DNA of 52,561 bases from Caldivirga sp. Its GTDB lineage: Archaea; Thermoproteota; Thermoprotei; Thermoproteales; Thermocladiaceae. This document shows, one piece after another, positions 1 to 52,561 of the stretch (positions are counted from its first letter, which is position 1; every line of letters starts with the position of its first letter). The notes under the pieces are model-generated. The model did no database searches. It was given only the letters and a program-made list of their open reading frames with translations, and was not told the origin of the DNA. The stretch is from the NCBI RefSeq assembly GCF_023256255.1, contig NZ_JAGDXD010000048.1, positions 1 through 52,561 on the forward strand, read 5' to 3'. Position numbers and translations under genes: made by a program.

Positions 1-1618
1 ACCATACGATAGTGTAGTTAGGCAGTATCATTGATGATGGAGCATTATAAGGCTTACAATACCAATTAACTAAGTGACCATTAACAACATTAGGCCAAGC
101 AAAGGGCCAAGCCATCTTATTAATAGTACTATTTGCTCCAAAGAAGGTGAACGGCATCACATAAATAAGACTATCCATGGCGGAGAATGCACCTAAGTAA
201 CCAGCTGGGCAAACCCAGAAGCCCCAAAGAGCTTCAAAATCACCACTAGGTATTATTCTGCTGTTTAATGTAGCCGGATCCATTGAAAGAACAGTAGTAG
301 GAATGCCGAATGCTTCTAACTCCTCTGCCGCAATACTAGCCTCCTCCTGCATATCAGTAAGAAATGATGACACGTATATTGTTAGCTTTAAAGGTGTTCC
401 GTTAGGTAAATACCATTGATTACCCTTCTTATAAAGCCCAGCTGATTCAAGTAATTGAGCAGCCTCAGTCCAGTTACCACCAATAGGGTAGTCAATTGCA
501 ATATTCCTAATGCTCTCTGGTGCTGCAATTCTTAGGAATGAGTCGCTGATCCATAAGTCATGCTTAGTGGGGAAGTATGATGTGGGAAAAACTAACGCTA
601 TGGCAGTACTGTTGAATATGTATCTGAAGGCTTGCCTAACCTGAGGAATGTTGAATGGATAAACTAAGGGATTAAGCCATAAGCCTTTAGTCTGGCAAAA
701 GTCCCAGTATGGAGTACCAACGTCAATCTTACCTGTTGCATTAAGAGTATCCATTTGCGCTGTTGATAGAGCTGCCCATATCCAGTCGATTTGATGGCCA
801 AGCAGCATTGTAAATTGTTGAGAATAACTTGTAGTGTACGTATACTCTACCGTTGGGTAATATGAGAAGGAGTTTATGGGGAATACTTCATACCACTGCT
901 TAAGTACATTAGGCGGTTCAAGCTGAATCACTACACCAGATGCCCCCACTGATGTTACATAGTATGGTCCTATTTCCCAATAAGGCACAATCATCTTAGT
1001 AATGTTATTGCTTCCAAAATTCATAGCTTGCGTCACATTCATGGTCTTAAGCTCCTCAATTACAGGCTTCCACACGAAATAAGGAGTATACATCGTGGTT
1101 GCTAGTACATATATTTCATTGGAAAATGCCCACTTCTGGAACAGAATCTGTATCGTGTAATTATTAAGCACCCTAATGTCCTCATCTACAAGTGATTGAT
1201 TAATCCAAGGCACATACCATCCGAAAGCTTTTACACCAATGTAGAATTCAGCATAAACGTCCCATGCAGTGAAGGGCATTACTGCTGATCCATTAAACCA
1301 GTAAAGTCCCTTACGTAGGTAGATGGTAACTAAGGCGGAACCATTTGGAAATAGCTGAACAGTCCAATTCTTAGCTAGAATGGGGTAAAGCCTTAAGGTT
1401 GACCAGTCAATTAAGGCAAGGGGTTGGTCAATAGTAGACCACACTAAATTACCTGGGGCCCATGGATTCCACCATGGTGCAGGCCATGGAACATAAACAG
1501 TATATCCTGCTCCTATCCTAAGTGTTACCTGCTGTGCATTGACGGTAGTAGTATGCATTAACATTACTATTGCTACTGCTATTAGAATGACTGGTAGGTA
1601 GGTTTTTACGTTAACCAT
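1..1618 (-). CDS. ABC transporter substrate-binding protein, family 5 (oligopeptide/sugar type), partial
   Basis: Reading the minus strand from an ATG at 1618 gives an uninterrupted frame of about 539 codons that runs off the left edge, so the C-terminus is missing. The N-terminus is a short positively charged stretch followed by a hydrophobic helix (roughly residues 6-24, VILIAVAIVMLM), then a mature Trp/Pro-rich start. The body has the usual features of SBP_bac_5 proteins: an early 'TIDQPLALIDW' region, 'LYWFNGSAVMPFTAWDV', and a later 'PFNIPQVRQAFRYIF' segment. It would capture peptides or oligosaccharides outside the membrane for an ABC importer, whose permease and ATPase genes would lie beyond the window. 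An AT-rich TATA-like element near 1641-1650 sits about 26 nt upstream of the ATG, suggesting a leaderless mRNA. The substrate is unknown. Confidence 0.88.
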   Translation of the reverse strand, partial: MVNVKTYLPVILIAVAIVMLMHTTTVNAQQVTLRIGAGYTVYVPWPAPWWNPWAPGNLVWSTIDQPLALIDWSTLRLYPILAKNWTVQLFPNGSALVTIYLRKGLYWFNGSAVMPFTAWDVYAEFYIGVKAFGWYVPWINQSLVDEDIRVLNNYTIQILFQKWAFSNEIYVLATTMYTPYFVWKPVIEELKTMNVTQAMNFGSNNITKMIVPYWEIGPYYVTSVGASGVVIQLEPPNVLKQWYEVFPINSFSYYPTVEYTYTTSYSQQFTMLLGHQIDWIWAALSTAQMDTLNATGKIDVGTPYWDFCQTKGLWLNPLVYPFNIPQVRQAFRYIFNSTAIALVFPTSYFPTKHDLWISDSFLRIAAPESIRNIAIDYPIGGNWTEAAQLLESAGLYKKGNQWYLPNGTPLKLTIYVSSFLTDMQEEASIAAEELEAFGIPTTVLSMDPATLNSRIIPSGDFEALWGFWVCPAGYLGAFSAMDSLIYVMPFTFFGANSTINKMAWPFAWPNVVNGHLVNWYCKPYNAPSSMILPNYTIVW

Positions 1619-1786
1619 AGTTAAGTGTTAATGTACTATAATTAATATTTTATTACTACGATCTAATGCTAAAATATTTTACGCATTACATTATTATTTT
1701 TCTAGGTAGTTAAGTACCCTTATTAAACATGTTAGATTCCTAATGTTGTGGTTTAATTTAAATTAGACATAATTAGCCTAATCCTG
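1619..1786. promoter_or_regulatory. Divergent AT-rich promoter region
   Basis: This short intergenic region separates the divergent binding-protein gene and the small secreted protein. TATA-like boxes are visible facing left (about 1641-1650) and right (about 1752-1764), each about 26-28 nt from the respective start codon. I see no ORF or RNA in it. Confidence 0.5.
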
Positions 1787-2263
1787 GTGGATAGTGTGAT
1801 TGTGTTTCGTATCATGATTATCTGCATTGCGTTAGTACTTACTGCTACTGTAGCATTACTACTGATTCCTCACGGCTACTCTAATGGCTCCTTTAACTAC
1901 ACGTACGTTATTCTTAATGGCTCAAACTGCGTTAAGCCTAGTCTACTGTATAATACCTCAACTAGCCTATTAATTAACATTACTAGTACTTATCTTGGAT
2001 TAAACGCTAACCCATTAATTATCAGCATTAGTGGATTAAGGATAATGATGATTCCATTAAATAGTTCACTGTACTGCAGTGCAATGCATGAAGTCATCTC
2101 GTCAGTAGCGTACTTTAACGTAACCATTACCTTCAGGGGCATTAACAGAAGCCTAATGGTAACACCCGCCCTTCAATACTTAATAAGCATAAGCAACATT
2201 AAACTAACAATACCAGTATACGCATGCGATGGAAAATACTTCATAAAGATAAGTAAGGGATGA
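1787..2263 (+). CDS. Small membrane-anchored secreted protein of unknown function
   Basis: 158 residues starting at a GTG. Residues about 5-27 form one hydrophobic helix with few charges (an uncleaved anchor or signal peptide). The remainder is beta-rich and carries at least six N-x-S/T sequons (for example NYT, NGS, NTS, NIT, NSS, NVT) and three cysteines that could form a disulfide, as expected for an extracellular archaeal protein. A TATA-like element about 28 nt upstream supports this start, although other GTG codons follow closely. I do not recognise a family. It is transcribed divergently from the ABC binding protein, so a role at the cell surface is an inference only. Confidence 0.6.
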   Translation: MDSVIVFRIMIICIALVLTATVALLLIPHGYSNGSFNYTYVILNGSNCVKPSLLYNTSTSLLINITSTYLGLNANPLIISISGLRIMMIPLNSSLYCSAMHEVISSVAYFNVTITFRGINRSLMVTPALQYLISISNIKLTIPVYACDGKYFIKISKG

Positions 2264-2467
2264 ATATCTCAATTATGGTGCTTTAAAGTTACTTAGCCAG
2301 TATTCTTCTTGGTTAACTGGGTGAAGCATTCTCCCTGAATCACGGCATACCAACTAAAAACCCACCAAATAATATAAGGGCTTTCTGCATTATTGGTAGT
2401 ATTACATTGAAGCTGCTGTGGTTTTCTAGCGGCGTCTTCGTGAATCACTAGGGATTACGCCATACCA

Positions 2468-3250
2468 GTGTCGGTGTGGGTTAAAAAGACCCTAGTGGTT
2501 ATGGGTTGGATGCTGGGCTACTTAATTAATCCGCCTGTTAAGGATGCGGCTCAATTCATAAGTAAGCATAAGGCTAGTAAAGTAATAGTGATTTATGGTC
2601 AAGTGGAGGCTACTTACAGCGGTAGGGCTGCTGCTCAGATTAAGTTAATGCCTAGGTTAATAGTAACTAAGCCTGATGGGGTGTTGATGATTCATGAGGG
2701 GCGTAGGGAGAAGCCAATAATATGGAATCCACCTGGCTCACAACTCTTCGTTTCAGTGGATGATGAAGTGCTCGTCTTAAGGAGTATTAGGCGTAGTCCG
2801 AGGGAATACGTGACTGTTTATGTTCCTGAAGTATACATGGTTGCGTCAATGGAGTTGGGGTTAACCGAGGACTTTAAGGTCATAGGGACTGAGAAGGATA
2901 TTGTTGATGCTATTGTAGCTAACCCATGGTTAATTGAGGATGGGTTTAGGGTGATTGGTAGGGAGTATGAGACAATGGTTGGTAGCATTGACCTGCTTGG
3001 CGAGGATAAGTCAGGTAACCTAGTGGTTGTTGAGGTTAAGAGGAGTGAAGCCTCACCTGAGGCTGTACATCAGCTTAAAAGGTACGTGGACTACATTGCC
3101 AGTAAGAACCCTGGTAGGGTTATTAGGGGCATATTGGTTGCTGCCTGGATATCAACATCAGCGTACAGGTACCTTAGGGATTACGGGTTAGAATTCAGGA
3201 GGTACACGCATGCTAACATAACTGGATTCAGCCTTAAGAATGAGGAGTAG
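2468..3250 (+). CDS. nucS: Endonuclease NucS (DUF91), ssDNA/mismatch endonuclease
   Basis: 260 residues matching the two-domain NucS family. The N-terminal half has the DNA-binding/dimerisation pattern ('YSGRAAAQIKLMPRLIVTK', 'VLMIHEGR', 'WNPPGS'). The C-terminal half has the RecB-like nuclease motifs: 'GSIDLL' for the catalytic Asp, then 'VVVEVKR' for the E-x-K pair. NucS cuts branched, flap or mismatched DNA and works with PCNA; a PCNA-binding tail is not obvious here. The GTG start at 2468 gives a hydrophobic N-terminal extension compared with Pyrococcus NucS, and no TATA element lies about 26 nt upstream, so an internal ATG at 2501 or 2510 is quite possible. The family assignment is firm; the exact start is not. 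Confidence 0.9.
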   Translation: MSVWVKKTLVVMGWMLGYLINPPVKDAAQFISKHKASKVIVIYGQVEATYSGRAAAQIKLMPRLIVTKPDGVLMIHEGRREKPIIWNPPGSQLFVSVDDEVLVLRSIRRSPREYVTVYVPEVYMVASMELGLTEDFKVIGTEKDIVDAIVANPWLIEDGFRVIGREYETMVGSIDLLGEDKSGNLVVVEVKRSEASPEAVHQLKRYVDYIASKNPGRVIRGILVAAWISTSAYRYLRDYGLEFRRYTHANITGFSLKNEE

Positions 3251-3359
3251 CTCGGGTTAATTTTAAGGTATGTGAGCTTCAGGGACTACTAACGCCATGG
3301 TGCATGCCTTAGTCTAGAATGCTTAATACTTATAAGGTTATGTACTACCTAAAAGCCCT

Positions 3360-4235
3360 ATGGCATCAGGGTTAAGTAAACCAGTAACCTTAAGTAATGC
3401 CCCGAGGTCCATATTGGGTGAGGGACCCATATGGCTCCCTGACACTGGGGTGTTGTACTGGGTTGACATACTTGGTGATAGGGTTCACTCATACAGGTTA
3501 AGTAGCGGTGTTGCTGAGTCAATTAAGGTTGGCCCATACCCAAGCTGCGTAATGCCTAATGATGATGGTAACCTAGTGGTTACGGTTAAGGATAGGGTAA
3601 TCCTGGTTAATCCAAGGGATGGTTCAGTAATAAGGACATTAGCCACTGTTAATGAGGGGGCTGGCAATAGGTTTAATGACTGTAAGTGCGACCCAATGGG
3701 CCGCCTAGTGGCTGGTACAATGGATATGGGTGAAAGGAACCCCACTGGTTCACTCTACGTCCTTGACTCAGCGGGATTAAGGAAGATACTGGGGTCTGTT
3801 ACTATATCAAACGGTATTGCGTGGTCTGGGGATGGTTCAGTAATGTATTATATTGATAGTCCAACAAGGAGGGTTACAGTGTTTAAGTATAATAAGGGTG
3901 AGGGTGCCTTAGATGGCGTTATTGGTTACTTTGACTTATCCAGCTTCCCCGGTGTACCTGATGGTATGACGATTGACTCTGAGGGTTACCCTTGGGTCGC
4001 ATTATACGGTGGTGGTAGGGTTCTTAGAATTAACCCAGTTAACGGTAATGTTGTTGATCAAGTGGAGTTACCGGCCCAGTTCACTACATCATGCACCTTC
4101 GGTGGGGTTGACTTAAAGACATTATTCATAACCACCGCAACAGATAGGAGTAGGCAAACAAGCGGCCCCGATGGGTACGTGTTCAGCCTTAACCTGAATA
4201 TTAAGGGTACTGTGGTTAATAAGTGCAGGTTCTAA
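3360..4235 (+). CDS. SMP-30/gluconolactonase-family lactonase
   Basis: 291 residues of a six-bladed propeller of the SMP-30/gluconolaconase/LRE family. The metal ligands are readable: Glu in 'LGEGPIW' (about residue 21), Asn in 'NRFNDCKCDPMGR' (about 101-104), Asn in 'TISNGIAWS' and Asp in 'GVPDGMTID'. These enzymes hydrolyse sugar lactones to aldonic acids, an early step of non-phosphorylative Entner-Doudoroff or pentose-oxidation pathways. That fits the 2-keto-3-deoxy-arabinonate dehydratase gene at about 21 kb. A TATA element 'cttataag' at 3329-3336 is about 27 nt upstream of the ATG, indicating a leaderless transcript. The actual sugar lactone is unknown. Confidence 0.88.
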   Translation: MASGLSKPVTLSNAPRSILGEGPIWLPDTGVLYWVDILGDRVHSYRLSSGVAESIKVGPYPSCVMPNDDGNLVVTVKDRVILVNPRDGSVIRTLATVNEGAGNRFNDCKCDPMGRLVAGTMDMGERNPTGSLYVLDSAGLRKILGSVTISNGIAWSGDGSVMYYIDSPTRRVTVFKYNKGEGALDGVIGYFDLSSFPGVPDGMTIDSEGYPWVALYGGGRVLRINPVNGNVVDQVELPAQFTTSCTFGGVDLKTLFITTATDRSRQTSGPDGYVFSLNLNIKGTVVNKCRF

Positions 4236-4239
4236 GCCA

Positions 4240-4458
4240 TTAAACAGCGGTTATTGAACTCCCCTTGAAGATCCTGACCTTAATGACGATATTGTAGCCA
4301 CAATAGGGGCACCTTATGGTGCTTGCAGACCTACCAAATATCTCAAGTTCACTTTTACCGAAGGTTCTACCGCAGCTTAGGCACATGTAGATCTTCCTCT
4401 CCTCAACCCCCTCCTCGCTCACCTCCTGCTCCTCAACAGTATTATTACCCTCACTCAC
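4240..4458 (-). CDS. rpoP: DNA-directed RNA polymerase subunit P (Rpb12-like zinc ribbon)
   Basis: The C-terminal about 50 residues are an archaeal RpoP core: '[10 protein letters not shown]', '[15 protein letters not shown]' and a basic tail, with two CxxC knuckles binding one zinc. It helps hold together the RpoB/RpoC/RpoD/RpoN platform of archaeal RNA polymerase. The open frame extends to a TTG at 4476, but a TATA-like element at 4479-4486 is too close to that codon and lies about 25 nt from a GTG at 4458, which I take as the start (72 aa). The acidic, Glu/Val-rich N-terminal extension of about 22-25 residues is unusual, since family members are usually 45-50 aa. Its 3' end nearly touches that of the lactonase gene (4 nt). 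Confidence 0.85.
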
Positions 4459-4478
4459 AATCGTGGTTACCCTCAACC

Positions 4479-4486
4479 CTTAAAAT
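4479..4486 (-). promoter_or_regulatory. TATA box of rpoP (leaderless start)
   Basis: On the minus strand this reads ATTTTAAG. Its centre is about 25 nt from the GTG at 4458, but only a few nt from the TTG at 4476, so it decides between the two in-frame starts. Confidence 0.55.
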
Positions 4487-4560
4487 ACGTTTCTACACAA
4501 GGCAGTACTGCAGTTATCCTAAACGATACACCCTTATATTTAGTGAATTACTCATGAATG

Positions 4561-5199
4561 ATGTATAAGCCGTTTTCAGAGGACTTAAGCTGTGATGAGG
4601 TTAAGAGAATTGAACTAATGGGGGAGAGTGCAATCCGTGCGTATAGGAGGGTTGTTTCAATATTTAGATCAGGTAAACCAGGCCTTTACATGCTAATGGG
4701 CGACTACGGGTCTGGTAAAACACTAATAGTTAGGAAGGCTACAGCCGGGTTAAGTAGTGGTAGGGTTGTGATTAAGTCCTTTAAGAACATTAACAATGAC
4801 GTTGACTTATCCTGCTCAGGGGGTAGGGCAATAATGGGTTACGTGATTGATAGTTTCGAATTATTCTTCCAAAACCCTGAAGCCTACGTTGCATTGGCTA
4901 GGAACTACGTAATATCCGTTTCACAATACTACCCAGTCCTACTGGTTGTGAGTCTACCATTAGTTATCGGTGACATTAGTGGATACGGTGATGTAGTAAA
5001 TAAGGTGGGTGAAATCCCTGAGAGCAATAAGATTAAGGTTAGCTTCAGTACTGAGGAGACTAAGAGCATACTCAGTAGGATAGGCATTAAGGTTAGTGAG
5101 CATGTTAAGCCATACATCCTTAAGACACCTGGATTAGGCATTAGGGCATTATCATCAGGCAAGGAGAATGATGACTCAGTGGAGATAATAGTCATATAG
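4561..5199 (+). CDS. Small P-loop ATPase, STAND/ORC-like, function unknown
   Basis: 212 residues from the ATG at 4561 (an ATG one codon earlier is equally readable). A Walker A motif 'GDYGSGKT' lies at about residues 47-54, followed by a hydrophobic beta strand 'PVLLVVSLP' near 125-133 in the Walker B position but without the usual acidic pair. The C-terminal 60 residues are helical and resemble the lid of AAA+/ORC-type ATPases. The protein is much shorter than Cdc6/Orc1 and has no winged-helix domain. A TATA element at 4533-4540 sits about 25 nt upstream. rpoP is divergent. I do not assign a function beyond nucleotide binding. Confidence 0.75.
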   Translation: MYKPFSEDLSCDEVKRIELMGESAIRAYRRVVSIFRSGKPGLYMLMGDYGSGKTLIVRKATAGLSSGRVVIKSFKNINNDVDLSCSGGRAIMGYVIDSFELFFQNPEAYVALARNYVISVSQYYPVLLVVSLPLVIGDISGYGDVVNKVGEIPESNKIKVSFSTEETKSILSRIGIKVSEHVKPYILKTPGLGIRALSSGKENDDSVEIIVI

Positions 5200-5241
5200 G
5201 GTTGAGAATCCTTTTTAACTTAACCAGCTAACTAACCAGTG

Positions 5242-6156
5242 ATGCTTAGGTTCATACCTAAGGGGCAGTTAATGCAGTTAATCAACTACAGTGAGTTTAT
5301 TGAAACGGTAAGGGATGCCTTAATTAAACTACATAGGGGACATGGTGAACTACCACCCAGATTCAGCACAAGCATTAGGGGAAATTGGTGGGGCTTAATG
5401 CTAGGTTACGTTGAGGGAATGGGCGTTGGCGTTAAGGTAGTTAACCTATACCCAGGTAACGCAGACAAAGGCATTGAGACAATACATGGCGTCGTCCTAC
5501 TCTTCAGTGAGACTGATGGCACACCCCTATTAGCCATTGACGGCTCATCATTAACAGGTTTAAGGACCGCCGCCGCATCAGCATTAAGCATCACTGCCAC
5601 CGCCGCCTCCACTGACGTGTTGGGTTTCATTGGCGCTGGGGAGCAGGCCAAGTATCATGCCTTAGTCTTCTCAAGATTATTCAAAGTAAGGGAAGTGTAC
5701 GTTGCGAGTAGGGGGAGGGGTAGGTTAATGGATTTCACTAGGTATGTTCAGGAGTTAGGCATCAACACGCATATTACCACCAACGTGAGGGAGGTTATTG
5801 ATAAGAGTAGCACTGTGGTTATTGCAACAACCTCAACATCACCTGTTTTAGATGTGAAGCCGAGGGCTGGGGTTCATGTAATATCTGTTGGGGCGCCTAA
5901 GCCAATAAATGAGATTAGTAGGTTGGTACTCGAAGGCGCCTCATGTATACTTGCCGATAATAGGGGGGCTGTCTTAAGTGAGGCTGGGGAGGATTTCACA
6001 GGCCTAAGGTTAATGGATCTCTCCGAGGTTCTTTCAGGTGATGCCAAGTGCATGAGGGATAATGGGTACACTGTGTATAAGTCGGTGGGTTTCTCAACCC
6101 TTGATGTTGCTGCTGCTTACTACGTGTATAGGGCTTACATTAAGGGTAGTGGGTGA
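5242..6156 (+). CDS. Ornithine cyclodeaminase/mu-crystallin family NAD(P)-dependent enzyme (alanine dehydrogenase-like)
   Basis: About 304 residues with the OCD/mu-crystallin layout. An N-terminal substrate domain carries 'GVGVKVVNLYPGNADKG', including the substrate-contacting Lys, and 'LLAIDGSSLTGLRTAAASAL'. A Rossmann domain follows with 'LGFIGAGEQAKYHALV' (about residues 130-145). Relatives include archaeal alanine dehydrogenase, ornithine cyclodeaminase and proline-family reductases, so the substrate cannot be fixed by sequence reading alone. The ATG at 5242 is preceded by a TATA-like 'tttttaac' about 26 nt upstream; a GTG at 5239 directly precedes it. Its stop overlaps the start of the next gene by 4 nt, so the two are probably translationally coupled. 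Confidence 0.85.
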   Translation: MLRFIPKGQLMQLINYSEFIETVRDALIKLHRGHGELPPRFSTSIRGNWWGLMLGYVEGMGVGVKVVNLYPGNADKGIETIHGVVLLFSETDGTPLLAIDGSSLTGLRTAAASALSITATAASTDVLGFIGAGEQAKYHALVFSRLFKVREVYVASRGRGRLMDFTRYVQELGINTHITTNVREVIDKSSTVVIATTSTSPVLDVKPRAGVHVISVGAPKPINEISRLVLEGASCILADNRGAVLSEAGEDFTGLRLMDLSEVLSGDAKCMRDNGYTVYKSVGFSTLDVAAAYYVYRAYIKGSG

Positions 6157-6728
6157 TTACCCTAATGTTGAGGCATAATGTTGGTGCATTGATCTACTGT
6201 AGTGCACGTAAGAGGATTAGTGTAAGTAACCCACCTGGGTTAGACCTTGAGAATGAGGATAAGCATAAGTTAAACATACCCTCATTACCAGCGTTCGAAA
6301 TGTATACTGGCCTTGAATTCACCAAAACTATTCAATACCTTAAGCTTAAGCCTGAGTCAACATTCATACTATCCGCTAGGTATGGTCTAATACGTGGGGA
6401 TCAAGTTATAATACCCTATGAAGCTAAAATAACCCTGAGCAATTATAGGGCTGTGGTTGATGGCTGGGTTAGGAACGTGAATGGTAACAGGGGGATTAGG
6501 AGCTTCATTGATTCTAAGTTTAACCTACTTGTGGTCAGATTATCTAAACCCTACATGCTAGCAATGGATTACCTAGTAAGTAAACTAGGCCTCAACCCAT
6601 GCGTAGGTGATAGGATAATAGTTTACTCACCAATATTAGGGCCATTTGACGAATGCCCCAATGTCGAGTTAATTAGAGTTAGGGGGCAGGGCGACTACGT
6701 TAAGAGGATTATAAACCTGCAGCATTAA
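6153..6728 (+). CDS. DUF6884-like protein, function unknown
   Basis: 191 residues starting at a GTG that overlaps the preceding stop codon (GTGA arrangement), so it is co-translated with the cyclodeaminase-family enzyme. The central motif 'FILSARYGLIRGDQVIIPYE' resembles the 'LSAKYGLL..D..I.PYD' signature of DUF6884/YaaA-like proteins. The N-terminus has a beta strand with cysteine ('ALIYCSARKR'). Members of this group occur with nucleic-acid modification or stress genes, but no biochemical role is visible here. An ATG at 6165 is an alternative start. The family call is moderate and function is not assigned. Confidence 0.6.
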   Translation: MITLMLRHNVGALIYCSARKRISVSNPPGLDLENEDKHKLNIPSLPAFEMYTGLEFTKTIQYLKLKPESTFILSARYGLIRGDQVIIPYEAKITLSNYRAVVDGWVRNVNGNRGIRSFIDSKFNLLVVRLSKPYMLAMDYLVSKLGLNPCVGDRIIVYSPILGPFDECPNVELIRVRGQGDYVKRIINLQH

Positions 6729-6848
6729 ATGTAATCTAAGATACATTATACTATTTACTGGCCTCGATCGTTCAGGTTTTAATAATTTACTAATATTGTT
6801 TTCATGCAACACTAATATTTTAAGCACTAGGGGAAGAGTAATATAAAT

Positions 6849-7238
6849 ATGGGAAGAAAAGAGGTTATTGATGCATTCAAGGATAGAGCAGTAAGGTTCT
6901 TAAGGGAAGCAATTTCTGATCTCGACAAAGGTTGGTATGATTTTGCAATTTTCCATGCCGAGCAATCTTTACAGCTAGCCCTAAAAGCCATGCTTCTTGA
7001 GAGCAAGGGAAGTTATCCTCTTACTCATGACCTTGACGAATTAATAAATTCCGTAAAGGATATACGACCGGAACTTTTCGAATTAAAAAATAATAATAAA
7101 GATTTAATACAATTACTGAAATTATCTTACACCGGTTCTAGGTATTTTCCAGTTACTTACGATAAGGATGTCTCTATTAAACTAATTAATTTAGTGAAGC
7201 AATTTCTAGAGGTGATAGGCTTATGGCAGAAAGAGTAG
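6849..7238 (+). CDS. HEPN-domain protein of a HEPN/MNT toxin-antitoxin-type pair
   Basis: 129 residues, all-helical, matching the HEPN family (PF05168 type). The sequence 'RFLREAISDLDKGWYDFAIFHAEQSLQLALKAML' is cut here as its two recognisable parts, 'DLDKGWYDFAIFHAEQ' and 'SLQLALKAML'; 'THDLDELI' and 'SYTGSRYF' follow. The R-x(4-6)-H motif typical of HEPN RNases is not present, so RNase activity is uncertain. The partner MNT gene overlaps its 3' end by 16 nt. A TATA-like element at about 6815-6825 fits the ATG. Codon use is richer in A/T than in neighbours (AAT, AAA, GAT, ATT), which suggests recent acquisition. Confidence 0.85.
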   Translation: MGRKEVIDAFKDRAVRFLREAISDLDKGWYDFAIFHAEQSLQLALKAMLLESKGSYPLTHDLDELINSVKDIRPELFELKNNNKDLIQLLKLSYTGSRYFPVTYDKDVSIKLINLVKQFLEVIGLWQKE

Positions 7239-7549
7239 AGTACTTTAAAAATTGGAGAAATTACGCTGAAGAAATTTGCCGTTCACTGAAGAAGATTCTA
7301 CCAGACGTAATGATAGTAGTCTTCGGTAGTGTAATTAGAGGAGACTATGCGTCTTCCTTAAGCGATATAGACATCCTAATTGTAAGTGATAAAGTTGGTG
7401 ATATTGCGTGGCAGGCTAAAATGAATCTTTACATATTGTCTTTACTTAAAAGTGATGTGACTCCATTTGAATTTCATTATTCTAATTGGAAGGATTATGA
7501 GGAATTCTATAAAGAGTTTTTTAATCCAAGGGTTGAAATTAGATGTTAA
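7223..7549 (+). CDS. MNT-type minimal nucleotidyltransferase (antitoxin partner of HEPN protein)
   Basis: 108 residues with the DNA polymerase beta-like nucleotidyltransferase signature 'VFGSVIRGDYASSLSDIDILIV' seen here as 'VFGSVIRG' (about residues 32-39) and 'SDIDILIV' (about 46-53): the G-S pair plus D-x-D that binds Mg-ATP. Small MNTs of this kind adenylylate their HEPN partner and neutralise it. The ATG lies inside the 3' end of the HEPN gene (16 nt overlap, different frame), as in canonical HEPN/MNT modules. The composition is AT-rich like its partner. Confident as a family; toxin-antitoxin activity is inferred from known pairs. Confidence 0.87.
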   Translation: MAERVEYFKNWRNYAEEICRSLKKILPDVMIVVFGSVIRGDYASSLSDIDILIVSDKVGDIAWQAKMNLYILSLLKSDVTPFEFHYSNWKDYEEFYKEFFNPRVEIRC

Positions 7550-7907
7550 CTAGATTCTCATGCATCAAGCATATGTTCTGCATCCATATTTTCACTCATG
7601 AAGCACCCTTACCCTTAGCCTATAGGGATAGTGGGTGGTGCCTAGTAGGCAGTTAGGTTCTCCCATTTACGGGTATTAACCCGTATTAACTAGAGACTTT
7701 TATGGTCCTCCAAAACTAGACAATGAACAGTATTTAAGCCACTTGTTTCAAACGCAATGAATAGTGAAGTTTAGGTACTTATTATAGTAAACCTTACATA
7801 ATTGTGAGTAAGTGATGCCCTATCATTATTCGGTATACCCTTATAGTAGCTTAGAAAGTAAGGTATCAGTAATTCTCAGTGAAGGCTACTAAATACGTAT
7901 GATACCC
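7550..7907. other. Gene-poor stretch after the HEPN/MNT pair
   Basis: 358 nt with no convincing gene. I see a perfect 6-bp inverted repeat (TACGGG/CCCGTA, loop TATTAA) at 7668-7685 and, on the plus strand, a TATA-like 'gtatttaag' near 7730-7738 that leads only to a five-codon frame at 7757. It may be the scar of a decayed element or house a small RNA; nothing decides this. Confidence 0.4.
7668..7685. repeat. Short perfect inverted repeat
   Basis: The arms TACGGG and CCCGTA flank the 6-nt loop TATTAA. It lies downstream of the HEPN/MNT genes and could be an RNA hairpin or a protein-binding dyad. The octamer GTATTAAC is also repeated directly, at 7673-7680 and 7683-7690. Confidence 0.5.
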
Positions 7908-8192
7908 TTAACCACCACCTATTGGTGGTAAGAGAACTACTTCATCCCCATCCTTTAATGTTGTGTCTAGGCCCTTAACGTAATCAATAGCTCTTCCATT
8001 AACAAGAATATTATAGCCTTCCCTTAATCCACTATCATCACTAAGCAGTGTTTTTGAGATATTAGGGTTAACCTTCTCATCAATAATCCTCAGTAACTCC
8101 CGTACACTAATACCGTCAGGTACATTAAACTCCATTCTAAGTGTCTTAGCCATTTCATAGAAAATCGCCAGGAACTTAACGGTAACCTTCAT
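7908..8192 (-). CDS. MoaD/ThiS-family sulfur carrier protein
   Basis: 94 residues of a ubiquitin-like beta-grasp protein ending in '...VVLLPPIGGG', the C-terminal Gly-Gly that is adenylylated and thiocarboxylated. The N-terminus 'MKVTVKFLAIFYEMAKTLR' is MoaD-like. It would donate sulfur for molybdopterin synthesis, which fits the two tungsten/molybdopterin-dependent AOR-family enzymes in this window. The pterin-synthase partner MoaE is not adjacent. The frame extends to a TTG at 8207, but the TATA-like 'atttatta' near 8213-8224 places the leaderless start at the ATG at 8192. Archaeal MoaD-like proteins can also serve as ubiquitin-like modifiers (SAMPs), so that role remains possible. Confidence 0.85.
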   Translation of the reverse strand: MKVTVKFLAIFYEMAKTLRMEFNVPDGISVRELLRIIDEKVNPNISKTLLSDDSGLREGYNILVNGRAIDYVKGLDTTLKDGDEVVLLPPIGGG

Positions 8193-8504
8193 TAATACTG
8201 AACGCAAGCCGTGTACTAATAAATCTTTTGCAATAATTCACCAATAACTATGAGACCTACCTTAGATGCAAGTCTATGTTATTTTTACGTAATTTTCATT
8301 TTTAATCGTTGATAATTTCCTTATTATTCATGTCATGTAATCTACAGTATTTCAAGGGCAAAATGAAAACCGCAATGAAAGGTAAATCCTAGTTAATCCC
8401 CGTGAACCCTCCACGTTAGTATACTTGAAGTATCGTAGGGATAAGGGTATTATACAGTCTCAAGGTGGTATTAACGTTAAAAACACTCATGTGTTCTCCT
8501 CAAT
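8193..8504. other. Intergenic region between the MoaD-like gene and the phosphodiesterase
   Basis: 312 nt holding two divergent promoters: a TATA-like box near 8213-8224 for the minus-strand MoaD-like gene, and 'ttaaaaac' at about 8477-8484 centred about 25 nt before the ATG at 8505. I see no ORF or structured RNA in the middle. Confidence 0.45.
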
Positions 8505-9662
8505 ATGAGCGTGATTAAGCCTGATTACAGTGGAGGGAGTTTACTTAACTTATCATCATCGGTATCTGACTTTCTTGGCGTTAAGAACCAGTATCCGGGT
8601 TTGAGGGGTATTGATAAGATTCAGGGTAAGAGAGTGCTGCTGCTCCTCATTGATGGCTTAGGTTACGTTCATTTAAGGCAATACTGCGGTAATTGTGAGG
8701 AGGCTAGGTGGCTTGGTAATATTGAGGAGTTGACGAGCGTATTCCCATCAGTAACTTCAACCGTATTAACCACATTATCAATGGGGGTACCTCCCGGTGT
8801 ACATGGTGTGTTGGGCACAGTCATGTATGTTAAGGAGATTGGTGGGTTAGTTAACACTTTAACAATGGGATTGATGCCGGATGGGAAGAGGGGGGAGTTG
8901 AAGGATATTGGCTACGACCCTAGGGTTATTTTCTACGGTGGCTCAACAGTATTTGAGGAAGCCAAGCTAAATGGGTATAATTCAGTAGTTATAGTGCCAA
9001 AGGGCCTAAGTGGTGGTTTATCAGACTTAATATACAGGGGCGCTGAAGTTAAGGAGTACGTAAGCATTTATGACGCGTTAGTACTTGCCTCCAGAGCTCT
9101 TGAAAATAATGCGCTTGTCTACGTTTACATATCTACCTTGGACTCGATTCAACATGAGTATGGTCCAGACTCAGAGGAGTATAGGGTAGCATTAATTGAA
9201 CTCCTGAATACGTTGAGTAGGTTAATTAGGCACATACCTCAATCAACAACTGTAGTGTTGACTGCTGACCATGGTCAGGTTCAGGTTAGGCAGGGTGATG
9301 TAGTTAACCTGAGGGTTATGGCTAAGTTAATGGATCCATTATCAGTGGCGCCTTATGGTGAACCAAGGGCTCTTCAACTTAAGTTAAGCGATAAGTCACT
9401 TGAGGGGGAGGTTAAGGATACGTTATCCGCAACAGGCAGGAGACTGCTCATTTATAATTCAAGCGAGGTTAAGGAACTGCTTGGTGGGGTTACTGGGTAC
9501 ACTGAGCAAAGGATGGGTGACCTGTGGGTAATCCCCCTTGATACCACAGCCCTCATATACCTGTATAAGCTTAGTGATGATAAGGTGGCTAAGTTTAAGG
9601 GGCATCACGCTGGTTTACTTGACTATGAGATGAAGGTTCCCCTATCAGTGGTAAACCTATGA
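8505..9662 (+). CDS. Alkaline-phosphatase-superfamily phosphodiesterase/nucleotide pyrophosphatase
   Basis: 385 residues with the metal-binding pattern of the type I phosphodiesterase/nucleotide pyrophosphatase branch. The strand 'VLLLLIDGLG' supplies the first Asp. 'SVFPSVTSTVLTTLSMG' supplies the Thr nucleophile region, followed by 'PGVHGVLG'. 'STLDSIQHEYGPDS' gives a D-x3-H pair, and 'VLTADHGQV' gives the D-H pair. No signal peptide is visible, so it should act in the cytoplasm. It could hydrolyse nucleotide or phosphonate-type phosphodiesters. The gene is read from a TATA element about 25 nt upstream and ends 4 nt before the convergent MIP18-like gene. Confidence 0.83.
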   Translation: MSVIKPDYSGGSLLNLSSSVSDFLGVKNQYPGLRGIDKIQGKRVLLLLIDGLGYVHLRQYCGNCEEARWLGNIEELTSVFPSVTSTVLTTLSMGVPPGVHGVLGTVMYVKEIGGLVNTLTMGLMPDGKRGELKDIGYDPRVIFYGGSTVFEEAKLNGYNSVVIVPKGLSGGLSDLIYRGAEVKEYVSIYDALVLASRALENNALVYVYISTLDSIQHEYGPDSEEYRVALIELLNTLSRLIRHIPQSTTVVLTADHGQVQVRQGDVVNLRVMAKLMDPLSVAPYGEPRALQLKLSDKSLEGEVKDTLSATGRRLLIYNSSEVKELLGGVTGYTEQRMGDLWVIPLDTTALIYLYKLSDDKVAKFKGHHAGLLDYEMKVPLSVVNL

Positions 9663-9666
9663 TAAC

Positions 9667-10095
9667 TCATTGCTGGTTCTGGTTTTCCTCCTGGGCTTGT
9701 TGAGCCTGCCACTGCTCTACTATGTCGTAACCGTATATTGCCTTAAACATCTCCCTACCTAGGGGTGTCATTCTAAGGGGTGTCCACGGTGGGTCAAAAA
9801 CCACATCAATGTCAATGTCAGCTGCCTCAGGCACAGCAGCCTGTATGGCTTCCCCAACCCTGTAACCCAAGTCCTGTGATAATGGGCAGCCAACCGCTGT
9901 TAGCGTCATCTTAACCTTAAGCTTATTATCATCCTCAAGCCTAACATCGTATATTAAGCCCAAGTCATATACATTAATTGGTATTTCAGGGTCATAAACA
10001 TCCCTAAGCGCTTCCACTATTCTCTTAACCTTCTCTGGAGGTAAGTTGGAAGTGAAGTTAACCTCCTCATCAGCATTAACGTTATTATTGCTCAT
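9667..10095 (-). CDS. MIP18/PaaD-family (DUF59) iron-sulfur assembly protein
   Basis: 142 residues. The MIP18 domain is clear: 'VYDPEIPINVYDLGLIYDVR' is the family signature, followed by 'LTAVGCPLSQDL' with the conserved Cys, and 'VVFDPPWTPLRMTPLGRE' near the C-terminus. The tail is Gln-rich. Proteins of this family (SufT/MIP18) help mature Fe-S proteins, of which there are many here (AprBA, AOR/GAPOR). The frame opens at a GTG at 10104, but a GGTGAG ribosome-binding site on the minus strand (10106-10101) points to the ATG at 10095, with a TATA box near 10130-10139. This is one of the few first genes here with a leader. Confidence 0.88.
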   Translation of the reverse strand: MSNNNVNADEEVNFTSNLPPEKVKRIVEALRDVYDPEIPINVYDLGLIYDVRLEDDNKLKVKMTLTAVGCPLSQDLGYRVGEAIQAAVPEAADIDIDVVFDPPWTPLRMTPLGREMFKAIYGYDIVEQWQAQQAQEENQNQQ

Positions 10096-10289
10096 GACAC
10101 TCACCTACAATATACCATCAGCGTCACGTGTTTAAAAACCTTCCGGCATTACGCGGTACCCCTAATCACAGTATTTATCAGTGAATCCGCAGTAAGGTAA
10201 GCCATTTAGGAACCTTAGATTAAGAAGCAGTGTTGAGTCAAAAATGTGAAATTTAGGCAAGTTATTGTTAATTTTATGACATATTAGGA

Positions 10290-10297
10290 TTTTAAAT
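10290..10297 (+). promoter_or_regulatory. TATA box deciding the start of the lipoamide dehydrogenase-like gene
   Basis: 'ttttaaat' is centred about 26 nt from the ATG at 10320. It is too close to the ATG at 10305 for that codon to lie in the mRNA. Confidence 0.55.
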
Positions 10298-10319
10298 CTC
10301 AACAATGGCAACCCTCCTC

Positions 10320-11777
10320 ATGTCACTTGGAAAATATGAGACCTTCCCACCAACTGATGCTGAATTCGAGGATCCTCCAAGGGCCAGTAAGTATGATGTG
10401 GTTGTAATTGGTGGTGGGGGTGGTGGGTATCATGGTGCTTTTGAGTTAAGTAAAGGAGGTTATAATGTACTTCTGGTTGATGATAAGGGGAACCTAGGCG
10501 GTAACTGCCTATATGAGGGTTGTATACCATCTAAGGCAGTATCAGTATCACTGTATCTGCTTGAGAAGTTAAGGGGTATATTAAGATCAGTGGGTAATAA
10601 TGATGTGGAGAAGATTAGGCTACTTTGGGAGAACTTAATAGACCATAAGGATAATGTACAGTACACAAGGTATCTTCAACATATTAGGGAGATTAAGGAA
10701 CACGGTAATGTTGACTTCGTTAAAGGTATTGCAAGGATAATTGATAACCATAAAGTACTCGTCGAGTCCATTGATGGTTCCTGGAGCAGGGAAGTGGAGG
10801 GAAAGTACCTACTTGTCGCCACGGGTTCATTACCAATAAAGATACCTGTACCAGGTGTTGAATTAACGCTCGGTAGCCAGGAATTATTCGGATACAGGAC
10901 TAAGTTTAGGAGAATTCCCAGTGATGTAGTTATAATTGGGGGAGGCTACATAGGTGTTGAAGTAGCCTCAGTGCTAAGTGGTTTAGGCGTGAAGGCTACA
11001 ATAGTTGAGATGCTGCCGAGAATATTAAGTGGATGGGACTCAAGCATAGTGTCAATGATTGAGGATAAGTTAAAGAGCAGGGGTGTCACAATATTAACTA
11101 ACTCAAGGGTAATTGGAATTAAGGAGAATGGTGGACAGAAGATCGTCGAGTACAGTAAACCTGATGGGAGCGTAGGGTATGTGACGGGCTCAGAGGTCAT
11201 AATGGCTGTTGGTAGGAGGGCTAATGTTGAGGGGCTTAGCCAATTGGGTATTGTTGATAGGAATCACGTGGACGTTAACAACGGTATGGCAACCAAGGTA
11301 CCTAATGTCTACGCTGCAGGTGACGTAATAGGTAAGTACATGCTCTACCACGCTGCAGTAAAGGAATCCGTGGTGGCCTCATGGAACATAATGATGGGTA
11401 GGCCAATCTTCGAGGTTAACTTCAATACTATACCCATGACTATATTCACTGAACCAGAGGCGGCCGTTGTTGGGTTAAGTGAGGATGCGGCTAAGGCTAG
11501 GGGAATAAACTACGCCGTTGTTCAATATCCATTAAGTGATGATTCTTACGCCCAAATCATAGGAGTGAGAGACGGCTGGGTTAAGGTAATTATTGAGAAG
11601 GAAACGCAAAGAATCATTGGTGGAGTCATCTATGGTGAGGCAGCTTCAATGATGATAAATGAAATAGCGTTGGCAATAGCAGTTAACGCTAGGGTGAAGG
11701 ACATTGCTTTACTAGCCCACGCTCACCCAACGATCTTCGAGTCAATAGATAGGGCCGCCATTAGGTACAGCCTATGA
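10320..11777 (+). CDS. Dihydrolipoamide dehydrogenase-like FAD disulfide oxidoreductase
   Basis: About 485 residues of the class I pyridine-nucleotide disulfide oxidoreductase family. The FAD motif 'VVVIGGGGGGYHGAFEL' is followed by the redox-active 'GGNCLYEGCIPSK' (two Cys five residues apart, about 62 and 67). Then come the NAD motif 'VIIGGGYIGVEVAS', the second FAD motif 'NVYAAGDV', and the dimer-interface catalytic 'HAHPTIFE' with the His-Glu dyad. This architecture is shared by lipoamide dehydrogenase and mercuric or CoA-disulfide reductases; the HxxPT tail favours the Lpd branch. No 2-oxoacid dehydrogenase genes lie alongside. The TATA element 'ttttaaat' at 10290-10297 is only 11 nt from the ATG at 10305 but about 26 nt from the ATG at 10320, so I use the latter. 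Confidence 0.88.
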   Translation: MSLGKYETFPPTDAEFEDPPRASKYDVVVIGGGGGGYHGAFELSKGGYNVLLVDDKGNLGGNCLYEGCIPSKAVSVSLYLLEKLRGILRSVGNNDVEKIRLLWENLIDHKDNVQYTRYLQHIREIKEHGNVDFVKGIARIIDNHKVLVESIDGSWSREVEGKYLLVATGSLPIKIPVPGVELTLGSQELFGYRTKFRRIPSDVVIIGGGYIGVEVASVLSGLGVKATIVEMLPRILSGWDSSIVSMIEDKLKSRGVTILTNSRVIGIKENGGQKIVEYSKPDGSVGYVTGSEVIMAVGRRANVEGLSQLGIVDRNHVDVNNGMATKVPNVYAAGDVIGKYMLYHAAVKESVVASWNIMMGRPIFEVNFNTIPMTIFTEPEAAVVGLSEDAAKARGINYAVVQYPLSDDSYAQIIGVRDGWVKVIIEKETQRIIGGVIYGEAASMMINEIALAIAVNARVKDIALLAHAHPTIFESIDRAAIRYSL

Positions 11778-11795
11778 TGAGTACCTTAATTATAT

Positions 11796-12638
11796 TCACT
11801 TTAGGTAGCTTGAGTGAAGTATTATAGGTTTATTAAACTCAACGTTAAGCATCCTTTGAAGTGGGGCGCACTTAACCTTGAATAGGAATAATGCATTAGG
11901 GTGCTTAATTCCCGATTCTAAATAAGCCTCAAAGTTACCAACACCCTTCGATATGACTAGGTCGGAATTCCTAATGTAACTATTGTACACTTCATTGCTT
12001 AAGAAGGCTGGGTAACGGTTACCAGTGTTAACTACGTTAATGTTACTGCCGTTGATGATTCCCTTAACGTAATCGTACGTCACGTCAGTTTCATAGGGCT
12101 TAAGCCTAGTTACAACAGTAACCCTAGAGTGGGTTGCTAATTTACTAATCAATACACTATCCACTGCGAATTCACCAGCATTATCAACCACGTACGTAAC
12201 CTCCCTAACACTCCTCACTATGCTTGATAATTCACCTTCACTAATGCCCAACCATATTGGCTCCTCATTAATACTACGAACCAGCATATCCTCATTAAAC
12301 GTGTAGTTGAACATTGGTACATCGACTGAGTTAGCCGCTGCAGCCACCTTAATCAACTCAACCTCACTGGCGTTAATGATCCTAGGTACAATGATCTCCC
12401 TTGCTATCCTCTCATAACGAGCCTTATCATTAGCATATGGATCCTCTGAACCAACTATGCTTGATAACTCCTCGAAGGAGTTGGCGAATGTCCTAGACCT
12501 ACCGAGGGGTAGGTCATTGGCAATCCTCACTATTATCCTCCTAACTGATTCAGGATCCGACCTATTAAACTTCTTTAACTCACTGAGCCTAGATGTTAAG
12601 GCGCATAACGTGCACTCCGCATAGTCTATATACTGCAC
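11796..12638 (-). CDS. DUF89/ARMT1-family metal-dependent phosphatase
   Basis: 280 residues from a GTG at 12638. The N-terminus 'QYIDYAECTLCALTSR' contains the CxxC typical of archaeal DUF89 proteins. The catalytic core shows 'YVVDNAGEFAVDSVLI' (D-N-x-G-E), 'VTRLKPYETDVTYDYV' and 'DLVISKGVGNFEAYL'. The last is the family's SKGxGNFE motif. DUF89 enzymes are metal-dependent 'damage-control' phosphatases acting on reactive phosphometabolites. The longest frame starts at a TTG at 12719 and would overlap the divergent cobyric acid synthase, but a TATA-like element at 12661-12668 sits 26 nt from the GTG at 12638. The exact substrate is unknown. Confidence 0.85.
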   Translation of the reverse strand: MQYIDYAECTLCALTSRLSELKKFNRSDPESVRRIIVRIANDLPLGRSRTFANSFEELSSIVGSEDPYANDKARYERIAREIIVPRIINASEVELIKVAAAANSVDVPMFNYTFNEDMLVRSINEEPIWLGISEGELSSIVRSVREVTYVVDNAGEFAVDSVLISKLATHSRVTVVTRLKPYETDVTYDYVKGIINGSNINVVNTGNRYPAFLSNEVYNSYIRNSDLVISKGVGNFEAYLESGIKHPNALFLFKVKCAPLQRMLNVEFNKPIILHSSYLK

Positions 12639-12660
12639 AATGAGGGTTAAGGGGTAACCT

Positions 12661-12668
12661 AAATAAAG
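12661..12668. promoter_or_regulatory. Shared bidirectional TATA element between the DUF89 gene and cobyric acid synthase
   Basis: The sequence 'aaataaag' (minus-strand reading 'ctttattt') is centred about 26-27 nt from both the minus-strand GTG at 12638 and the plus-strand GTG at 12692. No other AT-rich box is visible in either direction, so a single element may serve two leaderless divergent genes whose starts are 53 nt apart. Confidence 0.5.
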
Positions 12669-12691
12669 ATTACCTAAGTTGCCTATTGGCA

Positions 12692-14143
12692 GTGAAGAGG
12701 AGTATTTACATTCTCGCAACTCAATCCAACAGTGGGAAGACGATGCTAGTTACCGCGCTCCTTAGGTTAATAAATAGGAAAAATAGAGTTGCAGTGCCCT
12801 TTAAGGCCCAGAACATGAGTCTAAATAGTTACCCAGCCTCAAATGGTGGTGAATTAGCCCTAGCTCAAGCAATGCAGGCCTATGCCTCTGGTTTCGAGCC
12901 ATTAGTTGAAATGAATCCAATCCTCCTCAAACCAATCGGTGACATGACTAGTGAAGTTATTGTAATGGGTAGGGCAGTGGGTTTAATGGAGTACCGTGAA
13001 TATAGTAGGAGTCCACTGGATAAGTGGAGGATTGTTAGGAATGCCTTAAGTAGATTGAGGGCTTTAACCAATGGTCTAGTGGTTGGTGAGGGGGCTGGAA
13101 GCGCCTATGAACCAAACATTACTAGTGATGTAGCCAACTTTAGACCAGCAGATTACCTTAATGCCGATGTTTACGTAGTACTGGATATAAGTAGAGGTGG
13201 CGCATTCACAAGCGCTATTGGACTATATAACTCAGTACCGGTTAAATGGAGGGAATTGATTAAGGGTTTCATAATTAATAGGTTTAGGGGTGACTCAAGG
13301 ATACTTGAGGATGCCGTTAAGTGGCTTGAGGAGAAGACTGGTAGAAGGGTATTTGGGGTGATTCCTGAGGTTAATGAGGCTCATTACCTATGGCCGGAGG
13401 ATTCTGAAGCCATGGTGGACTTCGGTGATGGGTCAATGGACATTGCCGTAGTTTCATACCCAGGAATCTCTAATTTCCATGAGTTCAGCGTACTCTCCAT
13501 GGAGGATGCTCATGTTAGGTTCGTGAAGTGGCCTGATTCCCTTGGTGAACCAGACCTACTCATACTGCCTGGAGCTAAGAACACTGCCCTAGCCATGGAT
13601 TGGCTTAGGAGAAGTGGACTTGACCATAAGATAATTAGAATGGTTGGTTCAACACCCATACTAGCCATATGTGGTGGCTTTCAATTACTCACAGAAGCCA
13701 TGAGTGACCCAACTGGCGTTGAATTCGGTAACCCAGGCCATATTAAGGGATTAGGGGTAATTAAGGCGAGGGTGACTTATCATGAGGATAAAATAGTGGC
13801 CCACAGTAAGGCAGTGTTCAGTGGCCTTTCAGGTAGGTTGATTACGGGGTATGAGATACGCAGGGGTAGGTTAACTTACATTGGTGATGAACCAAGCATG
13901 ATTATTACCGAGAGGAACGGTACCCCAGTGAGGGAACCTGATGGTTACTTTAATGAAGATAAGAGGATCCTGGCAACAAGCCTACATGACGTGTTAAGTA
14001 ACCCGGAGGTTAGAGGCATGGTGTTAACTATGGCTAAGGGCAGTAGGGTAAATGTAAGTGAGTATACGTCAATAAGCGCATTACTTCACTGGGTTGATGA
14101 AGTGGCCGCAGTGGTTAACAGTAACTTAACCATCGACCTATAG
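12692..14143 (+). CDS. cobQ: Cobyric acid synthase (adenosylcobyric acid synthase, CobQ/CbiP)
   Basis: About 483 residues. The N-terminal amidotransferase-linked ATPase domain has 'YILATQSNSGKTMLVTALL' (P-loop) and 'VPFKAQNMSLNSYP', diagnostic for CbiP/CobQ, plus 'EMNPILLKPIGDMTSEVI'. The C-terminal glutaminase domain has 'ILPGAKNTALAMDWL', 'ILAICGGFQLL' with the Cys nucleophile (about residue 327) and 'ATSLHDVLSNPEVR' with the catalytic His. It amidates the b, d, e and g carboxylates of adenosylcobyrinic diamide. It is the only cobalamin gene here. The frame opens at a TTG at 12686, but a GTG at 12692 fits the shared TATA element about 27 nt upstream. Confidence 0.93.
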   Translation: MKRSIYILATQSNSGKTMLVTALLRLINRKNRVAVPFKAQNMSLNSYPASNGGELALAQAMQAYASGFEPLVEMNPILLKPIGDMTSEVIVMGRAVGLMEYREYSRSPLDKWRIVRNALSRLRALTNGLVVGEGAGSAYEPNITSDVANFRPADYLNADVYVVLDISRGGAFTSAIGLYNSVPVKWRELIKGFIINRFRGDSRILEDAVKWLEEKTGRRVFGVIPEVNEAHYLWPEDSEAMVDFGDGSMDIAVVSYPGISNFHEFSVLSMEDAHVRFVKWPDSLGEPDLLILPGAKNTALAMDWLRRSGLDHKIIRMVGSTPILAICGGFQLLTEAMSDPTGVEFGNPGHIKGLGVIKARVTYHEDKIVAHSKAVFSGLSGRLITGYEIRRGRLTYIGDEPSMIITERNGTPVREPDGYFNEDKRILATSLHDVLSNPEVRGMVLTMAKGSRVNVSEYTSISALLHWVDEVAAVVNSNLTIDL

Positions 14144-14200
14144 CCCCTAATCCTCTGCGCCTCAATATTATTTTAAGGGTAACGCAGTTTAACTAACCTC

Positions 14201-15481
14201 GTGTTACTGCTTAGGAATTGCAGATACGTGATTACACCCACTGAGGATGGTAAGGTTAATGTTATGGAGAATGCAAGCGTATTGATTAATAATGGTGTGA
14301 TAGAGAAGGTTGGGGAGGTTAATGACAGTAGGGTTGATGTTGTGGAATGCGGAGGTATTGCAATCCCAAGTCCCTTTAACGCGCACACCCACTTAGCCAT
14401 GGTGATGTTTAGGGGGCTTGTCGATGGTTTAGAGCTCCAGGACTGGTTAAAGATTATTTGGGGCATGGAGAGGCGGCTTACTGATGAGGCTGTGCTTAAG
14501 GGGTTTGAACTTGGCTTAATTGAATCACTAATGAATGGTACAGCCGGTGTGCTTGACATGTACTTCAACCCTAATGTAATTGACTTAGCTGAGAAGTATG
14601 GGGTAAGGGTTTTTGAGGGGCCAACCTTCATCGATGAGTTCGAGGACCCTAGGCTCACTGAGAATAGGTTAAGGAACCTTGTGGCTGCCGCACAGGGCTC
14701 TAGTTTAGTTAAGCCAGTGTTAAACATGCATAGCATCTACGCTAATAGTGAGGATACTCTACTGAGGATCAGTGAACTTAAGGAGGAACTTGGCCTAAGG
14801 CTACACACCCACGTGAGTGAAACTAGGTGGGAGGTCTATAGGATTAGGGACAGGTACGGTGCCTACCCTGTGGAGGTTCTCAATAAGTTTAAGCTACTTG
14901 ATTCAAGCACCATACTTGTCCACCTAGGCTGGGTGACTAACTGGGAGATTGAGTTAATACTTAGGTCACAGGCAACCGCGGTTCACTGTCCCTCATCAAA
15001 CATGAAGCTAGCCACGGCAGGCTTCTTTCCGATAAGGGAATTAATAAGGGGTAGTAATGTTGCCCTTGGTACGGATGGACCAGGCACTGGGGATTCGCTG
15101 GACCTCTTTAAGGAGATGAGGCTTTCAGTACTACTGCAGAGAAATAATTACTGGGATGCAGGGGTGCTCACGGCTTCGGAAGCCTTAATGATGGCTACGG
15201 TTAATGGTTATAGGGCTGTTGGGTTAAGGGGTGGTTTAATAACCCCAGGTTACTTAGGTGATATCACAGTCCTCGACACCAGTAACCCCAGCGTTAATCC
15301 CCTGAATAGACTCAACATTATTAATAACCTAGTCTTCTCATTTACAGGTAGCGCTGTTAAGTACGTTATAATTAATGGTGAAGTGGCCTATGGTCCACAT
15401 AATCGCCAGAAGCTTATTGAAAGGGCTTTAACACTCAGTAGTGAGTTAAACGAGTTCATACTCAGTAGGTTATTGCATTGA
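14201..15481 (+). CDS. Amidohydrolase, 5'-methylthioadenosine/S-adenosylhomocysteine deaminase-like
   Basis: 426 residues of the amidohydrolase superfamily. The metal site reads 'PSPFNAHTHLAMVMFRG' (H-x-H), then 'LHTHVSETRWEV' (His and Glu), 'TILVHLGWVTN' (His), 'HCPSSNMKLATAG' and 'ALGTDGPGTGDSLDLF' (Asp). The order of motifs matches the MtaD/TrzN/ATZ-like group, which deaminates MTA, SAH or adenosine-type substrates. The GTG start follows a TATA-like 'attttaag' by about 26 nt. It lies directly downstream of cobQ but has its own promoter. The family is firm; MTA/SAH specificity is inferred. Confidence 0.85.
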   Translation: MLLLRNCRYVITPTEDGKVNVMENASVLINNGVIEKVGEVNDSRVDVVECGGIAIPSPFNAHTHLAMVMFRGLVDGLELQDWLKIIWGMERRLTDEAVLKGFELGLIESLMNGTAGVLDMYFNPNVIDLAEKYGVRVFEGPTFIDEFEDPRLTENRLRNLVAAAQGSSLVKPVLNMHSIYANSEDTLLRISELKEELGLRLHTHVSETRWEVYRIRDRYGAYPVEVLNKFKLLDSSTILVHLGWVTNWEIELILRSQATAVHCPSSNMKLATAGFFPIRELIRGSNVALGTDGPGTGDSLDLFKEMRLSVLLQRNNYWDAGVLTASEALMMATVNGYRAVGLRGGLITPGYLGDITVLDTSNPSVNPLNRLNIINNLVFSFTGSAVKYVIINGEVAYGPHNRQKLIERALTLSSELNEFILSRLLH

Positions 15482-15515
15482 TTTAAAATTTAAATCCCAA
15501 TCACCGACACAGTAG

Positions 15516-16271
15516 TTGGGGACCGTGAAGGTTCTTGTCTACTGGCCATTCACAAGGATGAGGGGCATAGTCTACTTCATTTTATCCGCCGTAACCCTAC
15601 CAGTCTACATGCTTAACCTAGCCACCGCATTATCACTAATAGGTATATCATCATATTACTCAATAGTAATTGGCCTGCTCATAACAGTGGTTAGCCTACT
15701 GGCTAGCGCAGTACATGTGGTTATTTACGAGGTTAACGCAATGGTTTACGTACCAAGCTTCACGTCAATAACCTTCTTCGGGATGACCTTCAAGATACCC
15801 ACTATTTCAACTCAATCACGGAGGACGATGATATCCCTAAACGTTGGTGGAGCATTAATACCAGTAACAGTCTCCCTAGTGTTGGCTTACCTGCTCTGCG
15901 CAGACTACCCAAGGTTAATTACCCCCATAGTGGTGTCGGTAGTGTTAACTTCACTAATGGTTAATAAGGTATCCAGGGTTGTGCCAGCAATAGGCATAGT
16001 GACCCCAGCCATTATACCACCTATACTGGCCGCCTTCATATCATACATGGCGGTTGCCTTCATGGCAAACTCCTACATATTCGTAACACCCGTGGTAGCT
16101 TACATAACCGGTGTCCTAGGCACCTTAATAGGTGCTGATTTACTTAACCTACGTAAGATTATAGACATAGCCCCCGTGATTGCCGATATTGGTGGTGCAG
16201 GAACCTTCGATGGAATATTCTTCACAGGGGTACTTGCAGTATTCTATGCATCCCTAGTGTCAACACTTTAA
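15516..16271 (+). CDS. DUF1614 membrane protein
   Basis: 251 residues with about seven hydrophobic segments. Family hallmarks of DUF1614 are visible: 'ISLNVGGALIPVTVSL' in the middle, and the C-terminal 'PVIADIGGAGTFDGIFFTG' followed by a last membrane helix. DUF1614 proteins are conserved, mostly archaeal, membrane proteins with no assigned function; the two Gly-rich loops suggest a pore or substrate site. The start may be the TTG at 15516 or the GTG at 15525. The upstream 'atttaaat' box at about 15488-15495 is compatible with either. NagA follows after 23 nt with its own TATA box. Confidence 0.8.
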   Translation: MGTVKVLVYWPFTRMRGIVYFILSAVTLPVYMLNLATALSLIGISSYYSIVIGLLITVVSLLASAVHVVIYEVNAMVYVPSFTSITFFGMTFKIPTISTQSRRTMISLNVGGALIPVTVSLVLAYLLCADYPRLITPIVVSVVLTSLMVNKVSRVVPAIGIVTPAIIPPILAAFISYMAVAFMANSYIFVTPVVAYITGVLGTLIGADLLNLRKIIDIAPVIADIGGAGTFDGIFFTGVLAVFYASLVSTL

Positions 16272-16294
16272 AATCACGTTAATAGGATTAACGT

Positions 16295-17434
16295 ATGGTT
16301 CAGCGTAGAATTAGGGTGGATAAGTTATACACCCCAATGCATGTACTCCATGATGCTACTTTAATAGTAGAAAACGGTAAGGTAATAGGCATAGAAGAGG
16401 GAGGCGCCTTTGATGTTGACTATAGGGGTTACTCAGCAGCACCTGGACTGGTTGATACACATACCCATGGCTGCGGTGGAATTGAGGTAACTTTAATTAA
16501 AACAACAGCAGAGTTAAGTAAGCTAGCTGAATGCTATGCTAAATTCGGCGTAACCTCATTCCTTCCCACAACCGTTTCAGCACCGCATGAAGTCATCATG
16601 AGGGTTGCCGGTATTGTTAAGCAGTATAGGGGTAATGGGGGTAAGGGAGCTAGGGTTCTTGGCCTTAACCTAGAGGGCCCATACATAAACCCCAAGAGGA
16701 AGGGGGCTCAGAATCCATCTGCAATTAGGCTGCCTAAGGTAGATGAGTTTAACCAGTACTATGAGGAGTCGGGTGGATTGATAAGAATAATGACCATTGC
16801 ACCTGAGGTTGAGGGTGCGTTAAGCCTTATTCAGCATCTCTCCAGTATTGGTGTCATAGTCAGCATAGGGCACACTGATGCTGACTATGGGACTGTAATG
16901 AGAGCCATAGCCCTAGGCGCATCTAGGGCAACGCACCTATTTGATGCAATGACAGGCATACACCATAGGGAGTTAGGGGCCGCTATGGCTCTCCTTGACT
17001 CAGAGGACGTCTACATTGAGTTAATAACGGACTTAATTCACCTAAGGCCTGAAACAATACTGTTTGCAATAAAGTATGCCGGCATACATAGGGCATTAGC
17101 GGTAACAGATTCAATGCCTGCTGCAGGTCTTGGTGATGGGGAATATGAGTTAGGGGGTTTAAGGGTCATCGTAAAGGGTGGTAAGGCAACCTTACCTGAT
17201 GGTACCTTGGCTGGAAGCGTGTTAACCATGGATAATGCCTTGAGGAATCTTGTGAAAATCGGTTTAAGACTTAGTGATGCGTTGAGACTTACTTCAACTA
17301 ATCCAGCTCAATCAATTGGTGAACACAGCATTGGGTGTCTTAAGCCAGGCTGCTTGGCAGACTTCATAATTCTTGATGATGCGTTGAGGATCATGGCTAC
17401 TTACGTTAATGGTAGTGTTGTTTACACTGTGTGA
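16295..17434 (+). CDS. nagA: N-acetylglucosamine-6-phosphate deacetylase-like amidohydrolase
   Basis: 379 residues matching NagA throughout: 'APGLVDTHTHGCGGIEV', 'LGLNLEGPYINPKRKGAQ' with the metal-binding Glu, 'VSIGHTDADYGTVMRA', 'SRATHLFDAMTGIHHRELG', 'AVTDSMPAAGLGDGEY' with the catalytic Asp, and 'LAGSVLTMDNALRNLV'. It removes the acetyl group from GlcNAc-6-P, feeding amino sugars into central metabolism. There is no nagB or kinase nearby. The N-terminal HxH is present, as in two-metal NagA forms. A TATA element 'ctttaaaatc' at 16266-16274 lies about 25 nt before the ATG. Confidence 0.9.
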   Translation: MVQRRIRVDKLYTPMHVLHDATLIVENGKVIGIEEGGAFDVDYRGYSAAPGLVDTHTHGCGGIEVTLIKTTAELSKLAECYAKFGVTSFLPTTVSAPHEVIMRVAGIVKQYRGNGGKGARVLGLNLEGPYINPKRKGAQNPSAIRLPKVDEFNQYYEESGGLIRIMTIAPEVEGALSLIQHLSSIGVIVSIGHTDADYGTVMRAIALGASRATHLFDAMTGIHHRELGAAMALLDSEDVYIELITDLIHLRPETILFAIKYAGIHRALAVTDSMPAAGLGDGEYELGGLRVIVKGGKATLPDGTLAGSVLTMDNALRNLVKIGLRLSDALRLTSTNPAQSIGEHSIGCLKPGCLADFIILDDALRIMATYVNGSVVYTV

Positions 17435-17500
17435 AATATAATAATTTTAACAATAATTAATTATGTTATATTTGTAAATAATCAATACGGTTTGAGAAAT

Positions 17501-17510
17501 ATTTATAAAT
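17501..17510 (+). promoter_or_regulatory. TATA box of acetyl-CoA synthetase
   Basis: 'atttataaat' is centred about 27 nt before the ATG at 17533. It is too close to the ATG at 17521, so it supports a leaderless start at 17533. The preceding 65 nt are very AT-rich. Confidence 0.6.
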
Positions 17511-17532
17511 GTAATGTGAAATGCTCTATTTT

Positions 17533-19536
17533 ATGTCAATTAGTGAAGAGAATCTGCCTTATAGGGAGAAAATACAGTTGAAGTCCTGGCCTAATTCAAC
17601 AGACATAGAATCATACAGGAAAATGCATGATAAAAGCCTTGAGAATATTGAGGAACTATGGGTTAATGTTGCTAAGGAACTAGACTGGTTTAAGCCCTGG
17701 GATAAGGTACTGGTGGCTGATCCTCATCCTCCATTCTATAAATGGTTTGTTGGCGGTAGGTTGAATGCATCGTACTTAGCTGTTGATAGGCATGTTAACA
17801 CGTGGCGTAGGAATAAAGTAGCGATAATATGGGAGGGTGAACCAGTTGACTCATCTGGTAATCCGCTGGAGGTTAGGAAGTTAACGTACTATGACATTTA
17901 CAGGGAGGTTAATAGGTTAGCCTACGCTATTAAGGAGAAGCTCGGCTTAAGGAAGGGTGACACCGTAACCATATACTTACCCATGATACCTGAATTACCA
18001 ATACTAATGCTTGCGCTAGCCAGATTAGGGGTAATATTCTCAGTGGTTTTCTCAGGTTTTAGTGCCCAAGCCTTGGCAGATAGGGTAATTGACGCTAAAT
18101 CCAAGGTAATCTTCACTGCTGATGCCTTTTGGAGGAGGGGGAAGGTTGTTAGGCTTAAGGAGGTTGTTGATGATGCCCTAAGGAGTGTTCAATTCGTTGA
18201 GAAAGTGGTGGTGTTCAGGAGGATGGGGCTTAAGGATACACCCATGGTTAATGGTAGGGATGTTTGGTGGGATGAATTACTAAGTGACGTGCCCATTAAT
18301 GCTTATGTTAAGCCTGAGGAAATTGAGAGTGAGCACCCACTCTACATACTGTATACCTCCGGTACAACGGGTAAGCCTAAGGGCATTGTTCACGATACCG
18401 GAGGCTACATGACACTCCTTCATGCAACAATGAAGTGGGTTTTCGATGTTAAAGATACTGACGTGTACTGGTGTACGGCTGACATAGGTTGGGTTACTGG
18501 GCATAGTTACATTGTCTTCGGACCATTAATGGAGGGTGTGACTGAAGTAATGTATGAGGGTGCCCCAGATTACCCAGCCCCAGACAGGTGGTGGAGGATT
18601 ATTGAGAGGTATGGTGTGACAATACTCTACACGTCGCCAACGGCAATAAGGACCTTCATGAGGTATGGTGATGAGTGGGTTAGGAACCATGACTTCTCAA
18701 CAATAAGGATAATGCATAGCGTCGGTGAACCAATAAACCCTGAGGCATGGAGGTGGGCTTGGAAGTGGCTTGGGAAGGGTAATGTACCATTTGGTTCAAC
18801 CTGGTGGATGACTGAGACGGGAGGTATACTGATAAGTCACACACCTGGATTAGCCCTAATACCCCTTAAGCCGGGAACTAATGGATTACCATTACCCGGT
18901 ATTGACGCTGATGTGGTGGACGATGAGGGGAAGCCTGTTCAAGGTAAGAGGGGTTACTTAGTTATTAAGAAGCCGTGGCCTGGAATGCTTATGACTATTT
19001 GGGGTGACCCAAACAGGTATATTCAGGTTTATTGGAGTAGGTTCCCAGGTATGTACTATGCCGGTGATTGGGCCATTAAGGATGATGATGGTTACATATG
19101 GGTTCTAGGCAGGGCTGATGAGGTTATAAAGGTGTCGGGTCATAGGCTTGGCACCTATGAGATAGAGTCAGCCCTAGTATCACACAAGGCCGTCGCTGAA
19201 TCAGCCGTAGTAGGCGTCCCTGACCCAATTAAAGGTGAGGTTCCAGTAGCCTTCGTTGTACTTAGAAGTGGGGTTAACCCAAGTCAGGAATTAGTTAAGG
19301 AATTGAGAAACTGGGTAAGAACCGCAATAGGCCCAATAGCTGAACCAGCGAACATAGTCTTTGTCTCTAAGCTACCTAAGACTAGGAGTGGGAAGATAAT
19401 GAGGAGACTACTTAAGCAGGTTCTTATGAAACAGCCTCTTGGTGACACAACCACGTTAGAGGATGAGACAAGTATTGATGAGGCTAAGAAGGCTTACGAA
19501 GAGTTAAGTAGAGAGTTAGTAAACCAGCAGGGTTAA
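17533..19536 (+). CDS. acs: Acetyl-CoA synthetase (AMP-forming)
   Basis: About 667 residues, the usual Acs length. Motifs: 'WFVGGRLNASYLAVDRHV' of the N-terminal ACS domain, the phosphate loop 'YTSGTTGKPKGIVH', 'YWCTADIGWVTGHSYI', 'STWWMTETGGI' (acetate/AMP pocket), 'YYAGDWAIKDDDGYIWVLGR' with the adenylate-binding Asp and hinge, and the C-terminal 'PKTRSGKIMRRLLK' with the catalytic Lys that can be acetylated. It converts acetate, CoA and ATP to acetyl-CoA, AMP and PPi; related archaeal enzymes also take propionate. The frame extends to an ATG at 17521, but the TATA position favours the ATG at 17533. Confidence 0.93.
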   Translation: MSISEENLPYREKIQLKSWPNSTDIESYRKMHDKSLENIEELWVNVAKELDWFKPWDKVLVADPHPPFYKWFVGGRLNASYLAVDRHVNTWRRNKVAIIWEGEPVDSSGNPLEVRKLTYYDIYREVNRLAYAIKEKLGLRKGDTVTIYLPMIPELPILMLALARLGVIFSVVFSGFSAQALADRVIDAKSKVIFTADAFWRRGKVVRLKEVVDDALRSVQFVEKVVVFRRMGLKDTPMVNGRDVWWDELLSDVPINAYVKPEEIESEHPLYILYTSGTTGKPKGIVHDTGGYMTLLHATMKWVFDVKDTDVYWCTADIGWVTGHSYIVFGPLMEGVTEVMYEGAPDYPAPDRWWRIIERYGVTILYTSPTAIRTFMRYGDEWVRNHDFSTIRIMHSVGEPINPEAWRWAWKWLGKGNVPFGSTWWMTETGGILISHTPGLALIPLKPGTNGLPLPGIDADVVDDEGKPVQGKRGYLVIKKPWPGMLMTIWGDPNRYIQVYWSRFPGMYYAGDWAIKDDDGYIWVLGRADEVIKVSGHRLGTYEIESALVSHKAVAESAVVGVPDPIKGEVPVAFVVLRSGVNPSQELVKELRNWVRTAIGPIAEPANIVFVSKLPKTRSGKIMRRLLKQVLMKQPLGDTTTLEDETSIDEAKKAYEELSRELVNQQG

Positions 19537-19607
19537 GCCTAAGAATTACCCCCTCATTAATGGTATTTTCATTAATGTAGCTGGACCTTAGCCTAGGTTC
19601 ACTAGTT

Positions 19608-19745
19608 TTACCCAAGCATTCTAGGCTCCACTAAGATCAATGCAGTGGATCTTCCATTTGAGGTTAAGTATCTTAGCTCAACACTTATGGCTTTAACAAA
19701 ATCCTCCTCAAGTATTATTCCTTCACGTAGTACAATAATAAAAGC
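19608..19745 (-). pseudogene. Small open frame lacking a start codon, possible gene remnant
   Basis: On the minus strand a 45-codon frame bounded by stops has gene-like composition. It reads '...VLREGIILEEDFVKAIS' and ends '...TALILVEPRMLG', with the charged/hydrophobic alternation of a real protein. It contains no ATG, GTG or TTG near its beginning, only ATT codons. It may be the remnant of a small gene, a protein starting at a rare codon, or the 3' half of a gene with an upstream frameshift. It lies in the 247-nt gap between acs and the HAD phosphatase, which otherwise shows nothing. Confidence 0.3.
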
Positions 19746-19783
19746 TTACCGCTAAATCAAATTGCGCATGAATTTAATCTACT

Positions 19784-20473
19784 TCACCCGGTTATGCATT
19801 TTATTAATTCATGTTCACAGTTCAATAGTTTGTTAATAACCTCAATAACGCCATCTCCATCATTCCCCATAGTTACGTAGTGGGCTATGCTCTTGACCTC
19901 GGGTATTGCATTATTAACGGCAATTGCTATATCCGCAGCCTTAAGCATGGGTACATCATTCTCAGCATCCCCCATGGCAATAACGGCACTAGGTTTCACT
20001 ATTCTTTTAAGTGCATTAATCGCATAACCCTTATCAATACCATTGGGCATTATTGAAACCATGCCCCTATTAACCTCAATTCTAACACCATAGGTACGTA
20101 GCGCGTTGATGACTACAGGATCATATTTAATGAAAAGTGATGCCTCCCCCTCACTGAACTCTACACCCATATTGACTAATGCGTTCCTAATAGTGTTCCT
20201 TAATTGCCACCAATCAACAGGCACATTAATTACCCTACTGCCACTGGGTGTTATCACAATTAACCCATTCTCAAGGGCCATGAATAACCTACCCTTCAAA
20301 GCATCTAACCCCTTAACATGCCTTGTTGCCCCACTTGTGACTACTGCGAATGCGTTGCCTGAATTAAGGAACCTTAATATGGAGTCAATAACCCGCTCTG
20401 ATACATTAAAGCCCACTTCGCTCTCATCAGCCAGGGTCCTATGGTAATCAACAGCAAGCAGTATATTCACCAT
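19784..20473 (-). CDS. HAD-superfamily phosphatase, archaeal phosphoglycolate phosphatase-like
   Basis: 229 residues of the Cof/PGPase-type HAD family. Motif I reads 'LLAVDYHRTLAD', motif II is 'FAVVTSGAT', and motifs III and IV are 'GIDKGYAINALKRI' (Lys) and 'VIAMGDAENDVPMLKAAD' (GDxxND). The C-terminal 'AIAVNNAIPEVK' is typical of the subfamily. Such archaeal enzymes dephosphorylate 2-phosphoglycolate. The second Asp of motif I (D-x-D), which acts as acid/base, is replaced by His here (D-Y-H). The frame begins at a GTG at 20485, but the TATA box at 20494-20502 supports the ATG at 20473. It diverges from the PIN gene. Confidence 0.8.
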   Translation of the reverse strand: MVNILLAVDYHRTLADESEVGFNVSERVIDSILRFLNSGNAFAVVTSGATRHVKGLDALKGRLFMALENGLIVITPSGSRVINVPVDWWQLRNTIRNALVNMGVEFSEGEASLFIKYDPVVINALRTYGVRIEVNRGMVSIMPNGIDKGYAINALKRIVKPSAVIAMGDAENDVPMLKAADIAIAVNNAIPEVKSIAHYVTMGNDGDGVIEVINKLLNCEHELIKCITG

Positions 20474-20493
20474 CACTTTAATCACCCTAAGCC

Positions 20494-20502
20494 ATTTTAA
20501 AA
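20494..20502 (-). promoter_or_regulatory. TATA box of the HAD phosphatase gene
   Basis: Minus-strand 'ttttaaaat', centred 25 nt from the ATG at 20473. It decides against the GTG at 20485. Confidence 0.5.
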
Positions 20503-20549
20503 GGGTAAGCTATGAATTAGGGTTAGGTATTCGCGCGTCCTACGTATGG

Positions 20550-20557
20550 TTAATAAA
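20550..20557 (+). promoter_or_regulatory. TATA box of the PIN gene
   Basis: 'ttaataaa' lies inside the longest reading frame of the PIN gene and is centred about 25-26 nt before the GTG at 20579, so the upstream ATG at 20546 is unlikely to be transcribed from it. Confidence 0.45.
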
Positions 20558-20578
20558 CCCACCCTATGCCTTGAGGCA

Positions 20579-20962
20579 GTGGGCATTAGGGTAGTTGTCT
20601 TCGATACCAGTGCCTTACTCTTAGCCGTAACGGAGAAGATTGATGTGATTAATGATGTTAAGGAGGCTGTTGAGGACTTAATCATACCTGTGGTGACTGT
20701 TAGCGTGATTAGGGAACTATGGCTACTGGCCAAGAAGGGGGGAAAGAGAGGTAAGGCAGCCTCCCTGGTGCTTAATAGTATAATACCCCGCTACTTCTCT
20801 ATAGCCGCACTAGATGGTAAGGCTGATGATGATGTGCTTAATTTAGCTAAGGAAACAAGTGGATTCCTGGTTACTTGTGATGCTGAGCTTAGGAGAAGGG
20901 CTGAGGGAAGTGGAGTTGTTGTAATATACTATAGGAGGGCTTTAAGGAGGTTCACTGTTTAA
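20579..20962 (+). CDS. PIN-domain ribonuclease-like protein (Fcf1/VapC-like)
   Basis: About 127 residues of a PIN nuclease fold. The first strand 'RVVVFDTSALL' carries the catalytic Asp. 'VTVSVIRELWLLAK' carries the conserved Glu. 'DGKADDDVLNLAKE' and 'GFLVTCDAELRRRAE' supply the remaining acidic residues. No antitoxin-like small gene precedes it, and the layout resembles stand-alone archaeal Fcf1-like PIN proteins linked to rRNA processing more than VapC. The frame opens at an ATG at 20546, but 'ttaataaa' at 20550-20557 is centred 25-26 nt before the GTG at 20579, immediately ahead of the PIN strand, so I use that. The 3' end overlaps the convergent KdaD gene by 4 nt. Confidence 0.78.
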   Translation: MGIRVVVFDTSALLLAVTEKIDVINDVKEAVEDLIIPVVTVSVIRELWLLAKKGGKRGKAASLVLNSIIPRYFSIAALDGKADDDVLNLAKETSGFLVTCDAELRRRAEGSGVVVIYYRRALRRFTV

Positions 20963-21840
20963 TCAACCTTAAGCTTAATAACCGGCGTGGTTAATGTACC
21001 TATCCCGCTAATGCTAATCTCAACAACATCCCCATCCCTCAATGCAGCATCCCTACCAGGCAGTATCCCAGTACCAGTCATGAGGATTGTACCATCTGGT
21101 ACTGTGTTATTCCTGATCAGGTACTTAACCTGCTCATCAATCCTCCGTCTCATACGCTCAGTGCTCACTTCCCCTTCGTAAATGCTTTTACCACCCCTAA
21201 TTATCCTAAGCCTTATTTGAAGCGAGTACGGGTCCTTAATCTCATCAGGCGTCACTACGAATGGACCGAAGGCGCAGCATCCATTGTAAACCTTTGATTG
21301 AGGTAAATAAAGCGGGTTCTCGGCCTCAATATCCCTTGCAGACACATCATCAATAACCGTGTACCCGATTACCTTACCATTACTAGTGATCACAACGCCT
21401 AATTCAGGTTCAGGGAGAGTCCACTCTGAGTCACCCCTAACGGCTATTGGTTCACCATGGCCTACGCATCTGTTTGCAGTTGCCTTAAAGAATATTTCAG
21501 GTCTTTCAGCGCCATAAACCCTCTCATATATTGTCTTATCCCCTATCTTAGCCACATCCCCTTCCTCAGAGTACCTCCTTCTAGAAACCTCGTAGCTAAT
21601 CCCGCTTCCCCAAACCTCAATCGGATCATAGGGTTTAGTGAATCTCAACCCACTGCTCCTGTGATCCTTACTTAACAATTGATTAATATCAATATTAACC
21701 TCAGCGCCAAGTCCCACTACCCTACCATTAGCGTAACTAATAAGGGCCTTTACAGGGTCAACGCCGAGTTCAAACACCTTACCATCAACCACCGCGTATT
21801 GGAACGTGGATTCCCCATTAGTTAACCTGAATATCCTCAT
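20959..21840 (-). CDS. kdaD: 2-dehydro-3-deoxy-D-arabinonate dehydratase (FAH family)
   Basis: About 293 residues, strikingly like the Sulfolobus enzyme as I remember it: 'IEVWGSGISYEVSRRRYSEE', 'RPEIFFKATANRCVGHG', 'SEWTLPEPELGVVI', 'VIDDVSARDIEAENPLYLPQ', 'YNGCCAFGPFVV', 'VPDGTILMTGTGILPGRD'. The Glu-x-Glu and Asp metal ligands of the fumarylacetoacetate hydrolase fold are present. It dehydrates 2-keto-3-deoxy-arabinonate to 2-oxoglutarate semialdehyde in pentose (D-arabinose/L-arabinose/D-xylose) oxidation. The frame extends to 21882, but the TATA element near 21863-21873 and family alignment favour the ATG at 21840 ('MRIFRLTNGE'). Confidence 0.9.
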   Translation of the reverse strand: MRIFRLTNGESTFQYAVVDGKVFELGVDPVKALISYANGRVVGLGAEVNIDINQLLSKDHRSSGLRFTKPYDPIEVWGSGISYEVSRRRYSEEGDVAKIGDKTIYERVYGAERPEIFFKATANRCVGHGEPIAVRGDSEWTLPEPELGVVITSNGKVIGYTVIDDVSARDIEAENPLYLPQSKVYNGCCAFGPFVVTPDEIKDPYSLQIRLRIIRGGKSIYEGEVSTERMRRRIDEQVKYLIRNNTVPDGTILMTGTGILPGRDAALRDGDVVEISISGIGTLTTPVIKLKVD

Positions 21841-21970
21841 ACGGGTTCTTCTCCTATGCATCTTTAAAGTATTACACGTCATTAGTCGTTAAACCTTTTC
21901 ATGAAACTAAGTATCTAAGGTGTGAGGATGGTTGATAGGTATCCAGTGTCTAAGGTGTGATGTAGTAATG

Positions 21971-21978
21971 TTTAAATA
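21971..21978 (+). promoter_or_regulatory. TATA box of the aldehyde:ferredoxin oxidoreductase gene
   Basis: 'tttaaata' is centred about 26 nt before the ATG at 22000. The longest frame starts at 21985, only about 10 nt away, and so is disfavoured. Confidence 0.55.
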
Positions 21979-21999
21979 TGTAAAATGCTAAAGATCCGT

Positions 22000-23781
22000 A
22001 TGCATGGGTATGCAGGACGCATAGTGCGCTTTAATCTAAGTAATGGTTCCTTAAGTATTGATAATGTTAAGGAGTCGTGGGCTAGGTTATTCATTGGAGG
22101 TAGGGGACTTGGATTGAGGCTAATAATGGAGATGGGACTTAGGTTAAGTGACGTTAACCCATACGGCCCCGAGAACCCACTCATAATAGCCACAGGCCCA
22201 CTTGGTGGAACAAGGCTACCCCTAGCCACGAGGGCTATTGCCCTCTTTAAGTCACCGCTTAACAATAGGTGGAACTACTCAACGGTGGGGGGTACATTGG
22301 GGGCTTACCTCAAGTACTCAGGGCTTGATGCATTAGTGCTCATTGGCGCGTCAAGTAAGCCTATTTACCTCATTATATCTGACGGTAAGGTTGAGGTTAG
22401 GGACGCAGGTGAATTATGGGGCTTAGACACTGTTGAGACGGAGAGAGCACTTAAGCGTTCCTTTAAGGATTCCGCAGTATTAACCATTGGGCCAGCCGGT
22501 GAGAATAAGGTGCCTTACGCTGCCATAAATCATGAGGAGTGGAGGCAATTTGGAAGAACAGGCGGTGGAGCTGTAATGGGTTCTAAGATGATTAAGGCCA
22601 TAGTTTTCCTACCCTCATCGAAGAATGTTGATGTGGCTAATGCTAAGGAGTATGAGGACTTAGTTAAGAACCTTGGTAAACTGTCGGTGACAAACCCTGG
22701 TGAACAGTCATTGAGGAATGGGGGTACGGTTAGGCTAATTGATGTTGGTAATAACATGGGCTTCTTCCCAAGCCTCTACTGGACTAAGGTAGTTATGCCT
22801 GGGTGGGAGAAGATATCGTGGGAGAAGGTCCTTAAACCCAAGTACCTACTTAAGAATGGGGCATGCCTATATTGCCCAGTGGCCTGCCATAAAGTGGTTA
22901 AGTCAAGTAGTGGTGGCTACGACCTAGAGTATGAGACTTCAATGGCCCTTGGAGGATTAACTGGTGTTAATGACCCTGAGGAGTTGATTGAATTAGGTGA
23001 ATTGGCTGATAGGCTTGGCTTCGACTCAATAAGCCTAGGTAACTCAATAGCGTTCATAATATACCTTGGGGAAAAGGGTATTGTTAAGGATGCACCTAAG
23101 TGGGGTGACTATGAGGGTATTAGGAGACTAATAATAGATGCAGCCTACAGGAGGGGCTTAGGTGAGTTAATAGCCCTAGGCACTAGGGGTATTGGGGAGA
23201 AGCTTGGTGTCAGTGACTTAGCCATAAATGTTAAGGGCCTTGAACCAGCCGGCTATGACCCAAGGACCCTTAAAGGCATGATTCTTAACAATGCTGTATC
23301 TGAAAGGGGTGCAGACCACTTATGGAGCATGGCCTACTCAATTGACATAGCTGGTCAAGGTGGAGGCAGGTTCGCTACTGGCAGTGAAAAGGTAACTGCA
23401 GTAATGGATTTTGAGGAGCGTAGCACACTCTACGACTCAATGCTATTGTGTAAATTCGGCAGGTACATTTATGACTGGGAAACCATGCGTAAAGCGCTTA
23501 ATGCAGTCACAGGCTTCAACTACACTATTAATGAACTTAAGGATGCGGCTCAAAGAATAATAGTGATGCATAGGTACATGAATGGAACAACCATAGAGCA
23601 GGATAGGTTACCGCCTAGGTGGCTTAAGGAACCAGTCATGTATGAGGGTAAGAGCTACATTGTCACTGAGGAGGAATGGGCAAGCATGGTTAAGGAGTAC
23701 TATAGGTTAAGGGGTTATGATGAGAGAGGCGTACCGAAGCCGGAGACCTTAATTAAATTAGGCGTACTCAATAATGATTAA
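22000..23781 (+). CDS. Tungsten-dependent aldehyde:ferredoxin oxidoreductase (AOR family)
   Basis: About 593 residues. The start 'MHGYAGRIVRFNLSNGSL' is the typical AOR opening. 'FIGGRGLGLRLI', 'NPLIIATGPLGGTRLPLATR' and 'WNYSTVGGTLGAYLKYSG' form the pterin-binding domain. The [4Fe-4S] ligands are 'GACLYCPVACHK' (about residues 289-296) and the distal Cys in 'MLLCKFGRY' (about 484). AOR oxidises aldehydes to carboxylic acids with ferredoxin as acceptor and contains a bis-tungstopterin. It probably consumes aldehydes from fermentation of sugars or amino acids. It runs tail-to-tail with homoserine kinase, overlapping its 3' end by 14 nt. Which aldehyde it prefers (AOR, FOR or WOR type) is not readable. 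Confidence 0.9.
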   Translation: MHGYAGRIVRFNLSNGSLSIDNVKESWARLFIGGRGLGLRLIMEMGLRLSDVNPYGPENPLIIATGPLGGTRLPLATRAIALFKSPLNNRWNYSTVGGTLGAYLKYSGLDALVLIGASSKPIYLIISDGKVEVRDAGELWGLDTVETERALKRSFKDSAVLTIGPAGENKVPYAAINHEEWRQFGRTGGGAVMGSKMIKAIVFLPSSKNVDVANAKEYEDLVKNLGKLSVTNPGEQSLRNGGTVRLIDVGNNMGFFPSLYWTKVVMPGWEKISWEKVLKPKYLLKNGACLYCPVACHKVVKSSSGGYDLEYETSMALGGLTGVNDPEELIELGELADRLGFDSISLGNSIAFIIYLGEKGIVKDAPKWGDYEGIRRLIIDAAYRRGLGELIALGTRGIGEKLGVSDLAINVKGLEPAGYDPRTLKGMILNNAVSERGADHLWSMAYSIDIAGQGGGRFATGSEKVTAVMDFEERSTLYDSMLLCKFGRYIYDWETMRKALNAVTGFNYTINELKDAAQRIIVMHRYMNGTTIEQDRLPPRWLKEPVMYEGKSYIVTEEEWASMVKEYYRLRGYDERGVPKPETLIKLGVLNND

Positions 23782-24679
23782 CTTCCCTAACCCCCTCATT
23801 AGATGGCTTAGTTAAAATAACCATGGGGCTTAACCCAGCCTTAGCTAACTCCCCCTTAATTTCATTAATCGGTGGTTCCTCCTTGAAGAAACCTGCTATT
23901 GATGGTCCAGCCCCACTTAATATGACCCCTAAGGCCCCGTGCTTCTCAAGTGTGCTCTTAACAACACCCCAGTGTTCATAAACCTTAATCCTATAGGGCA
24001 TAGCCACCTTATCGTTAGTAATGACCCTTGAGAATAAGTCTAGGTCATTCATTAACACTGACGCCACTAATTGAGCAACGTTAGCCATATTGGCCACTAC
24101 ATCACTTAACTCATAGGCTTTAGGTAAAATACTCCTCATGAATCCAGTGTTAGGCTTAGAACCCTCAATAACCACAACTATGCTTAATTCAGGGAAATTG
24201 ACCCTAGTGACCCTCCTAACTGTAGGGTTAACTAGCACTAAGCCCCCTAACAGTGATGCCGCTACATTATCCATATGCCTAACACCAGCGGAGGCTAATT
24301 CACCATATGACGCTAATTCAACCAAGTCCCAGTCACCTAAGCCTAGGTTAAGCAACCTATTCAAGGCATACGCCACCGCAGCAGATGTTGCCCCACTACT
24401 ACCTAACCCACTGGCGGGCTTAATTCGCTTAAACACTTCAATCTCAATCCTCCTCCTTAACCCAGCCTGTTCAATGGCCTTGGTGGCAACTAGGTGAGCT
24501 GAGTTACCACGATACTCACTGGGTAGGCTTGAGGCATATTCGCCGTAATTACGAATCACTATGCCGTCACCTTCACTAACCTTAACTTTAACAATATCAC
24601 TTGGTGGATTAACGGCAAGCGCTGCTACATCAAAGGCTGGGCCAAGGTTAGCTATTGATGCAGGAGCTTCAACGATCAA
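23768..24679 (-). CDS. thrB: Homoserine kinase (GHMP family)
   Basis: About 303 residues of the GHMP kinase fold: the N-terminal 'VEAPASIANLGPAFDVAALA' and ATP loop 'KPASGLGSSGATSAAVAYAL', then 'ASAGVRHMDNVAASLLGGLV' and the C-terminal 'LGVILSGAGPSIAGFF'. It phosphorylates homoserine for threonine synthesis. The frame extends to a TTG at 24694, but a TTG at 24679 overlaps the stop of the upstream thioredoxin-fold gene by 4 nt (TTGA), the usual coupling arrangement, and gives the compact family N-terminus. Both candidates are TTG. It is co-transcribed with the thioredoxin-fold gene, which is an odd partner. Confidence 0.92.
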   Translation of the reverse strand: MIVEAPASIANLGPAFDVAALAVNPPSDIVKVKVSEGDGIVIRNYGEYASSLPSEYRGNSAHLVATKAIEQAGLRRRIEIEVFKRIKPASGLGSSGATSAAVAYALNRLLNLGLGDWDLVELASYGELASAGVRHMDNVAASLLGGLVLVNPTVRRVTRVNFPELSIVVVIEGSKPNTGFMRSILPKAYELSDVVANMANVAQLVASVLMNDLDLFSRVITNDKVAMPYRIKVYEHWGVVKSTLEKHGALGVILSGAGPSIAGFFKEEPPINEIKGELAKAGLSPMVILTKPSNEGVREVNHY

Positions 24680-25455
24680 TTCCTCAGTACCCAATCAGAG
24701 TCACCTCTAAGCTCCTCCTGCTCTGAGGCAACCTTATCCATTAATTCATTGAAGTGAACCCTAATGTATGACCAAAGTTCCTCAATCTTACCCCTGAATT
24801 CACCATCACTGAGGCTATGCGGGACTAAGCCAACCCTACTGACTGAACCCCTGACCATGGCCCAGTGTGCTACTGAGTGTAGGTTGTAATTCCCTAATGC
24901 GTCAGTATCATTAACCTTACCATTAAGCCAATAAACCTCCCTAGTGAAGTTGGTTGCTATTACTCTAAGGAACTTCTCCTTATTGTTCTCCACAATACTC
25001 CTGCACTTTTCATCATCCTTAAGGATTTCAATCAACCTATTTAAATTACCATCATCATAGATTGATAAGTTCGTTATTGCCCTAAGGAACTTCACGTCAT
25101 TAGTGAAGGCCCTGCAGTTAACGTTGATGTAAAGCCATAGTGCAGTAGCCACAGAATCCAATACACCCCTCAGGAACCTGCTAATTAACTCATCATCACT
25201 CAATGCAACTCTTTCAGTAAGTAACCCAGTATTTAGAATATCCTTAAGCTTCTTAAAGTCTACAATACCAGCGAACACTAGTTCACCATCTATGAACACG
25301 CTTGGTACTGATCTAACCCCCCTTTCTAAGGCCATGTGTGGATCAATTGAGGTATCGTAGATTTTAACCCTATTTATGAATCCCCACTGCTTCAGCAGCC
25401 TTATGAGGGAATGGCATGTTGAGCACGTTGGATGCACGAAAACCTCTACCTCCAT
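24676..25455 (-). CDS. Thioredoxin/glutaredoxin-fold protein with a C-terminal domain of unknown function
   Basis: 259 residues. Residues 1-75 are a small thioredoxin-fold domain with the active site 'HPTCSTCHSLIRLL' (CxxC at about 10-13) and the cis-Pro in 'RSVPSVFIDGELVFAG'. Residues about 85-259 form a helical domain of unknown family with 'VNCRAFTNDVKFL', 'NFTREVYWLNGKVND' and 'LHSVAHWAMVRGSVS' as its most distinctive stretches, rich in His, Trp and Asp. There is no signal peptide, so it is cytoplasmic. It is the first gene of a two-gene unit with thrB and diverges from the GAPOR-like gene across a promoter region with two dyads, which hints at shared regulation with tungsten-enzyme metabolism. 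Confidence 0.75.
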   Translation of the reverse strand: MEVEVFVHPTCSTCHSLIRLLKQWGFINRVKIYDTSIDPHMALERGVRSVPSVFIDGELVFAGIVDFKKLKDILNTGLLTERVALSDDELISRFLRGVLDSVATALWLYINVNCRAFTNDVKFLRAITNLSIYDDGNLNRLIEILKDDEKCRSIVENNKEKFLRVIATNFTREVYWLNGKVNDTDALGNYNLHSVAHWAMVRGSVSRVGLVPHSLSDGEFRGKIEELWSYIRVHFNELMDKVASEQEELRGDSDWVLRN

Positions 25456-25511
25456 TACCCACCCCCTAAACTATATGGTTAAAAAACTTACTACGGTTAG
25501 GTAATGAATTA

Positions 25512-25531
25512 AGTATATATTTATATATACT
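25512..25531. promoter_or_regulatory. AT-rich palindrome in the divergent gor/thioredoxin promoter region
   Basis: The arms AGTATATA and TATATACT flank TTTA. It lies 57 nt from one start codon and 72 nt from the other, too far to be the TATA box of a leaderless mRNA, so an operator or upstream activating site is possible. Confidence 0.4.
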
Positions 25532-25532
25532 G

Positions 25533-25559
25533 AGTACACCCAGTGTTCCTCACTGTACT
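25533..25559. promoter_or_regulatory. Imperfect GC-containing dyad in the same divergent promoter region
   Basis: The inner arms CAGTG (25541-25545) and CACTG (25551-25555) are separated by TTCCT, with outer AGTAC (25533-25537) and GTACT (25555-25559). It is adjacent to the AT-rich palindrome and about 45 nt upstream of the GAPOR-like ATG. Confidence 0.35.
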
Positions 25560-25602
25560 ATTAATAACCTAAAAATATTTCTATTAGTTAACAATACTGG
25601 AT

Positions 25603-27498
25603 ATGATGAGAGTACTTAATGTTGACTTATCAAGTGGGAACGTAAGTGTAACTAGTGTTGAGGCGCAAGGACCAATAACCCTCGGGGTCAGAGTACTGAA
25701 TAGTGAAGGTACTTGGGGCAATGACCCACTGGATCCAAGCTTACCCTTCATTATTGGTATAGGCCCCTTCGTTGGTGGTAAATTACCTGGTGTGCATAGG
25801 GTTATTGCAGTGTTTAAAAGTCCAATGACCAGGACTGTTCATGTTGCTGCAATAGGCGGAGTGGCCTATAAGTTCATGGGTTCTGGCATTGATGCTGTGG
25901 TTGTTAGGGGGCGTTCTGAGAAACCCACGGCATTATTCATATCTAGTGATGGTGTGGAAATAAGGCAGGTTAACCCAGTGTACTCATACAGTGGGCTTAA
26001 TGGGGTCTACGCCTTTACTAAGTACCTAATGGATGCGTTTAGTGATTTCTTCGTTAAGTTTAATGCAAGGGCCATTGTAGTGGGTGAGGCATCATTGAAG
26101 ACGTATAATGGTGCATTATTCTCAGTTGATGTTGACCCAAGGAAGAGGGAGTTTAAGCCAGGTGCAGAGGATACTGCAGCTAGGGGAGGTCCAGGTACAG
26201 TAATGGCCCAGGGCCATAATTTAGTAGCTATTATTGCAGGTGGTTCTGCTAAGGCTAGGTACGTTAAGGTAACTGACATGAATCTGGTTAATAAGATGGC
26301 GATGGAGTCCTTTAAGAAACCCTTCATGCAGGTTATGAATGAGAAGACTATTAAGTACAGGTATGACCCAAGTATTGGTACTGGTGGGACGTTCGGGGTT
26401 AATTACCCACATTACAGGGAGTTACTGCCCCTATTCGGCTATAAGTCAATATACATGCCTAGGGATATTAGGACTAAGCATGTTGAGGCGATCCTTAACT
26501 TATTCTGGAAGCCATTTAATGATGAAGTCTTCGTTAAGAGTAAGTCCTGGTACAACTGCGGTGACTTTGGGTGTTCAGTAGTGTGTAAGAAGGTGTGGAG
26601 GGGTAAGAAGGTTGATTATGAACCATTCCATGCAGCTGGTCCATTCATAGGGAATTACATTTTCCAGGAGGCGGTTAAAATCGTTGATTTAATCGATGAG
26701 TATGGTTTCGACGCCATAGAAATGGGTCATGTTACGGCATGGATCTTCGACTCAATTGAGAATGGCTTACTTAAGCCTGAAGAGGTTGGCCTAAGTGACA
26801 AGCCCGTCTTCAACCCCTATGAGTTTGTGCCTGAGAGGGATTCATTGAAGAATGCTAAGCTGGCTGGTGAGTTAATAAATGGTTTAGTTAATGGGTCAAC
26901 CCCAATCCTTAAGATGATTGCTGAGAATGGTATTAGGGTCTCAGCTAGGAAGCTTAATGAAATGTTCAGTGATAGGGTTAAGGCAACTGGTAAATCATTC
27001 AATGACCTGGTGGTTTACGTAGCATACGGGGAATCAGGGTACATAACACCCAACTTCTACTGGACCCCCGGCATGGTTGCCCCAATGTACGTACTGGGTA
27101 GGTATTGGACCAACTACTCCAACACGTTCATGAAGCCTGAGGATTACGCTAAATCCGCCCTGGAGAGGGCTATTAATGAGGCCTTAATTGACGATGCTGG
27201 GATATGTAGGTTCCACAGGGGCTGGGCTGAACCAATGCTTGAGAAAATGTACACCGAGTTCACTGGGATGAAGCCTAATAAAAACCTTTACAAGGAATTA
27301 GCCGAGTACTCAATTAAGGCTGGAGCCCAACCTAGGCCCTGGGAGAGTAGTAGGGCTGCTGACGTAGTTGCAACCTTGGCTAAGGAGATAGGGTCTAAGG
27401 AGTGGGTTTTCGAAAGCAAGGCCGACTATGATGAGTGGTGGCGTAGGTATAAGGTAACACTAGATAAGCAGCTTGGTTTGGTTTCATCAACCACTTAA
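25603..27498 (+). CDS. gor: Glyceraldehyde-3-phosphate:ferredoxin oxidoreductase (GAPOR, AOR family)
   Basis: 631 residues, distinct from the AOR at 22.0 kb and matching the Pyrococcus GAPOR pattern as I recall it: 'PFIIGIGPFVGGKLPGVHR', 'DTAARGGPGTVMAQGHN', 'IKYRYDPSIGTGGTFGVNYP', the cluster ligands 'CGDFGCSVVCKK' (about residues 319-328), 'DYEPFHAAGP', and the distal Cys in 'DDAGICRFHRGW' (about 534). It oxidises glyceraldehyde-3-phosphate directly to 3-phosphoglycerate with ferredoxin and a tungstopterin, bypassing GAPDH/PGK and giving an irreversible ferredoxin-yielding glycolysis. An ATG at 25606 is an equally good start. Confidence 0.9.
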   Translation: MMRVLNVDLSSGNVSVTSVEAQGPITLGVRVLNSEGTWGNDPLDPSLPFIIGIGPFVGGKLPGVHRVIAVFKSPMTRTVHVAAIGGVAYKFMGSGIDAVVVRGRSEKPTALFISSDGVEIRQVNPVYSYSGLNGVYAFTKYLMDAFSDFFVKFNARAIVVGEASLKTYNGALFSVDVDPRKREFKPGAEDTAARGGPGTVMAQGHNLVAIIAGGSAKARYVKVTDMNLVNKMAMESFKKPFMQVMNEKTIKYRYDPSIGTGGTFGVNYPHYRELLPLFGYKSIYMPRDIRTKHVEAILNLFWKPFNDEVFVKSKSWYNCGDFGCSVVCKKVWRGKKVDYEPFHAAGPFIGNYIFQEAVKIVDLIDEYGFDAIEMGHVTAWIFDSIENGLLKPEEVGLSDKPVFNPYEFVPERDSLKNAKLAGELINGLVNGSTPILKMIAENGIRVSARKLNEMFSDRVKATGKSFNDLVVYVAYGESGYITPNFYWTPGMVAPMYVLGRYWTNYSNTFMKPEDYAKSALERAINEALIDDAGICRFHRGWAEPMLEKMYTEFTGMKPNKNLYKELAEYSIKAGAQPRPWESSRAADVVATLAKEIGSKEWVFESKADYDEWWRRYKVTLDKQLGLVSSTT

Positions 27499-27573
27499 TC
27501 CAGTATATTAAACCTAATGGGTTTCAGTTCTTTGAAATAATTCAAGCTATGATACTAAGAAAGCTTAACCCCC

Positions 27574-28746
27574 TTACTGAATTAAACTCTGGCTAGCGTT
27601 CTCCCACTCCTCCATTATCCAGGATGGGGTAGCCAGTATGGCTACGTATCCACCGAAGGTTTTGCTTAAGGTTAGGCTCTCCTCAACACTGCTTGGTATA
27701 ACTACTAGATCTACTTTCTTACCCCTGAGCATTGTGGTTAATTTAAATATCTCATCCTCCCCAATATCCTCACTTATTAACACAACCTTAGCAATACCCT
27801 TCTCAATGGCGTTTAGTACGTTATCTCTGCCGTAAACTATGTAGTCAGGTTTCTTGACGGCAATATACATTACCTCCTCCATGAGTTTCTTAGCCTTAAC
27901 GTACTCAGTCTCCTTAAGCTTATCCTCAGATGCCTTAATAGCCTCTAGTACACCACTAATGTCGGCGCAACAGGCGGGTACTATTGCAATTATCTTATCC
28001 ATGAGCCTACTATCTAAGCCACCCTCCTTAAGGAAGTCCTCCTTAGTTGGCCCTGGGCCAGCTACAATAATACCCTTAAGGTTTGGTATCTGCATCAGTA
28101 TCTTATTAGCGTCCTCAGCCACAAGCTTATAGAAGGTCTCAGCCAAGTGCTCAGTCTGTCTCTTAAACCTTAAGGCTGACTGCCCACCTGCATGATGCTT
28201 ATTAGGTACGTAGAACTCAACCTTATCCACAATCTCCCAGTAACTACCCTTAAGTAGCGCTATGACAGCCTCCCCCCTCTCAATGACTATTATCCCGAAC
28301 ACTGAGGATGACGCTGATACCATGTCCTCAAGGAGCTCAGTATGGAAGTGCGTATCGCATACGTACTTGTACGTTGTTATTTTGTGCGGCGGTATTATTA
28401 CATACATGACCCACTTATAGCTACCCGGCTTCTCCATGTGGAAACCTCCAAATACAGCTAAGCCATTAGGTGGCGCCTTAGCAGTGCCCTTTAATGCGTT
28501 AATTATCCTCTCTAAGGCATCTTGAACGTGAGTCCTAGTAGTCTTATCCTTAATATTGCTTGCAACTGACCATTCATTCCTAAGCATGTTTAAAACATCA
28601 GGTATTGGCCTATCTCCATTAACGTACAGTGATATTAGGGTTGTTGCATAACCCCTATACCTCTTAAGTAATTGTATCATTATTTTTAATTCCTCACTAT
28701 CAGTTATTCCAGCGCGTCCACCTAGGACACCATCAGCCTTTAACAA
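27574..28746 (-). CDS. prf1: Peptide chain release factor aRF1
   Basis: Up to 390 residues, with eRF1 domains in order. The N domain has 'EWSVASNIKDKTTRTHVQ' (the NIKS loop region) and 'YKYVCDTHFHTELL', the YxCxxxF stop-codon loop. The M domain has 'HHAGGQSALRFKRQ', with the GGQ motif at about 190 that triggers peptidyl-tRNA hydrolysis. The C domain that contacts ABCE1 follows. The NIKS loop reads NIKD here. The frame starts at a TTG at 28746, but a minus-strand TATA box at 28749-28757 lies too close for that codon to be transcribed. An ATG at 28680 preceded by GTGAGG is a plausible start that loses about 22 residues. The start is unresolved. Confidence 0.93.
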   Translation of the reverse strand: MLKADGVLGGRAGITDSEELKIMIQLLKRYRGYATTLISLYVNGDRPIPDVLNMLRNEWSVASNIKDKTTRTHVQDALERIINALKGTAKAPPNGLAVFGGFHMEKPGSYKWVMYVIIPPHKITTYKYVCDTHFHTELLEDMVSASSSVFGIIVIERGEAVIALLKGSYWEIVDKVEFYVPNKHHAGGQSALRFKRQTEHLAETFYKLVAEDANKILMQIPNLKGIIVAGPGPTKEDFLKEGGLDSRLMDKIIAIVPACCADISGVLEAIKASEDKLKETEYVKAKKLMEEVMYIAVKKPDYIVYGRDNVLNAIEKGIAKVVLISEDIGEDEIFKLTTMLRGKKVDLVVIPSSVEESLTLSKTFGGYVAILATPSWIMEEWENASQSLIQ

Positions 28747-28836
28747 TAATGCCTTATAAACCTTTCTCCCACACGTAAAGTTTACTTCAGCTTATTGATC
28801 GAATGATTTATTAATCCTAGTTAACCAATAATTAAT

Positions 28837-30006
28837 GTGGGGTTAACAGGGTTCGCTGACTTACCACTACATGAGGGGCATGTTCCACCATGGTTATTCG
28901 GTAGGATGGTTAATTTAACCTCATTATTAATTAGGCTAATGTATGATGAGTATGGGGTTAAGGGGACTATAAGACTCTTCAGTAATCCAATATTCTTCCA
29001 GTCCTTCAACAACATAATAGGAATGGACTGGGACTCCTCAGGCAGCACCACGGTAACCACCGCAGCGCTTAAGGAGGCATTAGGCTCCATGGATATTGGA
29101 ATCAAGGTGGTTGGAGGTAAGGGGGAACACGCATTAAAGGTTCCTGATGAATTAAGGGAACTTGAGAAGAGCTTCAACATTAGTTCAGAGGAATTAATAA
29201 CAGCATCAAGACTGGTGGCTAAGGTGGATAACGTGGCTCTTCAAGATGGCCATAGGCTATATCACCATTCAATGATTATTGGGGACGATGGTACATGGGC
29301 CATTATTCAACAGGGCCTTAACCCTGAAACAAAGTACGCTAGGAGGTATCATTGGTGGATGGAGACAAGCTTCATTAATAATCCACATGAGGGTATTGTG
29401 GGAGTTAAGAATGATCACGCATTAAACACGGTTAGCAGCATCAGTGAGAGGGCACGTTCAACAATAATTGATATTGTTAACCAAGACCCGGTGAAGGTAA
29501 ATAGGGATTTATTGAGGGTGAAGTCAATGGTGAGGGGTTATGGGAATAAGTCAATTTTAAGCTACATAAGTGGCTCTGATTATGAGCCTCCATCCTACTA
29601 TAACCCTAGGCTTAACATTATTGTGAACAGGGGGTTGGGTGTGAGTGAGGAAGCCTTAAGGAGGGCAAGGGGTGTTTCATCATTTAAGGACCTACTATTA
29701 GTTAAGGGCATGGGACCTAGCACAATGCTTGCCCTAGCCTTAATAGCGCAATTAATTTACGATACGCCAGTGGATTGGACTGATCCGGTAAACCTTGATC
29801 CTAGGAGGTTTGCCTTCGCATTGGGTGGTAAGGATGGTTCACCATACCCAATAAGTAAGGAAATATATGATACTGTTCTTGATCTTTTAAATAGAATTGT
29901 TGATAATATTAGTAAGGATAGTGGTTTAAAACCCTATTTGAAGCATATTGCTAAGGTCGCTAAAAAACTTAATCTACCTGTTGATTTGGTTAAACCAACG
30001 TACTAA
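28837..30006 (+). CDS. DUF763 family protein
   Basis: 389 residues matching DUF763 (archaeal/bacterial conserved protein). Distinctive stretches are 'GFADLPLHEGHVPPWLFGRM' at the N-terminus, 'DNVALQDGHRLYHHSMII', 'TWAIIQQGLNPETKYARRYH' and 'LVKGMGPSTMLALALIAQL', the last resembling a helix-hairpin-helix-type turn that could bind DNA. A C-terminal 'FALGGKDGSPYPI' follows. It starts at a GTG. Several conserved His residues and the HhH-like element suggest a nucleic-acid-related enzyme, but no activity is assigned. It is transcribed divergently from aRF1. Confidence 0.82.
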   Translation: MGLTGFADLPLHEGHVPPWLFGRMVNLTSLLIRLMYDEYGVKGTIRLFSNPIFFQSFNNIIGMDWDSSGSTTVTTAALKEALGSMDIGIKVVGGKGEHALKVPDELRELEKSFNISSEELITASRLVAKVDNVALQDGHRLYHHSMIIGDDGTWAIIQQGLNPETKYARRYHWWMETSFINNPHEGIVGVKNDHALNTVSSISERARSTIIDIVNQDPVKVNRDLLRVKSMVRGYGNKSILSYISGSDYEPPSYYNPRLNIIVNRGLGVSEEALRRARGVSSFKDLLLVKGMGPSTMLALALIAQLIYDTPVDWTDPVNLDPRRFAFALGGKDGSPYPISKEIYDTVLDLLNRIVDNISKDSGLKPYLKHIAKVAKKLNLPVDLVKPTY

Positions 30007-30026
30007 GGATATTATTTTAAGCCCTA

Positions 30027-30233
30027 TTACGCTACCTTATACATCCTGCTTTTCTCATCATACATTAGTACTATTGCAGATGGGTACGCTGACGGTATTA
30101 TTATTACTCTCCTATCCTCGGCAGAGTTAGCTGCTAATGCTCCACTGCCTAGCTTGGCGTTCACATTCCTTACTGGACTCCTTATTGTCCTAAGAGTACT
30201 ACTTATGATCTTCACTGATCCCCTTATGCTCAT
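30027..30233 (-). CDS. Small basic protein of unknown function with strong promoter and ribosome-binding site
   Basis: 68 residues from the ATG at 30233: an Arg/Lys/Ser-rich first half ('GSVKIISSTLRTIRSPVRNV'), a hydrophobic core 'RRVIIIPSAYPSAIVLMY' and a basic end '...SRMYKVA'. I do not recognise it. Gene reality is supported by a good minus-strand TATA box at 30267-30277 and a consensus GAGGTGA ribosome-binding site (30245-30239) 5 nt before the ATG. Most first genes here are leaderless, so a leadered small gene is notable and suggests high expression. Basic character and size would suit a nucleic-acid-binding or ribosome-associated protein; that is inference. Confidence 0.65.
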   Translation of the reverse strand: MSIRGSVKIISSTLRTIRSPVRNVNAKLGSGALAANSAEDRRVIIIPSAYPSAIVLMYDEKSRMYKVA

Positions 30234-30266
30234 TTTACTCACCTCAGATGCATCATAGGGCTGGGG

Positions 30267-30277
30267 CTTTATATAGC
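30267..30277 (-). promoter_or_regulatory. TATA box of the small basic protein gene
   Basis: Minus-strand 'gctatataaag'. The predicted transcription start near 30246 leaves a leader of about 13 nt containing the GAGGTGA ribosome-binding site. Confidence 0.6.
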
Positions 30278-30398
30278 TTTCTGGTCTGTTAAGTGTACGC
30301 TACAAATAAGCTATTATTAATAACATAGACTATATATTTCTACTTTCCCTCACGCATTTGGGCAATCCTTAAATACTTCCTAAAGCTAAGAGGCAACT

Positions 30399-32288
30399 AT
30401 GAATAGTAGGCAGGCTAAATTATCAAAATACTTATTAATAACCTTAGTATTATCTACGCTAGTAATACTACTTGTTGTAATACCAGCAGAGCTCCGTTCA
30501 CAGAATCAATCTATACCGCTCTATGTAAGTTGCAGTGAAGTTGTTTCAGGTTTACCTTCAAGCACCCCTTCTCATTTAATTATATGGCTTCACTTAAATA
30601 ACATTGGTGCACTTCAAGGCCTCCTTAATGAAATATACTATGATCCAACAAGTGTACACTTCCATAATTTCATAACACCGCAGCAGTTTGATGAGGAATT
30701 CAGCCCACCAAGTTCAATCATTAACAGTATAGAGGGGGTACTTAAGGGAAGTGGGTTAACTATTAATTATGTATTTCCAATGATGATTGAAGCCAGTGGC
30801 TCAGCATCAAATGTTGATAATGCCTTAAGTGCACTTCAGAAGGAACCGTCTAACGTTCAATCATGGATAATAGTAGGGGAATGCATACCACTGGGATACT
30901 TCATAGTTAATTCAACATTATCCTTCACGCCACAGTACCATAAGATCGCGCTCAACGTAACTAATCCACGTATTTTGTTTTCAAACATAACCTACGTTAA
31001 TAATATCCCCACCCAAATTAGGTATAGGATGATTGAAATATGGTTACCTGAGGGTCTTGAATACATTTATGACGAATACCCACTTATCTCCAGCGGATAC
31101 AATGGTGGTGGGTTAAGTATAGGTATTGTGGATGCCTTCGGGGACTTCAATATCACTAAGGCCGCTAGTTCATTAACGTATAGTAGCGTTGCTTGCGAGG
31201 ACTTAATCGCATTCAGTAAGTCCTTTGATTTACCTAGCCCAAGTTGCGAGGTTATTTACCCACTTGGTAAACCAATATTAACCAGTAGTGATTTAAGTGA
31301 AGCCGAGGGCTGGGTTTACGAATCAGCACTAGACATAGAGTATGCCCACGCTATGGCACCTGGGGCTAAAATAATACTGGCAGTATCGCCAGATTCTGGT
31401 GATGACTTATTCACCACGGTTGAATACTTGGTTAATAATGGCTTGGTTAATTTCATAAGCCTAAGTTGGGCATCCCCAGAGGACGCATACCTATTACCAC
31501 CACCTACTCCTCAATTGCTTCAAGCCTATGATGAAGTCTTCATGCAGGCTGCCGCAGAAGGCATTGGTGTATTCGCGGCCTCAGGGGATTGGGGCGCCTT
31601 CGACTTGTTCATTAGTCCAGTGGAGCCAAGCGTATGGTACCCTGCTAGTGATCCCTGGGTTACTGGGGTTGGTGGTACAACTCTAAGGGCGGTACTTTCA
31701 CAGTACGTCACAAACCGTGTTGAGTACGCTTGGGACTGGAATACCCACTATGAGTGGGGTAGTGGAGGTGGTTACTCATTCGTATTTAGTGAGACCCCTG
31801 GTCAATCTCTAGTGGACATTACCTATGAGAGGACTGTGGTTTATGAGCCTGCATTAGGTGCTTACTTCTACACTGTTGGTCATAGGGGTGTTCCTGATGT
31901 TGCTGCTGATGCTGATCCATTCACTGGGGTACTGCTCATTGTTAATGGAGCTCTTTCACCTTACGTCTTCGGCGGCACAAGCTTAGCAACCCCATTAACA
32001 GCAGGCATGACCACCACTATTCAAAGTTACTTAGAGTATCCTTACATAGGCGACCTAGCCCCAAGTTTATACCTGCTTTACCACTATTATCCAAGCCAAT
32101 TCTACGTGCAAAACGCCACAGTGCCCAGTAGCCAGTACCTAGTGGGCTTAAATGGTGGACTCTTCGAGAATCTGGGTGGTGAGAATGGATTATATTGGGT
32201 TATTCAAGGGGAATGGAATCCAGTTGTTGGTTTAGGGCAGTTAAACGTGTATGGGTTAAGCTCATTAATCAAGGAATTAATCCATTAA
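30399..32288 (+). CDS. Secreted sedolisin (S53, pro-kumamolisin) acid protease
   Basis: 629 residues. Residues 10-31 are a hydrophobic signal/anchor. Residues about 50-150 match the pro-kumamolisin activation domain ('PTSVHFHNFITPQQFDEEF'). The S53 catalytic parts are 'VYESALDIEYAHAMAPGA' with Glu and Asp (about 308 and 312), 'FAASGDWGAFD' with the oxyanion Asp (about 395), and 'FGGTSLATPLTAG' with the nucleophile Ser (about 527). A 'DADPFTG' stretch fits the calcium site region. Many N-x-S/T sequons indicate extracellular glycosylation. Sedolisins work at low pH, so this protein should digest external protein and supply peptides. A TATA box 'cttaaata' about 27 nt upstream supports the ATG. 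Confidence 0.92.
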   Translation: MNSRQAKLSKYLLITLVLSTLVILLVVIPAELRSQNQSIPLYVSCSEVVSGLPSSTPSHLIIWLHLNNIGALQGLLNEIYYDPTSVHFHNFITPQQFDEEFSPPSSIINSIEGVLKGSGLTINYVFPMMIEASGSASNVDNALSALQKEPSNVQSWIIVGECIPLGYFIVNSTLSFTPQYHKIALNVTNPRILFSNITYVNNIPTQIRYRMIEIWLPEGLEYIYDEYPLISSGYNGGGLSIGIVDAFGDFNITKAASSLTYSSVACEDLIAFSKSFDLPSPSCEVIYPLGKPILTSSDLSEAEGWVYESALDIEYAHAMAPGAKIILAVSPDSGDDLFTTVEYLVNNGLVNFISLSWASPEDAYLLPPPTPQLLQAYDEVFMQAAAEGIGVFAASGDWGAFDLFISPVEPSVWYPASDPWVTGVGGTTLRAVLSQYVTNRVEYAWDWNTHYEWGSGGGYSFVFSETPGQSLVDITYERTVVYEPALGAYFYTVGHRGVPDVAADADPFTGVLLIVNGALSPYVFGGTSLATPLTAGMTTTIQSYLEYPYIGDLAPSLYLLYHYYPSQFYVQNATVPSSQYLVGLNGGLFENLGGENGLYWVIQGEWNPVVGLGQLNVYGLSSLIKELIH

Positions 32289-32375
32289 GTTATTGCAATA
32301 GCTGCATAAAGCTTAAACGCATAGTCTTAGTTTCCCTTAAAGCCCTATACGGGTCATCTTCCTGGCTTAGAATTT

Positions 32376-32390
32376 CTTAAAAAATTTAAG
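32376..32390. repeat. AT-rich palindrome between two convergent genes
   Basis: CTTAAA/TTTAAG arms around AAA. It lies in the space between the convergent protease and isomerase-like genes. It may be a terminator element or chance in AT-rich DNA. Confidence 0.25.
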
Positions 32391-32441
32391 GTTGCTTGAA
32401 TTAAGAGAGTAGGGAGTTTATTAAGCTAGGGTTCTGGTTAA

Positions 32442-33629
32442 TTAAACTAGGCTACTGTACTTGATTACATTAACGCCGAGTAGCTTTAGGAAAACCTCCA
32501 GCTCATTTACGTAATTCCCAGGAACAACCACATGGTGATTCGCCGGGGCGTAATTAGGTATTACTGAAGAGTCAAAGTTAACCTTAATCTCCGCCTGGGT
32601 CCTGCATGCGTTAAGATTTAAGTTACCCGACTTATTCAATAATCCCGTGAATACGTAAACATTGTTAAAGTCTGATGAAACGGAGACTGCAGTCACAGTC
32701 TCCGCGTTTATTTCAGCTGATATTGAGTATGGGTTCCCTGACTCATAATGAGTCACAACCTTACCTGACTTAATCATGTTGAGGGCTATGGTGCAATGCG
32801 ACATACGTACTAGGTTACCCTCAACATCATTTACGTTAGCAATCCAACCACTGTACCCTGTCAATGAGTGAAGCACCATCATTAAGAACAGGGACTTTAA
32901 GTCATATTCACAGGCTGTTAGTTTACCTTCTTCGTTGAGTTTCGCTAGTGCTAAGCATGGAGTTACCCCATGCTTCATTAGGTATGGGAAGCAGTTTAAC
33001 GCTAGCGCATTATAATTCTTGGCGATGCTCAGTAATGCTGCGTAGACCTTACCTACTTTAATTAACTTATCTAGTGGAACCTCAAAGGCTAACCTATCTA
33101 GGACATCATCTATGAATGATTTAGCATCAGTGTGTTTTACATTATTGACCATTTCCTCAAATAGGTTCATGGGTATTGCATCAACCTTAGCGTTAAACTT
33201 CTTTTCAAAAGCCTCCCCCACACTTCCCTTCTCATTAACACCCACTAGGGCTACCTTGGATCCCTTAATCCTAAGTATAGACTCTATTGCCTTAACAACC
33301 CTGGGAACATCATTAATACTGCTCAAGTGGTAGATGGATGCTGCTACCCCTCTTTCCTCTAACATTGCCCTGGCTGATATGGCTGAGGCTAGGCTATTGT
33401 TTAATGGGTGAGAAAGTATCATTGTGTTCTTGATTCCATTAATGTCGACAAACCGTGCAACGGTCCTACTGACTCCCCCTGATAGTATTAATAATACTGG
33501 TATTGAGTCACCAACCTTAATGTTACTTACATCATTCTCATCGTAAATCACAGCATCAACATTACTTAATTCACCAATCCTATGCCTATGAAGCTGTGAT
33601 GCAAAGGCTATAACCATTACTTTTCCCAT
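32442..33629 (-). CDS. L-fucose/L-arabinose isomerase-like protein
   Basis: 395 residues. The N-terminal half has Rossmann-like strands ('VMVIAFASQLHRHR', 'SKVALVGVNEKG'). The C-terminal half has the pattern of the FucI/AraA superfamily: 'ALNCFPYLMKHGVTPCLALA', 'EYDLKSLFLMMVLHSLTG', 'MSHCTIALNMI' and 'NHHVVVPGNYVNELEVFLK' near the end. Metal ligands expected in the isomerases (Glu, Asp, His) map plausibly, but the match is distant. Such proteins interconvert aldoses and ketoses; several archaeal members are uncharacterised. The frame opens at 33671 (TTG). A TATA-like 'attaaaag' near 33655-33663 favours the ATG at 33629. Confidence 0.7.
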   Translation of the reverse strand: MGKVMVIAFASQLHRHRIGELSNVDAVIYDENDVSNIKVGDSIPVLLILSGGVSRTVARFVDINGIKNTMILSHPLNNSLASAISARAMLEERGVAASIYHLSSINDVPRVVKAIESILRIKGSKVALVGVNEKGSVGEAFEKKFNAKVDAIPMNLFEEMVNNVKHTDAKSFIDDVLDRLAFEVPLDKLIKVGKVYAALLSIAKNYNALALNCFPYLMKHGVTPCLALAKLNEEGKLTACEYDLKSLFLMMVLHSLTGYSGWIANVNDVEGNLVRMSHCTIALNMIKSGKVVTHYESGNPYSISAEINAETVTAVSVSSDFNNVYVFTGLLNKSGNLNLNACRTQAEIKVNFDSSVIPNYAPANHHVVVPGNYVNELEVFLKLLGVNVIKYSSLV

Positions 33630-33693
33630 AGGTTTAAAGTTCAACTGCAATGCTTTTAATACTGACTTCAATCTAACTATTACTCATGAAATA

Positions 33694-34521
33694 CTACTTA
33701 CTGTCACTTGGAATAGCGTTAATAACGTTAAGTATTGATAAGACTGCTATTATAGCCTCCTCAGTTCTTATTGTTACAAGCCCTTGATTCGGCACGAAGT
33801 TTATGAATAATGATGACTTAAGTACATTCCCTAAACCCTCACCTTTAAGTATATCGTCAATACCCATGCGTGGAGAACCGAACACAACTACCACATCCTC
33901 ATCCCTAAGCCCCCTTAACTTACCAAGCTCATTAATAACACTGTCCCCCTCTTTACCAGTGAATATGAGGTTTCTTAATTTAACTAATTCCTTTAATTCA
34001 ATTAAATCAACTGTGTAACCAGCGTACACGCTCCCACCCTTCACTACGTGGCCCCTGTAGAATCTTTCGCTAATCATTGAGTCTATTGAAACCAGAATCA
34101 TAGACTTAATGGGGTAGGGTCTAGGTACCTTAACGTACTTATCCTCACCCACCTTAACAATTGAATAATACCCCTCCCACCTAATCACTAAACCAACCCT
34201 CACGTCCCTAATCCCTGGGCTGGACTTCCTATGTCCAAAAACAGGTAACGTTAATGGTTGAAGTAGCCCAGCAAGCCTCAAGTCAGGGTCTATTCCAAAT
34301 AAGTCCTTCCTCAAGTACGGTGGGGTCACCAGGTACTCTAGGTTCTTCTTAATGAAGGCAGCTTTCCTTAATGGTTCATCACCCCTAAAGGTATAGATCA
34401 GTATTTTCCTAACCCTAAACATTGCCGCTGCCCTACCAATGTAGCCTATTTTCCTAACAGCCTCTTCATCGGTAGTTGCCTCCTCCGTCACGTTATACGG
34501 TATTGCAATGCTAATGTTCAT
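33694..34521 (-). CDS. SPOUT-type RNA methyltransferase (DUF171/C9orf114-like)
   Basis: 275 residues. The N-terminus 'ISIAIPYNVTEEATTDEEA' begins the SPOUT fold. An inserted OB-like domain follows with 'GHRKSSPGIRDVRVGLVI' and 'KYVKVPRPYPIKSMILVS'. The C-terminal knot has 'DVVVVFGSPRMGIDDIL' and 'FINFVPNQGLVTIRTEEAI', the usual SAM-binding knot loops. Family members methylate rRNA (probably uridine N3) and are present as single copies in many archaea. The ATG at 34521 is the family start, and AT-rich sequence lies about 20-25 nt upstream. Confidence 0.85.
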   Translation of the reverse strand: MNISIAIPYNVTEEATTDEEAVRKIGYIGRAAAMFRVRKILIYTFRGDEPLRKAAFIKKNLEYLVTPPYLRKDLFGIDPDLRLAGLLQPLTLPVFGHRKSSPGIRDVRVGLVIRWEGYYSIVKVGEDKYVKVPRPYPIKSMILVSIDSMISERFYRGHVVKGGSVYAGYTVDLIELKELVKLRNLIFTGKEGDSVINELGKLRGLRDEDVVVVFGSPRMGIDDILKGEGLGNVLKSSLFINFVPNQGLVTIRTEEAIIAVLSILNVINAIPSDSK

Positions 34522-34586
34522 TAATCTTCACTACTCTTTTAACGTTTTTGTTAGTTACCGTACCTCAAGTTAACTTGCAGCTAATG

Positions 34587-34593
34587 CTTAAAT
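34587..34593 (+). promoter_or_regulatory. TATA box of the GlcD-like gene
   Basis: 'cttaaat', centred 26 nt upstream of the ATG at 34616. It is too close to the GTG at 34601. Confidence 0.5.
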
Positions 34594-34615
34594 CCCTTAA
34601 GTGAATAAGTTAATA

Positions 34616-36019
34616 ATGAATTTTGAGGCCTTCAGAGTTGAGGTTAGGAAGATAATTAATGAGGATAGGATTATTGAATCCCAGGGGGAATTAATGCTCT
34701 ACTCATATGATGCATCACCGGCTGAGCAGGCCACGCCAAGGATGGTTATTCAACCATTAAACACAGGTGAGGTTTCCGAAATACTGAAGTTAGCTAATGA
34801 ATACCTAGTGCCAATAGTCCCAAGCAGTGGTAGAACAAGCCTACACGGTGGCCCAATACCGTATAATGGGGCTGTTGTGGTTGATTTAATGAGGATGAAT
34901 AAGGTACTTGAGGTTAACCTAGAGGATAGTTACGTGCATAGTGAGGTTGGGGTTAGGTTGGATGAACTTAACGCTGAATTAGCAAGATACGGCCACTTCT
35001 TCCCACCTGACCCAGCAAGTAGCGCTGCAGCCACTGTGGGTGGTTCATTGGCCAATGGTGCAGGAGGCATGAGGGGTGCTAAGTATGGTACGGTTAAGGA
35101 CTGGGTACTCGGCGCTGAGGTGGTTTTACCAACAGGTGAAGTAGCGTTCATGGGTTGCAGAACCTTGAAGTGTAGGGCTGGGTATGATTTACTGAGCCTA
35201 ATAATAGGGAGTGAGGGAACCCTGGGGGTAATTACTAACGCTTACCTTAAAATATGGCCACTGCCGGAGGCGGTGGCTAGATTGAGGGTTTACTTCAGGA
35301 GTATTGTTGATGCAGCTAGGGCGGTGGGGGTGATTAAGGCTAGGGGGTTTAGGCCATTGATAATTGAGTTTCTGGATAGGGGGACGATGGAGGCTGTTTC
35401 AAACTATGTGAAGGAGTTTAAGTACCCTGAGGATGCTGAGGCAATGCTGATAATTGATATTGATGGTCCCCCCGAGGCCATGGATAGGTACGTTAACTCA
35501 ATGATAACCCTACTTGGGGAAACAGGGGGCTTTGAGATTGAGTGGACTAGTGATAGGGATGAAATGGATAAGATATACATGGCTAGAAGGGCCGCTTACC
35601 CAGCCTTACTTAGGTTATACAGTAATGAGAGGGTAATGCCTGAAGATATATCAGTACCCCCATCTAGGTTACCTGAAGCCGTTAAGGGGGTAAGGGACAT
35701 TGGTAATAAGTATGGGTTAAAGATAGTTACGTGGGGGCATGTTGGTGATGGTAATCTTCACCCCAACATAATTTACAATCCAAGTGACCAATCGTCAGTA
35801 TCAAAATTGCACTCAGTCACTAAGGAAATAGGCCTACTTGCAATTAACCTAGGTGGGACGGTTAGCAGTGAGCATGGTGTTGGGGTTCTTAAGAAGGAAC
35901 TATTAGTCAGTGAACTGGGTGTTAAGGGTATAGCGCAGTTAAGGTTAATGAAGGCCATAAAGAGGGTCTTTGATCCAAATAACATTCTTAACCCAGGTAA
36001 GGTGATTGATGTTGATTAA
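34616..36019 (+). CDS. FAD-linked D-2-hydroxyacid dehydrogenase (GlcD/D-lactate dehydrogenase type)
   Basis: About 467 residues of the FAD_binding_4 plus FAD-oxidase_C architecture. Present are 'PIVPSSGRTSLHGGPIPYNG', 'PPDPASSAAATVGGSLANGA' with 'GTVKDWVLGAEVVLPTG' in the FAD domain, 'TWGHVGDGNLHPNIIY' with the active-site His, and 'SSEHGVGVLK'. It oxidises D-lactate, glycolate or a related 2-hydroxyacid. A ferredoxin-type partner is encoded immediately downstream with overlapping genes. The TATA element 'cttaaat' at 34587-34593 is 26 nt before the ATG at 34616, which I prefer to the GTG at 34601. The sulfate-reduction genes are next on the same strand. Confidence 0.9.
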   Translation: MNFEAFRVEVRKIINEDRIIESQGELMLYSYDASPAEQATPRMVIQPLNTGEVSEILKLANEYLVPIVPSSGRTSLHGGPIPYNGAVVVDLMRMNKVLEVNLEDSYVHSEVGVRLDELNAELARYGHFFPPDPASSAAATVGGSLANGAGGMRGAKYGTVKDWVLGAEVVLPTGEVAFMGCRTLKCRAGYDLLSLIIGSEGTLGVITNAYLKIWPLPEAVARLRVYFRSIVDAARAVGVIKARGFRPLIIEFLDRGTMEAVSNYVKEFKYPEDAEAMLIIDIDGPPEAMDRYVNSMITLLGETGGFEIEWTSDRDEMDKIYMARRAAYPALLRLYSNERVMPEDISVPPSRLPEAVKGVRDIGNKYGLKIVTWGHVGDGNLHPNIIYNPSDQSSVSKLHSVTKEIGLLAINLGGTVSSEHGVGVLKKELLVSELGVKGIAQLRLMKAIKRVFDPNNILNPGKVIDVD

Positions 36020-36317
36020 TGAGGGGGCTAAGCTAATAGTTGAGGAGTACGCCTTAACCAGATGTGCCCGTTGCAACTTCTGCGAGTCAGTTTGCCCAAC
36101 CTATGCCGTAACTAGGCGTAGGGTTTATGGACCAAGAGGTAGGATATGGATCATAGTGTATCTCTCCCAGGGAATTAAATTAAGCGATGATGAATACACT
36201 GGTTTATTATCATGCCTAGCTTGTAGGGCATGCAACCTAGCTTGCCCAGCAGGCATTAAGATAGCTGAGGCTATTCATGATGCCAAGGCCCTACTGATTA
36301 GGGTTGCTTTAAAATAG
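36009..36317 (+). CDS. Minimal two-cluster iron-sulfur subunit (GlcF/HdrC N-terminal type)
   Basis: About 102 residues holding two [4Fe-4S] motifs and little else: 'CARCNFCESVCPTY' at about 16-28 and 'CLACRACNLACPAGI' at about 67-80. These are the ferredoxin-like part of GlcF/GlpC/HdrC. The CCG-type Cys-rich domains usually found in the 400-residue GlcF are absent. It overlaps the GlcD-like gene by 11 nt, so the two form one enzyme passing electrons from the flavoprotein to a carrier. A NarI-like membrane protein gene begins 73 nt downstream behind its own TATA box. Confidence 0.85.
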   Translation: MLINEGAKLIVEEYALTRCARCNFCESVCPTYAVTRRRVYGPRGRIWIIVYLSQGIKLSDDEYTGLLSCLACRACNLACPAGIKIAEAIHDAKALLIRVALK

Positions 36318-36358
36318 GTCTAATGTTAACTACTAAGTGTGGGCTTATATTATTAAGG

Positions 36359-36366
36359 CATTTAAG
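36359..36366 (+). promoter_or_regulatory. TATA-like element of the membrane protein/aprBA/sat operon
   Basis: 'catttaag' is centred about 28 nt before the ATG at 36391. A second AT-rich box lies near 36343-36355. It separates transcription of the apr-sat operon from the hydroxyacid dehydrogenase genes. Confidence 0.45.
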
Positions 36367-36390
36367 GTAAATTAGCTAATCCCTCATGAT

Positions 36391-37236
36391 ATGATCGAGT
36401 TAAAAATACCAATACCACATGAGTGGGTAATATTAGGTGCTGTTGGGCTTCTTGTGGAGATGGCTATAGGATTCATTATACAAATACGCAGAGGTGTATT
36501 ATCACTATCCAGCTTAGGCAGCTTCATACCAATAAGGGGGCCTACACGTAACTTGGGTAGTGGGGGTGCGTTATTGGCGGCTTTAGCCACAGCATTAGCA
36601 TATCCATTCTACGGTGCCCCAATGACCTCATGCCACACGCAAGCATCATACCTCAGTAGACCTAGGATTAAGGCTATCGCCCATGCACTTGTGTGGTGGG
36701 GTTTCGTGTTGGCTGCAGTATCCACAACACTAGGCTTCATATTTGATAAATGGGTTAACGCAACAACATTCATACCTGGCGGTAAACTAGGCCAAACAGG
36801 ACCTTACGTAGTCATTGGGACAGGGGCACTTGGTGGTGTGCTAATAGTAGTTGGCTTTGCATTAATGATGGCGGTTAGGTGGCAGGGAACTGAGCCTATT
36901 AATGAGCCTGCGTTAACCGATGCTTTCCTTTGGTTAGCATTCCTAACGGCATTAAGTGGCTTCGGAGTGATGGCTGTTGAGTTAACCATACCTGGCAATT
37001 ACCTGGCTGTTGAGTCGGCCTTTGGCGTACACATAGTCATAGTCCTACTCATGTTTGCCACAATGCCTTGGACTAAGTTTGGGCATGCAATATACATGTA
37101 CGTGTGGCAGGCCTATGATAGGTATAGGGTATGGAAAGGCATTGAACCTAGGCTCCTTGGACCATGGAGTGGTGAATTAGCTGAAAAGGCGCTTCACTCA
37201 CATCACCCTGCACATAAACCTAAGGTGACCAGCTAA
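36391..37236 (+). CDS. NarI/DsrM/HdrE-like cytochrome b membrane subunit, probable electron conduit for APS reductase
   Basis: 281 residues with five to six membrane helices (about 12-34, 55-77, 92-118, 138-162, 176-200, 208-240). Histidines suited to b-heme binding are conserved as in the NarI/DsrM/HdrE/QmoC superfamily: 'AIAHALVWWGF' (about 99) and the paired 'GVHIVIVL...MPWTKFGHAIY' (about 215 and 233, H...PxxKxxH). The tail is His-rich. Its stop overlaps the aprB start (TAATG), so it is translated with APS reductase. Given no QmoA/B in this window, I infer that it moves menaquinol electrons to AprBA. It is not AprM-like by eye, though I cannot search. Confidence 0.8.
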   Translation: MIELKIPIPHEWVILGAVGLLVEMAIGFIIQIRRGVLSLSSLGSFIPIRGPTRNLGSGGALLAALATALAYPFYGAPMTSCHTQASYLSRPRIKAIAHALVWWGFVLAAVSTTLGFIFDKWVNATTFIPGGKLGQTGPYVVIGTGALGGVLIVVGFALMMAVRWQGTEPINEPALTDAFLWLAFLTALSGFGVMAVELTIPGNYLAVESAFGVHIVIVLLMFATMPWTKFGHAIYMYVWQAYDRYRVWKGIEPRLLGPWSGELAEKALHSHHPAHKPKVTS

Positions 37237-37721
37237 TGCCATCCTACGTAATCCCAGCAAAGTGTACAGGATGCGGAGACTGCGTCAACATTTGCCCAAG
37301 CCACATAATGAAGTTCACCAAGTCAGGCGTATTTGGTAGGAAGGCGGTCAACATTGAGCCTGAGTCATGTTGGGAATGCTACAATTGCGTTAAACACTGT
37401 CCACAGGGTGCTGTGCAGATAAGGGGATACGTAGACTTCACGCCACTAGGCGGTTCAGTTGAGGTGTATAGGGATGAGAAGACTAATAGGGTTTACTGGA
37501 CCATTAGGTATAGGAACGGTAACATTAAGCACTTCGTCTTCCCAATAAGAACAAAGCCGTGGAATTCAATAAAACCCCCTAATGAATACCCTGAACCACC
37601 CAAGGAATTCCTAAGGACACCCTACTTATCCCTTGAGCATGAGAAACTAGGCGGCAATAAACTCGGTGTTGAACTCCCCACGTACAAGGTACCTGAGGTG
37701 ATTAAGGTGGAGGTGAGGTGA
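37236..37721 (+). CDS. aprB: Dissimilatory APS reductase, beta subunit
   Basis: 161 residues. The N-terminal ferredoxin domain has 'IPAKCTGCGDCVNICPSHIM' and 'CWECYNCVKHCPQGAVQI', ligating two [4Fe-4S] clusters that bring electrons to the flavin of AprA. The segment 'YVDFTPLGGSVEVYRDEKTN' and the long C-terminal tail that wraps the alpha subunit are typical of AprB. Its ATG overlaps the stop of the membrane subunit by one nucleotide, and its stop overlaps the aprA start region. Soluble, cytoplasmic. Confidence 0.95.
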   Translation: MPSYVIPAKCTGCGDCVNICPSHIMKFTKSGVFGRKAVNIEPESCWECYNCVKHCPQGAVQIRGYVDFTPLGGSVEVYRDEKTNRVYWTIRYRNGNIKHFVFPIRTKPWNSIKPPNEYPEPPKEFLRTPYLSLEHEKLGGNKLGVELPTYKVPEVIKVEVR

Positions 37722-39634
37722 TGGGGATGGTTAGGACAAGGGTTAGGCAGATTGACTCAGACATATTAATAATCGGCGGAGGCATGGCTGGGACAGGCGC
37801 TGCCTGGGAGGCTAAGTACTGGTGTAGGAATTGCAGGATAGTGATTGCTGAGAAGGCTAACATAAATAGAAGTGGCGCAGTGGCAATGGGCTTATCAGCA
37901 ATAAATACCTACCTTGGTTTAAGATGCAAGGAGAACACTGTTGAGGACTACGTGAAGTACGTTAGGGGTGACTTAATGGGTATTGTAAGGGAGGACTTGG
38001 TTTACGACTACGCAAGACACGTTGACTCAACAGTGCACTTGTTTGATGAATGGGGGTTACCAATATGGCCAGCGCCTAATGGGTGTTACGTACGTGAGGG
38101 TAAGTGGCAAATAATGATTCATGGCGAATCCTATAAGGCTATTGTAGCTGAGGCTGCTAGGAAGGCTATTGGTGATGATAACATATTGAATAGGGTAATG
38201 GTAACCCACCTATTAAAGAGCTCCAGTGACCCGAATAGGGTTGTTGGTGCATTGGGCTTCAATGTTAATGACGGCACAATCTACGTCTTTAAGGCTAAGG
38301 CGGTTATAATGGCTGCAGGCGGTGGTTCACAGATATATAGACCTAGGTCACAGGGTGAGGGGCTTGGTAGAAGTTGGTACCCACCATGGTCATCAGCCTC
38401 ATCGTACGGTATGATGATTGAATCTGGTGCAGTTATGACGATGTTTGAGGCTAGGTTCGTAGTGCCCAGGTTTAAGGATGGTTACGGACCCGTGGGTGCT
38501 TATCAATTAATGTTGAAGACCAGGATAAGTAACGTAAATGGGCAGGACTTCTGGAAGCCACACTTGGATGAGGTTAGGAAACTCTACAGTGGTAAGGGTA
38601 GGTACGTTGACTTACCCATAACCCCAACTACGCTTAGGGTTTACGCTCAACGCTTAGAGTGGATTAACGGCAGGGGGCCAAGCCTAATGAGAACTGATGA
38701 AACTGTTAAGAAGGGTACTGAGAGTGAGGCAATCGCCTTCGAGGACTTCCTCGACATGACGATAAGCCAAGTTGCTATTTGGGCTGGGCAGAACCATGAA
38801 CCCTCTGAAAGGCCATATGAAGTAATAACCACTGAACCATACGTAATGGGTTCACACGCCACTGAGTGTGGTGCATGGGCAAGTGGGCCTGAGGACTTGT
38901 CACCAAGGAAAATTGATGGATTACCCAATGATAGGGGGACTCAATATTACTGGGGCTATAATAGGATGACTACCTTAGATGGGTTATTCTGCGCAGGTGA
39001 TGCATGTGGCGCTAATCCACATAAGTTCAGTAGTGGTTCATTCACCGAGGGTAGGCTTGCAGCCAAGTCAGCGGTGCTGTACCTTATGGATCACAGTGAT
39101 GAAAAGATTGATGTTGATAAGGGGCAGGTTGACTTAATGATTAGCAAACTGGTGGAGCCCCTGGAGCGTTGGGAGGAGGGTAAGTACAGTGTTGTAACTG
39201 GGCCAAGCAGCATGCATCCAGTGGATCCTAGTAAGATTTACTGGAAGCAGGGCTTATTTAGGCTTCAGAAGATAATGGATGAGTACGCCGGCGGCTGGTC
39301 AACAATGTACACTACTAATGAATGGATGCTTAATAGGGCTATTGAACTACTGCAATTCCTGAAGGAGGACTTCATTAAGTACGCTGCGGCTCGGGATTGG
39401 CATGAATTAATGAGGACCTGGGAGCTTTGGCACAGGATACTGACTGCTGAAGCCGTGGTTAGGCACATGCTCTTCAGGAAGGAGACCAGGTGGCCGGGCT
39501 ACTACGTTAGGGCGGATTACCCAGCATTGGATGATGAGAATTGGCATGTCTTCGTTAACTCAAGGTACGATGCAAAGACTGGGGAGTGGGAGTTATGGAA
39601 AGTCCCCGTGGTGCACATAATAGAGTTCCCGTGA
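37721..39634 (+). CDS. aprA: Dissimilatory APS reductase, alpha (flavoprotein) subunit
   Basis: About 637 residues, the AprA length. FAD binding: 'DILIIGGGMAGTGAAWEAKY'; 'NINRSGAVAMGLSAINTYL' and 'RPRSQGEGLGRSWYPPWSSA' are AprA hallmarks; 'EARFVVPRFKDGYGPVGAY' lines the active site; 'DGLFCAGDACGANPHKFSSG' closes the FAD site. It reduces adenosine-5'-phosphosulfate to sulfite and AMP (or the reverse). Tandem GGTGA sequences at 37710-37720 serve starts at 37721 or 37727 (GTG at 37718 is also in frame). It lies between aprB and sat in one operon. Confidence 0.96.
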   Translation: MGMVRTRVRQIDSDILIIGGGMAGTGAAWEAKYWCRNCRIVIAEKANINRSGAVAMGLSAINTYLGLRCKENTVEDYVKYVRGDLMGIVREDLVYDYARHVDSTVHLFDEWGLPIWPAPNGCYVREGKWQIMIHGESYKAIVAEAARKAIGDDNILNRVMVTHLLKSSSDPNRVVGALGFNVNDGTIYVFKAKAVIMAAGGGSQIYRPRSQGEGLGRSWYPPWSSASSYGMMIESGAVMTMFEARFVVPRFKDGYGPVGAYQLMLKTRISNVNGQDFWKPHLDEVRKLYSGKGRYVDLPITPTTLRVYAQRLEWINGRGPSLMRTDETVKKGTESEAIAFEDFLDMTISQVAIWAGQNHEPSERPYEVITTEPYVMGSHATECGAWASGPEDLSPRKIDGLPNDRGTQYYWGYNRMTTLDGLFCAGDACGANPHKFSSGSFTEGRLAAKSAVLYLMDHSDEKIDVDKGQVDLMISKLVEPLERWEEGKYSVVTGPSSMHPVDPSKIYWKQGLFRLQKIMDEYAGGWSTMYTTNEWMLNRAIELLQFLKEDFIKYAAARDWHELMRTWELWHRILTAEAVVRHMLFRKETRWPGYYVRADYPALDDENWHVFVNSRYDAKTGEWELWKVPVVHIIEFP

Positions 39635-39638
39635 GGTG

Positions 39639-41021
39639 ATGCCGGTGAGCCTAAAGATTCAGACTCCTCCTCCACATGGAGGGAAGTTAGTTGATGCGGT
39701 GGTTAGGGATGAGAATAAGGCAGTTAGCATGGCTGCTGGCTTACCGGTATATGATATAAAGCCCACAAGAAGCATTATTGACGGTAACCCCATTAGGAAT
39801 GTTTACAGGGAAGTAATGTCAATAGCATATGGCTTCTTCAGTCCACTAGACAGATTCATGACTAGGAATGAGGTTGAGAGTGTGCTTAAGGAGAGGAGGC
39901 TTACCGATGGTTGGTTATTCCCATTCCCAATAATATTCGACATAAGTGAGGATGATTTAAGGAAACTGGGTGTGAAGGAGGGTGATAGGGTTCTACTTAG
40001 GTTGAAGTCACAACCCTTCGCTGTACTTGATATTGAGGAGGTCTGGAAGTTTGACCCTAAGGACATTGCTGATAGGACGTTTGGTACGCCTGAAAGGAAC
40101 CCTGAGGTTGTGAGGAGGAGGTTTGATGAGAAGCACCCAGGTTGGTTAATATACAGGAGCATGTCTGGCTTGGCCTTAGCTGGTAAGGTACACGTTATTA
40201 ATGAGCCGGTGTTCAAGGACCCCTACAATAGGTTCTGGTACCCACCAGCAAAATCCCGTGAGGAGTTTAGGAGTAGGGGTTGGAGGACTGTGATAGCTCA
40301 CCAGACGAGGAACGTACCTCACACTGGTCATGAGCATTTAATGAAGAATGCAGCCTACATGGGTGACATTGAACCCTGCCACGGCATACTTGTTAACGCA
40401 ATAATAGGGGCTAAGAGACTTGGGGACTTCGTTGATGAGGCGATACTTGAGGGTCACGAGGCCGTTAACAAGTATGGTTACATCAGCCCAAAGAGGCACA
40501 TGGTTACAATGACCCTCTGGGACATGAGGTATGGTAACCCACTTGAGTCGCTGCTTCATGGGATAATTAGGCAGAACATGGGCTGCACCCACCACATGTT
40601 TGGTAGGGATCATGCGGCAGTGGGTGATTACTACGATCCGTATTCAACCCAGGTGCTTTGGGAGAAGGGTATACCGAGCTTCGGTTTACCTGCACCACCT
40701 TATGATGTTGATAAGGGACTTAAGATAAGGCCAGTTAATATTAAGGAGTTCTGGTACTGCCCCAAGTGTGGTGAAATAGCGTACAGTGACACATGTGGAC
40801 ACGCTGATGTAGCCCAGAGGTTTAGTGGAAGCTTCATAAGGGGACTCATAGCTGAGGGTATTGAACCACCACCGATAATATTTAGACCAGAGGTTTATAG
40901 GGTTATTGTTAAGTGGTGGAGGGTTTACAATTACCCATTTGTTAATAGGAAGTACCTTGAGTTAAAGGAGAGGGAGCTTGAAGTTGACTTGAAACCAATG
41001 GAGGTGAGTAGTAGGAGGTGA
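39639..41021 (+). CDS. sat: ATP sulfurylase (dissimilatory)
   Basis: About 460 residues, similar in size to the homo-oligomeric archaeal Sat. The catalytic signature is present: 'AHQTRNVPHTGHEHLMKNAA' (QxRN and HxGH, about residues 221-230) and 'MFGRDHAAVGDYYDP' (about 322). A zinc-binding segment 'YCPKCGEIAYSDTCGH' precedes the C-terminal 'RPEVYRVIVKWW'. It makes APS from sulfate and ATP, supplying AprBA. Starts are ambiguous (GTG 39636, ATG 39639, GTG 39645) behind a GAGGTGAT ribosome-binding site. No pyrophosphatase gene is next to it. Its 3' end is fused by overlap to the next small gene. Confidence 0.96.
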   Translation: MPVSLKIQTPPPHGGKLVDAVVRDENKAVSMAAGLPVYDIKPTRSIIDGNPIRNVYREVMSIAYGFFSPLDRFMTRNEVESVLKERRLTDGWLFPFPIIFDISEDDLRKLGVKEGDRVLLRLKSQPFAVLDIEEVWKFDPKDIADRTFGTPERNPEVVRRRFDEKHPGWLIYRSMSGLALAGKVHVINEPVFKDPYNRFWYPPAKSREEFRSRGWRTVIAHQTRNVPHTGHEHLMKNAAYMGDIEPCHGILVNAIIGAKRLGDFVDEAILEGHEAVNKYGYISPKRHMVTMTLWDMRYGNPLESLLHGIIRQNMGCTHHMFGRDHAAVGDYYDPYSTQVLWEKGIPSFGLPAPPYDVDKGLKIRPVNIKEFWYCPKCGEIAYSDTCGHADVAQRFSGSFIRGLIAEGIEPPPIIFRPEVYRVIVKWWRVYNYPFVNRKYLELKERELEVDLKPMEVSSRR

Positions 41022-41026
41022 TGGGC

Positions 41027-41395
41027 ATGCCATACAAGATAGCTGTTATCCTAGATAAGGCAAGGCTTGAGAGGATAAGGGGCACTAGTCTCGAGGGCAT
41101 GGTTAAAGACCTCTATGGAGGCTACTTGAAGGCTATTGAGCTTAATGTGCCTGATGATATCGCCCAGAGAATCCTTAAGGAGTTTCCAAGAGCTAGAATT
41201 GACGCAAGAGGCTTCATTGAGGAAACCCCAGTTGCCTTTAAGAGGGAGTTATTTGAGGTTATGGCGCAATTAAAGAGTACTGGACCCGAAGTCTTCGGTG
41301 AATTACTTAAGCCTGAGAGGCTTAGTAGGGTTAAGGAAGCAGCCGCTAAGGAGGATGAGTATTTGCCGCCGCCCAACATAGCCTACTGCGGTTGA
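41027..41395 (+). CDS. Small protein terminating the apr-sat operon, unknown function
   Basis: About 122 residues, soluble, with an alpha/beta look: 'YKIAVILDKARLERI' at the N-terminus, 'GYLKAIELNVPDDIAQRIL' in the middle, 'RELFEVMAQLKSTGPEVFGE' and an ending 'EDEYLPPPNIAYCG' with a penultimate Cys. I do not recognise a named family. A strong GGAGGTGAT ribosome-binding site at 41014-41022, inside the end of sat, points to the ATG at 41027; ATG/GTG codons at 41021 and 41018 are alternatives. From memory, Archaeoglobus carries a small unknown orf in its sat/apr operon, so this may be an analogue. A role in APS handling or complex assembly is inference. Confidence 0.75.
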   Translation: MPYKIAVILDKARLERIRGTSLEGMVKDLYGGYLKAIELNVPDDIAQRILKEFPRARIDARGFIEETPVAFKRELFEVMAQLKSTGPEVFGELLKPERLSRVKEAAAKEDEYLPPPNIAYCG

Positions 41396-41486
41396 GGCCC
41401 CTTAATTTAAAACCTTAAACCCACATGATTTACTTGAGTTTAACCATAATGCACAAAAACACCCTCTAAAAAGCCAATTGATCCAA

Positions 41487-42023
41487 GTGAGGCCACTGTT
41501 CATAGGTAGGTTTCAGCCGGTTCACCTAGGGCATTTAAGCGCAATAGAGTGGGTGCTTAAGCAGGATGGGGTAGATAGAGTAATAGTGGGTATAGGTTCA
41601 TCAAACCAATCCTTCACCTTCAAGAATCCCTTCACTGCCGGTGAGAGGATAGATATGATAACTGAGGTGCTTGATTCAATTAATGTTAAGTACAGCGTAT
41701 GCACAATACCCGACACAGGTGGCTTAGCCTCAATATGGTTCTCCTACGTTAGGAATTACTGCCCAAGCTTTGACCTAATTTACAGTAATGATGAATTCAC
41801 GAAGCTGGCATTATCATACTGGAAGATACCTGTCTTCAATACCCCACTGTTCAATAAGGATAAGTTAAGCGGTACTAATATTAGGTTACTGATGGCGCTA
41901 GGTAAGGAGGAATGGGGTTCCCTGGTTCCTGAACCAGTGAGGGAATTCATTGAGAGGATTAATGGTGTTGAGAGGGTTAGGAAACTTGCAGTAATAGAGG
42001 GTATCCTTAAGAACGATGCTTAA
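41487..42023 (+). CDS. nadM: Nicotinamide-nucleotide adenylyltransferase (archaeal NadM)
   Basis: About 178 residues. The nucleotidyltransferase motif 'LFIGRFQPVHLGHLSAIEWV' (GRFQPxHxGH) lies at the very N-terminus. 'VGIGSSNQSFTFKNPFTAGE' and 'NKDKLSGTNIRLLMALGK' (SGTxIR) complete the active site. It joins NMN and ATP to give NAD. The frame starts at a TTG at 41478, but a GTG at 41487 gives the compact family N-terminus; a TATA-like 'ctctaaaaa' lies just upstream. It follows the apr-sat operon but appears to be an independent unit. Confidence 0.93.
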   Translation: MRPLFIGRFQPVHLGHLSAIEWVLKQDGVDRVIVGIGSSNQSFTFKNPFTAGERIDMITEVLDSINVKYSVCTIPDTGGLASIWFSYVRNYCPSFDLIYSNDEFTKLALSYWKIPVFNTPLFNKDKLSGTNIRLLMALGKEEWGSLVPEPVREFIERINGVERVRKLAVIEGILKNDA

Positions 42024-42101
42024 TTAAAATACCTCAATAACTTACGGAACTAAGCTGAGTTAATGGATACTTGTTTAAGGTTAATTAAGTAACGTAATTG
42101 G

Positions 42102-42176
42102 TGCCCCGGCCGGGATTTGAACCCGGGACCTTCCGGTTATGAGCCGGACACTCCACCCAGGCTGAGCTACCGGGGC
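42102..42176 (-). tRNA. tRNA with CAU anticodon (elongator Met or lysidine/agmatidine-type Ile)
   Basis: 75-nt cloverleaf read on the minus strand: acceptor GCCCCGG/CCGGGGC with discriminator A, D stem GCTC/GAGT, anticodon stem TCCGG/CCGGA with loop CTCATAA (anticodon CAT), T stem CCGGG/CCCGG with loop TTCAAAT. No intron and no encoded CCA. The anticodon stem lacks the three G-C pairs of the initiator tRNA, so it is elongator tRNA-Met or the isoleucine AUA-reading tRNA. A minus-strand TATA box at 42199-42207 lies about 27 nt upstream of its 5' end. Confidence 0.93.
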
Positions 42177-42198
42177 TTAGTTAACATTAAGTTATGGA

Positions 42199-42207
42199 TT
42201 TTATAAG
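42199..42207 (-). promoter_or_regulatory. TATA box of the tRNA gene
   Basis: Minus-strand 'cttataaaa', centred about 27 nt before the first nucleotide of the mature tRNA, as usual for archaeal tRNA promoters. Confidence 0.6.
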
Positions 42208-42237
42208 TTTTTTCATAGGCTAATATTAGGGGTGGGA

Positions 42238-42687
42238 TTACTTCTCATGGTAAAGTAACTCAACTATTGCACCAAGACTCTTCTTAGCGTCAACGTAGAC
42301 ATAGCCACCACCCTTAAACTTACCATCCTGCTCAACTGAACCACCAATGCTTAGTAGCTCCTTAACTGCATCATCAATGTTATCCACGTTGAAGGCTATG
42401 TGGTGTATTCCTGGCCCATGCTTCTCAAGGAATTCACTCCAAGTACTTGGCCCACCCACAGGTTGAATAAGCTCAATGGTTATGTTACTGAGCTTGAAGA
42501 AGGCTAACTTAGCCCTACCCCTAGAGGGGGTTCCCCTAAACCTCATTCCTGTTTTCTCCCAGTCCTCAGTCTCAACCACCTGAGGCGCATCCACACCCAG
42601 TATTTTAGCCCAGGCCTTAACCGCAGTTTCTATGTCTGGAACAACCATGGCCACTTGCACCACCTCACTGAACTGAGCATTAGCCAT
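42238..42687 (-). CDS. Glyoxalase/VOC-family protein, methylmalonyl-CoA epimerase-like
   Basis: 149 residues of the VOC fold with two beta-alpha-beta-beta-beta modules. The first is 'FSEVVQVAMVVPDIETAVKA' and the second 'HGPGIHHIAFNVDNIDDAVK'. Metal ligands map to the His of 'GIHHIAF', the Glu of 'NITIELIQP' and the Glu of 'GAIVELLYH', the pattern of methylmalonyl-CoA epimerase. A TATA box near 42711-42719 is about 26 nt before the ATG. No mutase or carboxylase genes are adjacent, so the epimerase assignment is by family only; other glyoxalase-type lyases remain possible. Confidence 0.82.
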   Translation of the reverse strand: MANAQFSEVVQVAMVVPDIETAVKAWAKILGVDAPQVVETEDWEKTGMRFRGTPSRGRAKLAFFKLSNITIELIQPVGGPSTWSEFLEKHGPGIHHIAFNVDNIDDAVKELLSIGGSVEQDGKFKGGGYVYVDAKKSLGAIVELLYHEK

Positions 42688-42778
42688 AACATAATACTGC
42701 GCTTACTGTTTTTAAAGCATTGTTAATGCTGCTTAAGGGTGAGGCAATACTTAATTAGGCCTTAACTAACCCTAATGC

Positions 42779-45334
42779 ATGTCATTCGATAAGGCAACAC
42801 ACCTATTGGGCAGGGGCTTCACGTACCCTGACTACGAACCACAATATCAAAGGTATTACGGTTACTTCATTAAGCACTTAGCCTTAACCCTTAGGTTAAA
42901 CCTGAGTGAGAGGTCCATTCAAGGTGATGCAAGGTACATAATTAATGTAATTGATAATGAAGGCTACTTGAAGTTTGATGCTGCAGAGATGAATATAACC
43001 TCAGTTACGGTTAATGACTCACCCACGCGCTTCGACTACGATGGGCGTTACTTAAGGGTTTACTTAAGTGGGAATGGTGAAGTATCGGTTTCCATAAACT
43101 ACAGCGCTAAGCCAAGGAATGGCGTACACTTCATACTGCCTGATGAGTATTACCGTGATAGGAAGCCGATGGTTTGGACCCAGGGTGAAAGTGAGGATAA
43201 TCACTACTGGATACCATTAACCGACTATCCAAGCATGAAGTTCACCAGTGAATTAACAATAATAGTGCCTAAACCCCTTATCGCAGTATCAAACGGTTAC
43301 CTAGTTGAGAGTAAGGATTTAGGCAATGAGACGCTGTGGCATTGGAGGCTAGATAAGCCGCATTCCTCATACCTAGTAGCCTTCGCTGCAGCTGAATTCG
43401 ATGTGATTAAGGATGATTGTGGGGGTATTAGCGTTGAGCATTATGTACCAAAGGGTCGTGGCGAATCAGCCAAGTTTAGTTTCCACAGGATTTGCGACAT
43501 GATTAAATTCTTCAGTGAATACACTGGGGTTAAGTACCCATGGCCAAATTATAAGCATGCAGTGGTGAGTGAATTCGGCGGTGGTATGGAGAACACTACC
43601 GTAACAATACTAACTGATACGACTCTACATACGAGGAGGGAGGAGTGCCCCTATGATGAGTGGCCGTGTAGGGGTAGGGAGGATTTTTCTTCTGATGGTT
43701 TGGTTGCTCATGAGTTGGCTCATCAGTGGTTTGGGGATTTGGTTACTACTAGGGATTGGGGTAATATTTGGCTTAATGAGGCTTTCGCAACCTACTTTGA
43801 TGCATTATACACGCTTCACAGTAGGGGTTTCGATGAATTTGTGTATAGGCTTTACGGTAACCTTAAGTCCTACCTAGATGAGTATAGGCGATACTCAAGG
43901 CCAATAGTCACTAACCTATACTCAATACCTGAGGAGATGTTTGATAGGCACACCTACGAGAAGGGATCACTAGTACTACACACGTTAAAGAACATAATAG
44001 GAGAAGAAAACTTCAGGAAGGGTATAAACCTATTCCTAACAAGGTACGCTTACAGTAATGCCGAGACTGAAGACTTTAGGAAGGTTATGGAGGAGGCTAC
44101 GGCTAAGCCCCTTGACTGGTTCTTTAATCAATTCGTCTACTCAGCTGGTCACCCTAGTATTAAGTATTCGTGGAGTTACGATTCAGGTTACTTAAGGATC
44201 AGTATTAGTCAAACTCAGGGTGATGATTCATACCCAGTTTACAGAATCCCGGTTGAATTAGAGATTGGTCACCAGGATGGCTCAATGGAGTTAATTAAGC
44301 TTAACCTTGAGTCAAGGGACACCACCGTTTACCTACCGATTAAGGAGAGACCAACCTACGTTTGCCTCGACCCAGAGTTTAAGGTTGCTATTAAGTCCGT
44401 TAACAGTGAGAAGAGTATTGAGGAGGCTAGGGCTGAGTTAAGGAGCAGTAGTGTTGCCTGTAGGCTTGAGGCCATTGAATCACTGGCTAAGGATAGTAGT
44501 TCAAGATCCATCGATGCCTTGACTGAAGCCTTACTTAACGATAAGTTCTGGGGTATTAGAGCTGAAGCCGCTAGAGCATTGGGTAAGCTGGGGGTTACTG
44601 ATGCTGTAAAGCCATTGATCAACGCGCTCCATGTGGAACGCCACCCTAGGGTTAGGCGAGCCATAGTTGAGGCTTTAGGTAACTTTAAGGGTAATAGGGA
44701 CGTAGCTAAAGTATTGGCCTCAGTCTTAGTGAATAGTGAGGAAAGCTACTATGTTAGGTCTAATGCAGCCGAGGCCCTTGGTAAGCTTGGCATTAGGGAT
44801 TACTTTAGTGAATTGGTTAAGGCGCTTGATTACCCAAGCCACAATAATGTGATCACCCAAGGTGCGTTAAGGGGCTTAGCTGAATTAGGTGGTGATGAGG
44901 CTATTGAAGTACTCTTAAAGTACACTCAATTAGGTTACCCAACGCTCGTAAGGGCTACTGCAGCCCAATTACTGGGTAAGTTCGTGGATAATAGGCGGGT
45001 TTACGATAGGTTAATGGAGCTTCTAAGGGACCAGTACATGAGGGTTGCCTCAGCAGCCTTAAGTGCAGTGGAGTATTCCATGGATCCGAGGTTCCTGGGG
45101 ATCCTAGACTCAATAGCCTCAGGCGCTGCCCCAGGTTTCATAGCTGCTGAGTTGAGTGGTAGGTTTAGGAGGTATGCTAGGGATATTGCAGTTAAGATAA
45201 GGGAGCAGTTGAGTAAGGGTGCTGAGTACGCTAGGTTAAGGGAGGAGGTTGAGAGGGTTAGGGAGGAGCAGAGAAGGCTAATGGATAGGGTAAGTAGACT
45301 GGAGGCTAAGGGCTTAGGTTCACCTGCCTACTAA
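42779..45334 (+). CDS. M1-family aminopeptidase fused to HEAT (PBS-lyase) repeats
   Basis: 851 residues. The M1 catalytic core occupies about 25-530: 'VVSEFGGGMENTTVTIL' (GxMEN, about 266-270), 'VAHELAHQWFGDLVTTRDWG' (HExxH at about 311-315) and 'WLNEAFATYF' (third zinc ligand, about 334). From about 545 to 800 there are five or so HEAT-like repeats ('IRAEAARALGKLGVTDAVKP', 'VRSNAAEALGKLGIRDYFSE'), and the last 45 residues form a heptad coiled coil. It trims N-terminal residues from peptides; no signal peptide, so cytoplasmic. The HEAT array probably replaces the usual ERAP1-like C-terminal domain and may bind a partner. The ATG follows a TATA-like box by about 28 nt. Confidence 0.92.
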   Translation: MSFDKATHLLGRGFTYPDYEPQYQRYYGYFIKHLALTLRLNLSERSIQGDARYIINVIDNEGYLKFDAAEMNITSVTVNDSPTRFDYDGRYLRVYLSGNGEVSVSINYSAKPRNGVHFILPDEYYRDRKPMVWTQGESEDNHYWIPLTDYPSMKFTSELTIIVPKPLIAVSNGYLVESKDLGNETLWHWRLDKPHSSYLVAFAAAEFDVIKDDCGGISVEHYVPKGRGESAKFSFHRICDMIKFFSEYTGVKYPWPNYKHAVVSEFGGGMENTTVTILTDTTLHTRREECPYDEWPCRGREDFSSDGLVAHELAHQWFGDLVTTRDWGNIWLNEAFATYFDALYTLHSRGFDEFVYRLYGNLKSYLDEYRRYSRPIVTNLYSIPEEMFDRHTYEKGSLVLHTLKNIIGEENFRKGINLFLTRYAYSNAETEDFRKVMEEATAKPLDWFFNQFVYSAGHPSIKYSWSYDSGYLRISISQTQGDDSYPVYRIPVELEIGHQDGSMELIKLNLESRDTTVYLPIKERPTYVCLDPEFKVAIKSVNSEKSIEEARAELRSSSVACRLEAIESLAKDSSSRSIDALTEALLNDKFWGIRAEAARALGKLGVTDAVKPLINALHVERHPRVRRAIVEALGNFKGNRDVAKVLASVLVNSEESYYVRSNAAEALGKLGIRDYFSELVKALDYPSHNNVITQGALRGLAELGGDEAIEVLLKYTQLGYPTLVRATAAQLLGKFVDNRRVYDRLMELLRDQYMRVASAALSAVEYSMDPRFLGILDSIASGAAPGFIAAELSGRFRRYARDIAVKIREQLSKGAEYARLREEVERVREEQRRLMDRVSRLEAKGLGSPAY

Positions 45335-45483
45335 CGCTCTTCTTCAAGCATCATTACGCATTAATGAGCATTAAAGGCTAGTCACGGTTCAGTAATCAGA
45401 ACTAACGCTGATTATGGATTGGTTAAAAACCTATCCATGTTTTTACCTGATACACTTATTTAAGGCATATGCTTGATTAAACC

Positions 45484-45687
45484 ATGGGGCTTAAAGTTAA
45501 GGTTGGGTTAAGTGGAGGTAACGTAGTGATGATGCTTATAATACCTATTGAGGATTATGAGTTAGCCTACAGGGGTGCTGCATTAATGTATAAGTGCCAG
45601 GGTGAACCAACAAAGAACCCACTGGCCAAGTATATTGCGGATTCCCTTAAGTACCTGGAGTCAATAAGGAACTGTAGGGAAACATAG
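45484..45687 (+). CDS. Small protein of unknown function
   Basis: 67 residues: a hydrophobic first half ('GLSGGNVVMMLIIPIEDYEL') and a helical, charged second half ('NPLAKYIADSLKYLESIRNC'), one Cys at 'KCQGEPT' and one near the end. No family recognised. A TATA-like 'ttatttaa' at about 45456-45464 sits about 25 nt before the ATG and codon use matches neighbours, which supports a real gene. It stands alone between the M1 peptidase and Sua5. Confidence 0.55.
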   Translation: MGLKVKVGLSGGNVVMMLIIPIEDYELAYRGAALMYKCQGEPTKNPLAKYIADSLKYLESIRNCRET

Positions 45688-45833
45688 TAGAATTTACTTT
45701 TAAATAGTGGCTACGGTTGCATTATCGCTAAGTAATCATACCAAGCTTTATGTACATTGGCGTAAGCATTAAGGGTGGGAATTGATTAGTCAAGCAAAGT
45801 TTTATTAGACCCAATGATACGTGTGGTTTCGCC

Positions 45834-46892
45834 ATGACTCTACTGCTTAAGGTTGATGCATTGAACCCTGATAGGGAGGTTATTAGGAGGGCCGCTGATG
45901 TAATACTGAAGGGTGGTTTAGTTGCCTTTCCCACCGAGACTGTTTATGGACTTGGAGCATCAACTTACAATGATGAGGCGATTAGGAGGATTTACGTTGT
46001 TAAGAATAGGCCCATGGATAACCCAAGCATAATTCACATTTCATCACTTAATCAGCTTCATGAAGTTGCCGAGGATGTTCCTGAGGAACTTGAGGAAAAA
46101 CTTAAGTTTGTTTGGCCCGGCCCATTAACCATAATACTGAGGAAGAGCAGTAGAATTAGTGCAGTAGCCTCCTGTGGTTTAAATACGGTGGCTGTTAGAA
46201 TGCCAGCTCACCCAGTTGCCTTAACCTTAATAAGTGAAAGCACGCCGATATCAGCACCCAGCGCTAATATATCAGGTAAACCCAGTCCAACCAGGGCTGA
46301 GCACGTCATCAGGGACCTTTGGGGTAAAATAGACTTAATAATTGACGGTGGGGAATCCTTCTTTGGAGTAGAATCAACAATAATAGACTACACTAGGAAG
46401 CCTCCAGTTCTCTATAGGCCTGGCCCATTCACTGTGGAGGAGTTGAGGAGGATTTTTGGGGAAGTTAAGGTACCTGAGCAGGCGCTTGGCCTTGGGCAAT
46501 TCAAGGAAGCCCTAGCCCCAGGCATGAAGTATAGGCACTATGCCCCAGATAAGCCCCTCATCTTAACAGAGTGCGGTGAATTAGATGGCTTAGTTAAATT
46601 GACGCTAGATCTAGCTACTGATGAGGTTAAGAAGGGGAAGAAGGTGGTGGTACTGTGTAGTAGTGAGACGTGTGGTTCATACGCTAAGGTTGGGTTGAGG
46701 ATTATTGAGGTTGGGTCTAGGCTTAACCTATACACTGTGGCTAAGAACCTGTTTCACTCCCTTAGGTTAATTGACTCAATGGATGTTGACTTAGCCATTG
46801 CCGAGGGTTACCCTGAGGTTGGGGTTGGTTTAGCGGTAATGAATCGTTTAAGGAAGGCCTCAGGTTATAAAATGGTTAAGTGCACTGCTTAA
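45834..46892 (+). CDS. sua5: Threonylcarbamoyl-AMP synthase (Sua5 type)
   Basis: 352 residues: the YrdC domain (about 1-205) with 'GGLVAFPTETVYGLGAST', 'KNRPMDNPSIIHISSLNQL', 'VWPGPLTIILRKSS' and 'ISAPSANISGKPSPTRA', then a linker and the C-terminal Sua5 domain with 'APGMKYRHYAPDKPL'. It makes threonylcarbamoyl-AMP from Thr, bicarbonate and ATP for the t6A37 modification of ANN-decoding tRNAs. The full-length Sua5 layout, not the short TsaC, is usual in Crenarchaeota. The tRNA-CAU gene 3.7 kb away is a potential substrate but this is coincidental. The ATG has AT-rich sequence about 30 nt upstream. Confidence 0.93.
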   Translation: MTLLLKVDALNPDREVIRRAADVILKGGLVAFPTETVYGLGASTYNDEAIRRIYVVKNRPMDNPSIIHISSLNQLHEVAEDVPEELEEKLKFVWPGPLTIILRKSSRISAVASCGLNTVAVRMPAHPVALTLISESTPISAPSANISGKPSPTRAEHVIRDLWGKIDLIIDGGESFFGVESTIIDYTRKPPVLYRPGPFTVEELRRIFGEVKVPEQALGLGQFKEALAPGMKYRHYAPDKPLILTECGELDGLVKLTLDLATDEVKKGKKVVVLCSSETCGSYAKVGLRIIEVGSRLNLYTVAKNLFHSLRLIDSMDVDLAIAEGYPEVGVGLAVMNRLRKASGYKMVKCTA

Positions 46893-46935
46893 TATTTGGC
46901 TAAAGCATTTAAATCCTAACCTAAGGCAGCCACTA

Positions 46936-47706
46936 ATGGACACTGATACCCTCATAACATACGTGGCCATTGCAGTAATAGCGGCAGCAGTGGTTTTCTC
47001 AGTGTTTGCCCACGCATTTAAACCAAGCAAGGGCCCTGCCTTCACACCAACCTATAATGTACTCAACCAGCACATAGGCAATATAATTAACATGTCTTTA
47101 ACCGTGGGTCTACAGTACGGTAACTCCTCAGCGCCAATTTGGATAATCTACTTCCTTAACCCCTACGATGATGCTAACTACACTTTAAGCAACGTATTTA
47201 ATTCAACAATCATGAGCATGATTCAAAGTGGTGAAGTCAACCTAGTGATAGTACCCAACATAGTGTCATACTACAGTAGTAGTAGGGTCACTCAGAAATT
47301 TCTACCTTTATACATATGTGCATATGGTATTAATAAGACTGCCTCATTGGAATTCCTGAAGTGGTTCAGCCTTAAGGTTCATGAGAATTCCACGCTTGCC
47401 TTAAACATCACCTTAAGTAATATGACCAGTGAGTTATCTGGACTGGGTGTGAGTGTTAATTACACTTCATGCTATGGGAAGTTTAACTCAACCGTTGGCA
47501 GTTACCTATCATTCATGCTTAATGTTCTTTCATGGGCCTACGGCCTACAGACTCCAAGTGGTTACGTTTTACCAAATGATTTAGTTGTTGTTGGTGTTAA
47601 CAGGGTTAGTAATATTGCGGTGGTGGATGAGAATATTGCTGGTTATACGCCCCCCTTAAGCGTATTAATTAGTAACCTTATGACTCAGAAGCCATTCTAT
47701 GGTTGA
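46936..47706 (+). CDS. Membrane-anchored extracellular DsbA-like protein lacking the CxxC
   Basis: 256 residues with an N-terminal helix (about 7-28) and an external domain carrying about ten N-x-S/T sequons. The segment 'GNSSAPIWIIYFLNPYDDAN' has the strand-turn shape of the DsbA/thioredoxin active site ('APV.I..F.D..CPYC') but the cysteines are replaced, and the C-terminal 'NIAGYTPPLSVLISNLM' resembles the end of DsbA-like domains. Two other Cys ('YICAYG', 'TSCYGK') could form a disulfide. So it is probably a structural or chaperone-like relative, not an oxidoreductase. A TATA box 'atttaaat' about 24 nt upstream supports the ATG. It is coupled to the following gene. Confidence 0.6.
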   Translation: MDTDTLITYVAIAVIAAAVVFSVFAHAFKPSKGPAFTPTYNVLNQHIGNIINMSLTVGLQYGNSSAPIWIIYFLNPYDDANYTLSNVFNSTIMSMIQSGEVNLVIVPNIVSYYSSSRVTQKFLPLYICAYGINKTASLEFLKWFSLKVHENSTLALNITLSNMTSELSGLGVSVNYTSCYGKFNSTVGSYLSFMLNVLSWAYGLQTPSGYVLPNDLVVVGVNRVSNIAVVDENIAGYTPPLSVLISNLMTQKPFYG

Positions 47707-47708
47707 TA

Positions 47709-48089
47709 ATGGCCATGAGTATTAATGATGTATTTGACTTAATCTCAACCTACCTATCAGTACTAAGAGTTGAACACATTATGTTAGCTAGGTTAATCCT
47801 AGGTACGGTTAAGGGTGAAGTTAACTGCAGTAGGCTGGTGAAGGTATTGGGTAGTCACATTGAGAAGGAGAATAGGGTCTTATCTAAATACGGTATTTTC
47901 ATCAATTCCATGCAGGCCTTAAGTAGGCTTTATGAGGAATACTACGAAGGGTGCATTGAGGGTAAGGCAAGTGAGCAATCATTAATTGAACTACTTAAGA
48001 CTATTAAGGATCACGATGAGGAACTGGCCCTAGTAATGAGTAGGCTAATTAATGAGTACTTCACCAGCATTATTAATGAAGTTCATTAG
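47709..48089 (+). CDS. Helical-bundle protein of unknown function
   Basis: About 126 residues, predicted all-helical: 'MSINDVFDLISTYLSVLRVE', then 'HIMLARLILGTVKGEV', 'VKVLGSHIEKENRVLSKYG' and 'LLKTIKDHDEELALVMSRLI'. One His in each of three helices, with acidic neighbours (HIEKE, DHDEE), is reminiscent of metal-binding four-helix bundles such as hemerythrin or ferritin-like proteins, but the canonical hemerythrin ligand set is not met. It is cytoplasmic by sequence. It starts within a few nt of the end of the DsbA-like gene (ATG 47709 or 47715; the frame opens upstream at a TTG), so the two form an operon. Confidence 0.5.
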   Translation: MAMSINDVFDLISTYLSVLRVEHIMLARLILGTVKGEVNCSRLVKVLGSHIEKENRVLSKYGIFINSMQALSRLYEEYYEGCIEGKASEQSLIELLKTIKDHDEELALVMSRLINEYFTSIINEVH

Positions 48090-48157
48090 CGTCTGAATTA
48101 GGTTAATAATGTGGAAACCGTTAATAATTATTTAAGTGAACCCCAGGATTGTTAAGT

Positions 48158-49516
48158 ATGCTTAACTTAAAGGATAGGATCCAGGAATTAATGGCGAAGC
48201 TTGAATCAGAGTACGCCTCCAAGACCCGTAAATCAGCGGACTTCTTCAAGAAAGCCTCCAGGGTACTTCCAGGTGGCACTACTTACCAAATAAGGTTCTT
48301 TAAACCATACCCAATATATGTTACTAAGGCTAAGGGTGTACTCGTGTGGGACTTAGACGGTAACTCCTATATTGACTTCTGGATGGGGCATGGAGCCCAC
48401 ATAATGGGTCATTCACCGGACTTCGTTGTTAAGGCAGTTAATGAGGCAGCATTAAATGGAACACACTTAGGTTACCCCAATACCCTTGAGGTGGAGTATG
48501 CTGAATTACTAACCAGGGTTGTGCCTAATGCTGAGATGGTTAGGTTTTCAAACAGTGGTACTGAGGCTAACATGTATGCTGTTAGACTTGCGAGAGCATA
48601 TACTGGACGTAGGTACATTGTTAAGATTGAGGGTGGGTGGCATGGTGGTTATGACGCACTCCACGTTGGGGTTAACCCACCCTTCCAGGGTCCTGAAAGC
48701 TTAGGCCTACCTGAAGAGCACATTAAGTACACCCTAGTGGTACCTTACAATGACTTAAACGCCCTTGAGAAAGCCCTAAGTAGTCATGATGTGGCTGCAG
48801 TAATCATGGAACCAGTACTGGGCTCAGGAGGCTGTATTGAGCCTCAGCCTGATTACCTACGTGGTGTTAGGGATTTAACCAGCAGGTATGGTTCATTGCT
48901 CATATTTGACGAGGTTATAACAGGATTCAGGCTTGCCCTGGGTGGGGGACAGGAGTACTTTAACATTAAGGCTGACGTGGTTACTCTAGGTAAGATAGTT
49001 GGAGGTGGTTACCCTGGAGCCGGTGCAATAGTATCTAATGCTGAGGTAATGGAACTCCTTAACCAGGTTAAGAGACCAAATGCTAGGTCAAGAAGCTTCC
49101 ACGGTGGCACATTCACAGGCAACATAGTTACCCTCACAGCAGGTTACACGCTGGTTAGTTACCTTAATAGTAATAGGGGGGTTTATGAACAGTTGAATTC
49201 ACTGTGGGATTGGGCACGGAGGAGGATGAATGAGGCTTGTGAGACTCATGATAGGCTCTGCTGGGTCACAGGGGTGGGAAGCATGACTGGGATTCACTTT
49301 ACTAAGAGTAAACCCGTTAATGCCAGGGAGGCTTACCAGCTTAGGATTAGTGAGGAACTCTACGACTTAATGCACCTCTACATGAGGATTAATAATGTGC
49401 TTTACATGACTGAACACATGCCCCACCTACTACCATCAATACTACACACTAGGGAGCACGCCCAAAAGCTTATTGATTCCCTAGATGGTGCGCTAAGTAT
49501 GGTTACTTCCAGGTAA
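48158..49516 (+). CDS. Class III aminotransferase, glutamate-1-semialdehyde aminomutase-like
   Basis: 452 residues of fold-type I class III PLP enzymes. 'RVLPGGTTYQIRFFKPYPI' and 'DGNSYIDFWMGHGAHIMGHS' are the GSAM opening. 'FSNSGTEANMYAVRLARAYT' follows, then 'LLIFDEVITGFRLALGGGQ' with the PLP-binding Asp, and 'LGKIVGGGYPGAGA' with the PLP Lys (about residue 278). It may be the haem-pathway enzyme HemL or a paralogous aminotransferase; no other haem or sirohaem genes are adjacent, so I leave the symbol blank. A TATA-like 'ttatttaa' is about 26 nt before the ATG at 48158; the frame opens at a TTG at 48149. Confidence 0.85.
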   Translation: MLNLKDRIQELMAKLESEYASKTRKSADFFKKASRVLPGGTTYQIRFFKPYPIYVTKAKGVLVWDLDGNSYIDFWMGHGAHIMGHSPDFVVKAVNEAALNGTHLGYPNTLEVEYAELLTRVVPNAEMVRFSNSGTEANMYAVRLARAYTGRRYIVKIEGGWHGGYDALHVGVNPPFQGPESLGLPEEHIKYTLVVPYNDLNALEKALSSHDVAAVIMEPVLGSGGCIEPQPDYLRGVRDLTSRYGSLLIFDEVITGFRLALGGGQEYFNIKADVVTLGKIVGGGYPGAGAIVSNAEVMELLNQVKRPNARSRSFHGGTFTGNIVTLTAGYTLVSYLNSNRGVYEQLNSLWDWARRRMNEACETHDRLCWVTGVGSMTGIHFTKSKPVNAREAYQLRISEELYDLMHLYMRINNVLYMTEHMPHLLPSILHTREHAQKLIDSLDGALSMVTSR

Positions 49517-49692
49517 GTGATGCAAGAATCTAGGGTTATTCTATGTTTCATTTACCTATTAAGGGTAAGAATCATGCTTAATTCCTTAGTGAACTTACCC
49601 TTCAGCCTTAGTGGTTAGGGCTGTGGCTCATTGCTTACTAGGCTCCCTCCACCTCAACCCAACACCTATAGTCTAAAAGTTTTCATTATTCC

Positions 49693-49709
49693 CACCCCTA
49701 GAAGGGGTG
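49693..49709. terminator. Perfect hairpin (7-bp stem, 3-nt loop) in the 257-nt gap after the aminotransferase gene
   Basis: CACCCCT/AGGGGTG around AGA, about 180 nt downstream of the aminotransferase stop and 65 nt before the next start. It could be a terminator or transcript-processing hairpin, or a protein-binding dyad. The rest of the gap shows no ORF. Confidence 0.4.
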
Positions 49710-49773
49710 AGACTTCTTAGATTATGGTGAACAAGTTGGAAATGCTTATTTAATTTAATATAAGGGGCTAGAT

Positions 49774-50097
49774 GTGCAGGCAGAATTCACGGTTAAGGAG
49801 GCTATTGTACTTAGCCCTAACGATAATGTTGCGGTAGCTCTGAGGGATTTGAAGTCAGGTAGTTCAATACTGCTTAACGTAGGTTCATTGAAATTAACCA
49901 TTAAGCTTATTGATGATATACCCTTTGGTCACAAGTTTGCCTTAAAGGACATACCAAAGTGTGGTTTAGTGGTGAAGTATGGGCATGTTATCGGTAGGGC
50001 TAAGAGGGATATTAAGGCTGGGGAACACGTTCACGTTCATAACCTTGAAAGCTTAACCTCAGTGCATAGCGTATGTAAGGGTGAGGGGCATGAGTAG
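49774..50097 (+). CDS. SAF-domain subunit of a UxaA/SuyAB-type dehydratase or lyase
   Basis: 107 residues forming a complete SAF domain: 'VVKYGHVIGRAKRDIKAGEH' followed by 'VHVHNLESL', exactly the N-terminal unit of altronate/galactarate dehydratases ('G..IG.A..DI..G..VH.HN'). The catalytic unit is encoded separately and overlaps it by 8 nt. The GTG start is 26 nt from the TATA-like element near 49745-49752. In most altronate dehydratases this domain is fused to the large one; a separate small subunit also occurs in sulfolactate sulfo-lyase (SuyA). Confidence 0.87.
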   Translation: MQAEFTVKEAIVLSPNDNVAVALRDLKSGSSILLNVGSLKLTIKLIDDIPFGHKFALKDIPKCGLVVKYGHVIGRAKRDIKAGEHVHVHNLESLTSVHSVCKGEGHE

Positions 50098-51262
50098 TAG
50101 GCCAAAAATAATGGGTTACATCAGGCCTGATGGAAGAGTCGGCATTAGGAACCATGTCCTAGTCCTATCAACAGTAATATGCTCAAGTGTCGTTACGCGT
50201 AGGATAGCTGACCAGGTAAATGGCGCAATAGCCATTGAGAACCCCTTCGGCTGTGGGCAACTTGAACCAGACCTGCAGGTAACTAAGAGGACCCTTGCAG
50301 GTATGGCTAAGAACCCCAATGTGGGGGCTGTGCTTGTGGTTGGCCTTGGGTGTGAGCAGATTCAGGCTGATGAGCTTGCTGATGAAATAGCTAAGACAGG
50401 TAAGCCTGTTGAGAGGATAGTGATACAGGAGGAGAATGGTGGCACACCAGCAGCCATTGAAAAGGGTGTTAAATTGCTTAGTAGGATGGCTGAGGAGACC
50501 CTTGCCCAAAGGCCAACTGAAGTAGATGCATCATCCCTAGTCATGGGTGTTGAGTGCGGTGGTTCTGATGCAACATCAGGCTTAGCCTCAAACCCCGTTG
50601 TGGGTTACGTGTCCGATAAGTTAATTGACCTAGGGGGCACCGTAGTGTTATCTGAGACCCCTGAAATGATAGGGGCTGAGGATATTTTAGCTAAGAGGGC
50701 CGTGTCAAAGGACGTTGCAGATAGGGTTTACAACGTTATTAAGAGGTGGGTTGAATTAGCCGCATCATATAATGTCGACCTAGTTGGTACTCAACCAGCC
50801 CCTGGAAATATAGCTGGGGGTATATCCACAATTGAGGAGAAGTCACTTGGCGCCATAATTAAGGGTGGTTCAAGGCAAATTCAAGGCGTGTTAGATTATG
50901 CGGAGGAGGTTAAGGGTAGGGGACTCTGGATAATGGATACGCCTGGTTACGACATAATGTCCGTAGTCGGCATGGTGGCTGGGGGAGCAACACTAGTAGT
51001 GTTCACTACCGGTAGAGGGACACCTACAGGTAATCCAATAGCCCCAGTAATTAAAGTGACTGCTAACCCATATACTTACGGTAAGATGAAGGAGAACATT
51101 GACTTTGACGCAAGTACGGTAGTTAATGGTAAGGAGACTGTTGAGCAAGCTGGGGAAAGGCTCCTTAACCTTGTCCTTGAGGTTGCCAGGGGTAAGCAGA
51201 CTAAGGCTGAGCTACTTGGGCATAGGGAGTTCATGATACATAAAATAATACCATCCTTCTAG
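50090..51262 (+). CDS. Altronate/galactarate dehydratase large domain or sulfolactate sulfo-lyase beta-type subunit
   Basis: About 390 residues. It begins 'IMGYIRPDGRVGIRNHVLVL' and continues with 'NPFGCGQLEPDLQVTKRTL', 'LVVGLGCEQIQADELADEI', 'MGVECGGSDATSGLASNPVV' and 'TTGRGTPTGNPIAPVIKVTA', the signature stretches of the UxaA C-terminal domain, including the conserved Cys and Gly-rich loops. It dehydrates D-altronate-type sugar acids to 2-keto-3-deoxy acids, or removes sulfite from sulfolactate. Sugar-acid use fits SMP-30 and KdaD, while sulfite release would fit the sulfur metabolism. The start at ATG 50090 follows GGTGAGGG. It is coupled to the SAF subunit. Confidence 0.87.
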   Translation: MSSRPKIMGYIRPDGRVGIRNHVLVLSTVICSSVVTRRIADQVNGAIAIENPFGCGQLEPDLQVTKRTLAGMAKNPNVGAVLVVGLGCEQIQADELADEIAKTGKPVERIVIQEENGGTPAAIEKGVKLLSRMAEETLAQRPTEVDASSLVMGVECGGSDATSGLASNPVVGYVSDKLIDLGGTVVLSETPEMIGAEDILAKRAVSKDVADRVYNVIKRWVELAASYNVDLVGTQPAPGNIAGGISTIEEKSLGAIIKGGSRQIQGVLDYAEEVKGRGLWIMDTPGYDIMSVVGMVAGGATLVVFTTGRGTPTGNPIAPVIKVTANPYTYGKMKENIDFDASTVVNGKETVEQAGERLLNLVLEVARGKQTKAELLGHREFMIHKIIPSF

Positions 51263-51328
51263 TTAGCTTACCATTTTAATTTAAATTCAAATAATTATTT
51301 ACACGTCAATATCCACGTTCACACTTAG

Positions 51329-52381
51329 CTAAACCTGAATCCTTACTGCCTTACTTAATTCCTCATGTTCCCTCACTATTATGCTAACCAGTAACTTAAC
51401 CTGCTCAATATCATTAAGGTTAACCACTGAGTGGGGTGTGTGAATGTACCTAGCTGGCGTAGAAACCACTACAGTTGGCACACCAGTGCCATGAACATGT
51501 ATGGCACCGGCATCAGTACCACCATATGGATTAACCTGAACCTGATACTTAACCCCCCTTAATGATGCTAACTCTAGTACTGCCGATAGTAAACGTGGGT
51601 TAGTTACCATGGATCTGTCTAAAGCCCTAATCGCAGCGCCATTACCCATCCTAGTTATCCACTCGCTCTCAGGGTTAGCTGGAACATCAGCGGCAACGGT
51701 TGTCTCAACAACAATAGCCATGTTTGGGTTAATTGAGTTAACAGCCGCATTTATACCCCTTAACCCAACTTCCTCCTGAGTGTTCCAGACAAGGTAAAGT
51801 GACAAGTCACCAGTAACTATCTTCCTAGCCTCCTCAGCTAAATCCACTAGTACGCTGCAGCCAACCCTATTATCCAGCGCCTTACTTATGATCACATTAT
51901 CTCTTACCCTAAATGATCCTGCAAAAGCCCCAGCCACACCAGGTACTATACCAGCCTTGGAGGCTTCATCAGAGGAACTGAAGCCAGCATCAACATAAAG
52001 CTCCTCGAATCTGGATGGAGGCCTCTCCCTCCTTAAGTGTGGTGGATCAACCCCAACAGTGCCGTAGACATCGCCATTACGGCCCATGAAGACTATTTCC
52101 TGTTCAATCATAACCCATGGATCAATCCCACCTATCGGCACTACCTTAATGAAACCCCTCTGGTCTACGTGCGAAACCATAACCCCTACTTCATCGGCGT
52201 GGGCACTTACCATTAGTTTAAATGGGCCATTACCTATTCTTGCTATTAGATTACCCATGTTATCAACGTTGAATTCATCAACGTAACCCCTAATCATACT
52301 TAGTATTGTCCTTATTACCCTATCCTCGAAACCAGATGGCCCAATCTCGAGGGTTAGCTTAGATAACTTTGACGTATCCAT
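51329..52381 (-). CDS. M42-family glutamyl/deblocking aminopeptidase (TET-type)
   Basis: 350 residues. Metal ligands: 'MVSAHADEVGVMV' (His, Asp), 'ISKALDNRVGC' (bridging Asp), 'WNTQEEVGLRG' (catalytic Glu and ligand Glu), 'VVETTVAADVP' (Asp/Glu) and 'ARYIHTPHSVV' (His). M42 peptidases form dodecameric tetrahedral TET complexes that finish peptide degradation in archaea; this would complement the M1 aminopeptidase and the secreted sedolisin. The ATG is preceded by a GGAGG ribosome-binding site and a TATA-like 'gttaaata' near 52400-52409. Confidence 0.92.
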   Translation of the reverse strand: MDTSKLSKLTLEIGPSGFEDRVIRTILSMIRGYVDEFNVDNMGNLIARIGNGPFKLMVSAHADEVGVMVSHVDQRGFIKVVPIGGIDPWVMIEQEIVFMGRNGDVYGTVGVDPPHLRRERPPSRFEELYVDAGFSSSDEASKAGIVPGVAGAFAGSFRVRDNVIISKALDNRVGCSVLVDLAEEARKIVTGDLSLYLVWNTQEEVGLRGINAAVNSINPNMAIVVETTVAADVPANPESEWITRMGNGAAIRALDRSMVTNPRLLSAVLELASLRGVKYQVQVNPYGGTDAGAIHVHGTGVPTVVVSTPARYIHTPHSVVNLNDIEQVKLLVSIIVREHEELSKAVRIQV

Positions 52382-52471
52382 ATTGCCTCCGGGGTTTAAG
52401 CGTATTTAACGATTAATTTAATATATGCATTTAATTAAATAATTAAAGAAATCATGTAATTAAGGGGAATG

Positions 52472-52481
52472 ATTTATAAAT
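52472..52481 (+). promoter_or_regulatory. TATA box of the partial permease gene
   Basis: 'atttataaat' is centred about 26 nt before the GTG at 52502, as in many genes of this window. Confidence 0.55.
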
Positions 52482-52501
52482 AGGTTTAATTAAGGAGTGA
52501 C

Positions 52502-52561
52502 GTGAGCGATAGGGGTTTGTTTGTTAGGGGTTCTACTGGTTTGGTTAGGGAGGCTGGTTTT
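52502..52561 (+). CDS. N-terminus of a probable APC-family amino acid permease, partial
   Basis: The last 60 nt encode 20 residues from a GTG: 'MSDRGLFVRGSTGLVREAGF' and then the window ends. Charged, with the 'LFVR.STGLVRE' pattern that opens many archaeal APC-superfamily transporters just before the first membrane helix. Based on 20 residues only, so this is a tentative call. Promoter and frame position support a real gene. Codons here are rich in GTT/GGT/TTG. Confidence 0.45.
   Translation, partial: MSDRGLFVRGSTGLVREAGF

Follow-up and report, generated by a model that had tools for sequence, protein, structure and literature searches.

The locus lies on contig 48 of a Caldivirga sp. genome (G000; 2.07 Mb, 97% complete) whose closest relatives in the genome set are Caldivirga species, and the window referred to below is the whole stretch of 52,561 nucleotides that was analyzed. 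Five genes on the forward strand, each overlapping or nearly touching the next, make up the operon. The first gene (36391 to 37236) encodes a 281-residue membrane protein with five predicted transmembrane helices and a predicted QmoC/TcuB-type cytochrome b domain, and it overlaps aprB by a single base. Next come aprB (37236 to 37721), which encodes the beta subunit of APS reductase with two [4Fe-4S] clusters, and aprA (37718 to 39634), which encodes the FAD-containing alpha subunit. Both products exceed the curated cut-offs of NCBIfam equivalog profiles (156.7 bits versus 135.65 for AprB with TIGR02060 and 849 bits versus 641.75 for AprA with TIGR02061), which identifies them as a dissimilatory APS reductase, and AprB retains the tryptophan of the CWEC motif. 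The last two genes are sat (39636 to 41021), which encodes the dissimilatory ATP sulfurylase (Pfam ATP-sulfurylase match 4.5e-71), and a gene for a DUF6955 protein (PF22271; 5.7e-30; 41018 to 41395) which has no assigned function and is usually linked to sat in relatives. Open reading frames and profiles agree with the first-pass annotation as to the five genes, their tight coupling and the one-base overlap with aprB.

Upstream on the same strand are genes encoding a GlcD-type FAD-linked oxidase (34601 to 36019) and a 103-residue HdrC-like [4Fe-4S] protein (Fer4_8; 36006 to 36317). These genes adjoin the membrane gene in Caldivirga only, which places the oxidase outside the conserved unit and rules out the membrane gene as part of the GlcD/ferredoxin pair. 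The 73-base gap upstream of the membrane gene contains an AT-rich stretch (36345 to 36358, forward strand, 33 to 46 nucleotides upstream of the gene) which, by sequence alone, is a possible archaeal TATA box, and the transcription unit may start at the membrane gene. A scan for sigma-70 promoters gave a chance-level result.

The best curated relative of the membrane protein is the membrane half of QmoC (NF038018; 1.3e-12, 47.8 bits against a cut-off of 300 bits, residues 93 to 237), followed by the TcuB/CitB profile (3.1e-11), while the NarI match (PF02665) falls below threshold at 20.5 bits against 22.9. The QmoC profile matches all 42 members of the family, whereas the DsrM profile (NF038037) matches only one of the 42 and does not match the Caldivirga protein. 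An O-type relative in L142 has no Pfam match. A model of the membrane protein predicted with AlphaFold from 42 sequences reached a pLDDT of 79.1 and a pTM of 0.76, an earlier prediction from 7 sequences having been poor (pLDDT 51.7). NarI chains headed the comparison of this model with PDB folds with probabilities up to 0.99, but the matches were weak (E 0.13, TM 0.33 to 0.43). Of the labels given to the protein earlier, DsrM-like gives way to QmoC/TcuB-like. The protein is accordingly classed by its profile matches as a QmoC/TcuB-type cytochrome b and not as DsrM. It shares with NarI and DsrM the same broad fold of five transmembrane helices and heme b, but it lacks the second TM2 histidine of NarI and has no dsrK neighbor, and DsrM identity is ruled out since the DsrM proteins of this genome sit with DsrK in two pairs on other contigs (C19 and C23). 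In phylogenetic trees, all membrane proteins linked to aprB form a single clade apart from QmoC and from the cytochrome of genus g4 (100/99), and the main clades match those of the AprA tree except for N607, which is placed differently.

Candidate heme ligands in the membrane protein are H98, H214 and H232, to which H10 and H82 are added in close relatives. All 42 aligned family members share H232, C81, G104 and R163 without exception. The positions of H98, H214 and H232, along with C81 and R163, are shared with the homologous cytochrome b domain of QmoC, and H187 and H205 of E. coli NarI align with H214 and H232. H98 and H232 are both near the cytoplasmic face in the predicted helices and therefore probably hold a heme beside AprB. 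It is possible, though improbable, that the protein is a plain anchor that transfers no electrons, with AprBA exchanging electrons with Qmo or ferredoxin instead. Since H98 is replaced by lysine in Thermoproteaceae and H214 is lost in the O-type members (Nitrososphaeria), which retain H98 and H232, not all of the ligands can be required, as an anchor would predict. Against an anchor stand the retention of all three histidines in Caldivirga, Vulcanisaeta, genus g3, Conexivisphaerales and the N-type members, the invariance of H232, and the existence of complete genomes that lack any QmoAB. The membrane protein is probably heme-binding. In Thermoproteaceae, heme binding may have been lost, given the lysine in place of H98 and a membrane gene that is divergent from aprB. 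In Thermoproteus- and Pyrobaculum-type genomes, AprB has alanine or serine instead of the tryptophan that lies between cluster and FAD, and function may be decaying or altered in these genomes; g7 keeps the tryptophan. The APS reductase of Pyrobaculum was already suspected to be non-functional (PMC2211403).

A search of the phylum for aprA returned 27 genomes over the cut-off, all within two families of the order Thermoproteales, and a few more genomes carry fragmented aprA. In all 26 Thermoproteales genomes whose aprA is of the archaeal type, the membrane gene adjoins aprB. The two genes share a strand and touch in Caldivirga, Vulcanisaeta and genus g3, and in Thermoproteaceae they are neighbors but divergent. 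The possibility that the gene is unlinked from aprBA in all relatives, which had been raised as grounds for abandoning the idea, is clearly contradicted by this adjacency. A profile search of 45 Thermoproteales genomes found the membrane gene in 28 of them and did not find it in complete genomes that lack aprA (G017, G033, G041 and G072); weak matches in genus g4 correspond to the Qmo-type cytochrome of that genus. Among the 42 genomes searched for both genes, 26 have both, 15 have neither, none has archaeal-type aprA alone and one (G272) has the membrane gene alone, its contig breaking off within aprB. The co-occurrence is significant by Fisher's exact test (p = 1.6e-10), a value that treats the 42 genomes as independent and is uncorrected for their shared ancestry. 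The gene arrangement is not due to chance: the membrane gene is conserved in its order next to aprB, is homologous across the family, occurs with aprBA and is lost with it.

Genus g4 is the only one with aprBA and without the membrane gene. Its AprA is different and higher-scoring, and genes encoding HdrC-like, HdrA-like and QmoC-membrane-like proteins directly follow aprA in a Qmo-like cluster. In the AprB of g4, extra residues are inserted at the loop to which Qmo was proposed to dock (PMC2211403), and this insertion is missing from all other aligned AprB proteins, including that of the source genome.

The absence of QmoA and QmoB noted in the first-pass annotation is true of the window and false for the genome. 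A search of the genome for qmoAB and hdrA found a complete qmoABC, named beforehand as grounds for abandoning the idea, on another contig than aprBA (C66, about 42.0 to 47.2 kb). The cluster encodes an FlpD/MvhD-like protein, two HdrA-like flavoproteins (459 and 656 residues), a small HTH protein and a full-length QmoC-type protein (NF038018, 1e-53, 183 bits, under the 300-bit cut-off). Clusters of the same type occur in G130 (2,298,983 bp), which we take to be Vulcanisaeta moutnovskia, and in G124 (2,432,148 bp), presumably Vulcanisaeta souniana, and in these two genomes as in the source genome the membrane gene coexists with qmoAB. The V. moutnovskia cluster has been classed as QmoABC type II (PMC10504309), and that of the source genome is type II as well. 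The complete qmoABC rules out the suggestion that the membrane protein is a minimal replacement for Qmo in this organism, a reading that is hardly credible here even though it is true of sister genomes without HdrA/QmoAB such as G057 and G100. What stands of the original idea is that a single cytochrome-b-type protein belongs with AprBA, since the linkage is kept at every archaeal-type aprBA locus examined, complete genomes without any QmoAB/HdrA among them.

QmoAB/HdrA are missing from 13 genomes of at least 90% completeness that have aprBA and the membrane gene. These include G057 (one contig, 2,077,567 bp), which we liken to Caldivirga maquilingensis, as well as G100, G142 and most Thermoproteaceae. 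Complete genomes with the membrane gene and without QmoAB are G057, G025, G049, G065, G106, G112, G136 and G172. This absence agrees with published work according to which Caldivirga and Pyrobaculum have no qmo and receive electrons from an unknown donor (PMC2211403). Because aprBA and the membrane gene are kept together in genomes without QmoAB/HdrA, the membrane gene tracks aprBA and not Qmo. This distribution also rules out the protein as a spare QmoC that serves QmoAB and not AprBA directly, a very unlikely reading for which QmoC being the closest curated family would speak. The source genome has its own full-length QmoC, and the membrane gene, which is present in complete genomes without QmoAB, was never beside qmoAB at the loci examined. 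The protein further differs from QmoC in lacking the N-terminal HdrC-like Fe-S domain and in forming a separate clade.

The product of 36391 to 37236 is likely the membrane subunit through which a membrane-bound APS reductase connects to quinones, an archaeal counterpart of the AprM type. AprM of Allochromatium vinosum has five predicted transmembrane helices and is encoded directly upstream of aprBA with sat linked, and AprM was proposed as the electron entry point to the membrane in sulfur-oxidizing Proteobacteria (PMC3779200). Compared with AprM by description, the archaeal protein likewise has five transmembrane helices and a linked sat, and its gene lies upstream of aprBA, overlapping or abutting it outside Thermoproteaceae. 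By the same comparison, the archaeal subunit differs in that it matches QmoC/TcuB and keeps heme-type histidines, whereas A. vinosum AprM was described as resembling no known domain or cofactor site (PMC3779200). The absence of qmo that goes with an AprM-type system is found in G057, G100 and most Thermoproteaceae and not in the source genome.

We infer contact of the subunit with AprBA, heme binding, reaction with quinone and the direction of electron flow. The five-helix cytochrome b would bear one or more b hemes close to the cytoplasmic face, with H98 and H232 as the probable ligands, and electrons would pass between the menaquinone pool, the membrane subunit, the [4Fe-4S] clusters of AprB and the FAD of AprA. 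The subunit's mode of action would resemble that of AprM in sulfur oxidizers and that of the membrane subunits in fumarate/succinate or tricarballylate enzymes, where FAD and Fe-S units are joined directly to a heme b protein. TcuB/CitB of tricarballylate dehydrogenase has the same membrane domain and serves the FrdA-like flavoprotein TcuA, but its Fe-S clusters are on TcuB itself and those of the archaeal operon are on AprB. The APS/sulfite couple has a potential of about -60 mV and menaquinone one of about -74 mV, and since these are close, one protein could serve both directions. Where QmoABC is encoded as well, it would provide a further path to AprBA or into the pool; given the complete qmoABC of the source genome, the principal donor there may be something other than the membrane subunit. 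In the account given via PMC10504309, the acquired Qmo of V. moutnovskia is credited in the context of sulfate reduction, which suggests, as far as that account goes, that the membrane subunit alone may not be sufficient for sulfate reduction.

The order membrane gene-aprB-aprA-sat recurs in Nitrososphaeria (L009, L132-L138, L142, L143, L145, L146, L148 and L149). Loci of Conexivisphaerales have a canonical Sat, in some cases DUF6955, and in L009 dsr genes nearby, and other Nitrososphaeria lineages have a shorter Sat with about 30% identity to that of the window. Two genomes (G439 and G450) contain both kinds of locus. L142 carries a sulfur-oxidation set consisting of TusA, DsrE-like proteins, a lipoate-binding GcvH-like protein, lipoate ligase and sHdr-type genes. 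One relative (L141) adjoins an FrdA/FrdB-like pair.

The neighboring genes in Nitrososphaeria point to oxidation, and the reductive Dsr genes of Thermoproteales point to reduction. A mainly oxidative role is a sub-case of the membrane-subunit explanation and not fully exclusive of it: electrons from the conversion of sulfite to APS would enter the quinone pool by way of the membrane subunit, Sat would then make ATP and sulfate, and net sulfate reduction would need Qmo. This direction is a serious contender, though on balance we lean slightly away from it. The adjacency of the Nitrososphaeria relatives to sHdr/TusA/LbpA genes agrees with it, as do the direction proposed for AprM in Allochromatium (PMC3779200) and the description of Qmo-less archaea as using sulfite and not sulfate, but Caldivirga and Vulcanisaeta have reductive-type Dsr genes and growth of Thermoproteus tenax on sulfate has been reported (as unpublished data in the source paper). 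More tentatively, and with the balance against it, a membrane-bound, bidirectional heme-b AprMBA could be the original archaeal APS reductase that preceded Qmo, in which case bacterial AprM and the Thermoproteaceae version would be descendants that lost heme.

A search of openly available papers found no account of this subunit in archaea, and prior notice elsewhere is possible. Which redox partner serves the APS reductase of crenarchaea has been stated to be unknown (PMC2211403), and a conserved candidate partner makes that question testable. Debate on archaeal sulfate reduction has so far hinged on whether Qmo is present, and the membrane subunit, if it acts as proposed, would offer a reason for the retention of aprBA and sat in archaea that lack Qmo. 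The four-gene unit that ends in sat would also link archaeal reducers with putative archaeal sulfur oxidizers.

Loss of sequence elements from the APS reductase module is seen in genomes of the Thermoproteus and Pyrobaculum type (L066, L067, L069-L071 and L073-L075), where the tryptophan of the AprB CWEC motif is replaced by alanine or serine and lysine replaces H98, the candidate heme ligand, in the adjoining membrane protein. Lysine also occupies the H98 position in genus g7, yet AprB of this genus has kept the CWEC tryptophan. At locus L068 (genome G065) aprB is broken into two open reading frames and aprA carries an in-frame stop, although the membrane gene is intact. Frameshifted aprBA is known from P. 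aerophilum.

Genus g4, which lacks the membrane gene, transcribes aprB and aprA divergently (L053, 5793-13150; L052; L080). Downstream of aprA at these three loci are genes encoding HdrC-like, 821-residue HdrA/QmoB-like and 297-residue QmoC-membrane-like proteins, a set that is a split Qmo-like variant with a single HdrA. Plasmid NZ_CP061967.1, in a record labelled Klebsiella pneumoniae, encodes an AprA (19869-21725) that shares 61% identity with that of g4; the sequence is likely mislabelled or a contaminant. In the window's own genome, the type II qmo cluster (L023, 8296-14183) is preceded by DsrE-like and FlpD/MvhD-like genes, and a small HTH gene separates qmoB from qmoC; relatives keep this layout.

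Directly upstream of the Caldivirga operon are genes (34601-36317) for a GlcD-type oxidase and a 103-residue HdrC-like ferredoxin, a pair present in all Caldivirga examined, and the electron donor could be lactate or glycolate. At the other end, the linkage of sat to the DUF6955 (PF22271) gene (41018-41395) recurs in Thermoproteales and Conexivisphaerales; no DUF6955 gene was seen adjoining the shorter Sat in sHdr-linked operons. Two genomes, G439 (L133, L148) and G450 (L134, L149), each possess two different operons comprising the membrane gene, aprB, aprA and sat in that order. One encodes a canonical Sat, the other a short form of about 30% identity, and these paired operons may reflect a division between directions.
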